A stretch of DNA of 64,000 nt from Methanolobus zinderi. GTDB taxonomy: Archaea > Halobacteriota > Methanosarcinia > Methanosarcinales > Methanosarcinaceae. This document shows, one piece after another, positions 1-64,000 of the stretch. The position numbers and the translations under genes are program-made. The notes below the pieces were generated by a model. It ran no database searches, was not told where the DNA came from, and saw only the letters and a program-made list of their open reading frames with translations. The stretch spans positions 1,922,001 through 1,986,000 of the forward strand of contig NZ_CP058215.1 of the NCBI RefSeq assembly GCF_013388255.1. The letters are read 5' to 3'. Every line of letters starts with the position of its first letter. Position 1 is the first letter of the stretch.

Positions 1-1250
1 CTGTAGGCCTCCAGGACCTTCTCTATATCTTCTTCCGTATGTGCGGTGGACAGGAAGTTGGTCTCGAACTGTGAGGGCGGTATGAATATTCCGCTGTCAA
101 GCATCTTGTAGAAGAACTTCACATATCCTTCCTTATCACATTTGAGCACATCCTGGTAATCCAGAGGTTTGTCTCCGAAGAATATCTTGAACATCGAAGA
201 GATTCCTGATACCGTATAGTCGAGATTGAGATCTGACACGATATCTGTCAATGCAGACCTGACTTTGTTTCCGGTCTCATCCAGCTTTTTGTGTACATTC
301 TCTTTCTCAAGTACATCCAGTACCGCAAGACCTGCTGCAACTGATGTCGGACTTCCGCTGAAGGTACCTGCCTGGTACACACTTCCGGAAGGTGCCACCA
401 TCTCTATGATCTCCTTCTTACCACCGAAAACTCCTATGGGCATTCCGCCACCCACGATCTTTCCTAGCGTGGTCATATCAGGTGTGACACCATAGTATTC
501 CTGTGCACCTCCCATGGCGAGCCTGAATCCTGTGATAACCTCATCGAATATGAGCACGACATCGTTCTCTTCGGTCACCTTGCGTACTTCCTTGAGATAT
601 CCTTCCTCGGGAAGCACCGGTCCGATATTACCCATCACAGGTTCCAGGATAAAGGCAGCCAGATCATCACTGTACTTCTCTATCATGTCTGTCAGCGCTT
701 CAATATCATTGAATGGAACCTGAAGTGTGTGTTTGGTAAAGTCCTCGGGTATTCCGAGAGAGTCGGGTTTTCCAAGTGTTGTGGCACCGGACCCCGCTTT
801 TACGAGAACAGCATCATGTGCACCATGGAATCCGCCTTCAATTTTAATGAACTTGTTCTTGCCGGTAAAGCCCCTTGCAGCCCTGAGAGCACTCATTGTA
901 GCTTCGGTTCCTGTTGACACAAAGCGTAGCATATCAATGCTGGGATACATACCGGCTATCCTGTCTGCCAGATCCACCTCGGCTTCCGTGGGAGTACCAT
1001 AGAGCCATCCCTTTTCTAACTGGGAATTTATGGCCTCTTTTACCTGAGGATGTGCATGACCCAGGATATTGGGACCATATGCAAGACAAAAATCAATGTA
1101 CTCATTTCCGTCTATATCCGTGATCTTTGATCCGTTTGCCGAGCGGGTATAGAAGGGATAGGGCTTGATAGCCCTTACTGGACTGCTGACTCCTCCGGGA
1201 AGGAGGTTTCTTGCTTTCTGATATAATTCTCTTGACTTATCTAAGGACAT
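1..1250 (-). CDS. hemL: glutamate-1-semialdehyde 2,1-aminomutase (3' end cut by window edge)
   Basis: PLP-dependent enzyme that converts glutamate-1-semialdehyde to 5-aminolevulinate in the C5 tetrapyrrole pathway. Translating leftward from ATG at 1250 gives the family N-terminus ([11 protein letters not shown], then [10 protein letters not shown] and LGHAHP). The PLP-binding lysine is K264, in the stretch [14 protein letters not shown] encoded around 420-475. A GGTGATC ribosome site sits just upstream of the ATG. The window holds about 416 residues. Family members run to roughly 420-430, so only the last few residues are missing. It is the last visible gene of the heme operon. hemC is not in the window and may lie just past the left edge (inference). 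Confidence 0.95.
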
Positions 1251-1265
1251 ACGATCACCGTAAAA

Positions 1266-2240
1266 TCATTTTAACATCTTTGCCATATCCCTGGCAAAAT
1301 AGGTAAGTATCATATCCGCACCTGCACGTTTGATGGAAAGCAGCGATTCATGCATCACCTGTTTCTCATCCAGCCAGCCATTCTGTGCGGCTGCTTTTAG
1401 CATTGCGAATTCTCCGCTGACATTATAAGCTGCTGTTGGCATCTTGAATTCATTCTTGATGCGATAGATGATATCAAGGTAGGGCAGTGCAGGTTTTACC
1501 ATAACAATATCCGCACCTTCCAGGACATCCAGTTCAACTTCCCTGATAGCCTCCTCGGAGTTGGCAGGGTCCATCTGGTAGGTTGACCTGTCACCGAAAC
1601 AGCATCCTGAATCCGCAACATCCCTGAAGGGACCGTAGAATGCAGACGAATACTTCGCTGCATAGGACATTATCGGGATTTCCTTGAAATTGTTCTCATC
1701 GAGAGCCGACCTTATCGCACCTATCATACCATCCATCATTCCTGATGGTGCCACCATGTCCGCACCTGCCTTTGCATGGCTTACAGCAGTCTTTCCCAGA
1801 AGTGGCAGTGTCGGGTCGTTAAGGATCTCTCCCTTCTCCCGGTCGATCATACCGCAGTGTCCGTGGTCGGTGTATTCACAGAGACAGACATCGGTTATAA
1901 CCAGCATGTCTTTACCGAGTTCATCCTTGACCTCACGGACCGCTTTCTGGACTATATCCTCATCTCCCCAGGCAGAACTTCCCATATCGTCCTTCTTTGA
2001 AGGTATCCCAAAGAGGATGAGTGCGGGTATTCCCAGGTCGGCAGCTTCCTTTGCATCATCGGCTACCTTACTCAAGGGAAGGCGTTCAACACCTGGCATG
2101 GATGCTGTGTTCTGTACATCATCAATGTTCTCATCTACAAACATCGGGTAGATAAGGTCATCCACAGAGAGCGAAGTCTCTCTTACCAGATCTCTTATTT
2201 TTCCGCTTCTTAACCTTCTCATTCTAAGTTCCGGGAACAT
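1266..2240 (-). CDS. hemB: porphobilinogen synthase (5-aminolevulinate dehydratase)
   Basis: Condenses two 5-aminolevulinates to porphobilinogen in the cytoplasm. At 324 residues it has the normal family length. The two active-site lysines are visible: K196 in [13 protein letters not shown] and K249 in [11 protein letters not shown]119, C121 and C129 ([13 protein letters not shown]) form the three-cysteine site of zinc-dependent HemB, as opposed to the magnesium type. The start overlaps the end of hemA by 22 bases, and hemL follows 15 bases downstream, so the three genes are almost certainly cotranscribed and translationally coupled. Confidence 0.97.
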
Positions 2241-3517
2241 GGTATCGGCTCACCTTTGATCTTGATCTTCTCTGTCTTCTTTTGAATATCGAATAAACGG
2301 GAAACCATATCCAGCATCTCATCATCACCAACCTGCGCAGCATTTCTGATCACCTTGGTAGGTTCTGCAATTATCTTGTTGACAATGGAGTGCGTCAGGT
2401 CATCGATTATACGGTTCTCTACCTTGCCTATTGTATGATATGCACTCAGTTTGTTCAGAGCACGCTCTTTTTCCTGACTCCGCACCTGATACAACTGGGC
2501 ATACATTTCCGAGATCAGATGATCAGCTCTCTGGCGTTTGTACTGTTTTATAAGCAGATCATACTCCTCATCGATGATAACCTGTGCCTTTTTAGCCTCA
2601 TCGAGCCTGTGTTCAAGATTCTTCTCGTTGATGACACGCAGATTGTCTATATTATATAGTGTCACATGGGGAATGTCTGCAATCGAAGGGTCGATATCCC
2701 TGGGGTTTGCAATATCTATCAGAAGCAGTTCTTTCTCCCTTGAATCCATCGCTTCAAGTACCTGTTCGTGCCTCAGGACGAAGTGTGGTGCTCCGGTGGC
2801 ACTTATGATCACATCCGCCTTTTTGAGGTTCTCATTTATCTGGTCGAAGTGGACCGCATGACCTCCCATCTCATCGGCAAGTTCCTTTGCAGTCGCATAC
2901 GTCCTGTTGGCGATATACATCAGTTCGATGTCCCTGTGCGACAGGGCTCTTGTCACAAGGGTTCCCATCTCTCCTGTGCCGATCACAAGGACCATCTTGT
3001 TCTTCAGATCACCCACGGTATCCTCTGCAAGATCCACAGAAGCAGATGCAATGGACAGTGCACCCCGGTTGATACCGGTCTCGGTCCTTACCCTTTTTCC
3101 CACCTGAATTGCCTTACTGAATGCAGTATCCAGCATCTTCCCTGTGGTTCCGAGGTTTTTCGCTATCTGATAGAGATCCTTTATCTGACCAAGTATCTGG
3201 TCCTCTCCTATTATCATGGATTCAAGACCGCAGGACAACCTGAGCAGATGCATAATGGATTCTTCATGATCAAAAAAGTCAAAAATATTAGATGATAGTC
3301 CCATTTTCTTGACGAACTGGAACAGTACACTGCTTCCCTTAGGAGAAACAACATATATCTCTATTCGGTTGCAGGTTTTAAGCACAGCACATTCACATAC
3401 GAGCTCGTTTGCATAAAGCTCCCGGAGGATATACTCAAGATCACCATCCCATACCTCTTCCATCTCTTCTACTGTTGCCTTGGAGTGTGTGATGACCATA
3501 CTTGAGATCTCAGTCAA
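2219..3517 (-). CDS. hemA: glutamyl-tRNA reductase
   Basis: NADPH-dependent reduction of glutamyl-tRNA(Glu) to glutamate-1-semialdehyde, the first committed step to tetrapyrroles. The catalytic cysteine lies in [11 protein letters not shown] (C49 with the start used here). [16 protein letters not shown] block and the Rossmann motif GTGEMG follow, and the C-terminal third is the helical dimerisation domain. No ATG gives a sensible start. I chose TTG at 3517 because it yields an N-terminus of [13 protein letters not shown], typical of methanogen HemA, and has a GGGGTG ribosome site five bases upstream. An upstream in-frame TTG at 3544 has no such site. Overlaps hemB by 22 bases. Confidence 0.94.
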
Positions 3518-3576
3518 CCAAACACCCCGGAAAAGCTTTTTCAAAATGTGCTGGGAATGTATTATGAACAGACATG

Positions 3577-4251
3577 CTATCGGACTTTCTCGTTTATTTT
3601 CTCAGTTACTATACCCTGTGCTATATTAAACCCTTTGTCATAGGATTCACCAAGTGCAGACCAGACGTCCTCACTTTCAAGTACTTCCCATAACAGCTCT
3701 TTCCTGTCTTTCTGATCGGGTACATTCTCTTTCAGGTATAAGCGCAGGTTCTCCTGGATCTTTATCATACCCTCGAACTCCGGAGTGATAACACTTTCGA
3801 CCTTTTGTCTTACAAACCTTGAGAATGCAGGGCTTGAACCGGATGTTGATATGCTTATGGTAAGATCACCCCTTTTGATCACAGAGGGTACGGTAATGTC
3901 CCCGATTGCATCCACCTGGTTGGTAAGAATATTCTTATTTCTTGCAAGAGAGCTAATCTTCTCATTGATATCCCTCTGGTTTGTGGCAGGTATAACAAGG
4001 AAAGCACCATAAATTAAATCATGAATCTCGGAATCCAACAGTTTTCCCGCATCTGCTGTCACAAGATGGACATTGTCCTTTCCGGAAACATCCCGGATAG
4101 CTCGGGAAAAATGTCTGCTTATGACCGTAACATCAGCATACCTGGAAAACAGAAGGGTTTTTCTCTCACCCACAGAACCGCCACCGAAAATGACGATCTT
4201 TCTGTCGGTCATATCAATTAGCAGTGGAAGGAAAGGATTATCTGGTGCCAT
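3577..4251 (-). CDS. precorrin-2 dehydrogenase / sirohydrochlorin ferrochelatase-like protein (Met8p/SirC type)
   Basis: NAD-dependent oxidation of precorrin-2 to sirohydrochlorin, possibly with ferrochelation, supplying siroheme to the Ahb heme pathway. The N-terminal Rossmann motif reads IVIFGGGSVGERK. It is followed by the family block DLTISISTSGSSPAFSRFVR, which carries the conserved SGxSP segment. The ATG at 4251 (224 residues) is preferred over one 12 codons upstream because AGAGGAG lies seven bases before it. It corresponds to the N-terminal part of CysG only, with no methyltransferase domain. It sits between ahbB and hemA in one operon. Whether it also inserts iron cannot be told from sequence. 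Confidence 0.88.
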   Translation of the reverse strand: MAPDNPFLPLLIDMTDRKIVIFGGGSVGERKTLLFSRYADVTVISRHFSRAIRDVSGKDNVHLVTADAGKLLDSEIHDLIYGAFLVIPATNQRDINEKISSLARNKNILTNQVDAIGDITVPSVIKRGDLTISISTSGSSPAFSRFVRQKVESVITPEFEGMIKIQENLRLYLKENVPDQKDRKELLWEVLESEDVWSALGESYDKGFNIAQGIVTEKINEKVR

Positions 4252-4337
4252 GCAAAGTACTCCTCTTCTAATTCCTCTGCCTTTCACTGTAAATTAGTTA
4301 AATATTGCGACTAAGGTCAACTGAGTCTAAGAATAAA

Positions 4338-4802
4338 CTACAGACGAACACCAGTCTTTTTAAACTCCCGTTCACTGAACAGCAATCTGTAGTCCTTGAT
4401 CCCGGTCACCTGCGAGATCCTGTCTGCAACTATTTCACAGTCCGCCCTTGTATAGGAATGGACCATGGTGAAAAGATTATAATCCCATCCGGGACGTCGG
4501 GGCCTTTCGTAGCAATGAGTGACCTCTGCAAAGGATGCCATGATATTGCCAATCTCCTCCACATGTTCATCGGGGACATTCCAGATACACATGGCGTTTG
4601 CGACGATACCGATATCCCTGTGACCGATGGAAGCACCGAAGCGGCGGATTATTCCTTTCTCCTGCATCCCTTTTATCCTTTCAACGATCTCTTCCTCGCT
4701 CAGACCCAGGCTTTCGGCCAGGTCCTTGAATGGAGAAGTAGTAAGTGGAATACCATTCTGAGTAAATCTGATTATAGCTTCTTCGATCTCATCCACTTTC
4801 AT
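4338..4802 (-). CDS. ahbB: siroheme decarboxylase subunit B (Lrp/AsnC fold)
   Basis: With AhbA, decarboxylates siroheme to 12,18-didecarboxysiroheme in the archaeal heme route. An N-terminal winged helix (KDLAESLGLSEEEIVERIKGM) is followed by a RAM-like ferredoxin fold containing VTHCYERP and WDYNLFTMVHS, the substrate-site blocks shared by the AhbA/B family. The ATG at 4802 overlaps the AhbA stop (ATGA), indicating translational coupling and a stoichiometric complex. The HTH could suggest a transcription factor, but the paired arrangement next to ahbD favours the enzyme. Confidence 0.92.
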   Translation of the reverse strand: MKVDEIEEAIIRFTQNGIPLTTSPFKDLAESLGLSEEEIVERIKGMQEKGIIRRFGASIGHRDIGIVANAMCIWNVPDEHVEEIGNIMASFAEVTHCYERPRRPGWDYNLFTMVHSYTRADCEIVADRISQVTGIKDYRLLFSEREFKKTGVRL

Positions 4803-5257
4803 CACCTGATATCGAACTTAACACCTATTTTAAACAGCCTTTTTGTAGGCAGGTTGATAAATTCCAGACCTGTCTTCTCTTTGAGCTCTGAAAGGATCTC
4901 ATCAACTCTCTCCTTATCAGAAGCTGAAAGGGTGAACCAGACATTATACTTATCCGGACGAAGGTAGTTATGCGAAACCTCAGTATATTCATTTATGTAA
5001 GCTGCAACTTCATCTATCCTTTCATCTGGCACATCTACGGCAACAAGTGTGCTTGTGCCCCCGATACGTTTACGGTTTATCACCGGGCCGATCTTCCTGA
5101 CGGCTCCTTCATCATGCAGCCTTTCAAGACGCCTGATCACTTCGCCTTCACTTATACCCAGTTTTTCTCCCAGCTTTTTAAAAGGACGGACATCAAGTGG
5201 AAAATCAAACTGTATAGTATTAAGTATTGTTTTATCCGTATCATCAAGATATATCAT
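4802..5257 (-). CDS. ahbA: siroheme decarboxylase subunit A (Lrp/AsnC fold)
   Basis: Partner of AhbB. Same layout: a winged helix ([22 protein letters not shown]), then a ferredoxin-like domain with [18 protein letters not shown], the cognate of the HCYERP block in AhbB. The ATG at 5257 (151 residues) lies five bases after the stop of ahbD, preceded by GTGATC. A longer frame extending upstream would run into ahbD and adds residues unlike the family, so I trimmed it. Operon order is ahbD-ahbA-ahbB. Confidence 0.92.
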
Positions 5258-5261
5258 AAGA

Positions 5262-6314
5262 TCACTGTTTTTCAGGTACGTATATACAGTAGGGTTCCTC
5301 TTCGAGATAATCCCCGGTGGCAGCGTATGCACGTGCACGACAGCCTCCACATACTTTATTGTATTCACAGTCACCACACTTGCCTTTCAGTTTTGAGACA
5401 TCCCTAAGGTCATTAAAGACCTTTGAGTTCTCCCAGACATCCTTAAAAGACTGCTCTTTAATGCTTCCTGCAAGTGCGGGCAGATATCCGCAGGGATAGA
5501 CTTCCCCTATACTGGATACGAAACAGAAGCCGGTGCCACCCAGACAGCCTTTTGTCATGGCCTCATAGCCATGGGTCTTGACGCTGACCTCGATACCTTC
5601 TTTCTTTGCCTTCTGGCGCATGATCCTGAAGTAGTGGGGTGCGCATGTGGCCTTGAGCTGGATCTTTGCAGTCTTCTGCTTATCATAGAACCAGTTAAGG
5701 ACCCTCTCATATTCCACCGCCGGGATCTCCTCATTCTCAAGTTCCTTACCCCTGCCGGTTGGCACAAGCAGGAATATATGCAGGGCCTCTGCCCCGATTT
5801 CTGTTGCCATCTCAAGTATGGCAGGGATCTCCTTAAGATTGCGTTTTGTAATGGTGGTGTTTATCTGGAATCCTATTCCTGCCTTTTTGATATTATCGAT
5901 ACCTTTCATGGCACCTTCAAAGGCACCGGGCATGCATCTGAAATCATCGTGGGTCTGCGGGCTGGAGCCATCCAGGCTTATGCTGATCCTCTTAATCCCG
6001 ACGTCCCTGAGCCTTTCAGCAACTTCCGGGGTCACAAGTGTCCCGTTGGTTGCAAGGGCAACACGCAGGCCTTTTTCGGTGGCATACTCAGCAAGCCCGT
6101 AGATATCATCCCTTACAAGTGGTTCACCGCCACTGAGAATGAGTATGGGGTTTCCCATCTGCGCAATCTCGTCGATAAAGCGCGTTGCCTCCTCGGTTGT
6201 GAGTTCACCTTCCGGTTTTTCAAAAGTCGATGCCCCACGGCAGTGCCTGCAGGAGAGATTACAGCCTGCAGTCGTTTCCCATGCTATCAGTCTTGGAGCT
6301 TTTACCATATTCAT
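5262..6314 (-). CDS. ahbD: AhbD-type heme synthase, radical SAM/SPASM
   Basis: Catalyses oxidative decarboxylation of Fe-coproporphyrin III propionates to vinyls, the last step of the siroheme-dependent heme route. The radical SAM cluster is CNLSCRHC (C18, C22, C25), followed by LSGGEPL. The C-terminal SPASM region has many cysteines (YPCGY, then [13 protein letters not shown]) for auxiliary clusters. It leads the operon immediately before ahbA-ahbB, the arrangement I recall for the heme synthase of Methanosarcina barkeri. AhbC (Fe-coproporphyrin synthase) is the alternative assignment. The ATG at 6314 has no ribosome site and a close TATA box, so the transcript is probably almost leaderless. 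Confidence 0.85.
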
Positions 6315-6348
6315 CAATTATAATTTTTGAAGTTCTGAGCTTCATTTA

Positions 6349-6359
6349 CTTTTTATAGG
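6349..6359 (-). promoter_or_regulatory. TATA box of the heme operon
   Basis: Read on the minus strand this is CCTATAAAAAG, a good archaeal TATA box. It would place transcription start about 25 bases downstream near 6325-6330, giving a leader of only about 10-15 bases before the ahbD ATG. An inverted repeat at 6363-6377 abuts it. Confidence 0.6.
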
Positions 6360-6362
6360 ATG

Positions 6363-6377
6363 GCACTATACTAGTGC
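6363..6377. promoter_or_regulatory. inverted repeat in the ahbD/ccmD divergent promoter region
   Basis: Perfect 6-bp inverted repeat GCACTA-tac-TAGTGC lying directly upstream of the heme operon TATA box and between the divergent heme and ccm operons. Size and place fit a dimeric repressor or activator site. No regulator can be named. Confidence 0.4.
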
Positions 6378-6490
6378 ACACCCGTATTAATAGTTAGTTA
6401 TTAGTACGAAAATCATAAGGTAAAAAAACGGATACAGATTCATATTATTGAATATCTTTCAGTAAAGCGGGAACCTTACACTTCAAAGAG

Positions 6491-6616
6491 GTGAACATCA
6501 TAAGCGCCTTGGAACTTGCATTTGCATATACGTGGATCATACTTGGAATATATGCCCTTCACCTTTTACGTGTACGCCGGTCTCTGGAAAGAAGTATGAG
6601 TAAGCTAAGGGAATAA
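6491..6616 (+). CDS. CcmD-like small membrane protein
   Basis: A 41-residue frame with one hydrophobic helix (LAFAYTWIILGIYALHLL) followed by a basic tail (RVRRSLERSMSKLRE). This is the size and layout of CcmD, the small subunit that helps CcmE in cytochrome c maturation. It lies 24 bases upstream of ccmE on the same strand. The start is uncertain: GTG at 6491 has only a weak ribosome site, while GAGGTG at 6488 could serve a start slightly further in (TTG at 6509). CcmD is too short for sequence similarity to decide, so topology and context carry the call. Confidence 0.6.
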   Translation: MNIISALELAFAYTWIILGIYALHLLRVRRSLERSMSKLRE

Positions 6617-6640
6617 ACTATACTAATTGAAGGTGCTTTA

Positions 6641-7021
6641 ATGGACAGGAAACAGAAAACTGTTCTTGCAATATTTTTTATTATCTTTGTCGGGGCCATC
6701 GGACTCTGGAATGTGGATCTTTCACAGGGATATCCCATGATATCCGAGTTAAAGGAAAAGCCGGACAAATATGTGGGGGAGAACGTCAACACCATGGGTA
6801 CTATTAAGAATGGTACACTGGATGTATCCACCGAAGGAATATCCTTCACTCTTATGGATGTGGAAGATGAGAATTTTGAAATCGGCGTCGAGTACACCGG
6901 AGCGCTTCCCGCAGACCTTGATGAGGGAAAGGGTATTAGCATCAGTGGCTTGATGGTCTCGCCGAACATGATAGAAGCTAATAAGATCGTGATGGGGTGC
7001 CCTTCTAAATATAAGGAATGA
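6641..7021 (+). CDS. ccmE: cytochrome c maturation heme chaperone CcmE, archaeal CxxxY type
   Basis: Membrane-anchored OB-fold protein that carries heme outside the membrane for attachment to apocytochrome c. One N-terminal anchor helix (residues 8-23, VLAIFFIIFVGAIGLW) precedes a beta-barrel domain with KYVGENVNTMGTI and ISGLMVSPNMIEANKI. The heme-attachment motif is C120-P-S-K-Y124, the CxxxY form, where most bacteria have HxxxY. Its length of 126 residues is normal. It is cotranscribed with the ccmD-like gene before it and the prenyl synthase 16 bases after it. ccmA, B, C and F are not in the window. Confidence 0.88.
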   Translation: MDRKQKTVLAIFFIIFVGAIGLWNVDLSQGYPMISELKEKPDKYVGENVNTMGTIKNGTLDVSTEGISFTLMDVEDENFEIGVEYTGALPADLDEGKGISISGLMVSPNMIEANKIVMGCPSKYKE

Positions 7022-7037
7022 TAAGGCTTGAAAAACC

Positions 7038-7928
7038 ATGACCGAAATAGAGAATCTTGAGGAATATCAGCTAATCAAGGCTTCAATGGACGAACTGGTC
7101 GCTTCGATGAACGACAGTTCCAATATGAAAAAAATGATGCTGCACATCTGCAGTTCGGGCGGCAAGAGCATCAGGCCCATAATACTGATGCTGTGCACCG
7201 AGCTATGTGGCGGAGATTCCAGGAAAAGTATCAATGCAGCCCTTGCTATCGAGCTTATACATTCCGCATCCCTGATACACGATGATGTACTGGATGACGG
7301 AGTCATACGCAGGGGAGTCGAGTCGGCCCACAAGAAATACGGAGTTCCGGCAGCCATACTCTGCGGCGATTTTTTGATATCAAAGGCCATATCCCTGATC
7401 TCATCATACGGAACCGATTCCGTACTTGAGTTCGGAAGGGCGGGGATGTACATGGCTGAAGGAGAAACAATTGACATCTCAAGTGCTGATGGTGAGTTCA
7501 GGAAGCAGAACTATTACGATTGTATCTCCAAGAAGACCGCATCCCTGTTTGCTGCAAGCGCAGCCATAGGAGCATATGTTGCAGGTGCTGACAGGGAACT
7601 TGCCCTCAAGTTAAGGGATTTCGGAGAATGTGTGGGTAATGCATACCAGATAGTCGATGACCTGCTTGAATACCTTAACAGGCTGGAAGACAAACAGTCA
7701 ACATACGAATCAGTTACCTTACCGCTTATATTGCGCCGAAACATGGATCATGATGAGACCATAGATGCGACCGTTAACGAGGTCAATTCCCACGTGAACA
7801 GGGCAAAGAGCATTCTTGATGAGTTCAGCCCTTCGGTTGCAAAGGATAAGCTGCTGATGGTGACAGACCTGATCACCCTTGATATGCTGCCATCAAATAT
7901 CCTAGCCAGAAATCAATCTAATTCTTAA
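7038..7928 (+). CDS. long-chain prenyl diphosphate synthase, probable geranylfarnesyl type
   Basis: Head-to-tail condensation of isopentenyl diphosphate with allylic diphosphates. The first aspartate-rich motif is D82-D-V-L-D86 in LIHDDVLDD. The second is D207-D-L-L-E211, with Glu replacing the usual last Asp. The residues four and five positions before the first motif are Ser and Ala (HSASLIHDD). Small residues there leave the product pocket open, so a chain longer than C15 is expected. Methanosarcina makes a C25 chain for methanophenazine with a dedicated synthase, and the location between ccmE and the heme and ATP synthase genes fits that role (inference). C20 synthase for membrane lipids is the alternative. 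Confidence 0.85.
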   Translation: MTEIENLEEYQLIKASMDELVASMNDSSNMKKMMLHICSSGGKSIRPIILMLCTELCGGDSRKSINAALAIELIHSASLIHDDVLDDGVIRRGVESAHKKYGVPAAILCGDFLISKAISLISSYGTDSVLEFGRAGMYMAEGETIDISSADGEFRKQNYYDCISKKTASLFAASAAIGAYVAGADRELALKLRDFGECVGNAYQIVDDLLEYLNRLEDKQSTYESVTLPLILRRNMDHDETIDATVNEVNSHVNRAKSILDEFSPSVAKDKLLMVTDLITLDMLPSNILARNQSNS

Positions 7929-7948
7929 TTACGATTACAGGTGTATTT

Positions 7949-9142
7949 ATGAAAGTTTACGATCGATCAGTATTAAAAGTAAATGCAGATACAGTGGATG
8001 GCAAAGTGGTACTCGATACCGAAGGACCGCTGTCCCCTGTCGCAAAGCCCATTATAAAGCGCATAAACAAGATATTCCAGGAAGAAAAACCAATCTCTTC
8101 CGACGAGGAAAACATCATATTCTCAACATGGGTACCTCCCATGCCAAGCGAGGCATTCAACCGCATGATCAGTGCACAGGTTGCATCCATACTCAAAAGA
8201 AGGATACCTGACCAGTTCTCCATTGGTATCACCGGAAAATGTCCTTATGATTGCATTCATTGCGGAGCAGCAGGTATCGTTTCAGACCCCGAACTGAGCT
8301 TTGATGAGATAAATCTTACAATAGAGCAGGCCCTGGATCTTGGCAGTTACTATATCTCATTTGACGGCGGAGAGACGATGCTGCGTAAGGACCTTCCCGA
8401 GATGGTTGCCAGGGTAGATAAAAGCAGGGCCATTGCTACCTGTTTTACATCCGGTTTTGCTCTGGACGAGGATCGTGCCAGGAAACTCAAAGAAGCAGGA
8501 CTTTTTGCATTGCACATGAGTCTTGACAGTCCTGATGAAAAGGAACATGACAGAGTAAGGGGCCGTGAAGGAGCCTTCAAAAACGCCATTGAAGGAGCCA
8601 GGAATGCAATCGGTGCAGGCATACTCGCAGATCTCTTCGTAGTAATGTCACCTTATAATATAGATGACCTTGAAGAATTCTACCAGTTCGCATGGGACAT
8701 GGGTATGCAGGAAATGTCCATATATGAGATCGTTGCCGTGGGTCGCTGGATGGAACATGAAGACGAAGTGATCACTGACAAAGATGTCAGGCGCCTTGCA
8801 GATTTCCAGAAAAGGATCAATAAAAAACCTGATGGACCAAGGGTTACAGCCCTGCCTTACTTCATGGGTCCCGAGCAGTTCGGATGCTTTGCAGGTAAAC
8901 GCTGGATGCACGCAACTGCAGGGGGAGACGTGCTCCCATGTGCATACACACCACTTTCCTTTGGAAACATCCGTGAAGAAAAGCTTTCAACAATATGGGA
9001 GCGTATGGGCAGACATGCAGCCTACAGTTGCTCTTCGGATTATTGTCTGATGCGCAACCCGGAATTCAGGAAAAAATACATCCATACTATCCCGGAAGAA
9101 GCACGACTTCCTGTCAGAATTGAAGACCTTATTACAAAATGA
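7949..9142 (+). CDS. radical SAM/SPASM protein of unknown function
   Basis: A 397-residue protein. About 90 N-terminal residues with no recognisable domain precede a radical SAM core with CPYDCIHC (C98, C102, C105), FDGGETMLR and SLDSPDEKEHDRVRG. A SPASM-like tail has GGDVLPCAY, FGNIREEKLSTIW and CSSDYC for extra iron-sulfur clusters. It starts 20 bases after the prenyl synthase and is surely in its operon. It is not AhbC: the cluster motif and N-terminus differ. Function is unknown to me. Context suggests a step in methanophenazine, heme or cytochrome assembly. Confidence 0.9.
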   Translation: MKVYDRSVLKVNADTVDGKVVLDTEGPLSPVAKPIIKRINKIFQEEKPISSDEENIIFSTWVPPMPSEAFNRMISAQVASILKRRIPDQFSIGITGKCPYDCIHCGAAGIVSDPELSFDEINLTIEQALDLGSYYISFDGGETMLRKDLPEMVARVDKSRAIATCFTSGFALDEDRARKLKEAGLFALHMSLDSPDEKEHDRVRGREGAFKNAIEGARNAIGAGILADLFVVMSPYNIDDLEEFYQFAWDMGMQEMSIYEIVAVGRWMEHEDEVITDKDVRRLADFQKRINKKPDGPRVTALPYFMGPEQFGCFAGKRWMHATAGGDVLPCAYTPLSFGNIREEKLSTIWERMGRHAAYSCSSDYCLMRNPEFRKKYIHTIPEEARLPVRIEDLITK

Positions 9143-9310
9143 AATCTACTATGTAAAATTAATAAGGAAAATAGTTACTTAAGATGGGCATTTTCAGATG
9201 AACGCCGGGAAGCTACTTTCCGAGTACATCATATATCAACATAACCATCTCATATTTAAACAATATCATGAAAAATCATTACCCACCAGGGGATTGTTGA
9301 CTACGGAACC

Positions 9311-9318
9311 TTTATATG
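9311..9318 (+). promoter_or_regulatory. TATA box of the ATP synthase operon
   Basis: TTTATATG preceded by GGAACC (BRE-like). Transcription would start near 9336-9342, leaving a leader of about 45 bases before ahaH. The 9143-9385 interval otherwise holds no gene that I can see. Confidence 0.65.
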
Positions 9319-9385
9319 TGATTTAGCAGTACAAGGAGTGCATTACTCGGGATTTATAATAATCAATCACGACATGAGGATTAGC

Positions 9386-9712
9386 ATGGCCAAAGACAAA
9401 ATCTTATCTGAAATAAAAGATGCAGAAGGCAATGCACGAAATATGGTTGAGGCCGGCGTTAAAAGTAAACACGACCGAATAACCAGTGCACGTGCAGAGG
9501 CTAGGGAAATTATCAAACAAGCCGAAGCCGATGCACAAAAAGCAGCACAGAGTGCAATGAAATCTGCAGAAGAGTCGATCGCTTCAGAAAAGAAACAGAT
9601 CATAGAGGACGGCGAAAAAGAGGCAAAAGAAATTGCTGAAAAGGCGTCATCCAGAAAAGACCAGGCGGTCGATAATCTGATAACAGAGTTTGAGAGGGCA
9701 ATCCATGCTTAA
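9386..9712 (+). CDS. ahaH: A-type ATP synthase subunit H (peripheral stalk)
   Basis: Coiled-coil subunit that pairs with subunit E to form the peripheral stalk. The 108 residues are almost all Ala/Glu/Lys-rich helix with right-handed coiled-coil character ([19 protein letters not shown]). The ATG at 9386 is chosen because GAGGAT lies eight bases upstream and the product starts [14 protein letters not shown] as in Methanosarcina. It is first in the operon, and its end overlaps the start of ahaI by eight bases. Confidence 0.92.
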
Positions 9713-11651
9713 GCCAAAACAGATGACTCGTGCCGTAATTGTTGGCCACAAGAATATCCTTGAAGAAACGGTCGATGCTCTGCACAAGGCTAATCTGTTC
9801 CAGATCGAAGATTATATAGAAGATGACTCTGAACTCAAGATTGGAAAACCCTTTGGAAATATCAGCGAAATATCAAAGAAACTCATCAAAATCAGATCAA
9901 TTGGCAGTCTTCTCGGAGTAGAGGACGTTGCAGCCCAGAGACAGGATTCAAGCAAAATCCTGACAGATCTGGATGACAGGCTCAACCAGCTGGATGCAGA
10001 AGTGAATGCAGTCAGCGAGAAAAAGACCGAACTGGAAGCAGAACTTAAAGAGACCGAATCTCTTAAGAAAGAGCTAATTCCTTTTACCAACATCGACCTG
10101 GATCTGGACCTGTATCACGGTTATGAAAAGCTTGCTGTATTTTCAGGATATGTGCAGGAAAACGTTGAACCTGCAATATCGGGAATTACATCTTCTTATA
10201 AGCTCTATTTTGATCCGAAGAACAGTGTAATAGTGCTGTTTGTTCCAAAAGAGAAATCTGAAGAGGTTTCTGACGCTCTGGCAAAAGCTCTTTTCAAGGA
10301 ACTCAGAGTTCCTGATGTCAGTGGCGTGCCATCCAGTATCATCGCGGATCTGGAAAAGAAGGAAGCGAATATCGTTAACAAGATCGAATCCACCGATGCG
10401 GAGATCGAAGAACTCAATGTCAAATATGCTGACTTCATCCTTGCAAGCAATGAACTTCTGTCAATCGAAACAGAAAAATCAGAAGCACCACTAAGGATTG
10501 CAACCACAGAGAGTACATTCGTAATTGACGGATGGATTCCCACTGAGCATTATGACGATCTTCAAATCACTGTGAACACAGCAACCAACGGACGTGCATT
10601 CGTATCCAGTCAGGAAATGACCAGTGAAGACGAGAAGAAAGTTCCTATTGAATACGATAACCCAAAGGTATCCTCTCCATTTGAGGAGATTATGGACCTG
10701 TATGCCCGTCCAAGATACAAGGAAATCGATCCTACAACCCTGATATTCATCTCATTCCCGCTCTTTTACGGAATGATCCTTGGAGATATTGGTTACGCAT
10801 TGATCCTTCTGGCACTTGCCTTCGGAATCAAGAAGTTCGTAACCTCTGATGCGATCAAGCCCCTGATGAACATCCTTATTTACTGTCAGATTTCTACATT
10901 GATATTCGGAATTCTGTACGGTGAGTTCCTGGGTTTCCCTTTAGCAAGCATACATACAGATCATGGTGTAGAAGCAGGGCTTATAGCCGGATTTGAGACC
11001 ATAGATCTTTTCGCATCACCAATTGGCGGGGAAATGTTCACATTCCCTGTACACAGAACCCATCTTGTAATGACCCTGATAGTATTAACCGCTCTCATTG
11101 GTGTTATTCACATCAACATCGGTTATATATTGGGTTTCATTAATGAAAACAAAAAACACGGTTTTTCGGCAGCTCTTTTCGAAAAGGGTAGCTGGATCGT
11201 GGTGGAACTCGGCATCCTCCTTATAGCATTAGGCTATGTGGGAATGCTTCCGATCGCTGCGGGAGTATTGGTATTCCTCATAGGATTTGTAATGCTGGTC
11301 AAGGGAGAGGGTATAAAAGGACCCATCGAGTTACCGGCACTTCTCAGTAACTCTCTTTCATATACACGTATTATCGCTGTCGGATTGTCATCCATCTATA
11401 TTGCGTCAACTGTGAACCTGATCGCCTTTGAGATGATCTGGGAACCAGGAACCGCAATAGGCGGAATGACCATATTTGCAATTGTAGTGTTCTTATTCGG
11501 ACACGCCCTTAACACTGTCCTGAGTATTATTGCCCCCGGTTTACACGCACTCAGGTTGCAGTATGTAGAATTCTTCGGAAAATTCTACGAAGGCGGGGGA
11601 AGAAAATACGATCCATTCGGATACATAAGAAAATACACGGAGGAAAAATAG
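9705..11651 (+). CDS. ahaI: A-type ATP synthase subunit I (a-subunit, ion channel stator)
   Basis: Membrane stator subunit that carries the ion half-channels and contacts the c-ring. The cytoplasmic N-terminal half (about residues 1-330) is rich in coiled coil. The C-terminal half has seven or eight hydrophobic helices, from [16 protein letters not shown] to [25 protein letters not shown]. The segment [17 protein letters not shown] carries the essential Arg expected to face the c-subunit carboxylate. The ATG at 9705 follows GAGAGGG. The product is 648 residues, normal for the family. Confidence 0.95.
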
Positions 11652-11652
11652 A

Positions 11653-11895
11653 ATGGCAGAACCAGTAACATCAACAATAACCATGATGGACCCAGCAGGA
11701 TTACAGGCAATCGGAGCAGGACTCGCAGTAGGACTTACAGGTCTTGCATCCGGAATCGCTGAAAAGGAAATCGGTACCGCAGCAATCGGTGCAATGGCTG
11801 AGAACGAAGGCCTGTTCGGTAAAGGTTTGATCCTTACTGTAATTCCAGAAACTATCGTTATCTTTGGTCTGGTAGTTGCACTGTTGATCAGCTAA
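11653..11895 (+). CDS. ahaK: A-type ATP synthase subunit K (c-ring proteolipid)
   Basis: Two-helix c-subunit of 80 residues. Helix 1 is Gly/Ala-rich (LQAIGAGLAVGLTGLASGIAE), and helix 2 carries the ion-binding carboxylate E66 followed by T67 (VIPETIVIFGLVVALLI). Retention of one carboxylate per two-helix hairpin indicates a ring able to synthesise ATP. In Methanosarcina acetivorans the enzyme is reported to couple to both Na+ and H+. Glu-Thr here is compatible with Na+ binding, but the ion cannot be fixed from sequence alone. A strong hairpin follows at 11899-11927. Confidence 0.95.
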   Translation: MAEPVTSTITMMDPAGLQAIGAGLAVGLTGLASGIAEKEIGTAAIGAMAENEGLFGKGLILTVIPETIVIFGLVVALLIS

Positions 11896-11898
11896 ATT

Positions 11899-11927
11899 AA
11901 TTTAAGAGCACCTTTTGCTCTTAAATT
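11899..11927 (+). promoter_or_regulatory. intercistronic hairpin between ahaK and ahaE
   Basis: Perfect 11-bp inverted repeat AATTTAAGAGC / GCTCTTAAATT with a 7-base loop, in the only sizeable gap (52 bases) within the operon. It directly follows the c-subunit gene, whose product is needed in many copies per complex. It could be an mRNA-stabilising or processing element or a partial terminator. Confidence 0.6.
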
Positions 11928-11947
11928 TATTAAAAAGGTGTGTGAGC

Positions 11948-12499
11948 ATGGGACTTGAAACTGTTGTTAAAGATATCAAGGATGCCGCAGAGGCGGAAGT
12001 AGCTCAGTTGAATCGTGAAGCTGATGCTGAGGCAACTCTTATTCTGGACGAAGCCAAGCAGAATGCCAAGAAGATCATGGGTGAGCGTCTTGCAAAGGCA
12101 GAAGATGATATCACAAAATTAAGGCAGCAAGAAATATCCAGTGCAAATCTTGAAGTGAAGCGCACACTGCTCAATGCACGCAAGGAAGTACTCGAAGAAG
12201 TATATACCCAGGCTGAAGAAAGCATAGCTGCATTTTCCCCTGAAAAGAACAAAGAACTTCTCAAATCACTTATTGAGAAAAACGAAGCATCCGGAAAGAG
12301 AATCTATTCCAATGCTGAATCAGAGGAGATTGTAAAGGAGCTAAGTTCGCTTGAATATGCAGGTAACATCAAAGGTCTCGGTGGAGTTATCATTGAGAAT
12401 GAAGATGGGACAGTAAGACTGGACTATACATACGACGGTATCCTGAAAAGCGTGAACGAGCAGTTGTTGAGGCAGACATCTGATATCTTATTCGGGTGA
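11948..12499 (+). CDS. ahaE: A-type ATP synthase subunit E (peripheral stalk)
   Basis: Partner of subunit H in the peripheral stalk. The N-terminal half is a long Ala/Glu/Lys helix (AAEAEVAQLNREADAEATLILDEAKQ). The C-terminal half is a globular domain (LGGVIIENEDGTVRLDYTYDGIL) that binds the catalytic head. The ATG at 11948 has AAGGTG ten bases upstream, and the product is 183 residues. An in-frame upstream start would fall inside the hairpin and is unlikely. Confidence 0.94.
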   Translation: MGLETVVKDIKDAAEAEVAQLNREADAEATLILDEAKQNAKKIMGERLAKAEDDITKLRQQEISSANLEVKRTLLNARKEVLEEVYTQAEESIAAFSPEKNKELLKSLIEKNEASGKRIYSNAESEEIVKELSSLEYAGNIKGLGGVIIENEDGTVRLDYTYDGILKSVNEQLLRQTSDILFG

Positions 12500-12506
12500 T
12501 TTCTAA

Positions 12507-13574
12507 ATGCAGCTGTTGCAGAAATTTAAGCGTGGAAGCTCCAAACCAAAGGGTCACTCAAACTACGCATATACTACTGCACGTGTTCGTGCAATGAAGA
12601 GTAAGATCCTGCCAAAGGAGACCTATCCCCGACTCATGAACATGGGTATCGACGAGATAACCAGGTTCATTGAAGAGTCTGAGTATAAGGAAGATGTCGA
12701 TGAGCTGGCAAGGCAGTATGAAGGCGTAGACCTTATTGAGCATGCTCTGAATAGAAATCTCGCCGTGACCTTCACGAAGTTGATCAACATCTCTGAGGGT
12801 GAGGTGAACTATCTTATCGCAGAAAAGCTCAAGAAGTACGACATCTGGAATATCAAGACAATTCTTAGAGGCAAATACTGCGACGCTTCCACAGAAGATA
12901 TACTGGAAGCTATTGTTGCAGCAGGTAGTCTTAGTTACACGTTATTTTCAGAACTTGCAGCAAAGAGCGATTATGAAGAAGTGATCTCAGAACTTAGTAA
13001 CACAGAATACTATCCAATTCTGAAAAATTACGACGGAACCAATCTCTCTGAAATCGAGAACCAGCTTGATAAGATGTACTATGCAGGACTCTTTGAAGCT
13101 ACCCGCGGCTCAAGGTCAAAGGACCGTAAGTTATTTGCCTCATTTACAAGACTGGGCATTGACATTAAGAACCTTACAACACTCTTCCGCCTGAAAAAGG
13201 CAGGGATCACTGATCCTGACATGATGGATCTGATGATCGAAGGTGGTCTCAAGCTGAAGCTCAAAGATATCGAAAGGCTAATGCCACTTTCATTTGAAGA
13301 TTTCATCTCAGAACTTGCAAAATATCCATACTGGGAAGATATCTCAGAAGTAGTTAGCCCGGATATGCAGTCTTTGATCGATGTCGAATCACGGCTGAAA
13401 AAACACAGACTTAAATCTGCAGCAAGCTTTTCACATGTTTATCCACTCTCAATAGTACCAATCATGGGCTACATGCTAAGCAAACAGAATGAGGTAAACA
13501 ACCTGCGGATAATAATACGTGGAAAAGCCGCCAACCTCAATGAAGAAGTTATCAGGGAACAGTTGGTGATTTGA
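12507..13574 (+). CDS. ahaC: A-type ATP synthase subunit C (central stalk socket)
   Basis: Funnel-shaped, all-helical subunit (355 residues) that couples the c-ring to the rotor shaft D/F. Family blocks seen include [25 protein letters not shown] near the N-terminus, and repeated helical bundles with [15 protein letters not shown] and [12 protein letters not shown]. Its stop shares one base with the start of ahaF, implying coupled translation. Confidence 0.94.
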
Positions 13575-13873
13575 TGGAATTGGCAGTAGTCGGACAAGGT
13601 GAGTTTGTAACTGGATTCAGACTTGCTGGCGTGAAAAAAATTTATGAAATTACCGATGGCGAACTTGAACCTACTGTGCTCAAGATACTTGAAGACCGGG
13701 AAGTCGGTATTCTGGTTATGCACGGTGATGATCTTAATAAACTACCGGAGATTTTGAGAAACACTATCAATGAATCTGTTGAACCAACTGTGGTGACTCT
13801 CGGAGGTAGTGGTCAGAGTTCGAACTTAAGGGAAAAAATAAAACAATCGGTAGGTGTTGATCTGTGGAAATGA
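13574..13873 (+). CDS. ahaF: A-type ATP synthase subunit F (rotor regulatory subunit)
   Basis: Small Rossmann-like rotor subunit (99 residues) with the family pattern [19 protein letters not shown], then GILVMHGDD and a flexible C-terminal helix. The ATG at 13574 is preceded by GGTGAT inside the end of ahaC. Its last ten bases overlap the GTG start of ahaA. Confidence 0.93.
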
Positions 13874-15600
13874 AAGGTGAAATTTATCGAGTGGCCGGAC
13901 CTGTTGTCACAATTACAGGCATCAAACCAAAAATGTATGATGTGGTGCATGTAGGTCACGAAGGATTAATGGGTGAAGTAATTAGAATCGAAGGTGAAAA
14001 AGCCACTGTTCAGGTATACGAGGATACATCCGGCATAAAGCCCGGAGAGCCCGTGGTGAACACTGGAATGTCCCTTTCGGTAGAACTTGGCCCAGGTTTA
14101 TTAGAAAGTATTTATGATGGAATTCAGAGACCTCTGAAAGTCCTCCAGGAAAAAATGGGAGACTTCATTGAAAGAGGTGTCACCGCAAACGGTCTTGACC
14201 GTGAAAGAGTATGGGAGTTCAAGCCAACGGTATCAAGCGGCGACTCCGTAAAAGGCGGCGAAACAATTGGTGTAGTACAGGAAACAGAGAACATTGAGCA
14301 CAAGATCATGGTGCCACCAAATGTTTCCGGTACTGTTGAAGAGATAAAATCAGGTAAGTTCAAGGTAGAAGATACCATATGCGTGCTCTCAGACGGTACG
14401 GAACTTTCCATGATGCAGAAGTGGCCGGTAAGATTGCCACGTCCTGTAAACAATAAATTCATTCCGAGAAGACCTCTTATTACAGGTCAGAGAATCCTTG
14501 ATGGTCTCTTCCCTGTTGCAAAGGGCGGTACAGCAGCTATCCCGGGACCATTCGGTTCAGGAAAGACTGTTACCCAGCAGCAGCTTGCAAAATGGAGTGA
14601 CACTGACATAGTGGTTTACATCGGATGTGGAGAGCGTGGAAACGAGATGGCTGACGTACTGAACGAGTTCCCGGAACTCCAGGACCCAAAGACCGGTCGT
14701 CCGCTCATGGAACGTACAGTCCTTATCGCAAACACATCAAACATGCCTGTAGCTGCCCGTGAGGCATCTGTTTATACAGGAATCACAATCGCAGAATATT
14801 ACCGTGACATGGGATACGATGTATCACTCATGGCTGACTCATCATCCAGATGGGCAGAAGCAATGAGGGAAATCTCATCCAGGCTTGAAGAAATGCCTGG
14901 TGAGGAAGGTTATCCTGCATACCTGTCAGCAAGGCTCTCAGAGTTCTACGAGCGTGCAGGTGCGGTAAAATCACTCTCAGGAGAGAATGGTTCAATCACA
15001 GTTATCGGAGCAGTATCCCCACCTGGTGGTGACTTCTCAGAGCCTGTCACACAGAACACACTCCGTATCGTAAAAGTGTTCTGGGCGCTTGATGCAAAGC
15101 TTGCACAGAAGAGGCACTTCCCATCAATTAACTGGCTTACAAGTTACAGTCTGTACACCCAGGGTCTTACTGACTGGTTTGAAGAGAATGTCGCACCTGA
15201 CTGGGTAAGCCTCAGAGACAATGCGATGGACCTTCTACAGGAAGAATCCGAACTCCAGGAAATCGTACAGCTCGTCGGTTCCGACGCACTTCCTGAAAAC
15301 CAGCAATTGGTTCTTGAGATCTGCCGTATGCTCAGGGAATACTTCCTCCAGCAGAACGCGTTCCACCCGGTTGATACATACTGTTCATTCGACAAGCAGT
15401 ATAAGCTATTGAAAGCAATCTCCAAGTACGGCGACATGGCAGAGGCAGCACTGGAGTCAGGCGTACCTATGAAAGACATCCTTGCCCTTGAGTCAAAGGA
15501 TGAGCTTGCAAAGGTCAAATTCGAAGAGGACTTCGACAGTGCACTGAATACTGTCCTGGACAAGATGGACAAGGAATTTGCAGCACTTGGAGGTAACTAA
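13864..15600 (+). CDS. ahaA: A-type ATP synthase catalytic subunit A
   Basis: Catalytic nucleotide-binding subunit, 578 residues. The P-loop is GPFGSGKT (residues 228-235). The non-homologous insert typical of A/V-type catalytic subunits (about residues 115-190) is present, and [10 protein letters not shown] and [24 protein letters not shown] carry the catalytic Glu and Arg surroundings. The start is GTG at 13864 with AGGTG seven bases upstream. An ATG two codons in is the alternative. GTG gives [15 protein letters not shown], as in relatives. Confidence 0.97.
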
Positions 15601-15601
15601 A

Positions 15602-16981
15602 ATGACCAAGGAATACAAAACAATCACAGAAATCTCAGGACCACTGGTATTCCTCGAGAAGACCGAGCCTGTAGGTTACGGTGAACTTGTTCACATCAAC
15701 CTTCCGGACGGTACAACAAAGAGAGGACAGGTCCTTGATACCTCATCTGAAGTTGTAGCGGTTCAGGTATTCGAAGGAACAGGTGGACTGAATGAGGAAT
15801 CCGGTGTTGTGTTCACCGGAGAGACCATCAAACTCCCTGTATCAAAAGATATGCTTGGTCGTATCCTTTCTGGTTCTGGAGAACCACTGGATGGCGGACC
15901 ACGTATTGTCCCCGAAGACAGGGTAGACGTTAACGGTGCATCAATGAACCCGTATTCAAGGATGCCACCTGAGGACTTTATCCAGACAGGAATCTCAACC
16001 ATCGACGGAACAAACACACTCGTCCGTGGACAGAAACTTCCTATCTTCTCAGGATCAGGTCTTCCACACAACGAGATCGCTCTTCAGATCGCACGTCAGG
16101 CAAAGGTTCCGGGATCCACTGAAGACTTCGCAGTAGTTTTCGCTGCAATGGGTATCACAAACGAAGAAGCCCAGTCATTTATGGAGGACTTCGAGAAGAC
16201 CGGTGCTCTTGAAAGAGCTGTGGTTTTCCTTAACCTTGCAGACGACCCTGCTGTAGAACGTATCATCACACCAAGGATGGCTCTTACAGCTGCAGAGTAC
16301 CTGGCATACGAACACGACATGCACGTACTTGTTATCCTTACTGACATAACAAACTACTGTGAGGCACTCCGTCAGATGGGTGCAGCCCGTGAAGAGGTAC
16401 CTGGAAGACGTGGTTATCCGGGTTACATGTACACTGACCTTGCATCACTCTACGAGCGTGCAGGTGTCATCAAGGGAAGGAAAGGATCAGTTACTCAGTT
16501 CTCAATCCTGACCATGCCCGGTGACGATATCACTCACCCGATCCCTGACCTGTCAGGATATATCACAGAAGGTCAGATCGTAGTTTCCAGGGAACTTCAC
16601 AGGAAGGGTATCTACCCACCTATCAATGTACTCCCATCCCTCTCCCGTCTGATGAACTCAGGTATCGGTGACGGAAAGACCAGGGACGACCACAAGGCAG
16701 TATCCGACCAGATGTATGCCGGATATGCGGAAGGTCGTGACCTGAGAGGTCTTGTGGCCATTGTAGGTAAAGAGGCTCTGTCCGAAAGGGACCAGAAGAT
16801 CCTTGAGTTCGCTGACCTCTTCGAGGACAGGTTCGTACGTCAGGGAAGAGATGAAGACAGGTCAATTGAGGACACACTCGATGTCGCCTGGGATATTCTC
16901 GCAGAACTTCCTGAAGCCCTGCTTACCAGGGTCGATAACAAGTATATCGAGAAGTACCACCCTGCTCACAAGAGCAACTGA
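15602..16981 (+). CDS. ahaB: A-type ATP synthase subunit B (non-catalytic)
   Basis: Regulatory subunit alternating with A in the hexameric head, 459 residues. Where the catalytic subunit has a P-loop, this one reads [13 protein letters not shown], the degenerate form that marks subunit B. The block [20 protein letters not shown] is conserved. The ATG at 15602 follows a near-ideal GGAGGT site that lies in the end of ahaA. Confidence 0.97.
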
Positions 16982-17000
16982 ATCTGGAAGGTGATCCAAC

Positions 17001-17618
17001 ATGGGCGCAAAAGATGTTAAACCAACCCGTTCCGAACTTATCGAGCTTAAGAAGAAGATCAAGCTTTCACAGAGTGGTCACAAGCTGCTCAAGATGAAGA
17101 GAGATGGTCTTATCCTTGAGTTCTTCGAGATCCTCGGCAAGGCCAAGGATGTCAGGACCGAGCTGGATGCCGCCTATGAAGATGCTTCCCGGATGATAGG
17201 TATTGCAAATGCTGTTGACGGTACAATTACCGTCAAATCCACAGCTTTTGCACTTCAGAGCAAACCAGAGATCGAGCTGGAAAGCCGTAACATCATGGGT
17301 GTTGTCGTTCCTAAGATCGAATCATCCAGTGTCAAGAAGTCCATAAACGAACGTGGTTATGGTATTCTTGGAACCAGTTCATACACAGATGAAGCAGCGG
17401 ATGCTTACGAACTTCTGGTCGAGAAGATTATCCTTGCGGCAGAGATCGAGACAACCATGAAAAAGCTTCTTGATGATATCGAGAAGACAAAAAGGCGTGT
17501 CAATGCTCTCGAATTCAAGGTTATACCTGAACTTCAGGAATCAATGACCTTCATTAGGCTCCGTCTCGAAGAGATGGAAAGGGAAAACACCTTCAGACTT
17601 AAAAGGATCAAAGGATAA
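17001..17618 (+). CDS. ahaD: A-type ATP synthase subunit D (central shaft)
   Basis: Central rotor shaft: two long helices form an antiparallel coiled coil. The family start is present (PTRSELIELKKKIKLSQSGHKLLKMKRDGLI), and the C-terminal helix is TKRRVNALEFKVIPEL. It has 205 residues, with AAGGTGAT upstream of the ATG at 17001. It is next to last in the operon. Confidence 0.96.
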   Translation: MGAKDVKPTRSELIELKKKIKLSQSGHKLLKMKRDGLILEFFEILGKAKDVRTELDAAYEDASRMIGIANAVDGTITVKSTAFALQSKPEIELESRNIMGVVVPKIESSSVKKSINERGYGILGTSSYTDEAADAYELLVEKIILAAEIETTMKKLLDDIEKTKRRVNALEFKVIPELQESMTFIRLRLEEMERENTFRLKRIKG

Positions 17619-17627
17619 TACCTTTAT

Positions 17628-17801
17628 ATGGAAAATGATCCGGAAGATCGACCCAATCTGGTCGATCGCTTTTTTATTAAACTCACCCGGCCTGAGAACC
17701 TTGCCAGGATACTCAGATGGGCATGGCTTATTTCTTTACTGATGCTGGTACTTGGATACATTATAATCTATACCAAGATAGCTCATTTACTGCCGTTTTA
17801 A
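17628..17801 (+). CDS. ahaG: AhaG-like small membrane protein at the end of the ATP synthase operon
   Basis: A 57-residue frame beginning MENDPEDRPNLVDRFF, with one membrane helix (WAWLISLLMLVLGYIIIYT). It lies ten bases after ahaD, where Methanosarcina operons carry ahaG. No clear ribosome site precedes ATG 17628. A terminator-like hairpin with a T-run is embedded in codons 7-16, so either the gene is translated from a minority of transcripts or the hairpin is the true operon end and the frame is spurious. The hydrophobic helix and location favour a real gene. Its role in the enzyme is unknown. Confidence 0.6.
   Translation: MENDPEDRPNLVDRFFIKLTRPENLARILRWAWLISLLMLVLGYIIIYTKIAHLLPF
17646..17675 (+). 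terminator. terminator-like hairpin with T-run inside ahaG
   Basis: Perfect 8-bp stem GATCGACC / GGTCGATC with a 6-base loop, followed two bases later by six T (17670-17675). Looks like an intrinsic terminator for the ATP synthase operon, placed inside the short ahaG frame. Confidence 0.55.
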
Positions 17802-17836
17802 ATAATCTTATTATCTATTTTCTCATCATATAGATT

Positions 17837-18316
17837 TCAGAGGCTTTTCAGGGCCCTTAATTTATCCAGCACCTTCTCAGCATGCCCTTTAGTCCTGACA
17901 TTGTTCCATGTGGCAGCAATCCTGCCTTCAGGATCGATCAGATAAGTGCTCCTAACCGTTCCCATATATTCTCTGCCATAGTTCTTCTTCATCCTCCATA
18001 CACCATAGAGCTGATGTACTTCAGTACTCTCGTCCGACAGCAGGGTAATTCCAAGTTCCTTCGTTTCGATGAAGCGCTGATGTGATTTGATACTGTCCTT
18101 GCTGACTCCAAGTATCCGGGCACCCTCAGATTCAAAATCATTTTTCAGAGCCGTGAAATCCTGGGCTTCCCTTGTGCAGCCGGAAGTGTTGTCGCGGGGA
18201 TAGAAATATAGGACCAGCCACTGTCCACTATAGTCTTTCAGGCAAACCTCATTCTCGTCCTGATCGGGAAGACAGAAACCAGGTGCTTTCTGCCCCTCTT
18301 CTATTAGCGTATCCAT
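17837..18316 (-). CDS. peroxiredoxin, PrxQ/BCP family
   Basis: Thiol peroxidase of 159 residues acting on hydrogen peroxide and organic peroxides. The peroxidatic cysteine is C47 in the motif P40-x3-T44-x2-C47 (YPRDNTSGCTREAQDF). The usual Pro before the Gly-Cys is Ser here. The resolving cysteine found five residues later in many PrxQ proteins is absent (Gln instead). C15 and C25 are other candidates, so the mechanism may be one-Cys. The ATG at 18316 is preceded by AGGTGATC. It stands alone, convergent with the ATP synthase operon. Confidence 0.9.
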   Translation of the reverse strand: MDTLIEEGQKAPGFCLPDQDENEVCLKDYSGQWLVLYFYPRDNTSGCTREAQDFTALKNDFESEGARILGVSKDSIKSHQRFIETKELGITLLSDESTEVHQLYGVWRMKKNYGREYMGTVRSTYLIDPEGRIAATWNNVRTKGHAEKVLDKLRALKSL

Positions 18317-18569
18317 AATGATCACCTGAAACGGATAGGACTTCATGTAAAAAAAAGATGATGGGTTGGTATGCATTAGAATCGGGGGCAGAGTTGTAAG
18401 TTTAATTCATGTGGGACCAACCCGATATATAGAACAATCTTATAATATATAAAGTTGCTTTTTATATTGCTATATAGCTCACAATATATTGAAATTGGCC
18501 AAAATAAAGGTAAGCTTAATTAGATTGCAGGTACTTTATTCTCCCGGTTTATACAAAGGTGGAAAACGA

Positions 18570-19241
18570 ATGGAAATAATCAGAATGGAGGATGTCTCTG
18601 TAAGCGTAAATGACGGTTTGCGGGACAAATTGATCTTCTCCGGTCTGGACCTGTCCGTAAGCAAAGGAGAGAAGATTCTGATTAAGGGCAGATCAGGGAT
18701 TGGCAAGACTACCGTATTCAGACTCATTCTTGGTTTTACCAGACCCTCTTCAGGTAGAATATACTTCCAGGGAAAGCCTGCTGATTCAGAATTGTTCTGG
18801 GACATCAGAAAGAGAGCAACCCACATCTCACAGGATAGCGATATCGGCGAAGGGCCAGTGATGGCTCTGTTCGAAGAGGTATTCTCCTACAGTGCCAACC
18901 ATGGAAAATTCGACCACGATACACTGGATATGCTGCTCACGGAGTTCTCACTGAAAAGAGAAGTTCTCAATAAGAAGTTCGAGAACCTTTCGGGCGGGGA
19001 GAAGCAACGTATTTCCATCATAATTTCCCTGATGACAAAAAAGGATATTTTTCTGCTTGATGAGATCACGTCCGACCTGGATGCTGCCCTTAAGACAAAG
19101 GTTGTTGATTATTTTATGGCAAATTCTGAATGGACTGTCCTTGCCATATCCCATGACCCCGAATGGGAGCGTGAAGGTGTAAGGATAATAGATTTTGAAA
19201 ACATTGTCTCGAACGAAGATTCCGTAAACAAGGTGAACTGA
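18570..19241 (+). CDS. fetA: ABC transporter ATPase, FetA-like
   Basis: Cytoplasmic ATPase partner of the adjacent FetB-type permease. P-loop GRSGIGKT (residues 40-47), signature LSGGEKQR and Walker B DIFLLDEI are all present. The chain has 223 residues. ATG 18570 follows AAAGGTGG. The stop is directly followed by the permease ATG, with no gap. In E. coli FetAB is reported to export iron. Substrate in archaea is not established. Confidence 0.88.
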   Translation: MEIIRMEDVSVSVNDGLRDKLIFSGLDLSVSKGEKILIKGRSGIGKTTVFRLILGFTRPSSGRIYFQGKPADSELFWDIRKRATHISQDSDIGEGPVMALFEEVFSYSANHGKFDHDTLDMLLTEFSLKREVLNKKFENLSGGEKQRISIIISLMTKKDIFLLDEITSDLDAALKTKVVDYFMANSEWTVLAISHDPEWEREGVRIIDFENIVSNEDSVNKVN

Positions 19242-20030
19242 ATGCCTGCAAACGACATATCTATTCTGGGACTGATGCTTTGTTTTATTCTCCTGCTAAT
19301 TCCAATTGCAGTAAGCTATTACTTTAAACTGCAACTGATAGGGGCAACACTTGAAAGTTCCTTCAGAATGGCAATACAACTGGCACTTGTGGGTATCTTC
19401 CTGACATTTGTCTTTGATCTTAACAGCGCGATCATAAACATAATCTGGGTAATGGTTATGGTGATAGTGGCATCACATAATGTCCTGAAGAATGCTGAAC
19501 TTAAAATACAATCACTGATAGCCCCACTGATCATATCCTTTGCATTAACGAACATGGGAATGCTTCTGTACTTCAACTCCTTTATAATAGATCTTGCAAA
19601 CGTATTCGATGCCAGATATTTCATTCCCATAGGTGGTATGGTGCTTGGTAACTCCCTCAGGGCAAATATAGTAGGAATCAATGATTTTTGTGACCAGATA
19701 CAGAGAAACGAGAACAGATACCTTTCAAAATTATCCCTTGGCGCTGAAAAGCACGAAGCTCTTATGCCTTACATGCGAAAGAGTCTCAGAAACGCACTCA
19801 AGCCGACAATTGCAAACATGGCTACAATAGGTATAGTCTTCCTGCCGGGTATGATGACAGGACAGATACTGGGTGGTTCGAGCCCGCTTACAGCCATCGA
19901 ATATCAGATAGCTATCATGGTTGCGATATATGTAACTACGGTAATCAATGTGCTCATGGGCCTGATAATATTGATGTATCGCGGATTTGACGAGTATGGT
20001 ATGTTCAGGAAGAACCTGCTGAAAAGCTAA
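19242..20030 (+). CDS. fetB: ABC transporter permease, FetB/UPF0014 family
   Basis: Membrane permease of 262 residues with about seven hydrophobic helices. Family hallmarks are the FIPIGGMVLGNSLRANIVGIN segment and the cytoplasmic coupling stretch LSLGAEKHEALMPYMRKSLRNALKPTIANMATIGIVFLPGMMTGQILGG (given here by its ends and middle, about residues 155-210). It abuts fetA and must form a transporter with it. Proposed role is metal (iron) export or homeostasis by homology. Confidence 0.9.
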   Translation: MPANDISILGLMLCFILLLIPIAVSYYFKLQLIGATLESSFRMAIQLALVGIFLTFVFDLNSAIINIIWVMVMVIVASHNVLKNAELKIQSLIAPLIISFALTNMGMLLYFNSFIIDLANVFDARYFIPIGGMVLGNSLRANIVGINDFCDQIQRNENRYLSKLSLGAEKHEALMPYMRKSLRNALKPTIANMATIGIVFLPGMMTGQILGGSSPLTAIEYQIAIMVAIYVTTVINVLMGLIILMYRGFDEYGMFRKNLLKS

Positions 20031-20045
20031 ATAGGGCAGATAAGC

Positions 20046-20153
20046 TCAGATGAAGTAAAGCAGGATCGCAAGTATACCTGCCAGGCCAAGTCCGATGGCT
20101 AACATCAGTAGCATATATAAGACAAATTCAACATCTGCATCCATCAAATACAT
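20046..20153 (-). CDS. possible 35-residue membrane microprotein
   Basis: An open frame of 35 residues starting MYLMDADVEF, followed by one continuous hydrophobic helix (VLYMLLMLAIGLGLAGILAI). No ribosome site precedes either ATG (20153 or 20144), so if expressed it is leaderless or weakly translated. The even hydrophobic composition is unlikely by chance, but the length alone cannot prove a gene. It is convergent with fetB. Confidence 0.35.
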   Translation of the reverse strand: MYLMDADVEFVLYMLLMLAIGLGLAGILAILLYFI

Positions 20154-20285
20154 GTAGATTTTTTTAAGATAAGAGTTTTGTGCTTTCTTGCCAGCTCAAA
20201 TGGGATAAAGTCACGGAAAATGCTGATCCAGGCTGGCATGGAGCCTGAGTTGTATGAGATCAAAAACTCAGCTTCGATGTATCCA

Positions 20286-20318
<33 letters not shown>

Positions 20319-20467
20319 ATCAGAAACTAGAATTACCAAAACTCTTCGATCCTAAGATAATAGATATTAAAAGCTCCTTGTGGAGATACTGACTGACAGC
20401 GTGATGAAAAAAATAAAAATGGAGATAGAAAGTGGCAGACTATCGATAAGCCTGTTATGATTAGCGT

Positions 20468-20710
20468 TTAGTCGTTTTTACTGCATGTTCTGATGGATGT
20501 GATCATTTCCCAGTTGTAATATGTGTTTACTTTTTGATCATCCTCATCCTCGGTTATACGTACGAACTCCTCACCCAGAAAGAGTACGGCCTTTGAGTAA
20601 ACTTTCCCTTCATTTACCTGTATGCTGACCCCTTCTCTGAGTTTCCTTGAGAGAGTACCGTGAAGAGGGGATGACGCATACTCGAATACCTTTTCCCATG
20701 TATTTTTCAT
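20468..20710 (-). CDS. hypothetical small protein (80 aa)
   Basis: I do not recognise this protein. The 80 residues include a charged, mainly beta C-terminal half (VSIQVNEGKVYSKAVLFLGEEFVRITEDEDDQKVNTYYNWEMI) with no membrane segment and one Cys near the end. ATG 20710 is supported by AAGGTGAAATT directly upstream. It is transcribed alone, divergent from the lipoprotein at 20916. Confidence 0.7.
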   Translation of the reverse strand: MKNTWEKVFEYASSPLHGTLSRKLREGVSIQVNEGKVYSKAVLFLGEEFVRITEDEDDQKVNTYYNWEMITSIRTCSKND

Positions 20711-20915
20711 AATTTCACCTTTTAACAAGAAATAAATCCATTGGCAAGAACTGACTACATCAAGCTAGCACATTGACAGTAGTCGGAATCCTATGTATGT
20801 GTTATAATAAATAAAACTATCTACAACAAAATATTCAAAGAGTAGAGATCCATGAATACATATTTTAACATCCGATAGACTAATAGTAAGATAATAAGTG
20901 GTGGTGGGGTCGACA

Positions 20916-21335
20916 ATGCCAAAACAATATTACAAAATTTTATTCACATGCATCTTACTGTACATCCTTGTATCAGGGTGTGTTACAGAGGAACCATTAG
21001 AAACCGAGGAGGTAGCAGATAGCTTCAATGTCAGCCCCGGAACCGTTATTCACATCAACCAGATAGGCGGAGATTTAACTGTCAACAGTCATGCCGGGGA
21101 TACCGTTGAAATGACCGCACAAAAAAAAGCTTACTTCGGAGGCAGGGAGGAACTTGATAAAGTCAATATAGTTGCCACCGAAGGCAACAGAGAACTATTA
21201 ATCGAAATCGAATATCCGATATATGGCACTTCAAGCGTTAGTGTTGATATGCAGCTGGTAGTCCCGGAAGATTCCACTGTAAAGGTACTTGAAACAAGTG
21301 ATAATGACGGATATCTTAATTTAAATGGAGAATAA
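20916..21335 (+). CDS. short lipoprotein with a DUF4097-like beta repeat, possibly truncated
   Basis: Signal peptide MPKQYYK plus hydrophobic core ending in the lipobox LVSGC, with the lipid-modified Cys at residue 22. The mature part (GGDLTVNSHAGDTVEMTAQKK, then SSVSVDMQLVVPEDSTVKVLETSDNDG) resembles the start of DUF4097-type adhesin repeats. Such proteins usually continue for several more repeats after the LETSDNDG type of motif, but this one stops at 139 residues, so it may be 3' truncated. GGTGGGGT precedes the ATG at 20916. Confidence 0.75.
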   Translation: MPKQYYKILFTCILLYILVSGCVTEEPLETEEVADSFNVSPGTVIHINQIGGDLTVNSHAGDTVEMTAQKKAYFGGREELDKVNIVATEGNRELLIEIEYPIYGTSSVSVDMQLVVPEDSTVKVLETSDNDGYLNLNGE

Positions 21336-21347
21336 AACCGGGATAAT

Positions 21348-21361
21348 AGAATCCGGATTCT
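21348..21361. terminator. palindrome between convergent genes
   Basis: Perfect 14-base palindrome AGAATCCGGATTCT in the 47-base gap between convergent genes. It has no loop of its own. The location suggests a bidirectional termination role, but this is weak. Confidence 0.3.
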
Positions 21362-21382
21362 GTCATATAAAATCCTTCAGAG

Positions 21383-21706
21383 TCAATCGATATACTCATC
21401 CCTGCGGGGTGAGAATACCTCCACAGCCACAGAATCTTCCAGTATCTTTGCGGAATGTGGCATTTTTCCGGGAATGTTCCATGAATCACCTGCACCTGCT
21501 TCGAAGGTCTCATCACCGATGGTTAAGAGTATTTTTCCTGAAACAAGGTAACCGGTCTGCTCATGCATATGATCGTGCTGACCAAGTATACTTCCTTTCT
21601 TCATGACAAATTCAGTCATCAGGGTCTTTTCCCCGTAAACTATTGTCTTCATTCTTATGCCCGGTAAAACTTCTCTATAGCCTTCTTTATGGTGTCTGGC
21701 AAACAT
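21383..21706 (-). CDS. single-domain cupin protein
   Basis: Cupin beta-barrel of 107 residues. Metal-site motif 1 is visible as [18 protein letters not shown] (two His and Glu), and motif 2 as [16 protein letters not shown]. It begins [20 protein letters not shown]. No partner gene nearby gives a substrate. GGTGTC lies just upstream of ATG 21706. Family members range from sugar isomerases to small-molecule sensors, so no specific function is assigned. Confidence 0.85.
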
Positions 21707-21855
21707 GATGACACCAATTACCTTCACTAATTTATCTCTTTCTGTTTTCTGTATATGATTGTTATTGCTCTTGATTTCTGTTTTTTAATTGGATGTATTT
21801 ATGAGCACCATAAAACTTATAAAATTAAAAGAGAATATGACAGTGGGGTTATCTT

Positions 21856-22002
21856 ATGGGAGAATATGAAGAAACTATAAAAGATATACGTGAGACCCTG
21901 GGTATTCTGCCCGGATTTATGAAAGACCTTCCCAAGGAAGAGCTTGTGGAAGACTGGCATGTCTGGAAGCATGAAGGACCTGAGATGAACTTACATAAAT
22001 AA
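21856..22002 (+). pseudogene. N-terminal fragment of a carboxymuconolactone decarboxylase-like protein
   Basis: A 48-residue frame, starting MGEYEETIKDIRETLGILPGFMKDLP and ending WHVWKHEGPEMNLHK. It resembles the N-terminal helices of methanogen CMD/AhpD-like proteins, which normally continue into a domain with a CxxC active site. No such continuation is found in the next 160 bases in any frame. GTGGGG lies upstream of the ATG, so the fragment could still be translated. An 8-bp inverted repeat (AACAATTG / CAATTGTT) follows at about 22001-22037. Confidence 0.45.
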
Positions 22003-22167
22003 ACAATTGGAATTCGGGTCTCAGAATACAATTGTTCATAACACGATTATATGAATGAGGCCTCTGTATCTTTTTTAAACATAGCCTGCGCCTTTTACTT
22101 CACTTTTTAGAATCGTGAATACCACCGAAGATACAGGAACATATATCCGATACCGATGAACATATCG

Positions 22168-22950
22168 TCACATTTCGGTTACGGGTAGTGCATCCTGCAA
22201 AAAGTATTCGAACAGCTCCTTTCCCCATTCAACAGCCGATGGATTGGAACACATAATATGTGTGACATCGGTCTCACCATTGTTCTTCAAGAGACGCATG
22301 AGTATACAGTGATCATTAAAAGTATAGGTCAGAAGGTCCAGCTTTCCGGGATATACGAACATATCGATCAGTTCATTTCCGAGCAGCTTTTCGAAATCCT
22401 CGGATCTTTCCGATCGTAGTTTAGCAAATGCATCCTCGGTAATGACAAAATTTATGTTTACATTGTTGTTTGTAAGTTCTTCGAAGAAGGAAGGAAAATC
22501 CGGGTGGAAGTAAGTGGTTACCTTGTACATCGAGTCGGACTGTTTTGCATATTCATAATATTCCCTGTTCAATTCAAACATTTCACTTAAAGAGGGACTT
22601 ATTGTCCTGAAGTCCTGCAGTTCCCGGATCTTGATGAGAAGATGATCCGGTATGAAATCAAAAATATGTGTACCCCAGTAGTCAATATCATTATCGAGAA
22701 CTTTAACAGTACCCATCAGAGGGTGCATTTCGTCAACGACCAGTTTACCAATCGTAGTCAGTTCGTAAACATCATCATGGCCGGTGACCAGGAAATGATC
22801 CTCAAGTATCCTTATCTGCGGAAGTAAAGCCTGTCTTGTCGTATTCAGCCGATCCAGAAGATATTCCATACTACCAGGTTGTTCTTTCAGCAACAAAAGG
22901 GTTCTTTTCCTTTTCTCTGAACGGAATATAACATCGATAAGTGGCTTCAT
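22168..22950 (-). CDS. winged-helix transcriptional regulator with FilR1 (DUF1724) domain
   Basis: Methanogen-type regulator of 260 residues. An N-terminal winged helix (residues 1-75: SEKRKRTLLLLKEQPGSMEYLLDRLNTTRQALLPQIRILEDHFLV) is followed by the FilR1 sensor-like domain, with DYWGTHIFDFIPDHLL and a C-terminal SAVEWGKELFEYFLQDALPV. ATG 22950 follows GGAGGTG. It is one of three copies of this family in the window (others at 55.1 and 63.4 kb). Target unknown. A hairpin lies upstream at 23037. Confidence 0.88.
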   Translation of the reverse strand: MKPLIDVIFRSEKRKRTLLLLKEQPGSMEYLLDRLNTTRQALLPQIRILEDHFLVTGHDDVYELTTIGKLVVDEMHPLMGTVKVLDNDIDYWGTHIFDFIPDHLLIKIRELQDFRTISPSLSEMFELNREYYEYAKQSDSMYKVTTYFHPDFPSFFEELTNNNVNINFVITEDAFAKLRSERSEDFEKLLGNELIDMFVYPGKLDLLTYTFNDHCILMRLLKNNGETDVTHIMCSNPSAVEWGKELFEYFLQDALPVTEM

Positions 22951-23036
22951 ATATCCGGCACCTCCTGCAAAACGACAATAACCCGGTGAAATCATAAACT
23001 AAGTTGAGGAAATACTTAGATAACACAGTATATATT

Positions 23037-23059
23037 ACAAACGGTAGTTTACCGTTTGT
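23037..23059. terminator. perfect 10-bp hairpin between kef-type gene and FilR1 regulator
   Basis: ACAAACGGTA-gtt-TACCGTTTGT, a perfect 10-bp stem with a 3-base loop, ten bases past the stop of the antiporter gene and about 90 bases upstream of the regulator start. Most likely a terminator of the antiporter transcript, though no T-run follows on that strand. An operator for the regulator is the alternative. Confidence 0.5.
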
Positions 23060-23068
23060 ATAAAAAAA

Positions 23069-25102
23069 TTAATTTTCTGTATATTCTTGGTCTGTGGATC
23101 CGGAACAGCTCTCAAAGAACTTTCTTAAATTGAAGAGCTGATCCGGTTTACCCATCAGGATACAGATGTCATCTGACAATAGTTTTGTATCTGGATCAGG
23201 GTTTGAGATTATTTCCTCACCCCTGCGTATGGCCAGCAATGTTACTCCGTACTTCATCCTCATATCCAGGTTTCTTAAGGTGTGTCCATGGACATTACAT
23301 CCATCTTCCAGCCTGAGAGAAAGTACCTCAACACCCGGAAGTTCATTCTCAAGATCGAAACCTGCCTCACTTACCTCCAGAGACGATTTCCTGAGCATGC
23401 AATAACCATTAGCACGTAGTTCCCGGGTAAACCTGTTGATCTCATCTTCGGGAACAAGATACTTTTTAAGCAGACGTACGAAGATCTCAACGGATGTTTC
23501 ATATTCTTCGGGAATCACCTCGTCAGCGCCCATTTCATGCAGTGCCTTCATCTCAGTGAGATAGCGTGTTCTGGCAAGGACATACACATCGGGGTTCATC
23601 CGCTTTGCCACCTCTACAATCTTCCTTGTGGCTATATAGTCCGAAATTCCGACTACAAGTATACGGGCGGAATGAATATTCGCGGACTCCAGCACCGCCT
23701 CATGAGTTGCATCCCCATACAGGATCTTTTCACCATGCTTTTTCTCACGACGCACAGTCTCAGGATTTGTTTCTATCACCACATAGGGTATGCTTGCACT
23801 CTTAGCTGCATTTGAAACCGTCTTTCCGTTAAAGCCATAGCCGATTACGATCAGGTGATCTGAGATCCTTTCATCCTCTTTTTCTTCCACCTGCGTCAGA
23901 CCCTTTGAGTAAATACCATTGATCAGAATCCTGTTCGATGTCCTCTGAAGGATCCTATCCGCCATGTCGTGGGAAGAAGTTATTACGAATGGAGTGGCTG
24001 CCATTGTAAGTATTGAGACAGCAAGGAATGTCTGATAGAGTTCCCCGTTTATCAGTGCGACATCAAGCCCGAAACCTGCAAGTACGAAAGAGAATTCTCC
24101 CACCTGGGAGAGCCCGAGGCCGGTAATAAAAGCTGTTCTGAAAGGGTATCCAAGAAGGAAAGTAACTACACCTATAGTTATTGATTTTAGGACAAGTACC
24201 ACAGCCGCCAGAGCAAACAGGAGTACCAGATTGGATGTAAAGAAGCCTACATCCAGCAGCATCCCTATGGACACGAAGAAGAAACTCATGAAAATGTCCT
24301 TGAAGGGCATGATATTACCGATCGCCTGGTGACTGTATTCAGATTCCGAGATGATCAGGCCTGCAAGGAAAGCACCCAGAGCCAGTGACAGACCTGCGTT
24401 GGATGTAAGCCATGCAGTGGCAAGAACTATAAAGATAATACTGACAAGAAAGAGCTCCTTATTTCTGGTCTTGACAATCTGGAACAGCAGAGCAGGCATT
24501 ATCCACCTTGCACTTACCACCACAAGTAAGATAATACCAAGACCACGGAGTAAGAATTCCATTGCACCGGCATCAGAATCCCCGGGCACCCCTGCAAGTA
24601 TGGGTGTCAGCAGTATCATGGGTACTATAATGATATCCTGGAAGATCAGTATGCCAAGGGATGTTTTCCCATAGGGGGTGTAGATCTCACCCTTCTCCTG
24701 CAGCAGTTTGAGCACAATAGCGGTACTGCTCAGGGAGACCAGAAAGCCCATGAATATGGATGTACCGGTACTCAGCCCCATATATATGCATATATAGTAG
24801 ACCAGAACCGTGGTGATGGCCACCTGCAGGCCTCCGCCAGCAAGTACTGCTTTTTTAATGTCCCAGAGATCCTTGAGGGACATCTCAATGCCTATTGTGA
24901 AAAGCAGCAGGATTATACCGATCTCAGCAAGGGCCTCGACTTCCTCCACACCTGTGATTATACCAAGTCCGTGGGGACCTGCAAGTATACCTGTTACGAG
25001 AAAGCCCAGAACCGAGGAGAGTTTCATCCTGTGAAAAAGCAGGAGTATGATCATCGACAGACCAAATATAATTCCGATATCAGTGAGCAACGTTAATTCC
25101 AT
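23069..25102 (-). CDS. CPA2-family cation:proton antiporter with TrkA-N and TrkA-C domains (Kef type)
   Basis: Monovalent cation/proton antiporter or K+ efflux protein, 677 residues. The membrane part (about 1-385) has a dozen helices with GFLVTGILAGPHGLG, LLLFTIGIEMS, FQDIIIVP and LGLSQVGEFSF, typical of CPA2. The cytoplasmic part has a Rossmann TrkA-N domain starting at LIVIGYGFNGKTV, with ADEVIPEEYETS, then a TrkA-C domain (about 590-665). It stands as a single gene preceded by AGGTTGA. Along with TrkAH at 46.9-49.7 kb it makes the region rich in K+ handling. Ion specificity is not determinable here. Confidence 0.92.
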   Translation of the reverse strand: MELTLLTDIGIIFGLSMIILLLFHRMKLSSVLGFLVTGILAGPHGLGIITGVEEVEALAEIGIILLLFTIGIEMSLKDLWDIKKAVLAGGGLQVAITTVLVYYICIYMGLSTGTSIFMGFLVSLSSTAIVLKLLQEKGEIYTPYGKTSLGILIFQDIIIVPMILLTPILAGVPGDSDAGAMEFLLRGLGIILLVVVSARWIMPALLFQIVKTRNKELFLVSIIFIVLATAWLTSNAGLSLALGAFLAGLIISESEYSHQAIGNIMPFKDIFMSFFFVSIGMLLDVGFFTSNLVLLFALAAVVLVLKSITIGVVTFLLGYPFRTAFITGLGLSQVGEFSFVLAGFGLDVALINGELYQTFLAVSILTMAATPFVITSSHDMADRILQRTSNRILINGIYSKGLTQVEEKEDERISDHLIVIGYGFNGKTVSNAAKSASIPYVVIETNPETVRREKKHGEKILYGDATHEAVLESANIHSARILVVGISDYIATRKIVEVAKRMNPDVYVLARTRYLTEMKALHEMGADEVIPEEYETSVEIFVRLLKKYLVPEDEINRFTRELRANGYCMLRKSSLEVSEAGFDLENELPGVEVLSLRLEDGCNVHGHTLRNLDMRMKYGVTLLAIRRGEEIISNPDPDTKLLSDDICILMGKPDQLFNLRKFFESCSGSTDQEYTEN

Positions 25103-25238
25103 AGTTCAACCTGGCACATATGACTTTTTGTGTCTAGATTGGTCTGTATGATATAAAAATAAAAGGGAAAAAAGGGAAGGAGATGTTATTAGAACAGAAA
25201 ATACAATTCTTTTTGGATAGCAAATGATAGGGGAGGAA

Positions 25239-25478
25239 TCAGAGTCCTGCCCTATCAACTATGGTATCGGCAACTGCTTTTGAACTTCTAAACGGGAAGT
25301 CAGATGGTTTGAGCAGTGAACCTGCTTCACCGGCGGTTACCGCAACGTCCCCTGACCTGCATGTGGTATCGGCACCTGCAGGGAAGGCGGAAAGCAATTC
25401 TTCCGGGGTTTCTATGGGAAATGTTGCATTTTCAAGACCTGCGACAATCTGGCTGTGGATATCGTCTTTTACACTCAT
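25239..25478 (-). CDS. MTH865-family small protein
   Basis: A 79-residue protein of the MTH865-like family (a small helical fold of unknown function, widespread in methanogens). It starts MSVKDDIHSQIVAGLENATFPIETPEELLSAFP and contains the conserved CRSGDVAVTAGEAGSLL and PFRSSKAVADTIV. ATG 25478 is chosen for the GAGGAATTC ribosome site and family fit. A much longer upstream extension is discarded. It is monocistronic. Confidence 0.85.
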   Translation of the reverse strand: MSVKDDIHSQIVAGLENATFPIETPEELLSAFPAGADTTCRSGDVAVTAGEAGSLLKPSDFPFRSSKAVADTIVDRAGL

Positions 25479-25665
25479 TTGAATTCCTCTTTTCTTTATC
25501 GTCGTCTGAATCATTTCCCGGGAAAGGAGGCAGCAAATAGTAATTGTACAGTTTCTGGTATATAGTTTAGCGTCACTGCAGTATACAAAGTACATCTGGG
25601 TATACGACAATGACTTTGAAGTATTGTCCAGAAACCTTTTTAGAGATTGACTCGTAATCAGAAGT

Positions 25666-26442
25666 ATGAAGAAAACAGAGGATTTTGAAACCGAATTCTC
25701 GGAAATAAAATCAAAACTTTTCGATATTCATAATGACATGAAGTCATTCATAGAGCATGCAAACCAGCAGCATATGGAAAACGTCCTGCAACATCTTAAA
25801 AAGGACTATAATACGACCATTGCCAATCACCTTACAGACGAGATAAGGATTGGACTCTCAAAGAACATGGTACGCAAATGCGAAAGGAAAGACGAATGCA
25901 CGTCAATATTTACCGATCTGCTGGACAAGAATACCGACATGATAAGAAAGGACAGGATATCCGGAAGGTCAATCGAAGAAAACAGGGCAAAGATGGATGA
26001 GCTCAAAGGAATACTGCCCTATAAGAAATGTGATAAGTGCTATTCGGAACTTACAGAGCTTTTTTCAAAACAGGTGAACCTGATGCATTCCATGAACATA
26101 TACGATATGAACAGGGAGCAGGGCAAGGACATGAGATCACTGCCGATACAGACCGTCGTTGATGATATTCTTGAACCTGTCTGCCATCCGAAACGCATGG
26201 AGATTCTCAGGGCTGTTTATACGGAAACCAGGACGTTTTCCTCACTTTCGGAAATTACCGGACTAAGGGGAGGTAACCTCCTCTTCCACCTCCAGAAACT
26301 CTCAGAGTCAGGACTTATCATGCAGAGACATGAAAGAGGAGATTATATGATCACAGCCCGCGGATTCAGGATAATGGAAGGTGTCAGTGATATCCACACA
26401 TCACTGAATACGGATACTGAAAAAGAAAAGATTCAGATCTAG
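25666..26442 (+). CDS. cysteine-containing winged-helix transcriptional regulator
   Basis: A 258-residue protein with a helical, partly coiled-coil N-terminal two-thirds and an ArsR-like winged helix at about residues 170-240 (HPKRMEILRAVYTETRTFSSLSEITGLRGGNLLFHLQKLSESGLI). Two cysteine pairs, KCERKDEC and KKCDKCYSEL, lie in the helical part and could bind a metal or act as a redox switch (inference). I do not recognise a named family. Its stop is one base from that of hemD on the other strand, so the two transcripts run into each other. Confidence 0.8.
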   Translation: MKKTEDFETEFSEIKSKLFDIHNDMKSFIEHANQQHMENVLQHLKKDYNTTIANHLTDEIRIGLSKNMVRKCERKDECTSIFTDLLDKNTDMIRKDRISGRSIEENRAKMDELKGILPYKKCDKCYSELTELFSKQVNLMHSMNIYDMNREQGKDMRSLPIQTVVDDILEPVCHPKRMEILRAVYTETRTFSSLSEITGLRGGNLLFHLQKLSESGLIMQRHERGDYMITARGFRIMEGVSDIHTSLNTDTEKEKIQI

Positions 26443-26443
26443 A

Positions 26444-27259
26444 TCACGAATTTATCTTTGAATCATTATAAGCCTGCATGGATACTTCCAATGTTTCCTC
26501 GAAGGTAAAATTATCCGGTTCGACACCACCCCTGACACGGTTGAGCCTGAGTGTCTGTGCGGTTGCATCACCCATGACAGCGACTACAGAGTTATTCAAT
26601 ATCTCGACAATAGCCTTTTCATGTCCGAGCCTTTTGGCGTGATCCAGGAAGTTGTTAACCATTGTACAGTTAGTGAAGGCAAAAACATCTATACCGCCCT
26701 CCACGCTTTTTTCGATGAGCTCTTTCTGAGCCTCCCCATCAGGATCTATGTAATTATAGACGATCGTCTCATAAACGGTTGCACCGAAGTTCTCCAGGCC
26801 GTCAACAAGTGTTGATGAGCATGAATAAACCCTGGCAATGTCTACAACAGCTCCCTCCGTGTTGTCACGCAGATAATCCACAAGCCCTTCGGCACTGTAA
26901 TGGGAAGGCATTCCCTCCACCCTCACAGCAGCCGCCTCAAGAGACTTCTTTGTATCAGGGTCCGAAGCGATGACATTTAGACGACTCAAAGCTTCAACAA
27001 ACTGTTCTTTTAAGGAATAGGGAAGCTTACGCAGTATAAAATCAATTGCAGATACTCCACAGATGATCACATAATCGCTTTCTTTCTTCATAACATGCGT
27101 GAAGAAATTATCGAAGCCTCCATCTTTTACATTGTTCTCTTCAACCATTGGAATGGGAAGAGGCTCAAAACCCATGGACTCAGCAAACTTTACCGAGCCC
27201 GGGAGGTTTACATCTGCTTCCATTATTGCAATTACAGGTTTACCATTATTGTCTGTCAT
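26444..27259 (-). CDS. hemD: uroporphyrinogen-III synthase
   Basis: Cyclises hydroxymethylbilane with inversion of ring D. The 271 residues show the two-lobe pattern of HemD: an N-terminal lobe with AESMGFEPLPIPMVE, a hinge near KKSLEAAAVRVEGMPSHYSAEGLVDYL, and a second lobe with YNYIDPDG and FTNCTMVNNFLDHAKRLG. HemD is poorly conserved, so the call rests on the overall pattern and conserved Tyr and Thr/Ser-rich loops. It lies away from the main heme operon and appears monocistronic, with TATA-like sequence just upstream (about 27280-27300). Confidence 0.85.
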   Translation of the reverse strand: MTDNNGKPVIAIMEADVNLPGSVKFAESMGFEPLPIPMVEENNVKDGGFDNFFTHVMKKESDYVIICGVSAIDFILRKLPYSLKEQFVEALSRLNVIASDPDTKKSLEAAAVRVEGMPSHYSAEGLVDYLRDNTEGAVVDIARVYSCSSTLVDGLENFGATVYETIVYNYIDPDGEAQKELIEKSVEGGIDVFAFTNCTMVNNFLDHAKRLGHEKAIVEILNNSVVAVMGDATAQTLRLNRVRGGVEPDNFTFEETLEVSMQAYNDSKINS

Positions 27260-27384
27260 GATCTGAAAATCCTTTGAAGTTATATAGTCAGTTTTATACT
27301 TTTATGGGGATGAAGCTTTTTTAAGCTTTTCTTCAGGAGTCCCATGAATTCACCTTCTAAAGACATACAAAAAGGAATATATAG

Positions 27385-27690
27385 CTAAGAAGCATAGAGG
27401 AGGATACAGTTAACTTACCTGATGAGTTAATAGGGGACATCCCGTTTATCTACTTCTTCTAGGTTAATTGCGAATAAAGAGAATTGATCGTATCGATTAC
27501 AGGATAATGTTCCCGTCTCAATTAATCTGTCCGGATGTCACAAGTTGAAGTTTTCCAGAGGGATAACTCTGTTGTTGCCTCAAGATCGGTTTTTGTGCCA
27601 GGTGCAGTAGTGGAGAACAGGTTTTAGTCAGTTGGATCGCACGATAATTCTCAAGTCCGGTAAACCGGAAAATTGGTACAAAATAAAGGA
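27385..27690 (+). promoter_or_regulatory. long 5' leader of the RGG/zinc protein gene
   Basis: A TATA-like ATATATAG at about 27377-27384 would start transcription near 27405-27410, some 285 bases before the coding start. The interval has no gene. Its last part holds a compact hairpin TCCGGT-aa-ACCGGA (27656-27669), 21 bases before the ATG. Such a long leader is unusual in this window and suggests post-transcriptional control, for example by temperature. The transcription start is predicted, not known. Confidence 0.4.
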
Positions 27691-27978
27691 ATGAAACTAA
27701 ACATGAGAGACGATAACAGAGGCGGCAACAATAGAAAGGGTGGCTACAACAAATCAGGTGGCCCAAGAGGCGACAGAGGAAACAGAGACGGTGGTTACAA
27801 GCCAAGAGGCGGAGGCGGCAGAGGTGGCGGTTATAAGCCAAGTGGCCCCAGAGAAATGCACAAGGCAATATGTTCTGACTGCAAACAGGAAACAGAAGTA
27901 CCGTTCAAACCATCCGGTGACAGGCCTGTATACTGCAGGGAATGTTTCCAGAATCACAGACCACCAAGAAAGTACTGA
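27691..27978 (+). CDS. RGG-rich protein with CxxC-x17-CxxC zinc ribbon
   Basis: The N-terminal half (residues 5-55) is an Arg/Gly/Asn-rich tract with RGG and GGYK repeats typical of RNA-binding, unstructured tails. The C-terminal 45 residues hold a zinc ribbon with CSDC and CREC separated by 17 residues (the CxxC-x17-CxxC family first noted in Methanosarcina). The start is ATG 27691 or 27703. AAAGGA directly precedes the former. A clear terminator follows. Likely an RNA-binding or chaperone protein. A role in cold adaptation is plausible by analogy only. Confidence 0.85.
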   Translation: MKLNMRDDNRGGNNRKGGYNKSGGPRGDRGNRDGGYKPRGGGGRGGGYKPSGPREMHKAICSDCKQETEVPFKPSGDRPVYCRECFQNHRPPRKY

Positions 27979-28008
27979 TAGCTTTCACAGAATCCACTAA
28001 CTAATGGC

Positions 28009-28046
28009 CTGGCAGGAAAACATCCCTGCCAGACAGAATATTTTTT
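28009..28046 (+). terminator. intrinsic-type terminator
   Basis: Perfect 8-bp stem CTGGCAGG / CCTGCCAG with an 8-base loop, followed by an AT stretch ending in six T (28041-28046). It ends the RGG/zinc protein transcript. Confidence 0.7.
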
Positions 28047-28170
28047 CGCCTTTTGCTGCTTTTTGTTGATATTTCTCATTTATTGACACCTGATCCGGCA
28101 TCTGGAATCATTATCTGAATCCAGTAAATAGGATTACTATATTCTATATTAATGCCACAATCAAAAAAAG

Positions 28171-28178
28171 TATTTATC
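28171..28178 (+). promoter_or_regulatory. TATA box for the MscS gene, leaderless transcript
   Basis: TATTTATC preceded by an A-tract (BRE-like). It lies about 28 bases before the ATG at 28202, which itself has no ribosome site, so transcription probably starts at or within a few bases of the start codon. Confidence 0.55.
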
Positions 28179-28201
28179 CCAACCCATCATTCAAAATAGT
28201 G

Positions 28202-29128
28202 ATGAAACAACTCATAATTGTTTTTATCCTGCTGGCTCTCACAATAGCTGCCCTGTTTGCAAATTCCTTATACGACATCCCCTATTTAAGGCAGATATAC
28301 TTCACTCTTTTATGGCTGACGATCATTCATTTCTTTTTTAAGGTCATCCTGGAGCGTGCAATCACCAGAGGGGTGGGCGATGCAAAAACACGATATGAGA
28401 TCAGCAAGATCCTCTCCATCCTCTACGTTGTAGCCCTTCTGCTTGCATCCATCCGCATATGGATCGCTGATCCGCAGGTTCTCCTTGTATCATACGGACT
28501 GGTCGCTGCCGGAGTGACCGTTGCCCTGCAGGACCTGTTCAAGAATTTCATGGGCGGACTTATCATCTTTGTCAGCGGAACCTACAGGGTGGGTGACAGG
28601 ATAGAGGTGAATTCCAAATTCGGGGACATAATCGATATCGGTATTCTCAATACAACACTATTCGAGCTGAAGGAGTGGGTAAACGCAGACCAGCCCACAG
28701 GAAGAATAACAACTATCCCTAACGGTTTTGTGCTTAATACCAATATCAACAACTACACCAAGGATAATCCATTCATCTGGGATGAGATCACAGTTCCGAT
28801 CACATACGACAGTGACTGGAAAGATGCTCATGAAAGGATAATCAATATCGTCAGTAAAGAGACAAGGAACGTAACGGTTGCAGCACAGAACCAGATCTCG
28901 GAACTGAGCAAGAAATACTACCTTGCCGATGGTATAAAGGGACCTGCCCTGTATCTGACAATGACCGACAACTGGATAGAGCTCCATATCAGATACCTGA
29001 CCCGGGCCAGAGAGAGAAGACAACTTCATGATAAACTGAGTCGGCTGATCCTTGAAGATATCCAGAAGGATAACAGGATAACAATAGCTTCAGCTACATT
29101 TGATATAACGGTGAGAAATGCAGATTAG
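28202..29128 (+). CDS. MscS-family mechanosensitive channel
   Basis: Small-conductance mechanosensitive channel of 308 residues. There are three or four hydrophobic helices in the first 120 residues. The pore-lining region and beta domain follow: AAGVTVALQDLFKNFMGGLIIF, then GDRIEVNSKFGDIIDIGILNTTLFEL and TTIPNGFVLNTNINNYTK. The C-terminal alpha-beta domain contains the vestibule. Role: release of solutes on hypo-osmotic shock. It is transcribed alone. The preceding GTG at 28199 is a less likely start. Confidence 0.92.
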   Translation: MKQLIIVFILLALTIAALFANSLYDIPYLRQIYFTLLWLTIIHFFFKVILERAITRGVGDAKTRYEISKILSILYVVALLLASIRIWIADPQVLLVSYGLVAAGVTVALQDLFKNFMGGLIIFVSGTYRVGDRIEVNSKFGDIIDIGILNTTLFELKEWVNADQPTGRITTIPNGFVLNTNINNYTKDNPFIWDEITVPITYDSDWKDAHERIINIVSKETRNVTVAAQNQISELSKKYYLADGIKGPALYLTMTDNWIELHIRYLTRARERRQLHDKLSRLILEDIQKDNRITIASATFDITVRNAD

Positions 29129-29159
29129 AATCACATATAGTGCATGGAAGATGAGTGCA

Positions 29160-29816
29160 TCAGGATAGCAGCTTCCATGCATCTTTAATGTGCATTGCTT
29201 TCATACCCAGCTCCTGGGGAGGGATTACATCGTTTTCAATCGTATCCCCAAGACTCAATACCTCATGAGGTTCAAGCTCCAGACGTTCCAGAGCATGTTT
29301 GAATAGCCGGTGATCCGGTTTCTTGTAACCCATGTCCGAGGAGAATATCACAAAGTCAAAATGGTCGTACAATCCCAGAAAACGCAACTCCTGTTCTGAA
29401 AAAACACGCTGTCCGTTGGAAACCACGCACATGGGCATGTAGAAATGTTTGACTATCACAGCAACACTCTGCTGGAATATTTCAAGCCTGCGCAATGAAG
29501 CCGAGCGAAATACCCTTGAAGCTTCAATACCAAGGTTCAGGGAATTAATATCCCATATGGAATTCTCCTCGCATATCTCGGCAAATATCTCTTCTATTTT
29601 TATCTCGGGACATTTTTCCCCTGAAGCTTTCATTTTAGCCTTTACCTTATCGAAATATGTCTCCTTTAGAAGATCAGGATCAATTTTTACACCATGATAC
29701 TGCAGCCACTTGCTTAGCATATCATGCGTATCCCGGCTTTGTTCATCTGTATTGATATCAATGAGAGTGCCGTAGCAATCAAAGATCATACCCTTTATCT
29801 GATGGTCTTCAAACAT
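29160..29816 (-). CDS. HAD-superfamily hydrolase
   Basis: Haloacid dehalogenase-like hydrolase of 218 residues, with motif I IFDCYGTLID (nucleophile Asp13), motif II VVSNG, motif III Lys in GYKKPD and motif IV LGDTIENDV. The helical cap between motifs I and II is class I, and the best comparison is with 2-haloacid dehalogenase/phosphoglycolate phosphatase-type enzymes. It overlaps the upstream kinase-like gene by 22 bases, so the two are translationally coupled. Substrate unknown. Confidence 0.88.
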   Translation of the reverse strand: MFEDHQIKGMIFDCYGTLIDINTDEQSRDTHDMLSKWLQYHGVKIDPDLLKETYFDKVKAKMKASGEKCPEIKIEEIFAEICEENSIWDINSLNLGIEASRVFRSASLRRLEIFQQSVAVIVKHFYMPMCVVSNGQRVFSEQELRFLGLYDHFDFVIFSSDMGYKKPDHRLFKHALERLELEPHEVLSLGDTIENDVIPPQELGMKAMHIKDAWKLLS

Positions 29817-30736
29817 TCTTCCGCCTCCCTTAAAAGATAGTGATAGTGTGCAGTATTCCTGTGCAGACGTGCGATCCTCAACAGCCCTATGCTCATAAAG
29901 AACGGCAAGGCCTTAGTTATCCTGAAGAATTCATCCTCGTTCCTGCTGTATTGCCACAGGAAATGACCGATATAAGGCTCGGCTTTATAAGCTGAACCAC
30001 AGTTCAGCCTGAAGTAATTTTTCAGTTCGGCACAGAGTGTCCCCAGATCCCTTACATTATTGGCATGGTGCCAGGAGCTTTCAAGGTCAAGGGCGTAAGG
30101 GGTTCCATTATTGAAAATGTAATTCAGGGGTGAAGTATCCCTGTGTATCATACACCCATATTCCCGATCGAGTACAGGACTATACCACCATTTTCCTATC
30201 AGCTCGTTGAAAGTCTCTCTTTTTGAGCTATCCGGTGAAAGCTGGTCAAGTGTATGATGGAAATTGGCAAATTCCTTTTCCTTATTGTATTCACATTGTG
30301 TATTATCATGCAGCGTGCGAAGCATCCGTGCAAGGGAGCTCAGCCTGTCAAAAAGGTGGTCATCATGTTTCAGATACCACATCAGGGGCTTCCCGTTTAT
30401 GTACTCGGTCACAAGTGCACAGTTGAACTCTTCGTTTATAGCAACAGGTTCGGCTACATTGATCAAAGAACCGGCCTTTTTCAGATTACTGTACTCGTTA
30501 AGTACTGCATCCCAGGCATTGTATTCTCTGTTATTGCCACAGGCCTCTGCAAAGAACTTGACAATAACGCTGTATTCCTCACCCCTGAAATTATATCTAC
30601 AGACAGTATGTGAAGAGGGATCATATTTGTAGACGTCCGTCTCACACTCCTTGTTGCTGATCCTGTCCCCGAGTATCTCCACGAGCCAATCCCGGAAAAC
30701 ATCCCCCGGACCCAGTGTATTAACATAATACTGCAA
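29795..30736 (-). CDS. aminoglycoside phosphotransferase-like kinase
   Basis: Protein-kinase-like fold of the APH/choline kinase type, 313 residues. The catalytic loop is HRDTSPLN (HxDxxxxN), and the metal-binding Asp is in YALDLESSWHH where eukaryotic kinases have DFG. The N-lobe shows EYSVIVKFFAEACGNNREYNAW with the probable ATP-binding Lys and Glu, and ALVTEYINGKPL is the hinge. The family includes antibiotic, sugar and lipid kinases. With an overlapping HAD phosphatase, a kinase/phosphatase pair on one metabolite is an attractive but unproven reading. Confidence 0.8.
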   Translation of the reverse strand: MQYYVNTLGPGDVFRDWLVEILGDRISNKECETDVYKYDPSSHTVCRYNFRGEEYSVIVKFFAEACGNNREYNAWDAVLNEYSNLKKAGSLINVAEPVAINEEFNCALVTEYINGKPLMWYLKHDDHLFDRLSSLARMLRTLHDNTQCEYNKEKEFANFHHTLDQLSPDSSKRETFNELIGKWWYSPVLDREYGCMIHRDTSPLNYIFNNGTPYALDLESSWHHANNVRDLGTLCAELKNYFRLNCGSAYKAEPYIGHFLWQYSRNEDEFFRITKALPFFMSIGLLRIARLHRNTAHYHYLLREAEECLKTIR

Positions 30737-30935
30737 TGCAGCTCACACCCCTGAACATTCTATATGATACACCAGTATACCTATGTGTATCTATCGAATT
30801 CCTTTTTCAATATATAGTTTACAGGTTTAAGGATGCACTGCTGACAATGAGCCTCTGCATATGACAAAATAGGATAGTAACTGCCATTGGAAAAAAATTC
30901 AGTATCAGAATCTAATAAAATCATAAAAGAAAGAG

Positions 30936-30957
30936 ACCCTGTCATAATTGACAGGGT
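30936..30957 (-). terminator. terminator of the Ser/Asp-repeat protein gene
   Basis: Perfect 9-bp stem ACCCTGTCA / TGACAGGGT with a 4-base loop, 20 bases after the stop, followed on the minus strand by a T-rich stretch. Good terminator for the gene at 30977-32260. The rest of 30737-30935 holds no gene that I can see. Confidence 0.65.
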
Positions 30958-30976
30958 ATGTTGATCAGCAGATATC

Positions 30977-32260
30977 TTAGGGTTGTGTCAGTCCATAACC
31001 GGACATCACACATATGGCACTGAGCAATGTCCAGATAATGAACCACAGGGTATTGCTGAGCTTTGGAATGATCTCACTTACAGGATTACTGCTTTCAGGT
31101 TCCTCCACCGGAATAGTTACAGGAGCCTCAGGTTCCTCTTCAACTGCATCCACAGCCATGTAGGCTCTTTCATTGTCATCGGATTCGGACTCTGTTTGCG
31201 CTTCTTCAGCTACAAAAGAACCACCTGAGCCTCCATTCGAACTTCTTCCGTTATCTGATGACCCCGGACTGTCACCGGAGGAATCGGAACCGTCATCTGA
31301 ATCCCCCGAATCGCTGCTATCATCCGATGAATCTGATCCGCCATCTTCCTGATCATCGGACCCATTATCCTCAGAGGACGAACCATCATCAGAAGATTCA
31401 TCATCTTCGTTTGATGAATCAGAATTATTATCGTTGTCGGACGAAGAGTCGTCGTCAGAGGAGTCAGAATCATCCCCGTCACCGGATGATGAGTCATCGT
31501 CTGCAGGATCGGAATTATCTTCGCCATCTGATGAATCATCGCCACCCGATGAACCGGAGTCATCATCAGAGGATGAATCGTTGTCTTCCAAATCCTCGGG
31601 ATCGCCGTTTTCAGAGGAGTCATCATCGCTTGAAGAGTCCGAGTTATCATCATCAGAGGAATCCGAGTCATTGTCCCCGGATGAAGAATCGTCGTCAGAG
31701 GAGTCAGAATCATCACCTTCATTGTTTGAGCCATCATCCGCAGGTGAACCACTTTCATCCTCGCAGGCCCGGATCTCGTATGTGAAGTAGGTCGCCCAGT
31801 TCTTTCCCGGGAAGCTGCTGCCTTCTGCCCAGGCACCCTCATCGGTGCTGCTGTTATTAGTTTCATCTCTGATAGCTGCATGGGCAGCAATGTAGAGTGT
31901 ACCGTTCTCAGCAGGCAGTGGTATCATATATTCGGTCATGTTGGTCCCGTTCTGAAGACTATCGTTGCCGTATGCAAAATGACCTGGGACAGGATTTCCA
32001 CTCTTTGTCATGGGGATGCCATCAAGTGAATCTGCAACATCCAGATGGGTTTCCAGAATAGACCAGTTGGCACTGGTTCTGTAAGTAATGTTTACGTACT
32101 CACAGTCATTTGAAACTGTTACCGTTCCTGCTTCGATATCCTGACCTGCATACAGTGTTTTGACCACTGACGAATTGTTATCGTCAGCCGAAGCAACACC
32201 TGGAATGCTGAAGGCCAGAATGATAAAAGCCATGATGATTATATTTTTCAGATCGCCCAT
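30977..32260 (-). CDS. secreted surface protein with long Ser/Asp repeat and C-terminal membrane anchor
   Basis: 427 residues. There is a signal peptide (residues 1-25, ending GVASA), then an N-terminal domain of about 130 residues with LYAGQDIEAGTVTV and LETHLDVADSLDGIPMTKSGNPVPGHF. This is a domain seen in other extracellular proteins. A low-complexity stretch of SSDDDS-type repeats of about 180 residues follows (31,250-31,750), then one C-terminal helix (LWFIIWTLLSAICVMSGYG). The repeat resembles the stalk of bacterial Sdr adhesins, so a cell-surface adhesion or ion-binding role is likely. AGGTGGAAT precedes ATG 32260. Confidence 0.85.
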   Translation of the reverse strand: MGDLKNIIIMAFIILAFSIPGVASADDNNSSVVKTLYAGQDIEAGTVTVSNDCEYVNITYRTSANWSILETHLDVADSLDGIPMTKSGNPVPGHFAYGNDSLQNGTNMTEYMIPLPAENGTLYIAAHAAIRDETNNSSTDEGAWAEGSSFPGKNWATYFTYEIRACEDESGSPADDGSNNEGDDSDSSDDDSSSGDNDSDSSDDDNSDSSSDDDSSENGDPEDLEDNDSSSDDDSGSSGGDDSSDGEDNSDPADDDSSSGDGDDSDSSDDDSSSDNDNNSDSSNEDDESSDDGSSSEDNGSDDQEDGGSDSSDDSSDSGDSDDGSDSSGDSPGSSDNGRSSNGGSGGSFVAEEAQTESESDDNERAYMAVDAVEEEPEAPVTIPVEEPESSNPVSEIIPKLSNTLWFIIWTLLSAICVMSGYGLTQP

Positions 32261-32596
32261 TATTCCACCTTGTACATTTTGAAAGTGCAGAGACAGGTAT
32301 TTGACTGCCTTCACTCGATTTTTGTTGTATAATTAATAGTGCTGAATAATATAATATTTAAATATATCTATACTTTAATATATCATAATAAGATAATAAT
32401 GAGGATTGCGTTTTACATATGGAATGAATAAATTAAAACAGAAAGATACTACATTATATCAGAATCATTTACCAGAAAATCATGCATGTCAAAACCAATT
32501 TAAAGTGAAAATCAAAATTAATTAAAATCAAAAGAGCCAGGCCTGAGATATGCAGGCAAGGCCCATATTTGCGGTAAGACTATGCCACTATAAATT

Positions 32597-33475
32597 CTAC
32601 CGGATTTTTCTCGCAAGGTATCCTGCCAGAACCAGGAAAACCATCGCCAAAACAATACCAAATCCCGGTGCCTGGGCCTCAGTTCCGCTTTCTACTGTGA
32701 TCATCGCAGAATCAGTTACCGGAGTGGCATTTGAAGTATAGGGTGCATCAGGTCCCGGGAATTCGTAAATTTCGTTCCCGTCATCCATATGTGGCATTGC
32801 AATAAGTTCCTGATCAGTATCGATAGGCAGGCCAAGTGTAACCTCGACATCCGAATACTCACCGGCTTCCATATATTCAGTATTACCTATGACAGGTCCC
32901 ACCGAACCATTCGCACTTTCATGTATGACGATATATCCGCCCTCAGGCAAAAAAACCGAATTCACCACAACCGTACCTCCTTCACTGCTCTGGTCCTCGA
33001 AGTTTACAGTACTTTCATTATCCGTTCCGGTCATTTCACTTTCCACGGTGATCATCGCAGTATCCGTCACCGGCTCACCTTCTACGCCATATGGAACGTC
33101 CGGACCCGGAAACTCGTAAACCTCATTCCCGTCATCCATGTGTGGCATTGCGATCAATTCCTGATCTGAATCAAGTGTCTGTTCCATTTCCACTTCAATC
33201 AGAGAATGCTCCCCGGGTTCAAGATAATCGCTACTTCCTACCACAGGACCAACAGCCCCGCGGACAACTTCATGAATGGCAATATATCCGCCTTCCGGCA
33301 GGAACACCGTGTCAACAACTATTGAATTACCATCAGAGACCTGATCCTCGAATGTAACTGTACTAACATTTCCGGTGCTTTCACTGTCCACAGATGCATT
33401 ATCCTCGTCCGTATCCACAACCGTGATCTCGTAATCCTCTTCATACTGTGCAGCCGCGGACATTGAAAGCATCAA
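32597..33475 (-). CDS. surface protein with two DUF7282 domains and PGF-CTERM anchor; start unresolved
   Basis: Two near-identical extracellular repeats of about 100 residues (VFLPEGGYIAIHE ... DSDQELIAMPHMDDGNEVYEFPGPD) match the DUF7282 type. The tail APGFGIVLAMVFLVLAGYLARKIR has its PGF motif, helix and basic end, a PGF-CTERM signal for archaeosortase cleavage and lipid attachment. The frame has a TTG at 33475, but the signal peptide clearly begins further upstream (KISILICVLLLSLMLSMSAAA, from about 33511), where no ATG, GTG or TTG is in frame. An ATG at 33552 with GGGGGT is in another frame. A 5' frameshift or a non-standard start is needed. Confidence 0.8.
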   Translation of the reverse strand: MMLSMSAAAQYEEDYEITVVDTDEDNASVDSESTGNVSTVTFEDQVSDGNSIVVDTVFLPEGGYIAIHEVVRGAVGPVVGSSDYLEPGEHSLIEVEMEQTLDSDQELIAMPHMDDGNEVYEFPGPDVPYGVEGEPVTDTAMITVESEMTGTDNESTVNFEDQSSEGGTVVVNSVFLPEGGYIVIHESANGSVGPVIGNTEYMEAGEYSDVEVTLGLPIDTDQELIAMPHMDDGNEIYEFPGPDAPYTSNATPVTDSAMITVESGTEAQAPGFGIVLAMVFLVLAGYLARKIR

Positions 33476-33644
33476 TGACAGCAGCAGAACACAGATCAGA
33501 ATCGATATCTTTAAGAAAATATACTCTAAGCTAAGTCTGTTCTGGATAACATTACCCCCTGTGTTAACCTTTTCTATAAGAAGCGTATAAATTGAGTTTT
33601 ACTTAAATCTTACTTTTACTCAAAATTGTCAGGGAGATAAAAAC

Positions 33645-34439
33645 ATGAGTCAGGGAATCAAAAGGCGTGACTATAACGACATCGAGTCGATTCTCAATTA
33701 CAGAAAAGATATCATTTTCAAAGAGCACGCAGCTAAGCTGGATATACTCCAGGATTCGATTGAACTTTTATTTTATCTTACAAAGGTACTCAATGCAAGG
33801 TTTCTTGATGATGTGACAGCAAAAAGGAGATCACTGAAAGGACCTGAATCCATTATCCCTGTCCTGTTCGAGAGAAACAACCATTATCTTCTCGCAGCCT
33901 ATAAACTTGCATGTATCGGCCTTAACAATCCTGCTTATCTGAACCTCAGAGCTGTTTTTGAAGGAATTACACATATGTACCTGCTCCATCTTACAGACAG
34001 GGAAGCAGAGCTCTTTTACAGACAGCAGTTATCAGTTCTGACCGCAGATGAGGAAAAAGAGTTGAAGAACAGGCATCACTGGCTCAGGCCATCGAGGGTA
34101 CGCGAGCTGTTGTACAGTGATAAAAAAAAATCACAGATCGATGATTTTTACATACTCATCTCCAATTCCGCCCATCCCGGTATAAAAAATGCCATCGGAG
34201 ATTTCGATTACAATAAAGAGCTAAGCTCAGATGTGCTCTCAATATCAATGGCACTTGCTGCTGCCAATCTCCTTGCCGTCAATGAAACACACTTTGACAG
34301 GATATACGAGGAAGAGAGCGAGGAGATCGACAGGATCATAAGCAGGGTCACCGAGGAGCTGGATGGTTTCATGGTGGATATTATCCCGAATCATCCGCAA
34401 ATTAAAGAAAAACTCAATCTGAATCCGGGAAATCCCTGA
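33645..34439 (+). CDS. hypothetical helical protein (264 aa)
   Basis: No named family recognised with confidence. Almost entirely alpha-helical and soluble, with LNLRAVFEGITHMYLLHL and ILISNSAHPGIKNAIGDF. The R-x3-E helix and the later S-x-x-HP segment are reminiscent of DUF5677/HEPN-like proteins, which are sometimes linked to stress or defence. That link is speculative. GGGAG lies upstream of the ATG. It is monocistronic and lies just upstream of the formate dehydrogenase cluster with a 226-base gap that carries AT-rich promoter-like sequence. Confidence 0.7.
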   Translation: MSQGIKRRDYNDIESILNYRKDIIFKEHAAKLDILQDSIELLFYLTKVLNARFLDDVTAKRRSLKGPESIIPVLFERNNHYLLAAYKLACIGLNNPAYLNLRAVFEGITHMYLLHLTDREAELFYRQQLSVLTADEEKELKNRHHWLRPSRVRELLYSDKKKSQIDDFYILISNSAHPGIKNAIGDFDYNKELSSDVLSISMALAAANLLAVNETHFDRIYEEESEEIDRIISRVTEELDGFMVDIIPNHPQIKEKLNLNPGNP

Positions 34440-34665
34440 GCCGGAACTTTGTTCATTTGACTTTTTTTAAGAGAATCTGACATACCGTCTGTATACTGTG
34501 TCCGGTTAAACTAGATGGAATTCGGGATTGAGACAAAATATTTTTAATAAATATAATAATATAGTATTTGAATTGTATATTAGTTGTGGAGATTGCCATA
34601 TCAAAATGACAGACTCCTGATAAGCTTTGGTCAAAATCAATCCAATATCAAAGGATAAAATTCCG

Positions 34666-36315
34666 ATGTCAGAAAATATAAGTTATTTATCGGGTCGCAA
34701 GGGTTTGCATGAGAATCTTTTTGAGAGAATATCATGGATGGCAGAAACCGAAGATACAGCCAACACAGAGAAGATACAGGAGCTTGCCAGGGATTACCTG
34801 ATAGGCGAATCCACAATCCACAGCACAATTTCATTTTATGATCTTCTCAGACCTGAAAACAAAGATAAAAAAGCATACGTATGCAACGGAAGTGCCTGCA
34901 TGTGTTCAGGTACGCAACCCCGGGTCAGAAGTGAACTCAAAAAGAACTTCAGAGATGAAGAGATCGGTGAAATGACCTGCCTTGGTAGATGTCATGAGAA
35001 CGGCGCATTCCAGTATAATGGTCAGAACTATTCGGGCATAGCTATTGATAATATCACTCAGATCATTGAATCAAAGAAAACGATACAGGAAAAGTATGCA
35101 AGCCTGGCTTCGGGAACAGCCATTCTGATGCAAACACCACTGACAGCAGAAGAATTTGCCCTACAGCTACGAAACCTGTTTACATTGAACCCGGAACATG
35201 TTCTGGATGAAATTAAGAAATCAGATCTGAGAGGTCGTGGAGGAGCCGGCTTCCCCATGGGACTGAAACTTGAGTCTGTAAGGAAGGCTGAAGGTGAACG
35301 GAAGTTCATTGTCTGCAATGCCGACGAAGGCGACCCCGGTGCCTATTCCGACCGGTATTTAATGGAACAGCAGCCCTTGAGGGTCTTGCTGGGAATGATC
35401 ATAGCAGCTTATATAAGCAGTGCAGATACCGGAATAATATACATCAGGGCTGAATATCCCGAATCAATGGAGACCATCGAAAAAAGTATCAGAGAACTTG
35501 AGGAGAACAGTTTACTTGGAAACGATATTCTGGGATCGGGCTTCTCTTTTACTCTAAAGCTGATCAAAGCTAAGGGAGCATATGTCTGCGGTGAAGAGAC
35601 GGCACTGCTTTCATCCATAGAAGGACAGCGTCCGGAGGTGCGAGTTCGACCTCCTTTCCCGGCGCGGAAGGGTTTGTTCAATATGCCAACCCTTGTGAAC
35701 AGTGTTGAAACCCTGGCGAACCTTCCTTTTATTGTCGAACATGGTGGTTCAAAATTCAATAGCATAGGTTCTTCACAGTCCAAAGGAACAAAACTGATCT
35801 CACTGGACAGTTTCTTCAACAGACCGGGTGTTTATGAAGTTGAGATGGGGACCCCGCTTGCAACAGTAGTCGAACAGTTGGGTGGCGGTTTTAAAGAGAA
35901 TGTAAAAGCCCTGCACATAGGAGGACCGCTGGGAGGACTTGTGCCGGTATCAGATATCAGTAGTTTACAGATATCATTTGAATCATTTGCTGAAAAAGGT
36001 ATTTTACTCGGACATGGATCCATTGTGAGTATTCCCGAAGATTTCCCGATGATGGGATACATAAAACACCTGTTCCGATTCACGGTTCATGAGAGTTGCG
36101 GAAAGTGTTTTCCCTGCAGACTGGGTTCCGTACGTGGACTTGAACTGTTGCAAAGGGCAACAGATGGTGATTACAGAATTGATCGTGAATTGTTCACTGA
36201 CCTCCTCGATACCATGCAGCAGGGCTCCCTGTGTATGCTGGGAGGAGGGTTGCCCCTGCCCGTAAAAAATGCCCTTCAATACTTTGATAGTGAATTGAGA
36301 GATTATTTTGACTAG
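34666..36315 (+). CDS. formate dehydrogenase NAD-reducing subunit, NuoE-NuoF fusion
   Basis: Diaphorase subunit that passes electrons between a formate dehydrogenase alpha subunit and NAD(H). The N-terminal thioredoxin-like [2Fe-2S] domain has C73, C78, C105 and C109 (CNGSACMC, CLGRC). The NuoF part has the NADH site LRGRGGAGFPMGLK (about 188-201), the FMN site CNADEGDPGAYSDRYLME, and a C-terminal [4Fe-4S] site with SCGKCFPCR. ATG 34666 gives 549 residues. A TTG 13 codons upstream is possible. It lies 51 bases before the catalytic gene. NAD-linked modules are unusual in methanogens, which normally pair FDH with an F420 subunit. Confidence 0.88.
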   Translation: MSENISYLSGRKGLHENLFERISWMAETEDTANTEKIQELARDYLIGESTIHSTISFYDLLRPENKDKKAYVCNGSACMCSGTQPRVRSELKKNFRDEEIGEMTCLGRCHENGAFQYNGQNYSGIAIDNITQIIESKKTIQEKYASLASGTAILMQTPLTAEEFALQLRNLFTLNPEHVLDEIKKSDLRGRGGAGFPMGLKLESVRKAEGERKFIVCNADEGDPGAYSDRYLMEQQPLRVLLGMIIAAYISSADTGIIYIRAEYPESMETIEKSIRELEENSLLGNDILGSGFSFTLKLIKAKGAYVCGEETALLSSIEGQRPEVRVRPPFPARKGLFNMPTLVNSVETLANLPFIVEHGGSKFNSIGSSQSKGTKLISLDSFFNRPGVYEVEMGTPLATVVEQLGGGFKENVKALHIGGPLGGLVPVSDISSLQISFESFAEKGILLGHGSIVSIPEDFPMMGYIKHLFRFTVHESCGKCFPCRLGSVRGLELLQRATDGDYRIDRELFTDLLDTMQQGSLCMLGGGLPLPVKNALQYFDSELRDYFD

Positions 36316-36366
36316 TTTATCTCAAGGCCTGTAGAGAATCAGAATACTGAAAATTATCCGATCCAC

Positions 36367-39090
36367 ATGCAAAAAACAGCTTATATCAATGATCAGCCAT
36401 ATCCGATACAGGAAGGCGAAACCGTACTGGAATTTGTCAGACGCTCACGTGAAGAAAAACTCATACCAGCACTATGTGATGCGCCACATTTGAAGCCTTT
36501 CGGTGCCTGCAGGTTGTGTAGTGTGGATGTTGCACTGGAGCAGGGAGGACCTGCCAGGGTCATGGCTTCATGTCACACACCTGTTGCCGAAGGAATGTAC
36601 ATCTACCCTTCGACAGAACGCATTCTTAAATTACGTAAAAACATTGTTGAATTGGTGCTAAGTGATCATCCGCAGGATTGTCTGACCTGCGAGGTTAACA
36701 ACAATTGTGAATTACAGGAACTTGCTGCACTCACTGGTATAAGGGATATACGATATCCTGTCGGCAGAGATCACCCTGACAGAAAAAAAGACCTGAGCCA
36801 CCCTTATATTAGCTCCGATCCGTCCAAGTGTATCAATTGTTCACGATGTATAAGAGCATGTGATGAAGTTCAGGGAATGTTCGTACTTAGTATGGCTGAC
36901 AGGGGTTTTGAAAGCAGGGTAATAAAAGGCACTGATAATTCATTGATTGATTCTTCCTGTCTGGGTTGCGGTAGCTGTGTGCAGGCATGCCCCACTTCTG
37001 CTATATCGGATGTCTTTGAGTCCAAATCCGTTGCTGCGGACAGAAAAGTTCAGACCGTCTGTACCTACTGTGGAGTAGGTTGTAATTTGGAAGTGGCTGT
37101 CAAAAACGGAAAGGTCAGATCCATTGAGGGCCCCCTGGACAGCAAGGTCAACCCCGGACAGCTCTGTGTGAAAGGGCGATATGCGTTCTCATTCTATGAT
37201 CATCCAGATCGTATCAGGACACCGCTGATAAAAAAGAACGGGGAGTTTGTTGAAAGTTCCTGGGATGAAGCCTATGAGTTTATTGCCTCCGAACTTAAAC
37301 GAATCATCAAAGAGAACGGACCGGACTACATTGCAGGTATTTCATCTGCAAACTGTCCCAATGAAGAGAACTATCTGATGCAAAAGTTCATGCGTGCGGT
37401 GATCGGTACCAACAATATCGACAATTGTGCACGTGTATGCCATGCACCCACGGCTCTGGGAATGCAGCGAACCTTTGGCACCGGTGCAGCCACCAATTCT
37501 ATTGAAGATATAGATCATACAGATTGTATACTGGTTTTCGGAGCCAATCCCACAGAAGCACATCCTGTGACGGGAGCTAAGATCAAACAGGCTGCAATTC
37601 AGGGCAAGACACTGATAGTTGTTGATCCCCGCCGGACAGAGCTGGCACGTTATGCAGATTATCATCTCCAGCTCAAACCCGGAACCAACGTGGCCCTTTT
37701 GAATCTGTTTTTCTACTACATCATCAAAGAGAATCTGACGGATACCGGATTTATAGAAGAGCGTACCGAAGGATTCGAGGAGTTCCGCCAGCATATACTT
37801 TCACAGAACATCGATGAGCTTGTAAATATCACGGGTGTGGACTGGAATCTGGTACGTGAAGCTGCAATCGCCTATGCCTCTGCAGCGAATGCGATGTCCT
37901 TCCACGGACTGGGAGCAACCGAGAATTCACAGGGAACAGCAACAGTTATGCTCATAGCCAATCTGGCCATGATAACCGGCAATATAGGCCGAAAAGGCGT
38001 TGGTGTTAATCCGCTTAGAGGACAGAACAACGTGCAGGGTGCGGCAGATATGGGCTGCCAGCCAAATCAGGGTGCAGGTTATCTTGATGTGACCGATGAT
38101 GATGTGCATGCCCTGTACGAAAAGTTCTATAGAGCCAGACTTCCCAGGCACGTTGGTTATAAGATCCCGGAGATGTACGAGGCTGCCCTGCAGGATCAAC
38201 TAAAAGCCATGTGGATAGTCGGGGAAAATGTAGTCCAGACAGACCCTAACAGTCAGATGGTGATCGAAGCGTTAAGAAAACTGGATCTCCTGGTAGTTCA
38301 GGAATTGTTCATGACAGAAACCGCAGAGCTTGCCACCGTGGTGCTTCCTGCTGCATCGTTTTTGGAGAAAGAAGGAACGTTCACCAACGGGGAACGCCGC
38401 GTACAGCGTGTGAACAGAGTTATCGATCCTTTACCCGGAACAAAACCAGACGGGCAGATCATCACGGAGATCATGCAACGCATGGGATATCCACAACCCG
38501 ATTATTCGGCACAGGAAGTGCTGGAAGAGATATCCGGAATAGTTCCGTTCTTTAAAGGCATCACATGGAAAAGACTTGGCAAGGATGGACTGCAGTGGCC
38601 TGTGCATGAGGATGGTACTGACACCCCGGTCCTGCATGAAGAGATTTTCAAGCGGGGCAGAGGAGCGTTCTATAAACAAACCTACAAGCAAAGCTTAGAA
38701 CTGCAGGAACACAATAATGGTTATCCTTTCATCCTTACAACCAACCGCGGACTGGAACATTACAATAGCGGAGCAATGACCCGTCGCACACCCAACAGGG
38801 AACTTGTTTCCGGGGACGTGCTTTTGATAAACCCCGCTGATGCAGGGAAATATACAATCGAGGATGGAGATATGGTCTGTGTGGAATCACCTCGCGGAAA
38901 GACAGATATCAGGGCTCAAATCTCAAATGCAGTCAAAAGAGGAGTTCTGAGTACCACATTCCACTTCCCGGATGTAATGATAAACAATATAACATCCGAT
39001 GTTTATGACAGTGATTCCCTGTGTCCGGAATACAAGGTAGTGGCTGTGCGGATAAGGAAAAGCAAAGGATTACACAAAATCAGGAATTAA
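36367..39090 (+). CDS. molybdenum/tungsten formate dehydrogenase alpha subunit, NuoG-like N-terminus, Cys-type
   Basis: Oxidises formate, or reduces CO2, at a bis-MGD Mo/W site. Domains in order: [2Fe-2S] with C37, C48, C51, C69; His-Cys cluster H101-C105-C108-C114; a two-cluster ferredoxin domain (C155-C165 and C198-C208); cofactor-proximal [4Fe-4S] C232, C235, C239, C267; then the molybdopterin domains. The active-site block NNIDNCARVCHAPT has C358 followed by His, the FDH signature with Cys (TGC at 37438) in place of selenocysteine. MGCQPNQGAGYLDV and the C-terminal MGD-binding domain are present. This separates it from NuoG and from nitrate reductases. Its 907 residues match Fds-type FdhA. 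Confidence 0.9.
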   Translation: MQKTAYINDQPYPIQEGETVLEFVRRSREEKLIPALCDAPHLKPFGACRLCSVDVALEQGGPARVMASCHTPVAEGMYIYPSTERILKLRKNIVELVLSDHPQDCLTCEVNNNCELQELAALTGIRDIRYPVGRDHPDRKKDLSHPYISSDPSKCINCSRCIRACDEVQGMFVLSMADRGFESRVIKGTDNSLIDSSCLGCGSCVQACPTSAISDVFESKSVAADRKVQTVCTYCGVGCNLEVAVKNGKVRSIEGPLDSKVNPGQLCVKGRYAFSFYDHPDRIRTPLIKKNGEFVESSWDEAYEFIASELKRIIKENGPDYIAGISSANCPNEENYLMQKFMRAVIGTNNIDNCARVCHAPTALGMQRTFGTGAATNSIEDIDHTDCILVFGANPTEAHPVTGAKIKQAAIQGKTLIVVDPRRTELARYADYHLQLKPGTNVALLNLFFYYIIKENLTDTGFIEERTEGFEEFRQHILSQNIDELVNITGVDWNLVREAAIAYASAANAMSFHGLGATENSQGTATVMLIANLAMITGNIGRKGVGVNPLRGQNNVQGAADMGCQPNQGAGYLDVTDDDVHALYEKFYRARLPRHVGYKIPEMYEAALQDQLKAMWIVGENVVQTDPNSQMVIEALRKLDLLVVQELFMTETAELATVVLPAASFLEKEGTFTNGERRVQRVNRVIDPLPGTKPDGQIITEIMQRMGYPQPDYSAQEVLEEISGIVPFFKGITWKRLGKDGLQWPVHEDGTDTPVLHEEIFKRGRGAFYKQTYKQSLELQEHNNGYPFILTTNRGLEHYNSGAMTRRTPNRELVSGDVLLINPADAGKYTIEDGDMVCVESPRGKTDIRAQISNAVKRGVLSTTFHFPDVMINNITSDVYDSDSLCPEYKVVAVRIRKSKGLHKIRN

Positions 39091-39104
39091 TTCAACTTTC
39101 CCAG

Positions 39105-39176
39105 TGGACCCGGCGGGATTTGAACCCGCGGCCTTTACGTTGCGAACGTAACGATCTCCCCCTGATCTACGAGCCC
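39105..39176 (-). tRNA. tRNA-Ala (anticodon CGC)
   Basis: Folds as a complete 72-base cloverleaf: a 7-bp acceptor stem with the G3-U70 pair that marks alanine tRNA, D arm GATC...GATC, anticodon stem TTACG/CGTAA with loop TTCGCAA (anticodon CGC, codon GCG), and T arm GCGGG-TTCAAAT-CCCGC. The discriminator base is A. CCA is not encoded. Its 3' end is 14 bases from the end of the formate dehydrogenase gene. It lies just downstream of EF-1beta on the same strand. Confidence 0.97.
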
Positions 39177-39219
39177 AAAAACAGAGATAAAAAAGAAAAT
39201 AAAAGAAAAAAGATAACGG

Positions 39220-39489
39220 TTATACAGGTCTTCCGACTTCTGTTACCATTACGCTTTCAACGCCTTCGACTGCTGCAAAGGCTTCCTCGACCTTCTCGGT
39301 ACCGCCTTCGAGGTCACCTACAAGGATGACCATCATGAGTGCCTTCAGACCAAAAGCAATAGGTTCTTCCTTGGATGTTCCGAAAGTTGCACCCTCTGGC
39401 AGTGCTTCAATAAGTCTTCCTTTGAGTGCTGTAAGATCGGTATCTACATCTACAGGCATTACTTTGATTGTTGCTGCTACTTCTCCCAT
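39220..39489 (-). CDS. translation elongation factor 1-beta
   Basis: Archaeal aEF-1beta, the nucleotide exchange factor for EF-1alpha, 89 residues. The family pattern is seen from MGEVAATIKVMPVDVDTDLTALK to PIAFGLKALMMVILVGDLEGGTEKVEEAF. GAGGTGAAACAG upstream overlaps the stop of the zinc-finger gene, so the pair is coupled. A T-rich stretch follows before tRNA-Ala. Confidence 0.95.
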   Translation of the reverse strand: MGEVAATIKVMPVDVDTDLTALKGRLIEALPEGATFGTSKEEPIAFGLKALMMVILVGDLEGGTEKVEEAFAAVEGVESVMVTEVGRPV

Positions 39490-39499
39490 CTGTTTCACC

Positions 39500-39667
39500 T
39501 CAAGGTCCTACAAAGCCACATTTCGGACAGGTATATGGATTGCTCTGCTGTCTGCAGCTTACACACCTTCCAAGTTCTCTGCCACAGCTTGGGCATGGGA
39601 AGCGTGCAAATCCGGAATCTACCAGCCTTTTGCCGCATGCGGTACACTTTTCAACTTTATTTGCCAT
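39500..39667 (-). CDS. micro zinc-finger protein with four CxxC motifs, HVO_2753-like
   Basis: A 55-residue protein with CTAC, CPSC, CVSC and CPKC, enough for two zinc ribbons. This matches the conserved archaeal small zinc-finger family (DUF1610/HVO_2753-like) that is commonly found next to EF-1beta. ATG 39667 follows AAAGGAG. The EF-1beta gene starts ten bases downstream. The pairing suggests a translation-related role, though none is assigned. Confidence 0.88.
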
Positions 39668-39769
39668 ACAAATTCTCCTTTAAGCGTGATATCTGAACAA
39701 TATGAACTCAACTTATAATGCTGAAAAATTCAGCATGTCGATGATTTGAGTACATACGCAGTATATAAT

Positions 39770-40411
39770 TTAAATATTCCCCTTGATATGTGTCCCCACG
39801 ACGTCATTCCCGAGAACGGCATCAACTACCCTTTCGGGATGTTTACCATTGACAATGATACAGTCCATACGATACTTTTTCAAAAATCGTGGCAGCGTAT
39901 TGTCCATACAGGTTGATCCCATACTAAGGACCTCATCTGCTGTCATCCATGTCTGTACCACATCTTCCGCATACACTCCGTCCACGTCCGTGACCTTGAT
40001 GAATCTGGCACCAAGTTTCCAGGCAATCCATGCTGCTATTGTATCGGATGTCACATCCCATGAATGGGGAAGCTTGTCAACTTCCCTGAGCATCCGGTAT
40101 GGAAGCAGCATTGTAACTCCTTTCGGCAGGGCCTCAATGGAATCCGTGTAAGGCAGATCATTTCTGTCCAGTATATAGTAGGCATATTGTTCCATGGCAA
40201 GGATCGCCATCCAGTGAGCTGCATCCTCACTTATACCGTATTTATCACTTGCAGCACGAACCCCGTCTGCAAACGGTCCGCCTCCGGGCACTATGAGTAT
40301 TGAAAATCCGTCCCGAACCTTATCTTTACCAAAGTTAGCCGATAGTGATCTGACAACCGCAGACGCATCTGCCATCAGACTGCCACCTAATTTTACAACC
40401 ACCCTTTCCAT
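39770..40411 (-). CDS. mfnE: amino acid kinase-family methanofuran enzyme MfnE
   Basis: Probable kinase acting on the aminomethylfuran phosphate intermediate of methanofuran synthesis. The amino acid kinase fold is seen from VVVKLGGSLMADASAV to SILIVPGGGPFADGVRAA, and the nucleotide segment FIKVTDVDGVYAED is present. It has 213 residues. It is last of a tight three-gene set mfnD-mfnF-mfnE, 18 bases after mfnF, with AGGTAATTAAT upstream. The gene set makes the pathway call firmer than the fold alone. Confidence 0.87.
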   Translation of the reverse strand: MERVVVKLGGSLMADASAVVRSLSANFGKDKVRDGFSILIVPGGGPFADGVRAASDKYGISEDAAHWMAILAMEQYAYYILDRNDLPYTDSIEALPKGVTMLLPYRMLREVDKLPHSWDVTSDTIAAWIAWKLGARFIKVTDVDGVYAEDVVQTWMTADEVLSMGSTCMDNTLPRFLKKYRMDCIIVNGKHPERVVDAVLGNDVVGTHIKGNI

Positions 40412-40429
40412 ATTAATTACCTGTTAAAC

Positions 40430-41419
40430 TTATGCCTTTTTTTCTTTTAAAGCATCTGCCTCGAACATCCTCGCGGCAGCGTACGCCGGAAAGACCTTTG
40501 ATATCTCATAGCCCCATTTTTCAGCAACGGATATGGATTCAAATCCAAGCCTCTTTGCAGCATCACGGATCAGGAACTCACCGATACCTGCAGATACTAT
40601 TCTATCAAGCTCATTCTCCTCTGCGACCTGTGATATTGCTTCACTGAGTACAGTGATCTGTTTTTCCTTTACCTGCTCTGCTATGCGGAACACATCATCA
40701 GGAGATATTTCAGCAAGATCTGCACAGACAACCCTTGCAAGCCTGCGCATGGCATCGGTCCTGGTTTTCCCTGCACCGTCTGCAGTCTCACATGTATAGA
40801 GTTCTTCAGAGATATCATCCAGAACAAGGTATGCATCTGCGGTGGTCGCGAAAAGTTCGGAAGACACACGGCATTTTCCGGCATCCACATCCAGACTGTC
40901 AAGAAGATATGCAAGATTTGTCCTCAGGACACCCGAGTAGACAAGCTCGCTGCGAACAAGCCGTGAGAAATCGGACATACCTGCCACATGTCTGCCATCC
41001 TTTATAGGAATTATATCACTGGTCGTACTTCCCATATCAACAAATATACAGTCACCGATCTCATTACCTATCAGGTTTGCAGATGCGGCCCAGTTGGCTG
41101 CAGCAAGTTTACGCAGGTCTCCCGACCCGTCATAGAATTTGCCTTCACTGTCAACATAGCGGATATCGCAGTCAAATGCATTCTCCACGGATTCCATAAT
41201 AAAGCTGATTCCTGCATCCTTGTCTTCAAAACAGTCTGCAAGCTCACCGGTCATCACAACACTTACTCCGTCAGGACCATGTTCTTCGGCTATCTCTTCC
41301 AGAGCTTCCGGAAGCCTGGTGTCCTTCCACAAAGGAATGTAGTGCAATTCAATAGTCTCGCCATCGGCAGAAGCAAGTTTTGTATTTGCACCACCGATAT
41401 CAATTCCGATTATTTTCAT
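40430..41419 (-). CDS. mfnF: methanofuran assembly enzyme MfnF (H4MPT-linked C1 pathway family)
   Basis: Joins the furan and gamma-glutamyltyramine moieties in methanofuran biosynthesis, by family assignment. An ASKHA-like ATPase fold has IGIDIGGANTKLASADG at the N-terminus, DCIFVDMGSTTSDIIPI as phosphate 2 and VSAGIGEFLIRDAA as the adenosine motif. It has 329 residues. Its ATG overlaps the mfnD stop by four bases (ATGA). Confidence 0.87.
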   Translation of the reverse strand: MKIIGIDIGGANTKLASADGETIELHYIPLWKDTRLPEALEEIAEEHGPDGVSVVMTGELADCFEDKDAGISFIMESVENAFDCDIRYVDSEGKFYDGSGDLRKLAAANWAASANLIGNEIGDCIFVDMGSTTSDIIPIKDGRHVAGMSDFSRLVRSELVYSGVLRTNLAYLLDSLDVDAGKCRVSSELFATTADAYLVLDDISEELYTCETADGAGKTRTDAMRRLARVVCADLAEISPDDVFRIAEQVKEKQITVLSEAISQVAEENELDRIVSAGIGEFLIRDAAKRLGFESISVAEKWGYEISKVFPAYAAARMFEADALKEKKA

Positions 41420-42339
41420 ATAATATCCTCAAAGTCATCTTTTGTGAACGAGAACTCTCCTTCAAGGTCAACTGTATCAGGAAGATCTCCTGATATGTTC
41501 TTCAGGAGAAGATCACCAATCTCGGCTTTCAGTGTCCTCGCAAGTCCGAAAACAGCACTTGTTGGCCGTGGGTTCACATCGACTATATAACTATCCTTTT
41601 CACCATGTACGATGTCAATTCCGATATAACCGTTACATTTCAGTGCTTTTGCAGTAGCACCTGCAATATCAAACAGTTCTTTCTCATAATCTGTCATGTA
41701 AGGTACCATGTTACCGTGATAGCTTACACCCGAATCCGGGTTTTTGTGATCGATCTCAATGAACTGTTTATTCACGCTGAGTGGAAGTATCTTTTTTCCG
41801 CTTATAAGGCTTACACTGAGGTGTTCACCCTCGATGTATTCATTCGCAATGAATCCTTCTTCAGCATCATTACAATGCGAGATTCTCACACCCTCGGATG
41901 CACATCCGAATCTTGGTTTTATCAGGCACAGACCCTGATATTCTTTATCATAAATTTCTGGCACATTTATAGAACATGCCCGCAATTTCCGGGTGCACTC
42001 CAGTTTATCAGCACAGATACTGACAGATTCAGGCGAGCATCCCAGATTTAGCGTGTTATCCTTAATAATTGCCGAGAGTTCAGCAAGCATCTCATCCGGA
42101 CCGATAACAAGCCCTGCATCACATTTTGCCGCTTCGCTCTCAAGTACATTTTCGAAATCTTCAATGCAGGATCTGATTGCTCTTCCTCTACTGAATTTCG
42201 GACCGGACGAAAGGTATACGACCTCATGCCCGAGCCTTGAGAAACTGTCCACAAGTGTCCCGAGCATGGCTGCGCCTTCCAGCATCAGGGTCCCTTCAAG
42301 ACCTGCTCCGACAGCGTACTCTGCAAGAAGTATTTTCAT
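41416..42339 (-). CDS. mfnD: tyramine--L-glutamate ligase MfnD, ATP-grasp
   Basis: ATP-grasp ligase of 307 residues that makes gamma-glutamyltyramine for methanofuran. The N-terminal domain starts KILLAEYAVGAGL. The ATP-grasp core shows CLIKPRFGCASEGVRI, FIANEYIEGEHLSVSLI, and the metal site IDIVHGEKDSYIVDVNPRPTSA. It is first in the mfnD-F-E operon. There is an AT-rich promoter region upstream, shared divergently with the membrane protein gene at 42454. Confidence 0.87.
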   Translation of the reverse strand: MKILLAEYAVGAGLEGTLMLEGAAMLGTLVDSFSRLGHEVVYLSSGPKFSRGRAIRSCIEDFENVLESEAAKCDAGLVIGPDEMLAELSAIIKDNTLNLGCSPESVSICADKLECTRKLRACSINVPEIYDKEYQGLCLIKPRFGCASEGVRISHCNDAEEGFIANEYIEGEHLSVSLISGKKILPLSVNKQFIEIDHKNPDSGVSYHGNMVPYMTDYEKELFDIAGATAKALKCNGYIGIDIVHGEKDSYIVDVNPRPTSAVFGLARTLKAEIGDLLLKNISGDLPDTVDLEGEFSFTKDDFEDII

Positions 42340-42453
42340 GTTGCATGCAAGTGCATTATTTAATATATTATTTGCTATTACTATGACTTGTTACTAATAA
42401 TATAAATTAAAAATAAATATATACTATCAAGTGAATTAGAAGCAGGGATGAAT

Positions 42454-42861
42454 ATGGAATTTAATGCTGACAATCCGTTTGTGCAGGCTATTGCAGTATC
42501 CACCACACTGGCGATATTCATGATAGGCGTGGCCATGGGTATTATGAATCTGGCAGAAACAGGCTCTCCTTCTGTCCCCTTTCCGATCATACTGCTGATG
42601 TTCGCCGTAATCTTTATTGCAGGTTCGGTCTATTTTGAGGACAGGGGTGCCGATTATCTTGGATCACTAATCGGAGGAGCCATTGCATCATTTGTTGCAA
42701 CCTTTTCGGCAACTGCCTTCTTTACAGGCATCAGATATGCAATGGCAGAAGGTATCAGTACTGTCGGATGGGGACATCTGATCTCAGCCCTTGCCATATG
42801 CATGGTTGTGAGCATGCTCATAATCAGGACCCTTCAACATAAGCTACAGTCGGCTTACTAG
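42454..42861 (+). CDS. four-helix membrane protein of unknown function
   Basis: 135 residues with four predicted membrane helices (FVQAIAVSTTLAIFMIGVAMG; PIILLMFAVIFIAGSVYF; YLGSLIGGAIASFVATFSATAFF; HLISALAICMVVSMLII) and short charged loops. I do not recognise a family. ATG 42454 is preferred over one two codons upstream because AGGGATG is better spaced. It is divergent from mfnD and upstream of grpE, but a separate TATA box before grpE makes a joint operon unlikely. Confidence 0.75.
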   Translation: MEFNADNPFVQAIAVSTTLAIFMIGVAMGIMNLAETGSPSVPFPIILLMFAVIFIAGSVYFEDRGADYLGSLIGGAIASFVATFSATAFFTGIRYAMAEGISTVGWGHLISALAICMVVSMLIIRTLQHKLQSAY

Positions 42862-42952
42862 TATCATATAATATAGATATTATCAATTATATCGATATTT
42901 TTTCAACTAAATCGTCTCTTTTTTTGCAAAAACCTTCTTAAGATCCGAAAAC

Positions 42953-42960
42953 TATTTATA
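42953..42960 (+). promoter_or_regulatory. TATA box of the grpE-dnaK genes
   Basis: TATTTATA preceded by CCGAAAAC. Transcription start would be near 42985, about 35 bases before grpE. No CIRCE element or other known heat-shock operator is seen. Confidence 0.6.
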
Positions 42961-43021
42961 GAACCCCTGACAATGACTAGTGCGTACACTCAATCATACA
43001 TTGAACTCTGGAGATATTGAG

Positions 43022-43558
43022 ATGGATAAAGAACCTGAGAATAGTGGTGATCTTGGTTCGGAAACAGCGAACCCCGCCAAAGATGAGTGCCCGGCCGAAG
43101 ATGAGGCTGCGCAACTTAGGGAAAAGCTGTTACGACTCACTGCAGAATTTGACAATTTCAGGAAAAGAAGTATTCGCGAAAGGGAAGAATACCGCAAGTT
43201 CGCAGTCGAACAGATAATCACAGAGTTACTTGAAGTTTATGACAACTTTGAGAGGGCAATAGAATCTGCAAAACAGACGGATGACATTGAATCTGTCGTG
43301 AAGGGTGTAGAAATGGTCTTCAAACAATTCACTTCGATCCTTGAGAAGGAAGGTCTTCAAAAGATCGAGTGCCACGGAGAGGAATTCGATCCAAACCTGC
43401 ACGAAGCCATAATGCATGTTGAACACCCCGAACACGAAGAAGGAAAGGTCGTCAATGTCTGCAAACCCGGTTATTACCTCCATACGAAGGTGATAAGACC
43501 GGCAATGGTCGCAGTATCAAAGAAGCCCGATGAAGAAGAAAAGAACTCTTCAAAGTAA
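43022..43558 (+). CDS. grpE: nucleotide exchange factor GrpE
   Basis: Exchange factor for DnaK, 178 residues. An acidic N-terminal tail precedes a long helix (AAQLREKLLRLTAEFDNFRKRSIREREEYRKFA) and a C-terminal beta wing with EEFDPNLHEAIMHVE and GKVVNVCKPGYYLHTKVIRPAMVAVSK. ATG 43022 follows GGAGAT. An in-frame start 14 codons upstream lacks a site. First of grpE-dnaK-dnaJ, a set known in Methanosarcinales and thought to come from bacteria. Confidence 0.95.
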   Translation: MDKEPENSGDLGSETANPAKDECPAEDEAAQLREKLLRLTAEFDNFRKRSIREREEYRKFAVEQIITELLEVYDNFERAIESAKQTDDIESVVKGVEMVFKQFTSILEKEGLQKIECHGEEFDPNLHEAIMHVEHPEHEEGKVVNVCKPGYYLHTKVIRPAMVAVSKKPDEEEKNSSK

Positions 43559-43620
43559 GAGTGCTGTAAAATAAAATAAGAACATAATAGTACGTATCAA
43601 TTAATGAAGAGGTAATTAGT

Positions 43621-45486
43621 ATGGGAAAGATTTTGGGAATTGACCTTGGAACAACAAATTCATGTATGGCGGTTATCGAAGGTGGGGAGCCTACTATAAT
43701 CCCGAATGCCGAAGGTGGCAGAACAACACCCTCAGTTGTTGCCTTTTCCAAGAAGGGGGAAAAGCTTGTCGGACAGATTGCCAAAAGACAGGTGATCACA
43801 AATCCGGATAACAGTGTAAGTTCCATTAAGAGACATATCGGTGAAGGAGATTACACAGTAGATCTCAACGGAAAGGACTACACCCCACAGGAGATCTCGG
43901 CAATGATCCTGCGCAAGCTCAAGGACGATGCCGAAGCATATCTTGGTGAGACTATAACAGAGGCAGTTATCACTGTACCTGCATACTTCGACGACTCACA
44001 GAGACAGGCAACAAAGGACGCAGGTTCCATTGCAGGTTTTAATGTAAGAAGGATTATCAACGAGCCGACCGCAGCATCACTTGCCTACGGAATTGACAAG
44101 GAAGAAGGCGACCATAAGATCATGGTATATGACCTTGGAGGAGGTACATTCGACGTATCCGTCCTTGAGCTCGGAGAAGGAGTCTTTGAAGTTCTTTCCA
44201 CAAGCGGTGACACACACCTTGGTGGAGATGATTTCGACAAGAGAATTGTTGATCACATTGTCAATGAATTCAAGAAGGAAGAAGGAATCGACCTTTCCAA
44301 GGATAAAGCTGCAATGCAGCGTCTGAAGGATGCAGCAGAGAAGGCAAAGATCGAGCTCTCCAGTACAACATCCACAAATGTCAACCTGCCTTTCGTTACT
44401 GCAGATTCCGACGGACAGCCCAAACATATTGATATGGACATCACAAGGGCACAGTTCGAGAAGATGGTCTCAGACCTGCTCGACAAGACACTGGTATCTG
44501 TCAACCGTGCACTTGAGGATGCAAAGCTCAAGCCTGCAGACCTCGAAAAAGTATTGCTGATCGGTGGTTCCACAAGAATCCCGGCAGTCGTTGAACTTGT
44601 ACGCAAGGCCACAGGCAAGGACCCCTACAAGAACATCAACCCTGACGAAGCAGTAGCTATCGGTGCGGCTGTCCAGGCCGGAGTTCTCAGCGGAGAGGTC
44701 CACGATGTGCTCCTGCTCGATGTCACACCGCTGACCCTTGGTATCGAGACACTTGGAGGAGTTGCGACACCTCTTATCGAGAGGAACACGACAATACCAA
44801 CAAAGAAGAGCCAGATATTCTCCACCGCCGCTGACAACCAGCCATCCGTTGAGATCAACGTCCTTCAGGGTGAGAGAGGTATTGCATCTGCGAACCAGAC
44901 ACTTGGAAAGTTCACACTTGACGGCATTCCTCCCGCACCAAGAGGTGTTCCGCAGATAGAGGTAACTTTTGATATCGATGCAAACGGTATCCTTCATGTT
45001 ACAGCAAAGGACCTTGGTACCGGCAAGCAGCAGTCTATATCCATCCAGAAGCCAGGCGGTCTCAGCGATGAGGAGATCGACAGGATGGTAAAGGATGCTG
45101 AAGCACACGCAGAGGAAGATAAGAAGCGTAAGGAAGAAGTAGAGGTCAAGAACACGGCTGAATCCCTTATCAATGCAACTGAGAAGACCCTCGAAGAAGC
45201 CGGAGATGTTGCAACAGCCGAGCAGAAATCAAAGGTCGAAGAGGCAAAGGAGGATCTGAAGAAGGCAATGGAAGGCGAGGATATCGAGGATATCAAGACC
45301 AAGACCGAAGCCCTCCAGACTGCCATGTATGACATATCCGCTGCAATGTACCAGAAGGCACAGGAAGAGGCTGCTTCAGCCGCTTCAGCCGAGGAGGGTG
45401 CAGCATCCTCAGCGGAAGGATCCTCTGATGAGGACATCGTTGATGCTGACTATGAAGTAGTCGACGACGATGAGAAGCAGAGCTAA
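43621..45486 (+). CDS. dnaK: chaperone DnaK (Hsp70)
   Basis: 621-residue Hsp70. The ATPase domain begins [18 protein letters not shown] and shows [15 protein letters not shown] and [11 protein letters not shown]. The substrate domain contains [17 protein letters not shown]. The acidic C-terminal tail is [30 protein letters not shown] lies upstream of the ATG. A terminator-like hairpin follows before dnaJ. Confidence 0.98.
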
Positions 45487-45497
45487 GAAAACTACAA

Positions 45498-45540
45498 GTA
45501 AGATACTGCAATTGTGACAGTATCTTACATTGATATTTTT
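45498..45540 (+). terminator. terminator-like hairpin between dnaK and dnaJ
   Basis: Perfect 11-bp stem GTAAGATACTG / CAGTATCTTAC with a 9-base loop, 11 bases after the dnaK stop, followed by a T-run (45536-45540). Suggests partial or full separation of the dnaJ transcript. Confidence 0.65.
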
Positions 45541-45569
45541 ATAGCAGAGGAAATTCACAGGAATCATAC

Positions 45570-46739
45570 ATGTCCACTACACGCGATTATTATGAAATAC
45601 TCGGTGTATCGAAAGATGCAACAGAAGCTGAGATCAAAAAAGCATATCGTAAACTTGCGATGAAGTACCATCCGGACAAGAACAAAGAAGCGGATGCTGA
45701 GGAGAGATTCAAAGAGATATCCGAGGCATATGCTGTTCTGTCCGATGCCGAGAAGAGAGAGCAGTACGATCGTTTCGGTCATGCCGGTATTGATAGTCGT
45801 TACAGCCAGGAAGATATATTCAGAAATGCTGACTTCAGAGGTTTCGAAGATCTTGAGGACATCCTCGGCGGTATTTTCGGCGGCGCCTTCGGAGGTTTTG
45901 GAGGCTTCGGAGGTTTTGGTGGCGGACAGCAACGCCGTGGACCTGTAAGAGGTTCTGATCTGCGATATGATATGACGATCACACTTGATCAGGCTGCAAA
46001 GGGAACCGAGACACAGATCAATGTCCCCAGAGCTGAAAGATGTGAAGTATGTGGCGGAACCGGTGCAAAGCCGGGCACAGAACCCAAAACATGTAGCACA
46101 TGCCAGGGTTCCGGCCAGGTCACACATGCCCGTAATACACCCTTCGGACGCTTCATGTCAACAACCACATGTAATACATGTCATGGTACGGGCCAGATCA
46201 TAGAAGATCCCTGTGCAGCGTGCAGAGGTACAGGAAAGCAGAAAAAGGTACGCAAGATCTCCGTAAAGATACCCAAGGGTGCGGATAACGGAATGCGTTT
46301 AAAGATAAGCGGGGAAGGAGAGGATGGAAGTCCGGGTGCTCCGCCAGGTGACCTTTACGTGGTCATCCATGTTGAACCCCATAAGCTATTCGAGCGTGCC
46401 GGAGATGATATACTGTATGAGCTGCCGATCAACTTCACCCAGGCAGCCCTTGGCGATGATGTGATGGTCCCGACACTGCACGGGAAAGTCAAAATGAACA
46501 TCAAGCCCGGAACCCAGACCCATTCCATATTACGCCTGAAGGGCAAGGGAATGCCATACCTGCACGGACGCGGCCAGGGTGACCAGCTTGTGAGGGTCAT
46601 TGTAAGGACACCTACAAAACTCAACGACGAGCAGAAAGAGCTTTTCAAGAAACTCAGCCTTGCAACAGAAGGTAAGCAGGCAAAGCATACCAAAGGTGGC
46701 AAGGGCATATTCGACAAAGTAAAGGAAGCATTTGATTAA
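45570..46739 (+). CDS. dnaJ: chaperone DnaJ (Hsp40), type I
   Basis: 389-residue co-chaperone. The J domain has MKYHPDKN (the HPD motif), followed by a Gly/Phe-rich linker ([15 protein letters not shown]). Four zinc repeats follow: [24 protein letters not shown] and CAACRGTG. The C-terminal substrate domains end the chain. All elements of type I DnaJ are present. Works with DnaK and GrpE encoded just upstream. Confidence 0.97.
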
Positions 46740-46782
46740 AATTCAAAGTCCGAATATACGAAATCTTTTTTTATTTCTTTTT

Positions 46783-46810
46783 TTACCGATATAACGGTAA
46801 GCTTTAAAAA
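46783..46810 (+). promoter_or_regulatory. trkA promoter with inverted repeat
   Basis: An inverted repeat TTACCG-atataa-CGGTAA (46783-46800) lies immediately before a TATA-like CTTTAAAAA (46802-46810), itself inside GCTTT-aa-AAAGC. The arrangement is that of an operator overlapping the BRE/TATA region. No regulator is assigned. Confidence 0.4.
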
Positions 46811-46869
46811 GCAATACCGGATATATGGCGTGTTTGTTCTATCAACTACACGTATTATGAAGGAATAAT

Positions 46870-48204
46870 ATGAAAATTGTAATCATCGGAGCCGGTGAAG
46901 TCGGTTATCATATTGCAAAAGCACTTCACCAGGCAAATGATGTTGTTATCATTGACCAGAGCGAGGAAGCATGTGAGCGTGCCAATGAACTCGATGTTCA
47001 GGTAATACAGGGCAACGGTGCCAATGTATCCATACTTACCCAGACTCTGGAAAACACGGATCTGCTTGTGGCCGTTACCGGATCGGATGAGGTCAACATT
47101 GTCGCCTGCATGGCATCAAAACTTATTGTAAAGGATGACGGAAAGCTGAATACCGTTGCAAGGGTCAGTAATCCTGATTATATCGATAAACCCGTTGCAA
47201 AACGTACCCAGATAGGCATAGATACCATGATATGCCCCGAACTCACGCTGGCCTCGGAAGTCGCAGAGATACTTTCGATTCCCTATGCCATAGGAGCGGA
47301 ATATTTTGCAGAGGGAAAGGTTGAGATGATGGAATTTGCCGTATCCGATGCCAGTCAGCTTGTGGGAAAAGAGTTACAGGAACTTCACATGGCCAATTGC
47401 TGTATTGTAAGTGCTCTTTTCAGGGACTCTGAAGTAATAATCCCACATGGCGAGGATAAGATACAGGAGAATGATCACATCGTCGTCATCGGAAAGCCTG
47501 CTGCCATGAAAGATGTACGTGACAAGTTCGGTGAAAAGGTCGGCGGGCGAAGCAAGGTCATGATAATAGGAGGCGGGATCGTAGGCTTCTACCTTGCAAA
47601 ACTTGTATCCAAAGGTGAGTTCGATTTGAAGGTCATAGAGTCTGATAAGGAACGCTCCACCCAGATAGCAGATGAGCTTCCCAACACCCTTGTGCTCAAT
47701 GGTGACGGCACCGATATCAACCTTCTCAAGGAAGAAGGTGTCGGAGAAATGGATGTTGTCATAGCGGTAACAAACAGCGATGAGAAAAACCTTCTCTGTG
47801 CACTGATCGCCAAACAGCTTGGCGTTCAGAAAGTAATAGCAAGAGCTGACCGCTCGGACTATGTATCCCTTTTTGAGATGGTAGGTGTGGACAGTGCTGT
47901 AAGTCCTAGGCAGGCCACAGTCAGCGAGGTTCTGAAACTGACAATGGGCCAGGGAATCGAGACAGTTACCACCATAGAAGGAGAAAAAGCAGAGATAATA
48001 GAATATACCACTTCCAAAAAATCAAAAATTGTAGGAAAACCACTTAAAAGCGTCAAGTTCCCGCCAGGAGCCATTGTCAGTATGGTGGTCCACAAAGGAA
48101 ACACGATCGTCCCCCGTGGTGAATATGTAATTGAAGAAGGGGACAGAGTAGTTGTGTTTGCCCTGCAATCCGCAAATACTCAGGTGGAAAAACTGTTCAA
48201 ATAA
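46870..48204 (+). CDS. trkA: Trk potassium uptake regulatory subunit TrkA
   Basis: Cytoplasmic NAD(H)-binding regulator of the TrkH channel, 444 residues in two similar halves. Each half is a TrkA-N Rossmann domain (VIIGAGEVGYHIAKAL at the N-terminus; MIIGGGIVGFYLAKLV from about residue 230) plus a TrkA-C domain (the last ends VIEEGDRVVVFAL). AAGGAA lies upstream of the ATG. trkH follows 22 bases later. Confidence 0.95.
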   Translation: MKIVIIGAGEVGYHIAKALHQANDVVIIDQSEEACERANELDVQVIQGNGANVSILTQTLENTDLLVAVTGSDEVNIVACMASKLIVKDDGKLNTVARVSNPDYIDKPVAKRTQIGIDTMICPELTLASEVAEILSIPYAIGAEYFAEGKVEMMEFAVSDASQLVGKELQELHMANCCIVSALFRDSEVIIPHGEDKIQENDHIVVIGKPAAMKDVRDKFGEKVGGRSKVMIIGGGIVGFYLAKLVSKGEFDLKVIESDKERSTQIADELPNTLVLNGDGTDINLLKEEGVGEMDVVIAVTNSDEKNLLCALIAKQLGVQKVIARADRSDYVSLFEMVGVDSAVSPRQATVSEVLKLTMGQGIETVTTIEGEKAEIIEYTTSKKSKIVGKPLKSVKFPPGAIVSMVVHKGNTIVPRGEYVIEEGDRVVVFALQSANTQVEKLFK

Positions 48205-48226
48205 GTCATTTTAATGGTGTGTCCCC

Positions 48227-49663
48227 ATGATGAACTATGCGATCATACTCAATGTACTGGGAAATCTGCTCAGGTTCCTTGGACTTGTAATGGTCGTACC
48301 GCTTCTGGTCGCTTTCTACTACGGGGATTCACTGCTGCCCTTTGCAGTTGCCATACTGGTCACCGGGGTTCTGGGCATCGTAATATCATATAGATATGAG
48401 GCCGAAGGTGACTGGAAGATCAGAGAAGGCTTTGCAATTGTTGCCTTTGGATGGCTTACGGCTGCTGTTTTCGGCTCAATCCCCTACCTGCTTGACGGAA
48501 TTACTCCTATTAACGCTCTTTTTGAATCAATGTCCGGGTTTACTACAACCGGAGCAACCATCCTCCAGGACATAGAAAGTCATTCCAGAAGCATACTTTT
48601 CTGGCGTAACATGACCCAGTGGCTTGGGGGAATGGGTATCATCATGCTTTTCATAGCGATCCTTCCAAAGCTCAGTGTCGCCGGAAGGCAGCTTTTCCGG
48701 GCTGAAGCACCGGGTCCCACGGAAGATAAGATAAAACCGCGGATCAGGGAAACTGCCAGGATCCTCTGGACGGTCTACGTTGCAATTTCCGCAATACAGG
48801 CTGCGCTGCTTATGCTTGCCGGTATGTCGCTGTATGATGCTGTTACACATACATTTACCACCATGTCAACCGGCGGATTTTCCCCTTATGCAGAAGGGAT
48901 CGCTGCATTTCATAGTCCTCTCATTGAGGGAATCATCACCGTTTTTATGTTCATAGCAGGAGCAAACTTCGCTCTTCATTACAGGACCCTGTATGCCGAC
49001 CGCCAGAGCCTGATAAAAGATAACGAATTCAAATTCTATACACTTATAGTACTGACTGCAACCGCAATTCTGACCTTTTCACTCTGGAATGATATGGGAG
49101 AGAATATCCTGCTTTCCTTCAGGTATGCCATATTCCAGGTAGTATCAATAGTCACAACAACAGGTTATGCTACGGCTGATTTTAATATGTGGACCGATTC
49201 TGCGAGGATCGTTCTGCTTGCGGTAATGTTCATTGGCGGATGCGCAGGTTCCACAGCAGGAGGAATAAAGGTGGTCAGGTTCCTGCTTCTGCTTAAGTAC
49301 TCACAGAACGCTCTTTTCAGGTCCATTCATCCAAAAGCTGTAAAGCCGATCAAGTTTAACAATAAAACAGTGCCTGAAGAAATCATGCAGGCAATAGTAT
49401 CATTTGCCGTCATCTATGTGATGATCTTTGCAGTATCCACAGCATTACTCTCTCTTCTTGGAATGGAACTGATAAGCTCTATCACGGCATCCATCGCCAC
49501 ACTGGGTAATATAGGTCCGGGATTCAATGCTGTTGGCCCCATGTCCAATTTCGATGTAGTACCTGCTCTTGGAAAGCTTTTACTGATAGCAAATATGTGG
49601 ATAGGAAGGCTTGAGGTTTTCACGGTTATTGTTATGCTTACGCCGGAATTCTGGAGAAGATAG
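48227..49663 (+). CDS. trkH: Trk potassium uptake channel TrkH
   Basis: Membrane K+ channel subunit, 478 residues with about ten to twelve helices and four pore loops of the Trk/Ktr type: SGFTTTGAT, STGGFSPY, TTTGYATAD and TLGNIGPGF. The conserved GGCAGSTAGGIKVVR lies after the third pore loop. GGTG precedes the first ATG, and an ATG one codon in is equivalent. Partner of TrkA just upstream. A bidirectional hairpin follows. Confidence 0.95.
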   Translation: MMNYAIILNVLGNLLRFLGLVMVVPLLVAFYYGDSLLPFAVAILVTGVLGIVISYRYEAEGDWKIREGFAIVAFGWLTAAVFGSIPYLLDGITPINALFESMSGFTTTGATILQDIESHSRSILFWRNMTQWLGGMGIIMLFIAILPKLSVAGRQLFRAEAPGPTEDKIKPRIRETARILWTVYVAISAIQAALLMLAGMSLYDAVTHTFTTMSTGGFSPYAEGIAAFHSPLIEGIITVFMFIAGANFALHYRTLYADRQSLIKDNEFKFYTLIVLTATAILTFSLWNDMGENILLSFRYAIFQVVSIVTTTGYATADFNMWTDSARIVLLAVMFIGGCAGSTAGGIKVVRFLLLLKYSQNALFRSIHPKAVKPIKFNNKTVPEEIMQAIVSFAVIYVMIFAVSTALLSLLGMELISSITASIATLGNIGPGFNAVGPMSNFDVVPALGKLLLIANMWIGRLEVFTVIVMLTPEFWRR

Positions 49664-49690
49664 ATACGGAATAAAAAAGAATAAGAAAAT

Positions 49691-49712
49691 GAAGACAGGA
49701 TAATCTGTCTTC
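49691..49712. terminator. bidirectional terminator between trkH and the lipid reductase
   Basis: Perfect 8-bp stem GAAGACAG / CTGTCTTC with a 6-base loop, in the 49-base gap between convergent genes and touching the stop of the minus-strand gene. Confidence 0.6.
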
Positions 49713-50927
49713 TCAGCGCTCAAAGTCAAGCCCGTATTTGGCAACGTTCTTGAACAATACTCTCAGATCCCACAGGAGCTTCCTGTTGGCTTTGAAAAGG
49801 GCATAAAGAAGATCCAGCAGGCTCATTGTTGAAAAATTGACATTTTTTAGTGAATGAGCCAGGTCGTTGAGTTCCTTATCGGTGAATTTGATGAACACGT
49901 TTTTGACAATGAGGCTGTTATCGATCTCCAGACCGACTGTAGAACGCCATTTTTTCTCATACTCCCCGAGCTTTGTCTCGGAAAGATCACCTGAGGAAAT
50001 TGCTTCATAGGCAACCTCACCGGCAATCTCACCAGCCTCCATGGCATTGACAATTCCTCCGCCTGTGATCGGATCGGACTGCCTTGCAGCATCCCCCACA
50101 AGCATCAGACCGTTTGCAATTGTCTTATCTATACTGCCACTTACAGGAACACCTCCGACGTCCACTTCAAGGACACGGGCATCAGGGAATTTCTCCGCCA
50201 CAAAGTCTTCCAGATATTCAATTGCAGTCTTTTGTCCGGATTTACTTCCCAGGATACCTATTCCCACGTTTGCAAGATCATTCCCTTTGGGGAAGATCCA
50301 GATATATCCTGCAGGTGCCATCTCATTGCCGAGATAGAAATAGCAATATTCCTGATCTATACCCGTATTACTCATCAGGAACTGTGCACAAGTCTCAATG
50401 TCCACCGGTTTGAGGGATGTATCAATGCCTGCCCATCTGCCTACCTTTGATTCAACACCATCAGCACCAATGACTATCTTACAGCGGACTTCACGCTCCT
50501 CGCCCCGGTGCATTATCCTGACACCCCTGACAAAACCGTCTTCGATGATGAGTCCGGTGGCTCTTGTCTTTACAAATACCTCGGCACCAGCTTTAGCACT
50601 TTCATATGCAAGGGCCCTGTCAAACAGTTTACGTTCAAGGACATAGCCGACCTCGGCACCTGCAACCTCTTCTGCCATTTCTATCATTGTACCGTCGGGG
50701 GAAAATATGCGTGAGCCCTTGACATCGGCACATATCCACCGGTCGTCCAGATCGATATGTTTCTTAAGACAGATCTTGCTTACACCTTCCGCACACCTTA
50801 CGGGATCTCCTATTTCCTGTCTCTTCTCGATCAAAAGGACACTCAGACCCTTTTCTGCTGCGGTTTTAGCTGTGATCGAACCTGCAGGACCCGCTCCTAT
50901 CACCACCACATCATAATATTCTTTCAC
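49713..50927 (-). CDS. digeranylgeranylglycerophospholipid (geranylgeranyl) reductase
   Basis: Flavoenzyme that saturates the isoprenoid chains of archaeal membrane lipids, 404 residues. The FAD dinucleotide motif [28 protein letters not shown] is followed by the family block [35 protein letters not shown] is the second FAD site. The start is GTG at 50927 with GAGGTGAGCAG upstream, sharing four bases with the ferredoxin stop. In Methanosarcina acetivorans the same pair, reductase plus ferredoxin, was reported to be needed for full lipid saturation. Confidence 0.93.
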
Positions 50928-51097
50928 CTGCTCACCTCAATAGCTCCCAGAGGGCAGATCTTAGCACATATCCCGCAGCTTGTACAATTATCATCCACTT
51001 CGATCCAAGTTTCGACCAACTCAAGCGCACCGGCAGGGCACACACCTACACATGCACCGCAGTATCCGCATTTGAACTTGTTCACTTTAATGGTCAC
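50924..51097 (-). CDS. 2[4Fe-4S] ferredoxin partner of the lipid reductase
   Basis: 57-residue ferredoxin with two cluster motifs, [12 protein letters not shown] and [15 protein letters not shown] start at 51097 with GGTGATAATTG upstream. The stop overlaps the reductase start (GTGA), so the two are made together. By analogy with Methanosarcina it delivers electrons to the reductase. Confidence 0.92.
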
Positions 51098-51216
51098 CAA
51101 TTATCACCTGTATTAAATGTAACTTTTTATAGAAGATTCTTGAAGAAAGTATATCTTTTTTCCCTTTTAAAACGGGAACCGCAAAATATTCGGTTCTGTC
51201 AGCAGCAGATTTTATT

Positions 51217-51849
51217 TTACTGACACAGGCTTACTCTGACCCGTGCCCTGCCGTTATCCTCCATACCGAACTTGCTGTCAATATAGGATTTTGACAAACC
51301 ATGTCCGTGAAGCATGATCTCCACCAAGTCCTGAGGTTCATCGATATCGGTACTCAGCAGAAAGGAATCAAAGACATGAACCGATTGTTGCATCTCCTGA
51401 GCAATTCTGCAATGATTAATGTAACTGGAATCATAGTACCTGACATAGAAACTGTCAGGATTTTTTATAAAGAGGACATTCGTCCCTCCGCCTTTTCCGG
51501 GAACGATGACCAGATCATCTTCAATATCCGTGATATTTCTTATATGTTGCGGAGTTACAAGGGGAAGATCGGCCATGATAACCAGTACGGGTTCGTCGAC
51601 TGTTTCCAGATAGCCGTTGATTGCCTTGTTGAGATCGTGTTCACTGAAGATAATATCAACATCGAGGTCATCCGGAACTCCGTTTTGGGGTGTTGTGAGC
51701 ACGTCGATCTTATTCACTCCGGCAGCCTGCAGGCTTTCCACAACGTCCCTGAGCATAAGCTCAACAAAGTATTCCCTCTCTTCAAGTGTAAGAGCCGGAG
51801 AAAGCCTTGATTTTGCATTTTGTTTTTTGTAGGGGATCACTGCTCTCAT
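51217..51849 (-). CDS. cofC: 2-phospho-L-lactate guanylyltransferase CofC
   Basis: Nucleotidyltransferase that activates 2-phospholactate (or phosphoenolpyruvate) with GTP in F420 side-chain synthesis, 210 residues. The GT-A type core has AVIPYKKQNAKSRLSPALTLEER, then VLVIMADLPLVTPQHI and IVPGKGGGTNVLFI. ATG 51849 is preferred over 51855 because AAGGT is at the right distance. The start lies ten bases after the cofH stop, giving the operon cofG-cofH-cofC. Confidence 0.93.
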   Translation of the reverse strand: MRAVIPYKKQNAKSRLSPALTLEEREYFVELMLRDVVESLQAAGVNKIDVLTTPQNGVPDDLDVDIIFSEHDLNKAINGYLETVDEPVLVIMADLPLVTPQHIRNITDIEDDLVIVPGKGGGTNVLFIKNPDSFYVRYYDSSYINHCRIAQEMQQSVHVFDSFLLSTDIDEPQDLVEIMLHGHGLSKSYIDSKFGMEDNGRARVRVSLCQ

Positions 51850-51858
51850 GTGCATACC

Positions 51859-52980
51859 TTATGCGATCTTTACACCTGTTTTTGATTGATCTGTTGCATC
51901 AAAGAACTTGCTATAGACCGTATTCCTCTGCTTTGGCTGCCTGTCAGAAGATCTGATGAACCATTCAAGTTCTTGTCCGGACATGAATTCTCCGTTGCTT
52001 GCACCTGCAGATCTGGATATCTTCTCCTCCATAAGTGTTCCTCCCAGATCATTGGCACCGCAGAACAGGGCAACCTGTGAAAGCTTCTTGCCAAGTTTCA
52101 CCCAGCTTGACTGGATGTTATTAACATGTGTGTTAAGAATAATCCTGCCCAGAGCATATATTTTGAGATCTTCCATACCGGGGGTTATATACTGACCCGA
52201 TTCCAGCATCTTCTCACCGATGCGGTTATTATATGGCATGAATGGCAATGGGACAAATTCAGTGATCCCGCCTGTGGTCTTCTGGACTTCCCGGATAAGC
52301 ATGATATGATCGATACGCTCTTCCATGGTCTCGATGTGTCCGTACATCATCGTGGCAGTGGTTGGGATCCCGGTCCTGTGTGCCTTTGTGACAACATCGA
52401 CCCATTCGTCGGTACTGAGCTTGTTGGGACATATGATCTTCCTGACCCTGTCGGAAAGGATCTCGGCAGCTGTCCCCGGCATGGAGCCAAGGCCTGCTTT
52501 TTTAAGTTCCAGCAGAGCATCATCCACAGAAACATCACTCTGCCTTGCTGCATGATAGACCTCCATGGGTGAGAAGGCATGGGTGCTTATGTGCGGGAAC
52601 TCCTCTTTGACGGATTCAATGATGTTAAGATAAAAATCCAGATCAACATCAGGCAACAGACCACCCTGGATACATACTTCGGTTGCGCCGAGCCTGTCAG
52701 CTTCCCTGACCTTGTCCAGTATCTGCTCGATATTGAGAATATAGCCGTCAGAATTGTGCTTGAAGGCACAGAAGCCGCAATTGCCTATGCATTTATTGGT
52801 AAAGTTGATATTACGATTGATAATGTATGTTACTACATCGCCCACGGATTCATATCTTAACCTGTCGGCAAGCTCAAAAAGTTCGAACGGGTGGGCCTGA
52901 AGCAATGAGAGCGCATCTTCTTTTGTAGTCTCGCCCGCAAGCGCATTTTCGATAACGTCGTCACTGATAGTAGCTTTCAT
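51859..52980 (-). CDS. cofH: 5-amino-6-(D-ribitylamino)uracil--L-tyrosine 4-hydroxyphenyl transferase CofH
   Basis: Radical SAM subunit of FO synthase, which forms the deazaflavin chromophore of F420 together with CofG. The cluster motif is CIGNCGFC. The ICIQGGL-type block reads EVCIQGGLLPDVDLDFY, and ARQSDVSVDDALLELKKAGLGSMPGTAAEIL is conserved. It has 373 residues. GGAGAAAGAA precedes ATG 52980. Confidence 0.95.
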   Translation of the reverse strand: MKATISDDVIENALAGETTKEDALSLLQAHPFELFELADRLRYESVGDVVTYIINRNINFTNKCIGNCGFCAFKHNSDGYILNIEQILDKVREADRLGATEVCIQGGLLPDVDLDFYLNIIESVKEEFPHISTHAFSPMEVYHAARQSDVSVDDALLELKKAGLGSMPGTAAEILSDRVRKIICPNKLSTDEWVDVVTKAHRTGIPTTATMMYGHIETMEERIDHIMLIREVQKTTGGITEFVPLPFMPYNNRIGEKMLESGQYITPGMEDLKIYALGRIILNTHVNNIQSSWVKLGKKLSQVALFCGANDLGGTLMEEKISRSAGASNGEFMSGQELEWFIRSSDRQPKQRNTVYSKFFDATDQSKTGVKIA

Positions 52981-53031
52981 TTCTTTCTCCAGCGGTATTC
53001 ATATATCCGGCAAAACCGACTTTATTCAGTA

Positions 53032-54036
53032 TTAAACAAATTCCTTTCTGTAACCTTCCTCATCAGAGAGGGACAGGACAAGGTCCTTTATCTGGTCACT
53101 GTACCAGCCCTTTTTCAGATACTGAGGATATATCGGTAACCTCTCCTTAAGAGGTATGTCCCTGAGCATCTCTCTGAGCTTTTCAGCGCTTGGCCACTGA
53201 GCCTCCGGATTTATCCAGTCCACGGTTACAGGTGATATGCCACCAAGATCTGTGGCTCCGCACTGTATGAGAACATAGGGGTCCACAAGGTTTGGTGCAA
53301 CCTGTATTGTCACATCTTCGGGAAGTATCTCCCTGGCGATCAGAACTGTCTGCATCATCTCCTCGTCTGTGGGGGGCGGACAGTCAGCCATCGGAGTGCC
53401 GGGTTTTGGTGTAAAGTTCTGTATTATGACTTCCTGTATATGCCTGTATTCCTCATGCAGCTCAGCAATCAGCTGAAGTGAGTTGATCCGGTCATCCAGT
53501 GTTTCCCCGATGCCAACAAGCAAACCTGTTGTGAAGGGAATTTCCAGTTCTCCCGCGTATTTTATCGTTTTTATCCTGCCGGAAGGTTCCTTTCCCGGAC
53601 TGGAGACATGTGCATCAAGTTCAGCGGTTGTCTCGAGCATAAGTCCCATACTTGCATTCAGCGGTTTCAGGGTCTCAAGTTCCGTAAAATTCAGCACACC
53701 AGCGTTCGTGTGGGGAAGAAGACCTTTATCGATCGCAGTTTTGCATAGCTCTGCAAGATACTCAACAGTAGACCCATAGCCCATATCTGCAAGCCATTGT
53801 TGATACTCCGGCAGTTCCTCACCATACTCACCCAGTGTGTAAAGAACTTCCGTACAGCCTGCATCCTTGCCTTTTTCCAGTATCGGAAGGATCTCGTCCG
53901 GTGTCATAAGTTTTGCTTCCGGATCATCAGGACTACGTCTGAAAGTGCAATATCCGCAGTTATTCCTGCAAACATTGGTAACGGGTATAAACACATTGCG
54001 GCAAAACGTGACAAATTCTGGCATCGTTACTTTCAT
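53032..54036 (-). CDS. cofG: 7,8-didemethyl-8-hydroxy-5-deazariboflavin synthase CofG
   Basis: Second radical SAM subunit of FO synthase. The cluster motif CRNNCGYC lies at the N-terminus (VTNVCRNNCGYCTFRRSPDDPEAKLM). EVIIQNFTPKPGTPM and IQCGATDLGGISPVTVDWINPE are family blocks. It has 334 residues. The start may be ATG 54036 or the Met four codons in. Neither has a strong ribosome site, as expected for a first gene with a short leader. Confidence 0.95.
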   Translation of the reverse strand: MKVTMPEFVTFCRNVFIPVTNVCRNNCGYCTFRRSPDDPEAKLMTPDEILPILEKGKDAGCTEVLYTLGEYGEELPEYQQWLADMGYGSTVEYLAELCKTAIDKGLLPHTNAGVLNFTELETLKPLNASMGLMLETTAELDAHVSSPGKEPSGRIKTIKYAGELEIPFTTGLLVGIGETLDDRINSLQLIAELHEEYRHIQEVIIQNFTPKPGTPMADCPPPTDEEMMQTVLIAREILPEDVTIQVAPNLVDPYVLIQCGATDLGGISPVTVDWINPEAQWPSAEKLREMLRDIPLKERLPIYPQYLKKGWYSDQIKDLVLSLSDEEGYRKEFV

Positions 54037-54288
54037 AGATACAATAACAAATACATAAGTTTAATTGAAGGTCAGCGTATGAGGTGTGTTTGACTTCGTT
54101 TTCCTTCGTTTAACCTTAACCAGTCCTCAGATGCATACGTCTTAAGTCGGTTCCAATAGTCAAGATTCAGAATCTATTAATATGAACCGAACTTCCTTTT
54201 TATGGAATTGAGCCATCAGCTTTTGAAAATATTATATATTGCAAAATATATATACTCAAACGTACATTCATCCTTTAGTGAAAAACAA

Positions 54289-54927
54289 ATGAAAAGCTTA
54301 GCAAAACGTAACATTACGTACCGGAAATTAGCCGGCATTTCATTGATTTTTTTGATAATATTAGCATACATAAACTTTGTATTCGCATTCGAGTACGATG
54401 AGAATTCCATAAGTATGAAACCCAGGGTGCTCTCCTACAAGGCATCCGGTGAACCTGTGGAGCTGATAAACAACAAATCAGCCCAGGACCCTACCTGGGA
54501 TGAGCTGATGGCCTTTCTGAAGGAAGACGATACTGACAGGATACTCTACCAGAGCAATGTCTTTGATTGTGTGGATTATGCAGAAAGGTTGCATAACAAT
54601 GCGGAGCAGGCAGGCATACGTGCCGCATATGTCTCGATTGATTTCTACGACCTGGAAAAGGGACACGCCATTAATGCATTCCAGACAAGTGATAAGGGAC
54701 TGACATTCATTGATTGTACAGGTTCACAGTCGCCACTCGGAGAGCTTGATAGTTACGATAAGGTGGCCTATATAGAAGAAGGCAAGGAATACGGTATCGT
54801 ATCAATATATTATACCGAAACTCCGGATTATCAGTTCTATGAACTCAGAAAAGACAACCCACGTCTGCGGGGATTCTTCAAAAGTGTCGGCGTGGTCAAA
54901 AGTGCCCAGGTGTACTGGGAATATTAG
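54289..54927 (+). CDS. exported transglutaminase-like protein of unknown function
   Basis: 212 residues from ATG 54289. A signal peptide or anchor (KRNITYRKLAGISLIFLIILAYINFVFA) precedes an extracellular domain. VFDCVDYAERLHNNAEQAG, then GHAINAF and FIDCTGS, give a Cys-His-Asp order like transglutaminase or papain-like folds, which methanogens often display on the cell surface. A start 29 codons upstream is open, but the signal peptide argues for 54289. TATA-like ATATATATAC lies near 54246. Confidence 0.7.
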   Translation: MKSLAKRNITYRKLAGISLIFLIILAYINFVFAFEYDENSISMKPRVLSYKASGEPVELINNKSAQDPTWDELMAFLKEDDTDRILYQSNVFDCVDYAERLHNNAEQAGIRAAYVSIDFYDLEKGHAINAFQTSDKGLTFIDCTGSQSPLGELDSYDKVAYIEEGKEYGIVSIYYTETPDYQFYELRKDNPRLRGFFKSVGVVKSAQVYWEY

Positions 54928-55089
54928 TTATTTTTTTTGTCACCGGGTAGTTGAAAGTGGCGAATCAGGCTACAGATCACCTGCACATAAGATAACAACA
55001 GAAATTCGAAAAGTTTAAGTGGAACAGGATAATCTCTTTTATCAGATCATAAAAAACAATTGCCAGTACAATAATCAAAGGAGGTGAGC

Positions 55090-55901
55090 ATGTCAGCCTT
55101 TCTCTTATTGAGACCATTCTGAATTCAGAGAAAAGAAAGAGACTAATGCTTTTATTGGATGATGGTCCCCGAGATATGGAAACAATACTGGAGACTCTTA
55201 AAACAAAACGATCGGCACTTCTACCACAGATCAAGCTCATGGAGGAAAAGCATCTCCTGCTAAAAGAAGATGGGGTGTGTGAGCTTACCACAATTAGTGA
55301 GTTGCTGATGAGCAAGACATTACCTCTGCTGAGTATGGTGAATTTCTTTGATAGGGATATGGAATACTGGGGAAGCCACAATATTGATTTTATACCAATT
55401 GAGCTGCTGAAAAGAGTTGATGAGATCGGGAATTATACCATAATTGAACCGGAACTGCCTGAGATATTCGAAATGAACAGGGTATTTGATGAAGGACTGA
55501 GAAGAACAAAGAAGTCCAGAATAGTTACCAGCATAATATATCCTGATTCCATGGAAGTGTTGCATGAATTATCAAGAACGGACATAGACATGGAGTTCGT
55601 CACCACTCAGAAAATACTGAATAAATTCAGAACGGAAAGTTATGAAAAACTCTGTGAGACAATGGAAAGCGGACAAATTAAATTCTTCATATACAATGGA
55701 AAAATACGCTTTCCGGCCTTTTCACAGAATGACGATGGTCTTTTTCTTTTCATGTCAAAAAAGGATAGGACCTTCGAGAACAGGCTTCTTCTGTCCCGAA
55801 CCCCCGATGCACTTGAATGGGGCAGGGAGTTCTTTGAATATTACAAGGAAGATGTAACTCAGGTATTTGGCATGCAGCATCTTGAGAAACTTTTAGCATA
55901 G
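55090..55901 (+). pseudogene. FilR1 (DUF1724) winged-helix regulator with out-of-frame start
   Basis: The body matches the FilR1 regulator at 22168: an ILNSEKRKRLMLLLDDGPRDMETIL winged helix, DMEYWGSHNIDFIPIELL, then PDALEWGREFFEYYKEDV. The body frame is open from 55053, but the first in-frame ATG is 55146, which would cut off the first helix. The only ATG with a strong ribosome site (GGAGGTGAGC) is 55090, and its frame stops at 55121. A single lost base (for example ATGGTC to ATGTC) would join them. Either a true frameshift, an assembly error, or a non-standard start. Translation from 55146 gives 251 residues. Confidence 0.65.
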
Positions 55902-56126
55902 CATGTACCCGGTAATTTAAAAAATATCTCTTACTCCTCAGATGGCTGTACAGACTCATGAAAACTGTGATCCGAGATCAACCCGGCTATTAAAAATACA
56001 GACTGTACACCGGTCAGCCATTGTATGTATGTGTTGAAATATGACTGGAATAAATAAATATAAAAATATGCACACAATATTAATTAGTTAGCTGTGTATA
56101 CCGGAATGCAGATATGGTGCAAAAAA

Positions 56127-56897
56127 ATGGATGAAAATGAAAAAGATGATAAACTGGCTGTGCTGATCGATGCTGATAATGCCCAACCCTCCATAATAGA
56201 GGGACTTATGGATGAGATAGCAATCTACGGTATTGCCAGCGTCAGACGGATCTACGGTGACTGGACCACTCCAAACCTTACACCATGGAAGCATACCCTG
56301 CTTGAGCATTCTATTCAGCCGATACAGCAGTTTGCCTATACCACCGGCAAGAATGCAACGGACAGTGCACTTATAATCGATGCCATGGACCTGCTATACA
56401 CCGAGAAACTTGACGGTTTCTGTATCGTATCCAGCGATAGTGACTTTACCCGCCTGTCACAGAGGATTAGAGAAGCCGGCCTCACGGTCTATGGATTCGG
56501 GGAAAAGAAAACCCCTGTGGCCTTTATCGCAGCCTGTGACAAGTTCATCTATACCGAGAACCTGAGGAAGGAAGATGACGAGGTTGAAGATACCATATCC
56601 TCACCTACAGGCAAATGGAGCACCAATGAACTCAAGGGAGATTCAAGGCTTGTTAACCTTCTGAGAAATGCCGTGGAGGATTCGGCCAACGATGACGGCT
56701 GGGCCCTGCTGGCTGAAGTCGGAGGCAACCTCATCAAACGCAGTCCTGATTTTGATCCAAGGAACTACGGCTACAAGAAACTCGGAGATCTGGTGGAGGC
56801 AACCAACCTTTTCGAGATCGATAAGAAATCCCAGAACGGTTCCGGCAAGGGTGTTGTCATATACATACGGGACAGGAGGACCAGGGGCAGAAGATAG
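56127..56897 (+). CDS. NYN-domain protein with C-terminal LOTUS/OST-HTH domain
   Basis: 256 residues. The NYN (PIN-like nuclease) domain is residues 10-150, with acidic motifs AVLIDADNAQ, NATDSALIIDAMDLL and IVSSDSDFTRL, the expected metal ligands. A linker leads to a LOTUS/OST-HTH domain (LVNLLRNAVEDSANDDGWALLAEVGGNLIKRSPDFDPRNYGYKKLGDLVEAT), known to bind RNA or partner proteins. The likely role is RNA cleavage or surveillance. No neighbour gives a target. GGTG is upstream of ATG 56127. Upstream in-frame starts at 56106 and 56094 are possible. Confidence 0.88.
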   Translation: MDENEKDDKLAVLIDADNAQPSIIEGLMDEIAIYGIASVRRIYGDWTTPNLTPWKHTLLEHSIQPIQQFAYTTGKNATDSALIIDAMDLLYTEKLDGFCIVSSDSDFTRLSQRIREAGLTVYGFGEKKTPVAFIAACDKFIYTENLRKEDDEVEDTISSPTGKWSTNELKGDSRLVNLLRNAVEDSANDDGWALLAEVGGNLIKRSPDFDPRNYGYKKLGDLVEATNLFEIDKKSQNGSGKGVVIYIRDRRTRGRR

Positions 56898-57039
56898 GCA
56901 TATCTGTTCGGATCGGAAAATGTTTTTTTGCATATCACAAAAATAAATTACTATTAAATAATACTTTCACCCTGCATACAAAAGGGATATAAACCATTAT
57001 TGAAATCCGAGTGCTGAAAACAGCTTTTGAGGCACTTGA

Positions 57040-57213
57040 ATGAAAAAACGAACAGAAAAAAATAGTAAAGAAGCAAATAGTAAAGAAGCCCAGGAAATAA
57101 TAGACAGATACAGCCATTTATTAAAGACGAATAAAAGAAAAAACACCTCTGATCAGCAAAAGGTCAACGGATTGATATCCAGAATGTCCGGTGTTCTCAG
57201 CACATCACACTAA
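57040..57213 (+). CDS. small basic hypothetical protein (57 aa)
   Basis: 57 residues, Lys-rich, hydrophilic. An imperfect repeat at the N-terminus (NSKEANSKEAQEIIDRYSHLL) is followed by NKRKNTSDQQKVNGLISRMSG. No membrane segment or cysteine. GAGG lies eight bases before the ATG. No known family. Composition fits a nucleic acid-binding or adaptor peptide, but that is a guess. Confidence 0.5.
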   Translation: MKKRTEKNSKEANSKEAQEIIDRYSHLLKTNKRKNTSDQQKVNGLISRMSGVLSTSH

Positions 57214-57286
57214 AGATCAATACTCACAGGGAAAAAATGTGAAAACGGATCCTCAGACAGGAAGTTCCTTAATCCGATATTCTCTT

Positions 57287-59608
57287 CTAATCTTCCGAAG
57301 CTTCAGAGAATACCGAGTATTCGTATATCGGCAATCTTAGATGTACGGTGGTTCCTGCATCCTTTTCACTTTCGATCCATATATGTCCTTTATGTGCATC
57401 GACAATACTTTTGGAGATATACAATCCCAGGCCTGTTCCCCCATACCTGCGCCTGTTGGATGCATCTACCTGATAGAAACGCTGGAAGATCTCCGGAAGA
57501 AGGTCTTCAGGAATACCAATACCCGTATCAGTGATCCGTATATGGATGAAACCTTCTTCTCTTTCTTCCTTTACTTCAAATATTATCTTTCCCCCGGATC
57601 CGGTGAACTTGATCGCATTGTCCATGAGGTTTGTGAAGAGTATCGCCAGTTTTTCCCTGTCGGCCTTAACGGGAGGGATGTCAGCAGGTACTCGTTTCTC
57701 GAGAATTATGTCCTTTTTCTCTATCTGGAAGGTCATGTCATCCAGAACATTATTTATGATGTCAGTGATCCGGGTCTCCTCAAATCTGTACTCGACGGTG
57801 TCGGATTGCAGCATGCTGATATAGAGGAGTGAGTTGACCACGCGTATAAGTCTCTGGATATTACGCAGCACGACCTTGAGGGCATCCTTTTGCTTTTCGT
57901 TTACATTTCCGAGGGTTCCGTCGTAGATCAGGTTAGAATATCCTTTTATGGAAACGATAGGTGTGTTCAGCTCATGACTTATATTTGAAAGGAACTCGTC
58001 CTTCATTCTGTCAAGGGACTTTAGCTCTTCGTTGGCCACGGAGAGTTCATGAGCATACTGTTTCAGGGATTTCTCAGCTTTTTTGCGCTCGGTGATATCC
58101 CTTATTATCGCCATGTCCGCAGGCCGTCCTTCATGACTTATGGGCGAGACGTTGAGTTCGGTGGAGATCTTTTTTCCTTCACGGGAGAGAATAGATATCT
58201 CGTACTTGCGGGAAGTTGCAGGGTCCTTTTCCAGTCTCTTTCTGTATCTCTCAAGGACAAAGTCCCTGTGTTCGGGAGATATAAAGTCCAGAAATGGCCT
58301 TCCGTTTATCTCATCTCTGGAATAGCCTGTGAGCTGCTCAAATTTCGAGTTGGCGAATTTCAGAACCTGATCCTGGATAATGACAATCCCGTCATTGCTG
58401 TTCTCCACAAGGGAGGAGTACTTCTCCTCCGAGGCCTTCAGGGAATCATATGCTCTCTTGCGCTCGGTGATATCCTCGATTATCCCTATACCGCCAGGTA
58501 TGGAGCCGTCATTTGAGAGATTAGGGCTGTAATACGCCCTTATGGGTGTGACCTTATCCCCTGTGGTTGCTTTGTAGTTACCCTCATAATAGCCGGACTT
58601 CTTCTCAAAAACAGACTCAAAAGCCTCTTTCATCTTTTCGTCTCTAAGGGATGTCATCAGGTTGAACCCGATTATCTCTTCTTTCGGCAGTCCGAGTATT
58701 CTGATCAGGATGCTGTTACAATGTCGGACGATTCCCTCATTGTCAAAGTCGAATATCCCAAGGGGAGAGTTCTCAAATATCAGGCGGTATTTCTTTTCGG
58801 CTTCCAGCCGGGCCTTCTGGGACATCTTCAGCTCACTGATGTCGATGATTATACCCTGGTAGTAAGCAGGTTTGCCGCGCTCATCACGCAGGATAAGCGA
58901 GCGCTCACTTACCCAGTGAATATCCCCGGATCTTGAGAGTATCCTGTACTGCTGGGAGAAATGCCGGCTATCGTCCTGTTCAGCCCAGAACATCCGGAAC
59001 CTGATCATCTCCAGGTCATCAGGGCAAATCATGTCGGTATAGTTCATACCCCCTGAAGTGAGCTCCTCGGGCGTGTATCCGAACTGGCTGATGTTATCCG
59101 ACACATACTCCACCTTCCTCTCACGCCCCGCAAGCCAGAGAAATGCCACCACGGGACTGCTCCTGTAGATGCTTTCAAGTTCTTTCTCTGTCCTGAGGGA
59201 ATCGAGCATCTTTTTTTCACCGAGTTTCCTGCGTGTGACGTCCTCGACTGTGCCCACCATTCCGTCATAGTTTCCCTCCTCATCCAGCAGAGGTATGAGA
59301 ACACCGCTCAGATACGTGAGACTGCCATCCTTTGTTGTCATGGCAAGGGAATCATAAGGAGCCGGCCTGAGCGTTCTTTTCACACGGCAGAAGAGCTCAC
59401 AGAAGTGCTTCTGGTCGCGCATGCTCTGCTCTTTGATGTAGTCCAGGACATTGTTACCCATAACCGCATCCCCGGAGGCATTGAAGATGTCTTCCATCCC
59501 CCTGTTGAAGAAAACTATTCTCCCATCCCTGTCCGCAGCCCAGACTCCGGTCCATATACTATCCAGTATTCTCCTGTAGAACAGACTATCCTCATCTACC
59601 CCGGACAT
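57287..59608 (-). CDS. multi-PAS sensor histidine kinase
   Basis: 773 residues with no membrane segment, hence a cytoplasmic sensor. Four PAS domains start near residues 9, 145, 270 and 395 (FYRRILDSIWTGVWAADRDG; ELESIYRSSPVVAFLW; KYRLIFENSPLGIFDFDNEG; KYSSLVENSNDGIVII), each followed by a PAC-type segment. The HisKA box is FLSNISHELNTPIVSIKGYS, and the ATPase has LMDNAIKFT, DTGIGIPEDLLPEIF and GGTGLGLYIS. No response regulator is adjacent. Signal unknown: no heme or flavin ligand is evident. Confidence 0.92.
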   Translation of the reverse strand: MSGVDEDSLFYRRILDSIWTGVWAADRDGRIVFFNRGMEDIFNASGDAVMGNNVLDYIKEQSMRDQKHFCELFCRVKRTLRPAPYDSLAMTTKDGSLTYLSGVLIPLLDEEGNYDGMVGTVEDVTRRKLGEKKMLDSLRTEKELESIYRSSPVVAFLWLAGRERKVEYVSDNISQFGYTPEELTSGGMNYTDMICPDDLEMIRFRMFWAEQDDSRHFSQQYRILSRSGDIHWVSERSLILRDERGKPAYYQGIIIDISELKMSQKARLEAEKKYRLIFENSPLGIFDFDNEGIVRHCNSILIRILGLPKEEIIGFNLMTSLRDEKMKEAFESVFEKKSGYYEGNYKATTGDKVTPIRAYYSPNLSNDGSIPGGIGIIEDITERKRAYDSLKASEEKYSSLVENSNDGIVIIQDQVLKFANSKFEQLTGYSRDEINGRPFLDFISPEHRDFVLERYRKRLEKDPATSRKYEISILSREGKKISTELNVSPISHEGRPADMAIIRDITERKKAEKSLKQYAHELSVANEELKSLDRMKDEFLSNISHELNTPIVSIKGYSNLIYDGTLGNVNEKQKDALKVVLRNIQRLIRVVNSLLYISMLQSDTVEYRFEETRITDIINNVLDDMTFQIEKKDIILEKRVPADIPPVKADREKLAILFTNLMDNAIKFTGSGGKIIFEVKEEREEGFIHIRITDTGIGIPEDLLPEIFQRFYQVDASNRRRYGGTGLGLYISKSIVDAHKGHIWIESEKDAGTTVHLRLPIYEYSVFSEASED

Positions 59609-59809
59609 GAAAATCGATCCCTTCAGATCCTATATCCCGCAAATGACCCGCTACTCCCGAAAGCCGGCCGATTGCACAAATTATTGAATTCCTTATTTTG
59701 TATTGTGTTTGGTGGTGTAGTTATAGGTTTGGTCGACCTCCACCAATCCGAGTTTGAAAATTATCATTGAGATTAAACATTAAAGCAAAACATTCTGTAG
59801 TCACTTGTT

Positions 59810-61756
59810 CTACTGTAACTTACCATCACGTTCATGGAACCTCCTGACATGAGGCACCCTCAAATAAAAAACGCTCCCCGCACCAACCTCAGACTCAAAT
59901 TCGATGTCGCCACCCAGAAGCTGTGCAAGACCCTTTGATATGGACATACCAAGGCCCGTTCCTTCATACTGTTTTGAGGAACCGTCGTCCACCTGTTTGA
60001 AACGTCCGAATACGCAATCATACCTCTCTTCCGGGATGCCTATTCCCGTGTCCTTTACGTAGAACTGAATGGTATTATGATCCGGCATACTGTAGCCAAA
60101 TTCTACGATACCATCCTGTGTGAACTTCAACGCATTGCCGAGCAGGTTGGTAAGGATCTGGCGGATCATCTGTTTGTCTGAGTATATCAAGAAATTTTCG
60201 TCATCATGAGCCTGATTAAATATCAGGTCAACACCGGGTTTATTAATCTCAAACTGTGGCCTGAATACGGAATATAGCTCAAGAAGCATTTCATTGACAT
60301 CGAATTCCGTCTTCCGGACTGTGACCTTGCCTGCTTCTATGCTTGAGATGTCCAGTATATTGTTTATCAGGCCAAGCAACTGCTTTCCGCTTGTGTTAAT
60401 GACATCTGCGTAATGCAACTTCTTTTCTGTGGAAATGTTTGACAGTTTCATCATTTCTGAAAAACCCAGAATCCCGTTGAGAGGTGTACGCAGTTCGTGG
60501 CTTACATTAGCAATGAATACGGATTTCAGCCTGTCCGCTTCTTCTGCTTTCTCCTTTGCAGCAAGCAGTTGAGCCTGGGTGTCCTTGAGCCTATTTTGGT
60601 TAATCAGGAGGAAGGAAACCACAATGAGCAGGAAAACGATTACAATTGCAGTCACAAGTATCTCAGTCTTATACAACTCATACAGATTCGGAACGCGATT
60701 GATAATGATACTACCTTCCGGGAGTTCATCCTCGGATATTGAGAAACGCTCCAGTTGTTCCCAGTCGAACATGAAATCATGATACTTGCTGTCCTGTACC
60801 GGGATGCTGGCAGGGTCCTCACCATTGAGTAATCTTACGCCAAGCTCGCCTGCAAGTCTTCCGTCATTAAAAGCACTCGTCAGTTTGCCACCCACGATCC
60901 CTTTACCTAAATAGAAATCCCATGCAGAATAGACAGGCACCTTCGAACTTGATGTCACCATCTCAATGGATTCCATCATTGTCACCTCATTTCCCGCCCT
61001 GTCCCGATTAAAAAGGAGGAGAAATATAACCGTATCATTTGATACTGAAGCAACTCTTTCCTGCATCTGAGCTGCGGTCATGTCCTCAAGGTAATGGATA
61101 TCCAGAGTCCCGTTGTAAGGTTCAAAGGCCTGTTTTGTCTGCTCTGTAACTATCCGTGATGTGTGGGTATTGTGATCACTTATCACAAGCAGGTTCTTTG
61201 TATCAGGATGGAACTTCAGGATCAGATCAAGGGTTTCGGAAGGTTCTATGGATTCGATAACACCTGTCATATTGGGTCTTTTTTCAAGCCATGCGGGATC
61301 AAAGTCATTGGCTCCGCAGAAAACAACAGGAATGTCAGGCGGGAAGATCTCAAGTCCTGCCTCTGAAGTTAAGAAATCAATTGCATGATTGTCAGACACT
61401 ATTATCAGGTCAAATTGCTCAGGATCATCATACTTATGACTGTACACTTCAGAGAGACTGACGATATACTCGGGTTCGGGATGCCTTTTTGCATCCATAT
61501 ATTCAAAATATATATCAGCATCACGGTATTCGCTGTTATCCAGAACGTACATAACTCCCTTTGTGATATCGTTTGACCACTCGTATGTAGAATAATAGGA
61601 ATGAAGCACGAGTATCGTTGCCTTCTTATGCCCGGGATCAGACACTGATGTCACATTTGCAGAATCCTGAGCAGAAACAAAGCCGATTTCGCCAATTAGC
61701 AGACCAGTCAGGATGAATAGTAACAGAAAAGCCCGAACCGTTTTTGGTGATATCAT
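59810..61756 (-). CDS. membrane sensor histidine kinase with periplasmic-binding-protein-like sensor
   Basis: 648 residues. Signal peptide (1-29, ending FVSAQ), then an extracellular domain (about 45-345) resembling ABC-type substrate-binding proteins (ATILVLHSYYSTYEWSNDITKGVMYVL, VVFCGANDFDPAWL, FYLGKGIVGGKLTSAFNDGRLAGEL). A membrane helix at about 365-390 precedes HisKA FIANVSHELRTPLNGILGFSEM and an ATPase domain with LLGNALKFTQ, DTGIGIPEE and GTGLGMSISKGLAQLLGG. Probably senses a small extracellular ligand. No response regulator nearby, and 200 bases separate it from the other kinase. Confidence 0.92.
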   Translation of the reverse strand: MISPKTVRAFLLLFILTGLLIGEIGFVSAQDSANVTSVSDPGHKKATILVLHSYYSTYEWSNDITKGVMYVLDNSEYRDADIYFEYMDAKRHPEPEYIVSLSEVYSHKYDDPEQFDLIIVSDNHAIDFLTSEAGLEIFPPDIPVVFCGANDFDPAWLEKRPNMTGVIESIEPSETLDLILKFHPDTKNLLVISDHNTHTSRIVTEQTKQAFEPYNGTLDIHYLEDMTAAQMQERVASVSNDTVIFLLLFNRDRAGNEVTMMESIEMVTSSSKVPVYSAWDFYLGKGIVGGKLTSAFNDGRLAGELGVRLLNGEDPASIPVQDSKYHDFMFDWEQLERFSISEDELPEGSIIINRVPNLYELYKTEILVTAIVIVFLLIVVSFLLINQNRLKDTQAQLLAAKEKAEEADRLKSVFIANVSHELRTPLNGILGFSEMMKLSNISTEKKLHYADVINTSGKQLLGLINNILDISSIEAGKVTVRKTEFDVNEMLLELYSVFRPQFEINKPGVDLIFNQAHDDENFLIYSDKQMIRQILTNLLGNALKFTQDGIVEFGYSMPDHNTIQFYVKDTGIGIPEERYDCVFGRFKQVDDGSSKQYEGTGLGMSISKGLAQLLGGDIEFESEVGAGSVFYLRVPHVRRFHERDGKLQ

Positions 61757-61983
61757 ATGTGATCAGGAGTACTCTAAATCATAACGTTTTACAGTCAATA
61801 TACCCGGGCCTATATAGATTTTATTATATAATAAATAATAAAAAATTAATTTATTAATAATTGTAGTAAGAATTTACATAATAGACTCTAGAGTATTTTC
61901 TGAAAAAGCTAATTCTTCCTGCAGTAAAAGGTACTAACTAAGATTTTAACCTTCAAGTTATAAATCTAGACAGGGGAGTACAA

Positions 61984-62520
61984 ATGAGTAGTTCAAAATC
62001 CATACCCTGTATTTTTATCATAAGCTTTTTACTGATAGTTGCAGCTGGATGTACATCGACTGAGGATTCATCCATCTATGAAGAGGAAGAAGAGATAGTC
62101 GGAGAGATCGAAACAGGACTGACACCTCAGGAAGAGTACACAATATCCCGGGTTAATGAGGCAATCGATCTGATGAACGATAAAGGAGAGCAGGCGTTCC
62201 CGGAGTTCAGGGAGAACAATAGCGAATGGTTTCATGATGATTTTTACATATTCATCTGGAAAACTGACGGAACCCGCGTCGTCTATCCGCCTGACGTGAG
62301 CAGTGAAGGGGAGGACATGAGCGACCTTGAGGACTACAACGGCAAACCCATAGGGCAGCTCTTTATCGACACAGCACTGAGCGTGGAAGGTGAAGGATGG
62401 GTCGATTATTACTGGCCAAAGCCCGGTGAAAACGAGCCATCAATGAAACATACCTACATCAAAAGAACCTACATTGGAGATGAGGCATACCTTGTGGGAT
62501 CAGGTTACTACCCGGATTAG
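61984..62520 (+). CDS. lipoprotein with single Cache-like domain
   Basis: 178 residues. Signal peptide with lipobox VAAGC (Cys23), an acidic linker (SIYEEEEEIVGEIE), then a Cache-type domain: NEAIDLMNDKGEQAFPEFRE, FYIFIWKTDGTRVVYPPD, IGQLFIDTALSVEGEGWVDYYWPKPGE and AYLVGSGYY. Such domains bind small ligands, often for signalling. It is divergent from the membrane histidine kinase at 59810-61756 and could feed it (inference). GGGGAG lies upstream of the ATG. Confidence 0.85.
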   Translation: MSSSKSIPCIFIISFLLIVAAGCTSTEDSSIYEEEEEIVGEIETGLTPQEEYTISRVNEAIDLMNDKGEQAFPEFRENNSEWFHDDFYIFIWKTDGTRVVYPPDVSSEGEDMSDLEDYNGKPIGQLFIDTALSVEGEGWVDYYWPKPGENEPSMKHTYIKRTYIGDEAYLVGSGYYPD

Positions 62521-63025
62521 TGAGAGTTAGCAAATGTTCCGGAAACTTCAATAGTAGGATTATCCCTTTAAGCCAGTAAGGACAGCTACAATCCGGTTTT
62601 CAGCTGAATAAGAGACGGTATTTGTTATCTGACAGCAGATGAAATTCTGGCGATAGCTCCTTAATACCCTGATAAAAAATATTTTTTCTCTCTTGCAAAG
62701 GGCAAAGGTTCAAATCCTAGTGGTAGAATAAATGTTAGCTTGGTTAGTGCAGGAGCAAGTGAATCGGATGGGAGGGGCATTCGGTTGATATTTAATACTC
62801 TCTGAGCTTACCGCATACAGCTGCAAGGACAGGAACACACCGAATTAACGGGAGTTCGTTCCGTATTGAAAGAGTGTATAGCAGTAAATGTCCGGAGTCT
62901 CGCGGGGGTGCAGGTATAACGAGACTGAATATTGCAGTTGAAGACAGATTTGCTGAGTGCCTACTTTGTTCCGTAAGCCGGAGATATCATTTTAGTTGGA
63001 ATGCAATCCGGGAGGTTTCCAGCTA
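62521..63025 (+). other. gene-free, possibly structured stretch upstream of a small gene
   Basis: No credible coding frame is seen in 505 bases. The right half is less AT-rich than other gaps here and holds short inverted repeats: AGTCTCG / CGAGACT (62896-62902 and 62920-62926, 17-base loop) and ACGGGA / TTCCGT around a 5-base loop near 62853-62870. It could be a non-coding RNA, a long leader of the gene at 63026, or the decayed remains of a gene. Confidence 0.35.
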
Positions 63026-63220
63026 ATGTCCCGCTTTGTACTGCGACCTTTCGGACAGCAGAATCTGATTCAGGAAGAGATAATTGCCTGTAAATCCCCG
63101 TGTGTTTTCGTGACATCCTCGGGAAAGAAGATATTCATTCCTCCGCTTGAATCGCTGAAAAGAGAATATGAAAAAGATGCAGGAAAAAGGTTCAATGATC
63201 AAACCGATTCATCTGCATAA
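63026..63220 (+). CDS. hypothetical small protein (64 aa)
   Basis: 64 residues, starting MSRFVLRPFGQQNLIQEEIIACKSPCVFVTSSGKK and ending in a charged helix (PPLESLKREYEKDAGKRFNDQ). Two Cys in ACKSPC. GGGAGGT nine bases before ATG 63026 supports translation. No family recognised. The short beta-rich start followed by a helix is compatible with a small soluble domain. Confidence 0.55.
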   Translation: MSRFVLRPFGQQNLIQEEIIACKSPCVFVTSSGKKIFIPPLESLKREYEKDAGKRFNDQTDSSA

Positions 63221-63364
63221 TTACCGAATCCTGACAGATCGGTCATAATGTTTTAGCTTAATGATACGGCATGCCAGAACTGCTGGACAGAGCCGGTCAT
63301 TGCGACAATATTTGTGTATGGCGAGTGTGTCCGGCGAACAATGGAGTTATGTAGATATTATCGA

Positions 63365-63694
63365 TCAAGTCCGTAGTGAGTAGCCGGGATTCGAAGGGCT
63401 TTTAAATCCCTCCCCAGGTCCAAGAGTTTTTTCAAGTTCGTCAAGATGTTCCAGTAGCGGCATCATTTCATCCGCAATGACCTCTCCTATTGTTGTGAGT
63501 CCGTATCTTTCACCATTATCAGAAACAAGATAGTATTCCTGTAGCGTGTTCATATGGAAAAGCAATGTCTCTTCATCAGCGTTCATATCTCTTAGTAACA
63601 TTTCCAGGTCCCTTGGACCCTCCTTTAAGGCTAATAAGGAATCAAGCCTCATTTCGGACTCAAGCAATACATCCAGTAAAGATTCTTTTTTCAA
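63365..63694 (-). pseudogene. truncated FilR1-family winged-helix protein (N-terminal domain only)
   Basis: 109 residues from a TTG at 63694 preceded by GGAGGGG. The sequence SLLDVLLESEMRLDSLLALKEGPRDLEMLLRDMNADEETLLFHMNTLQEYYLV then YGLTTIGEVIADEM matches the winged-helix part of the FilR1 regulators at 22168 and 55090. It stops where the FilR1 sensor domain should begin, and no remnant is seen downstream. Either a decayed third copy or a stand-alone DNA-binding protein that could compete with the full-length paralogs. Confidence 0.6.
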
Positions 63695-63724
63695 GGTTTT
63701 TCCCCTCCAGTACCACAGAATCAA

Positions 63725-64000
63725 AAGATGTGTTCATCTTCTGACACATGACACAGGGAGTATACAGACCTATTACTACTTAATATTTATCTAGGTCGAT
63801 ATATATAATTTATTTATTTTCAGAGGAACAATATACTATAGATCAGTAAATATCGCTATACTATATCAATATTTAGATGAAACTGATATTTTTCAGAACA
63901 TAATAATACCAAAATACAATAGACTATAGATAAATAAATTTTTATTAGGCAGATATTCTTTTGTATTTACATAAATATAGATGCCAGGACAAATTACCCG
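63725..64000. other. AT-rich right-end intergenic region
   Basis: Very AT-rich with many TATA-like stretches (for example TATATATAAT near 63801). I see no gene, tRNA or clear repeat. It holds the promoter of the truncated FilR1 gene and probably that of a gene beyond the window. Confidence 0.5.

Follow-up and report, generated by a model that had tools for sequence, protein, structure and literature searches.

Energy conservation in Methanosarcina, Methanothrix and ANME-2 centres on methanophenazine, which to our knowledge is the only phenazine that serves as a membrane electron carrier. Passages in papers of 2021 and 2024 describe its biosynthesis, the prenyl-diphosphate synthase aside, as undeciphered or as awaiting discovery (PMC8546582, PMC11477647). 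PhzF, an enzyme of the bacterial phenazine pathway, is reported in only some methanophenazine producers (review, PMC5244752). The related prenyl synthases MM_0789 and MA0606 have been named and associated with methanophenazine (Ogawa 2010, cited in PMC3017947 and PMC8546582). A C25 synthase has also been reported for Ca. Methylarchaeales of Thermoproteota (PMC9478090). The relevant passages of PMC3017947 already report heme genes and an ATP synthase operon near the C25 synthase; the radical SAM gene by the synthase goes unmentioned in them.

We suggest that this radical SAM gene, here called rSAM1, encodes an enzyme for one step of methanophenazine biosynthesis, most likely a step on the phenazine head group, and we put the probability of this reading at roughly 80%. 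The gene is a strong candidate because it lies beside the synthase of the C25 tail and, together with five further genes, is inherited almost exclusively by archaea without menaquinone. The window, that is, the whole stretch of 64,000 nucleotides of Methanolobus zinderi DNA that was analysed, contains the following features at this locus.

4338-4805, minus strand: ahbB, siroheme decarboxylase, above cut-off
4802-5377, minus strand: ahbA, siroheme decarboxylase, above cut-off
5262-6317, minus strand: AhbD heme b synthase, 606.8 bits (cut-off 500), itself a radical SAM protein
6641-7021, plus strand: ccmE, first gene of an apparent ccmE-GFPPS-rSAM1 operon in Methanolobus-type genomes
7038-7928, plus strand: geranylfarnesyl (C25) diphosphate synthase, relative of MM_0789/MA0606, matched by NF040627
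7949-9142, plus strand: rSAM1, unnamed radical SAM subfamily, 397 amino acids, CPYDCIHC; the subject of this analysis
7949-8221, plus strand: family-specific N-terminal domain of rSAM1, residues 1-91, motif STWxPPxPSxxFxR
8240-8263, plus strand: CX3CX2C motif (C98/C102/C105) for the SAM-binding [4Fe-4S] cluster, read from the sequence and invariant in 50 homologs
8885-9046, plus strand: reduced SPASM region with C313 (8885-8887), C331 (8939-8941) and C366 (9044-9046)

The original prediction placed 16 bases between ccmE and the prenyl synthase and 20 bases between the synthase and rSAM1, and both distances are exact. For the synthase, whose pocket it took to allow a long chain, the best NCBIfam match is the geranylfarnesyl model GFPS_Meth (NF040627; E 3e-102). 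The score of 342 bits is below the 600-bit cut-off of that model, a cut-off reached only by 14 of the 393 genomes in our sample (all of one genus) and by M. acetivorans. The synthase has HSASLIHDDVLDD at its first Asp motif.

The product of rSAM1 belongs to the radical SAM superfamily (PF04055, 87.8 bits against a curated cut-off of 29.5) and to the SPASM-domain proteins (PF13186, 32.5 bits against 21.5). The radical SAM core proposed for CPYDCIHC is thereby confirmed, with C98, C102 and C105 as its cysteines. The SPASM-like cysteine tail proposed along with it is right as to the domain and wrong if taken as the seven-cysteine motif that holds two auxiliary clusters: apart from the three core cysteines, only C313, C331 and C366 are invariant across 50 homologs. 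Because only these three are invariant in the SPASM region, we predict one auxiliary cluster, bound by three residues of the protein, instead of the full two-cluster arrangement. None of the NCBIfam models reaches its equivalog cut-off with rSAM1; the scores are 121 bits for NirJ2 (cut-off 500), 115.5 for AhbD (500) and 86.5 for AhbC (650). The MqnE model TIGR03700 is absent among the 25 families listed for the protein, so rSAM1 does not class as MqnE.

The AlphaFold2 model of rSAM1 is confident (pLDDT 93.7). Its best Foldseek matches are SkfB (E 1.9e-15), PqqE, CteB and SuiB; BlsE and MoaA (E 8e-12) are also found. One could take these matches to mean that rSAM1 is a peptide (RiPP) maturase like its closest solved relatives SkfB, PqqE and SuiB, and the predicted N-terminal part, three strands followed by helices, is indeed loosely RRE-like. 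However, what the matches have in common with rSAM1, at 15-18% identity, is the generic rSAM/SPASM fold, and the first ~90 residues match neither PqqD/RRE nor any other known family in Pfam, NCBIfam or PDB sequences. Moreover, no ORF next to the gene looks like a precursor, and only three auxiliary cysteines are left. We therefore reject a maturase of the PqqE or SkfB type, which we consider extremely unlikely.

In Methanosarcinaceae-type (f1) and Methanothrix-type (f5) genomes, each of the 32 loci examined has rSAM1 next after the C25 synthase on the same strand, an adjacency that exceeds chance. In ANME-2-like genomes (f2), by contrast, rSAM1 follows ccmE without the synthase in two of three loci. 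Four f2 genomes (G384, G192, G364 and G242) possess the six-gene module described below and have no GFPPS match at E<=1e-45, so in these genomes the chain may come from a different prenyl synthase.

Could the neighbours point to heme instead? In every one of the 29 Methanosarcinaceae loci among the 32, the gene just before the synthase is ccmE, which in two ANME-2-like loci stands directly upstream of rSAM1. Heme genes lie within 6 kb of rSAM1, and its best NCBIfam relatives, far below cut-off, are the heme enzymes NirJ2 and AhbD. An enzyme that modifies heme or assists in the assembly of c-type cytochromes, the second option of the original prediction, would fit such surroundings. On the other hand, four Ahb proteins score above their cut-offs: AhbA, AhbB and AhbD, encoded in the window, and AhbC, encoded at another place in the genome (L011). 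Heme synthesis is therefore complete, and no known heme step is left for rSAM1. In addition, ccmE is not seen upstream of the synthase in the Methanosarcina locus L102 or in the Methanothrix-type loci, and all of these keep the link between synthase and rSAM1. The distribution of the gene bears on the same question.

With a homolog threshold of E<=1e-50, members of the rSAM1 family were found in 95 of 393 genomes sampled across the phylum: in all 62 of f1, all 4 of f2 and all 14 of f5, and in members of f10, f14, f16 and f20 (the names attached to f1, f2 and f5 are inferred from kinship and named relatives). The family is also present in Methanonatronarchaeia. Nearly all carrier genomes have three copies. 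Families f19 and f29 have one copy in one genome each: in f19 a rSAM2-like gene on a 12-kb contig of the menaquinone-type MAG G082, with none in its sister G025, and in f29 a lone distant homolog (G150). Homologs common in methanogens without cytochromes were looked for in these 393 genomes and did not occur. Among 84,980 named genomes that were scanned, relatives of rSAM3, a paralogue, turned up in Methanosarcinaceae, ANME-2, Methanothrix, Ca. Methanohalarchaeum (Methanonatronarchaeia) and MAGs such as Yes46, UBA148 and Met33H, which are labelled Methanocellales or Methanosarcinales. The lineages of these MAGs look related to Ca. Serpentinarchaeum, a non-methanogen (PMC11176372).

Two records from such searches deserve mention on their own. 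A MAG titled Methanoperedenaceae UBA10536 has a rSAM3 (L202:896-1966) nearest to that of Methanosarcinaceae (69%), an apparent exception to the menaquinone rule set out next. In a MAG titled Candidatus Bathyarchaeota (L133), two rSAM1-like genes adjoin a rSAM3 whose identity to the Yes46-type lineage is 71%; this is either a mislabelled bin or a transfer.

HdrE, the methanophenazine-oxidising cytochrome b, was sought with a protein query, since Pfam PF02665 proved too insensitive. It is found in f1 (62/62), f2 (4/4), f5 (14/14), f3 (3/3) and Methanohalarchaeum (G020), with one stray match in f15. The query finds none in f10, f16 and f20, although the module is present there, and none in G010, a Methanonatronarchaeia single-cell genome that is 93% complete. 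For menaquinone synthesis we took TIGR03700 scores of about 370 bits or more as the MqnE range, the CofH-like background being at about 340-360. Scores in the MqnE range occur in f3, f4, f8, f9, f19 and f33 and in none of f1, f2, f5, f10, f14, f16 and f20; in the window's genome the model matches a single locus (E 2e-96), whose score is at the CofH-like level.

The rSAM trio is carried by the main families that have HdrE but lack MqnE, whereas f3, which belongs to the same order and is the only family with both, has none of rSAM1-3. Kinship and gene content of f3 fit Methanoperedenaceae, a member of which gave menaquinone-type spectra and no methanophenazine by HPLC-UV (PMC4683180). Thus the gene is present in methanophenazine-type families and absent from menaquinone users with the same cytochrome, and indeed from nearly all menaquinone makers sampled; G082 and, apparently, L202 are the exceptions. 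This distribution excludes a menaquinone-type enzyme as the identity of rSAM1. The f3 contrast also separates a role in methanophenazine synthesis from a general role with cytochromes. Together with the completeness of AhbABCD, and with the fact that the co-inherited UbiA and prenyl reductase are not cytochrome genes, it leads us to reject the heme or cytochrome explanation as very unlikely.

The genome of the window has two more full-length copies, rSAM2 (42% identical to rSAM1) and rSAM3 (36%), the latter 82-86% identical in named Methanolobus genomes. In a tree of 55 sequences, rSAM1, rSAM2 and rSAM3 each form a well-supported group within Methanosarcinia; deep-branching lineages contain a direct counterpart of rSAM3, and two further deep clades lie outside rSAM1 plus rSAM2. 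In the window's genome rSAM2 directly follows genes for a UbiA prenyltransferase and a geranylgeranyl-reductase-like flavoprotein (L009). This order is kept in every Methanosarcinaceae rSAM2 locus examined (L103-L107), so that the three genes make an apparent operon in the window's genome and in other Methanosarcinaceae. Separately, the window's genome has a KaiC/RadA-like ATPase gene whose end overlaps rSAM3 (L010:9806-11789); 17 ORFs among the retrieved loci are KaiC-like.

The three paralogues, the UbiA prenyltransferase, the flavoprotein reductase and a fourth radical SAM protein, rSAM4, constitute a six-gene set. In the window's genome the last of these lies at:

G000:C1:2687876-2688808: rSAM4, counted among the 26 of 26 carriers

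Partners were counted in 47 representative genomes, 26 of them carriers and 21 not. The set marks all 26 carriers and is complete in 0 of the 21 others, two of which, G082 and G150, have a lone gene of the rSAM1/2 type. Orthologues of the reductase score at least 196 bits in 26/26 carriers (background at most 136), those of rSAM4 at least 294 bits (26/26; background at most 154), and UbiA, reductase and rSAM4 at such scores are found in 0/21 non-carriers. The UbiA1 orthologue is present in all 19 representatives of f1, f2 and f5 and in none of the other 28; the seven deep-lineage carriers all have a second type, UbiA2, and an NMT1-like protein (7/7 for both). Fisher tests give 8e-14 for genomes (26/0 vs 0/21) and 6e-6 for families (7/0 vs 0/15), values that only describe the fit because related genomes are not independent. 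The co-occurrence counts likewise include related, phylogenetically non-independent genomes. Co-inheritance, adjacency and protein families mark the six-gene set as a candidate methanophenazine module. The proposal that rSAM1 takes part in a methanophenazine step has gained support from its distribution, its place beside the synthase, its UbiA, reductase and radical SAM partners, and its near-exclusion from menaquinone makers; the cytochrome option offered beside it is disfavoured, given f3 without the gene, complete heme synthesis and the loss of the ccmE link.

A few further observations concern these partners. A paralogue of the geranylgeranyl-reductase family, 29% identical to the module reductase, lies in the window at 49848-50912 (minus strand) and is perhaps a membrane-lipid reductase. 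The rSAM4 ORF at L215:9293-10330 (G000:C1, ~2687793-2688830) is TIGR03961-like at 138 bits, below cut-off. In several Methanosarcinaceae rSAM4 adjoins a SAM hydrolase (PF01887) gene and thiC, a link not seen in f2 and f5. A ThiC-type benzimidazole feeding the phenazine ring was considered and dropped, because this ThiC passes the cut-offs for true ThiC (577 and 553 bits), the BzaB model does not reach its own, and loci of f2 and f5 lack the rSAM4-thiC link.

In Met33H, Yes46-type genomes and Methanohalarchaeum the module genes lie in one or two compact clusters. The deep-lineage cluster runs, in order, rSAM3, a rSAM(1/2-like) gene, rSAM4, the reductase, another rSAM(1/2-like) gene, UbiA2 and the NMT1-like protein (L071, L077, L078, L079); in Methanohalarchaeum it is split in two (L075, L076). 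The NMT1/THI5-like gene, of binding-protein fold, adjoins UbiA2 (L077:8119-9000 and homologs), and its product has no obvious signal peptide. By analogy with MqnA/MqnD and THI5, this protein is possibly an enzyme. It has no orthologue in Methanosarcinaceae, where the best matches are at 22-24% identity, and its model from six close sequences has a pLDDT of 56, too low for a fold search.

These lineages raise the question of whether the module makes some other prenylated redox compound or a C25 membrane lipid, its match with methanophenazine being a by-product of shared ancestry. Families f10, f16 and f20 have the module without HdrE, with a different UbiA and with the NMT1/THI5-like protein, and for these reasons the product could be another one at least there. 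Also counting against the methanophenazine reading are the exceptions G082, L202 and G150, the f2 genomes without a GFPPS match and G010 without an HdrE match. Against a different product stand the adjacent C25 synthase, of a kind linked with methanophenazine (PMC3017947 and PMC8546582, citing Ogawa 2010), the finding that the module and menaquinone synthesis nearly exclude each other across the sampled genomes, as a membrane electron carrier predicts, and Methanohalarchaeum, which has both HdrDE and the module. On balance we consider another product unlikely.

If the module does make methanophenazine, the division of labour might be as follows. The C25 synthase would make the C25 donor. UbiA would attach the chain to a hydroxylated aromatic, in the manner of archaeal UbiA enzymes that form lipid ethers, and this enzyme is a more likely agent of the coupling step than rSAM1. 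The reductase would saturate one double bond of the chain. In the original description, methanophenazine is said to have a mass of 538, that is, C25H43-O-phenazine with one double bond fewer than geranylfarnesyl. By mass arithmetic 2-hydroxyphenazine plus C25H43 comes to 538.8 and plus C25H41 to 536.8; since the described mass of 538 is closer to the former, removal of one double bond by the reductase fits.

The four radical SAM enzymes would assemble or trim the phenazine ring without oxygen. In rSAM1 itself the predicted auxiliary cluster, held by just three cysteines, by analogy with MoaA suggests an open iron site that might hold a small polar substrate. Its reaction could then be an oxidation, a decarboxylation or the formation of a bond, driven by SAM and acting on an aromatic precursor with an amino or carboxy group, and oxidation or decarboxylation of such a precursor is a tentative guess on our part. 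A wider suggestion, for which we see even odds, is that methanophenazine arises by an oxygen-independent route unrelated to Phz, in which the four co-inherited radical SAM enzymes build the ring. This route would be ancient and clustered in Methanonatronarchaeia and in lineages resembling Ca. Serpentinarchaeum, a non-methanogen; such lineages, lacking HdrDE, would rely on a carrier similar to methanophenazine.

Whatever the exact step, an orphan gene has become part of a defined six-gene set beside a known C25 synthase, each gene with coordinates and open to knockout in a tractable methanogen. The module may serve to tell users of methanophenazine from those of menaquinone by their genomes, which is useful for uncultured methanotrophs, and it predicts a methanophenazine-type carrier in the cultured Methanonatronarchaeum. 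We found no description in the open-access literature that assigns the six-gene set; preprints and most subscription papers lay outside this search, and a recent assignment is possible.

How does rSAM1 compare with systems already described? It has a radical SAM core and a SPASM-type C-terminal region in common with AhbD, NirJ2 and AhbC (TIGR04545, TIGR04055, TIGR04546), but scores at most 121 bits against cut-offs of 500-650 and has an N-terminal domain of its own; moreover, its genome encodes AhbC and AhbD in separate genes. The SPASM maturases of redox cofactors or peptides, PqqE, SkfB and SuiB, resemble it in overall predicted fold, yet they have seven auxiliary cysteines against three in rSAM1, which has no RRE match and no visible precursor peptide. 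The auxiliary cluster of MoaA (GTP 3',8-cyclase) is held by three cysteines and is the parallel we propose, while identity is only 18% and the auxiliary motif and genomic context are different. If our hypothesis holds, the bacterial Phz pathway (PhzBDEFG) yields the same class of product as the rSAM module; we know of no radical SAM enzyme in it. The futalosine pathway to menaquinone (MqnA, MqnC, MqnD, MqnE and the UbiA-type MqnP) is alike in outline, with head-group synthesis by radical SAM enzymes followed by UbiA prenylation, and the deep-lineage module clusters also hold a gene of binding-protein fold. It employs another radical SAM subfamily, however, and the genomes that encode MqnE almost exclude the rSAM module.
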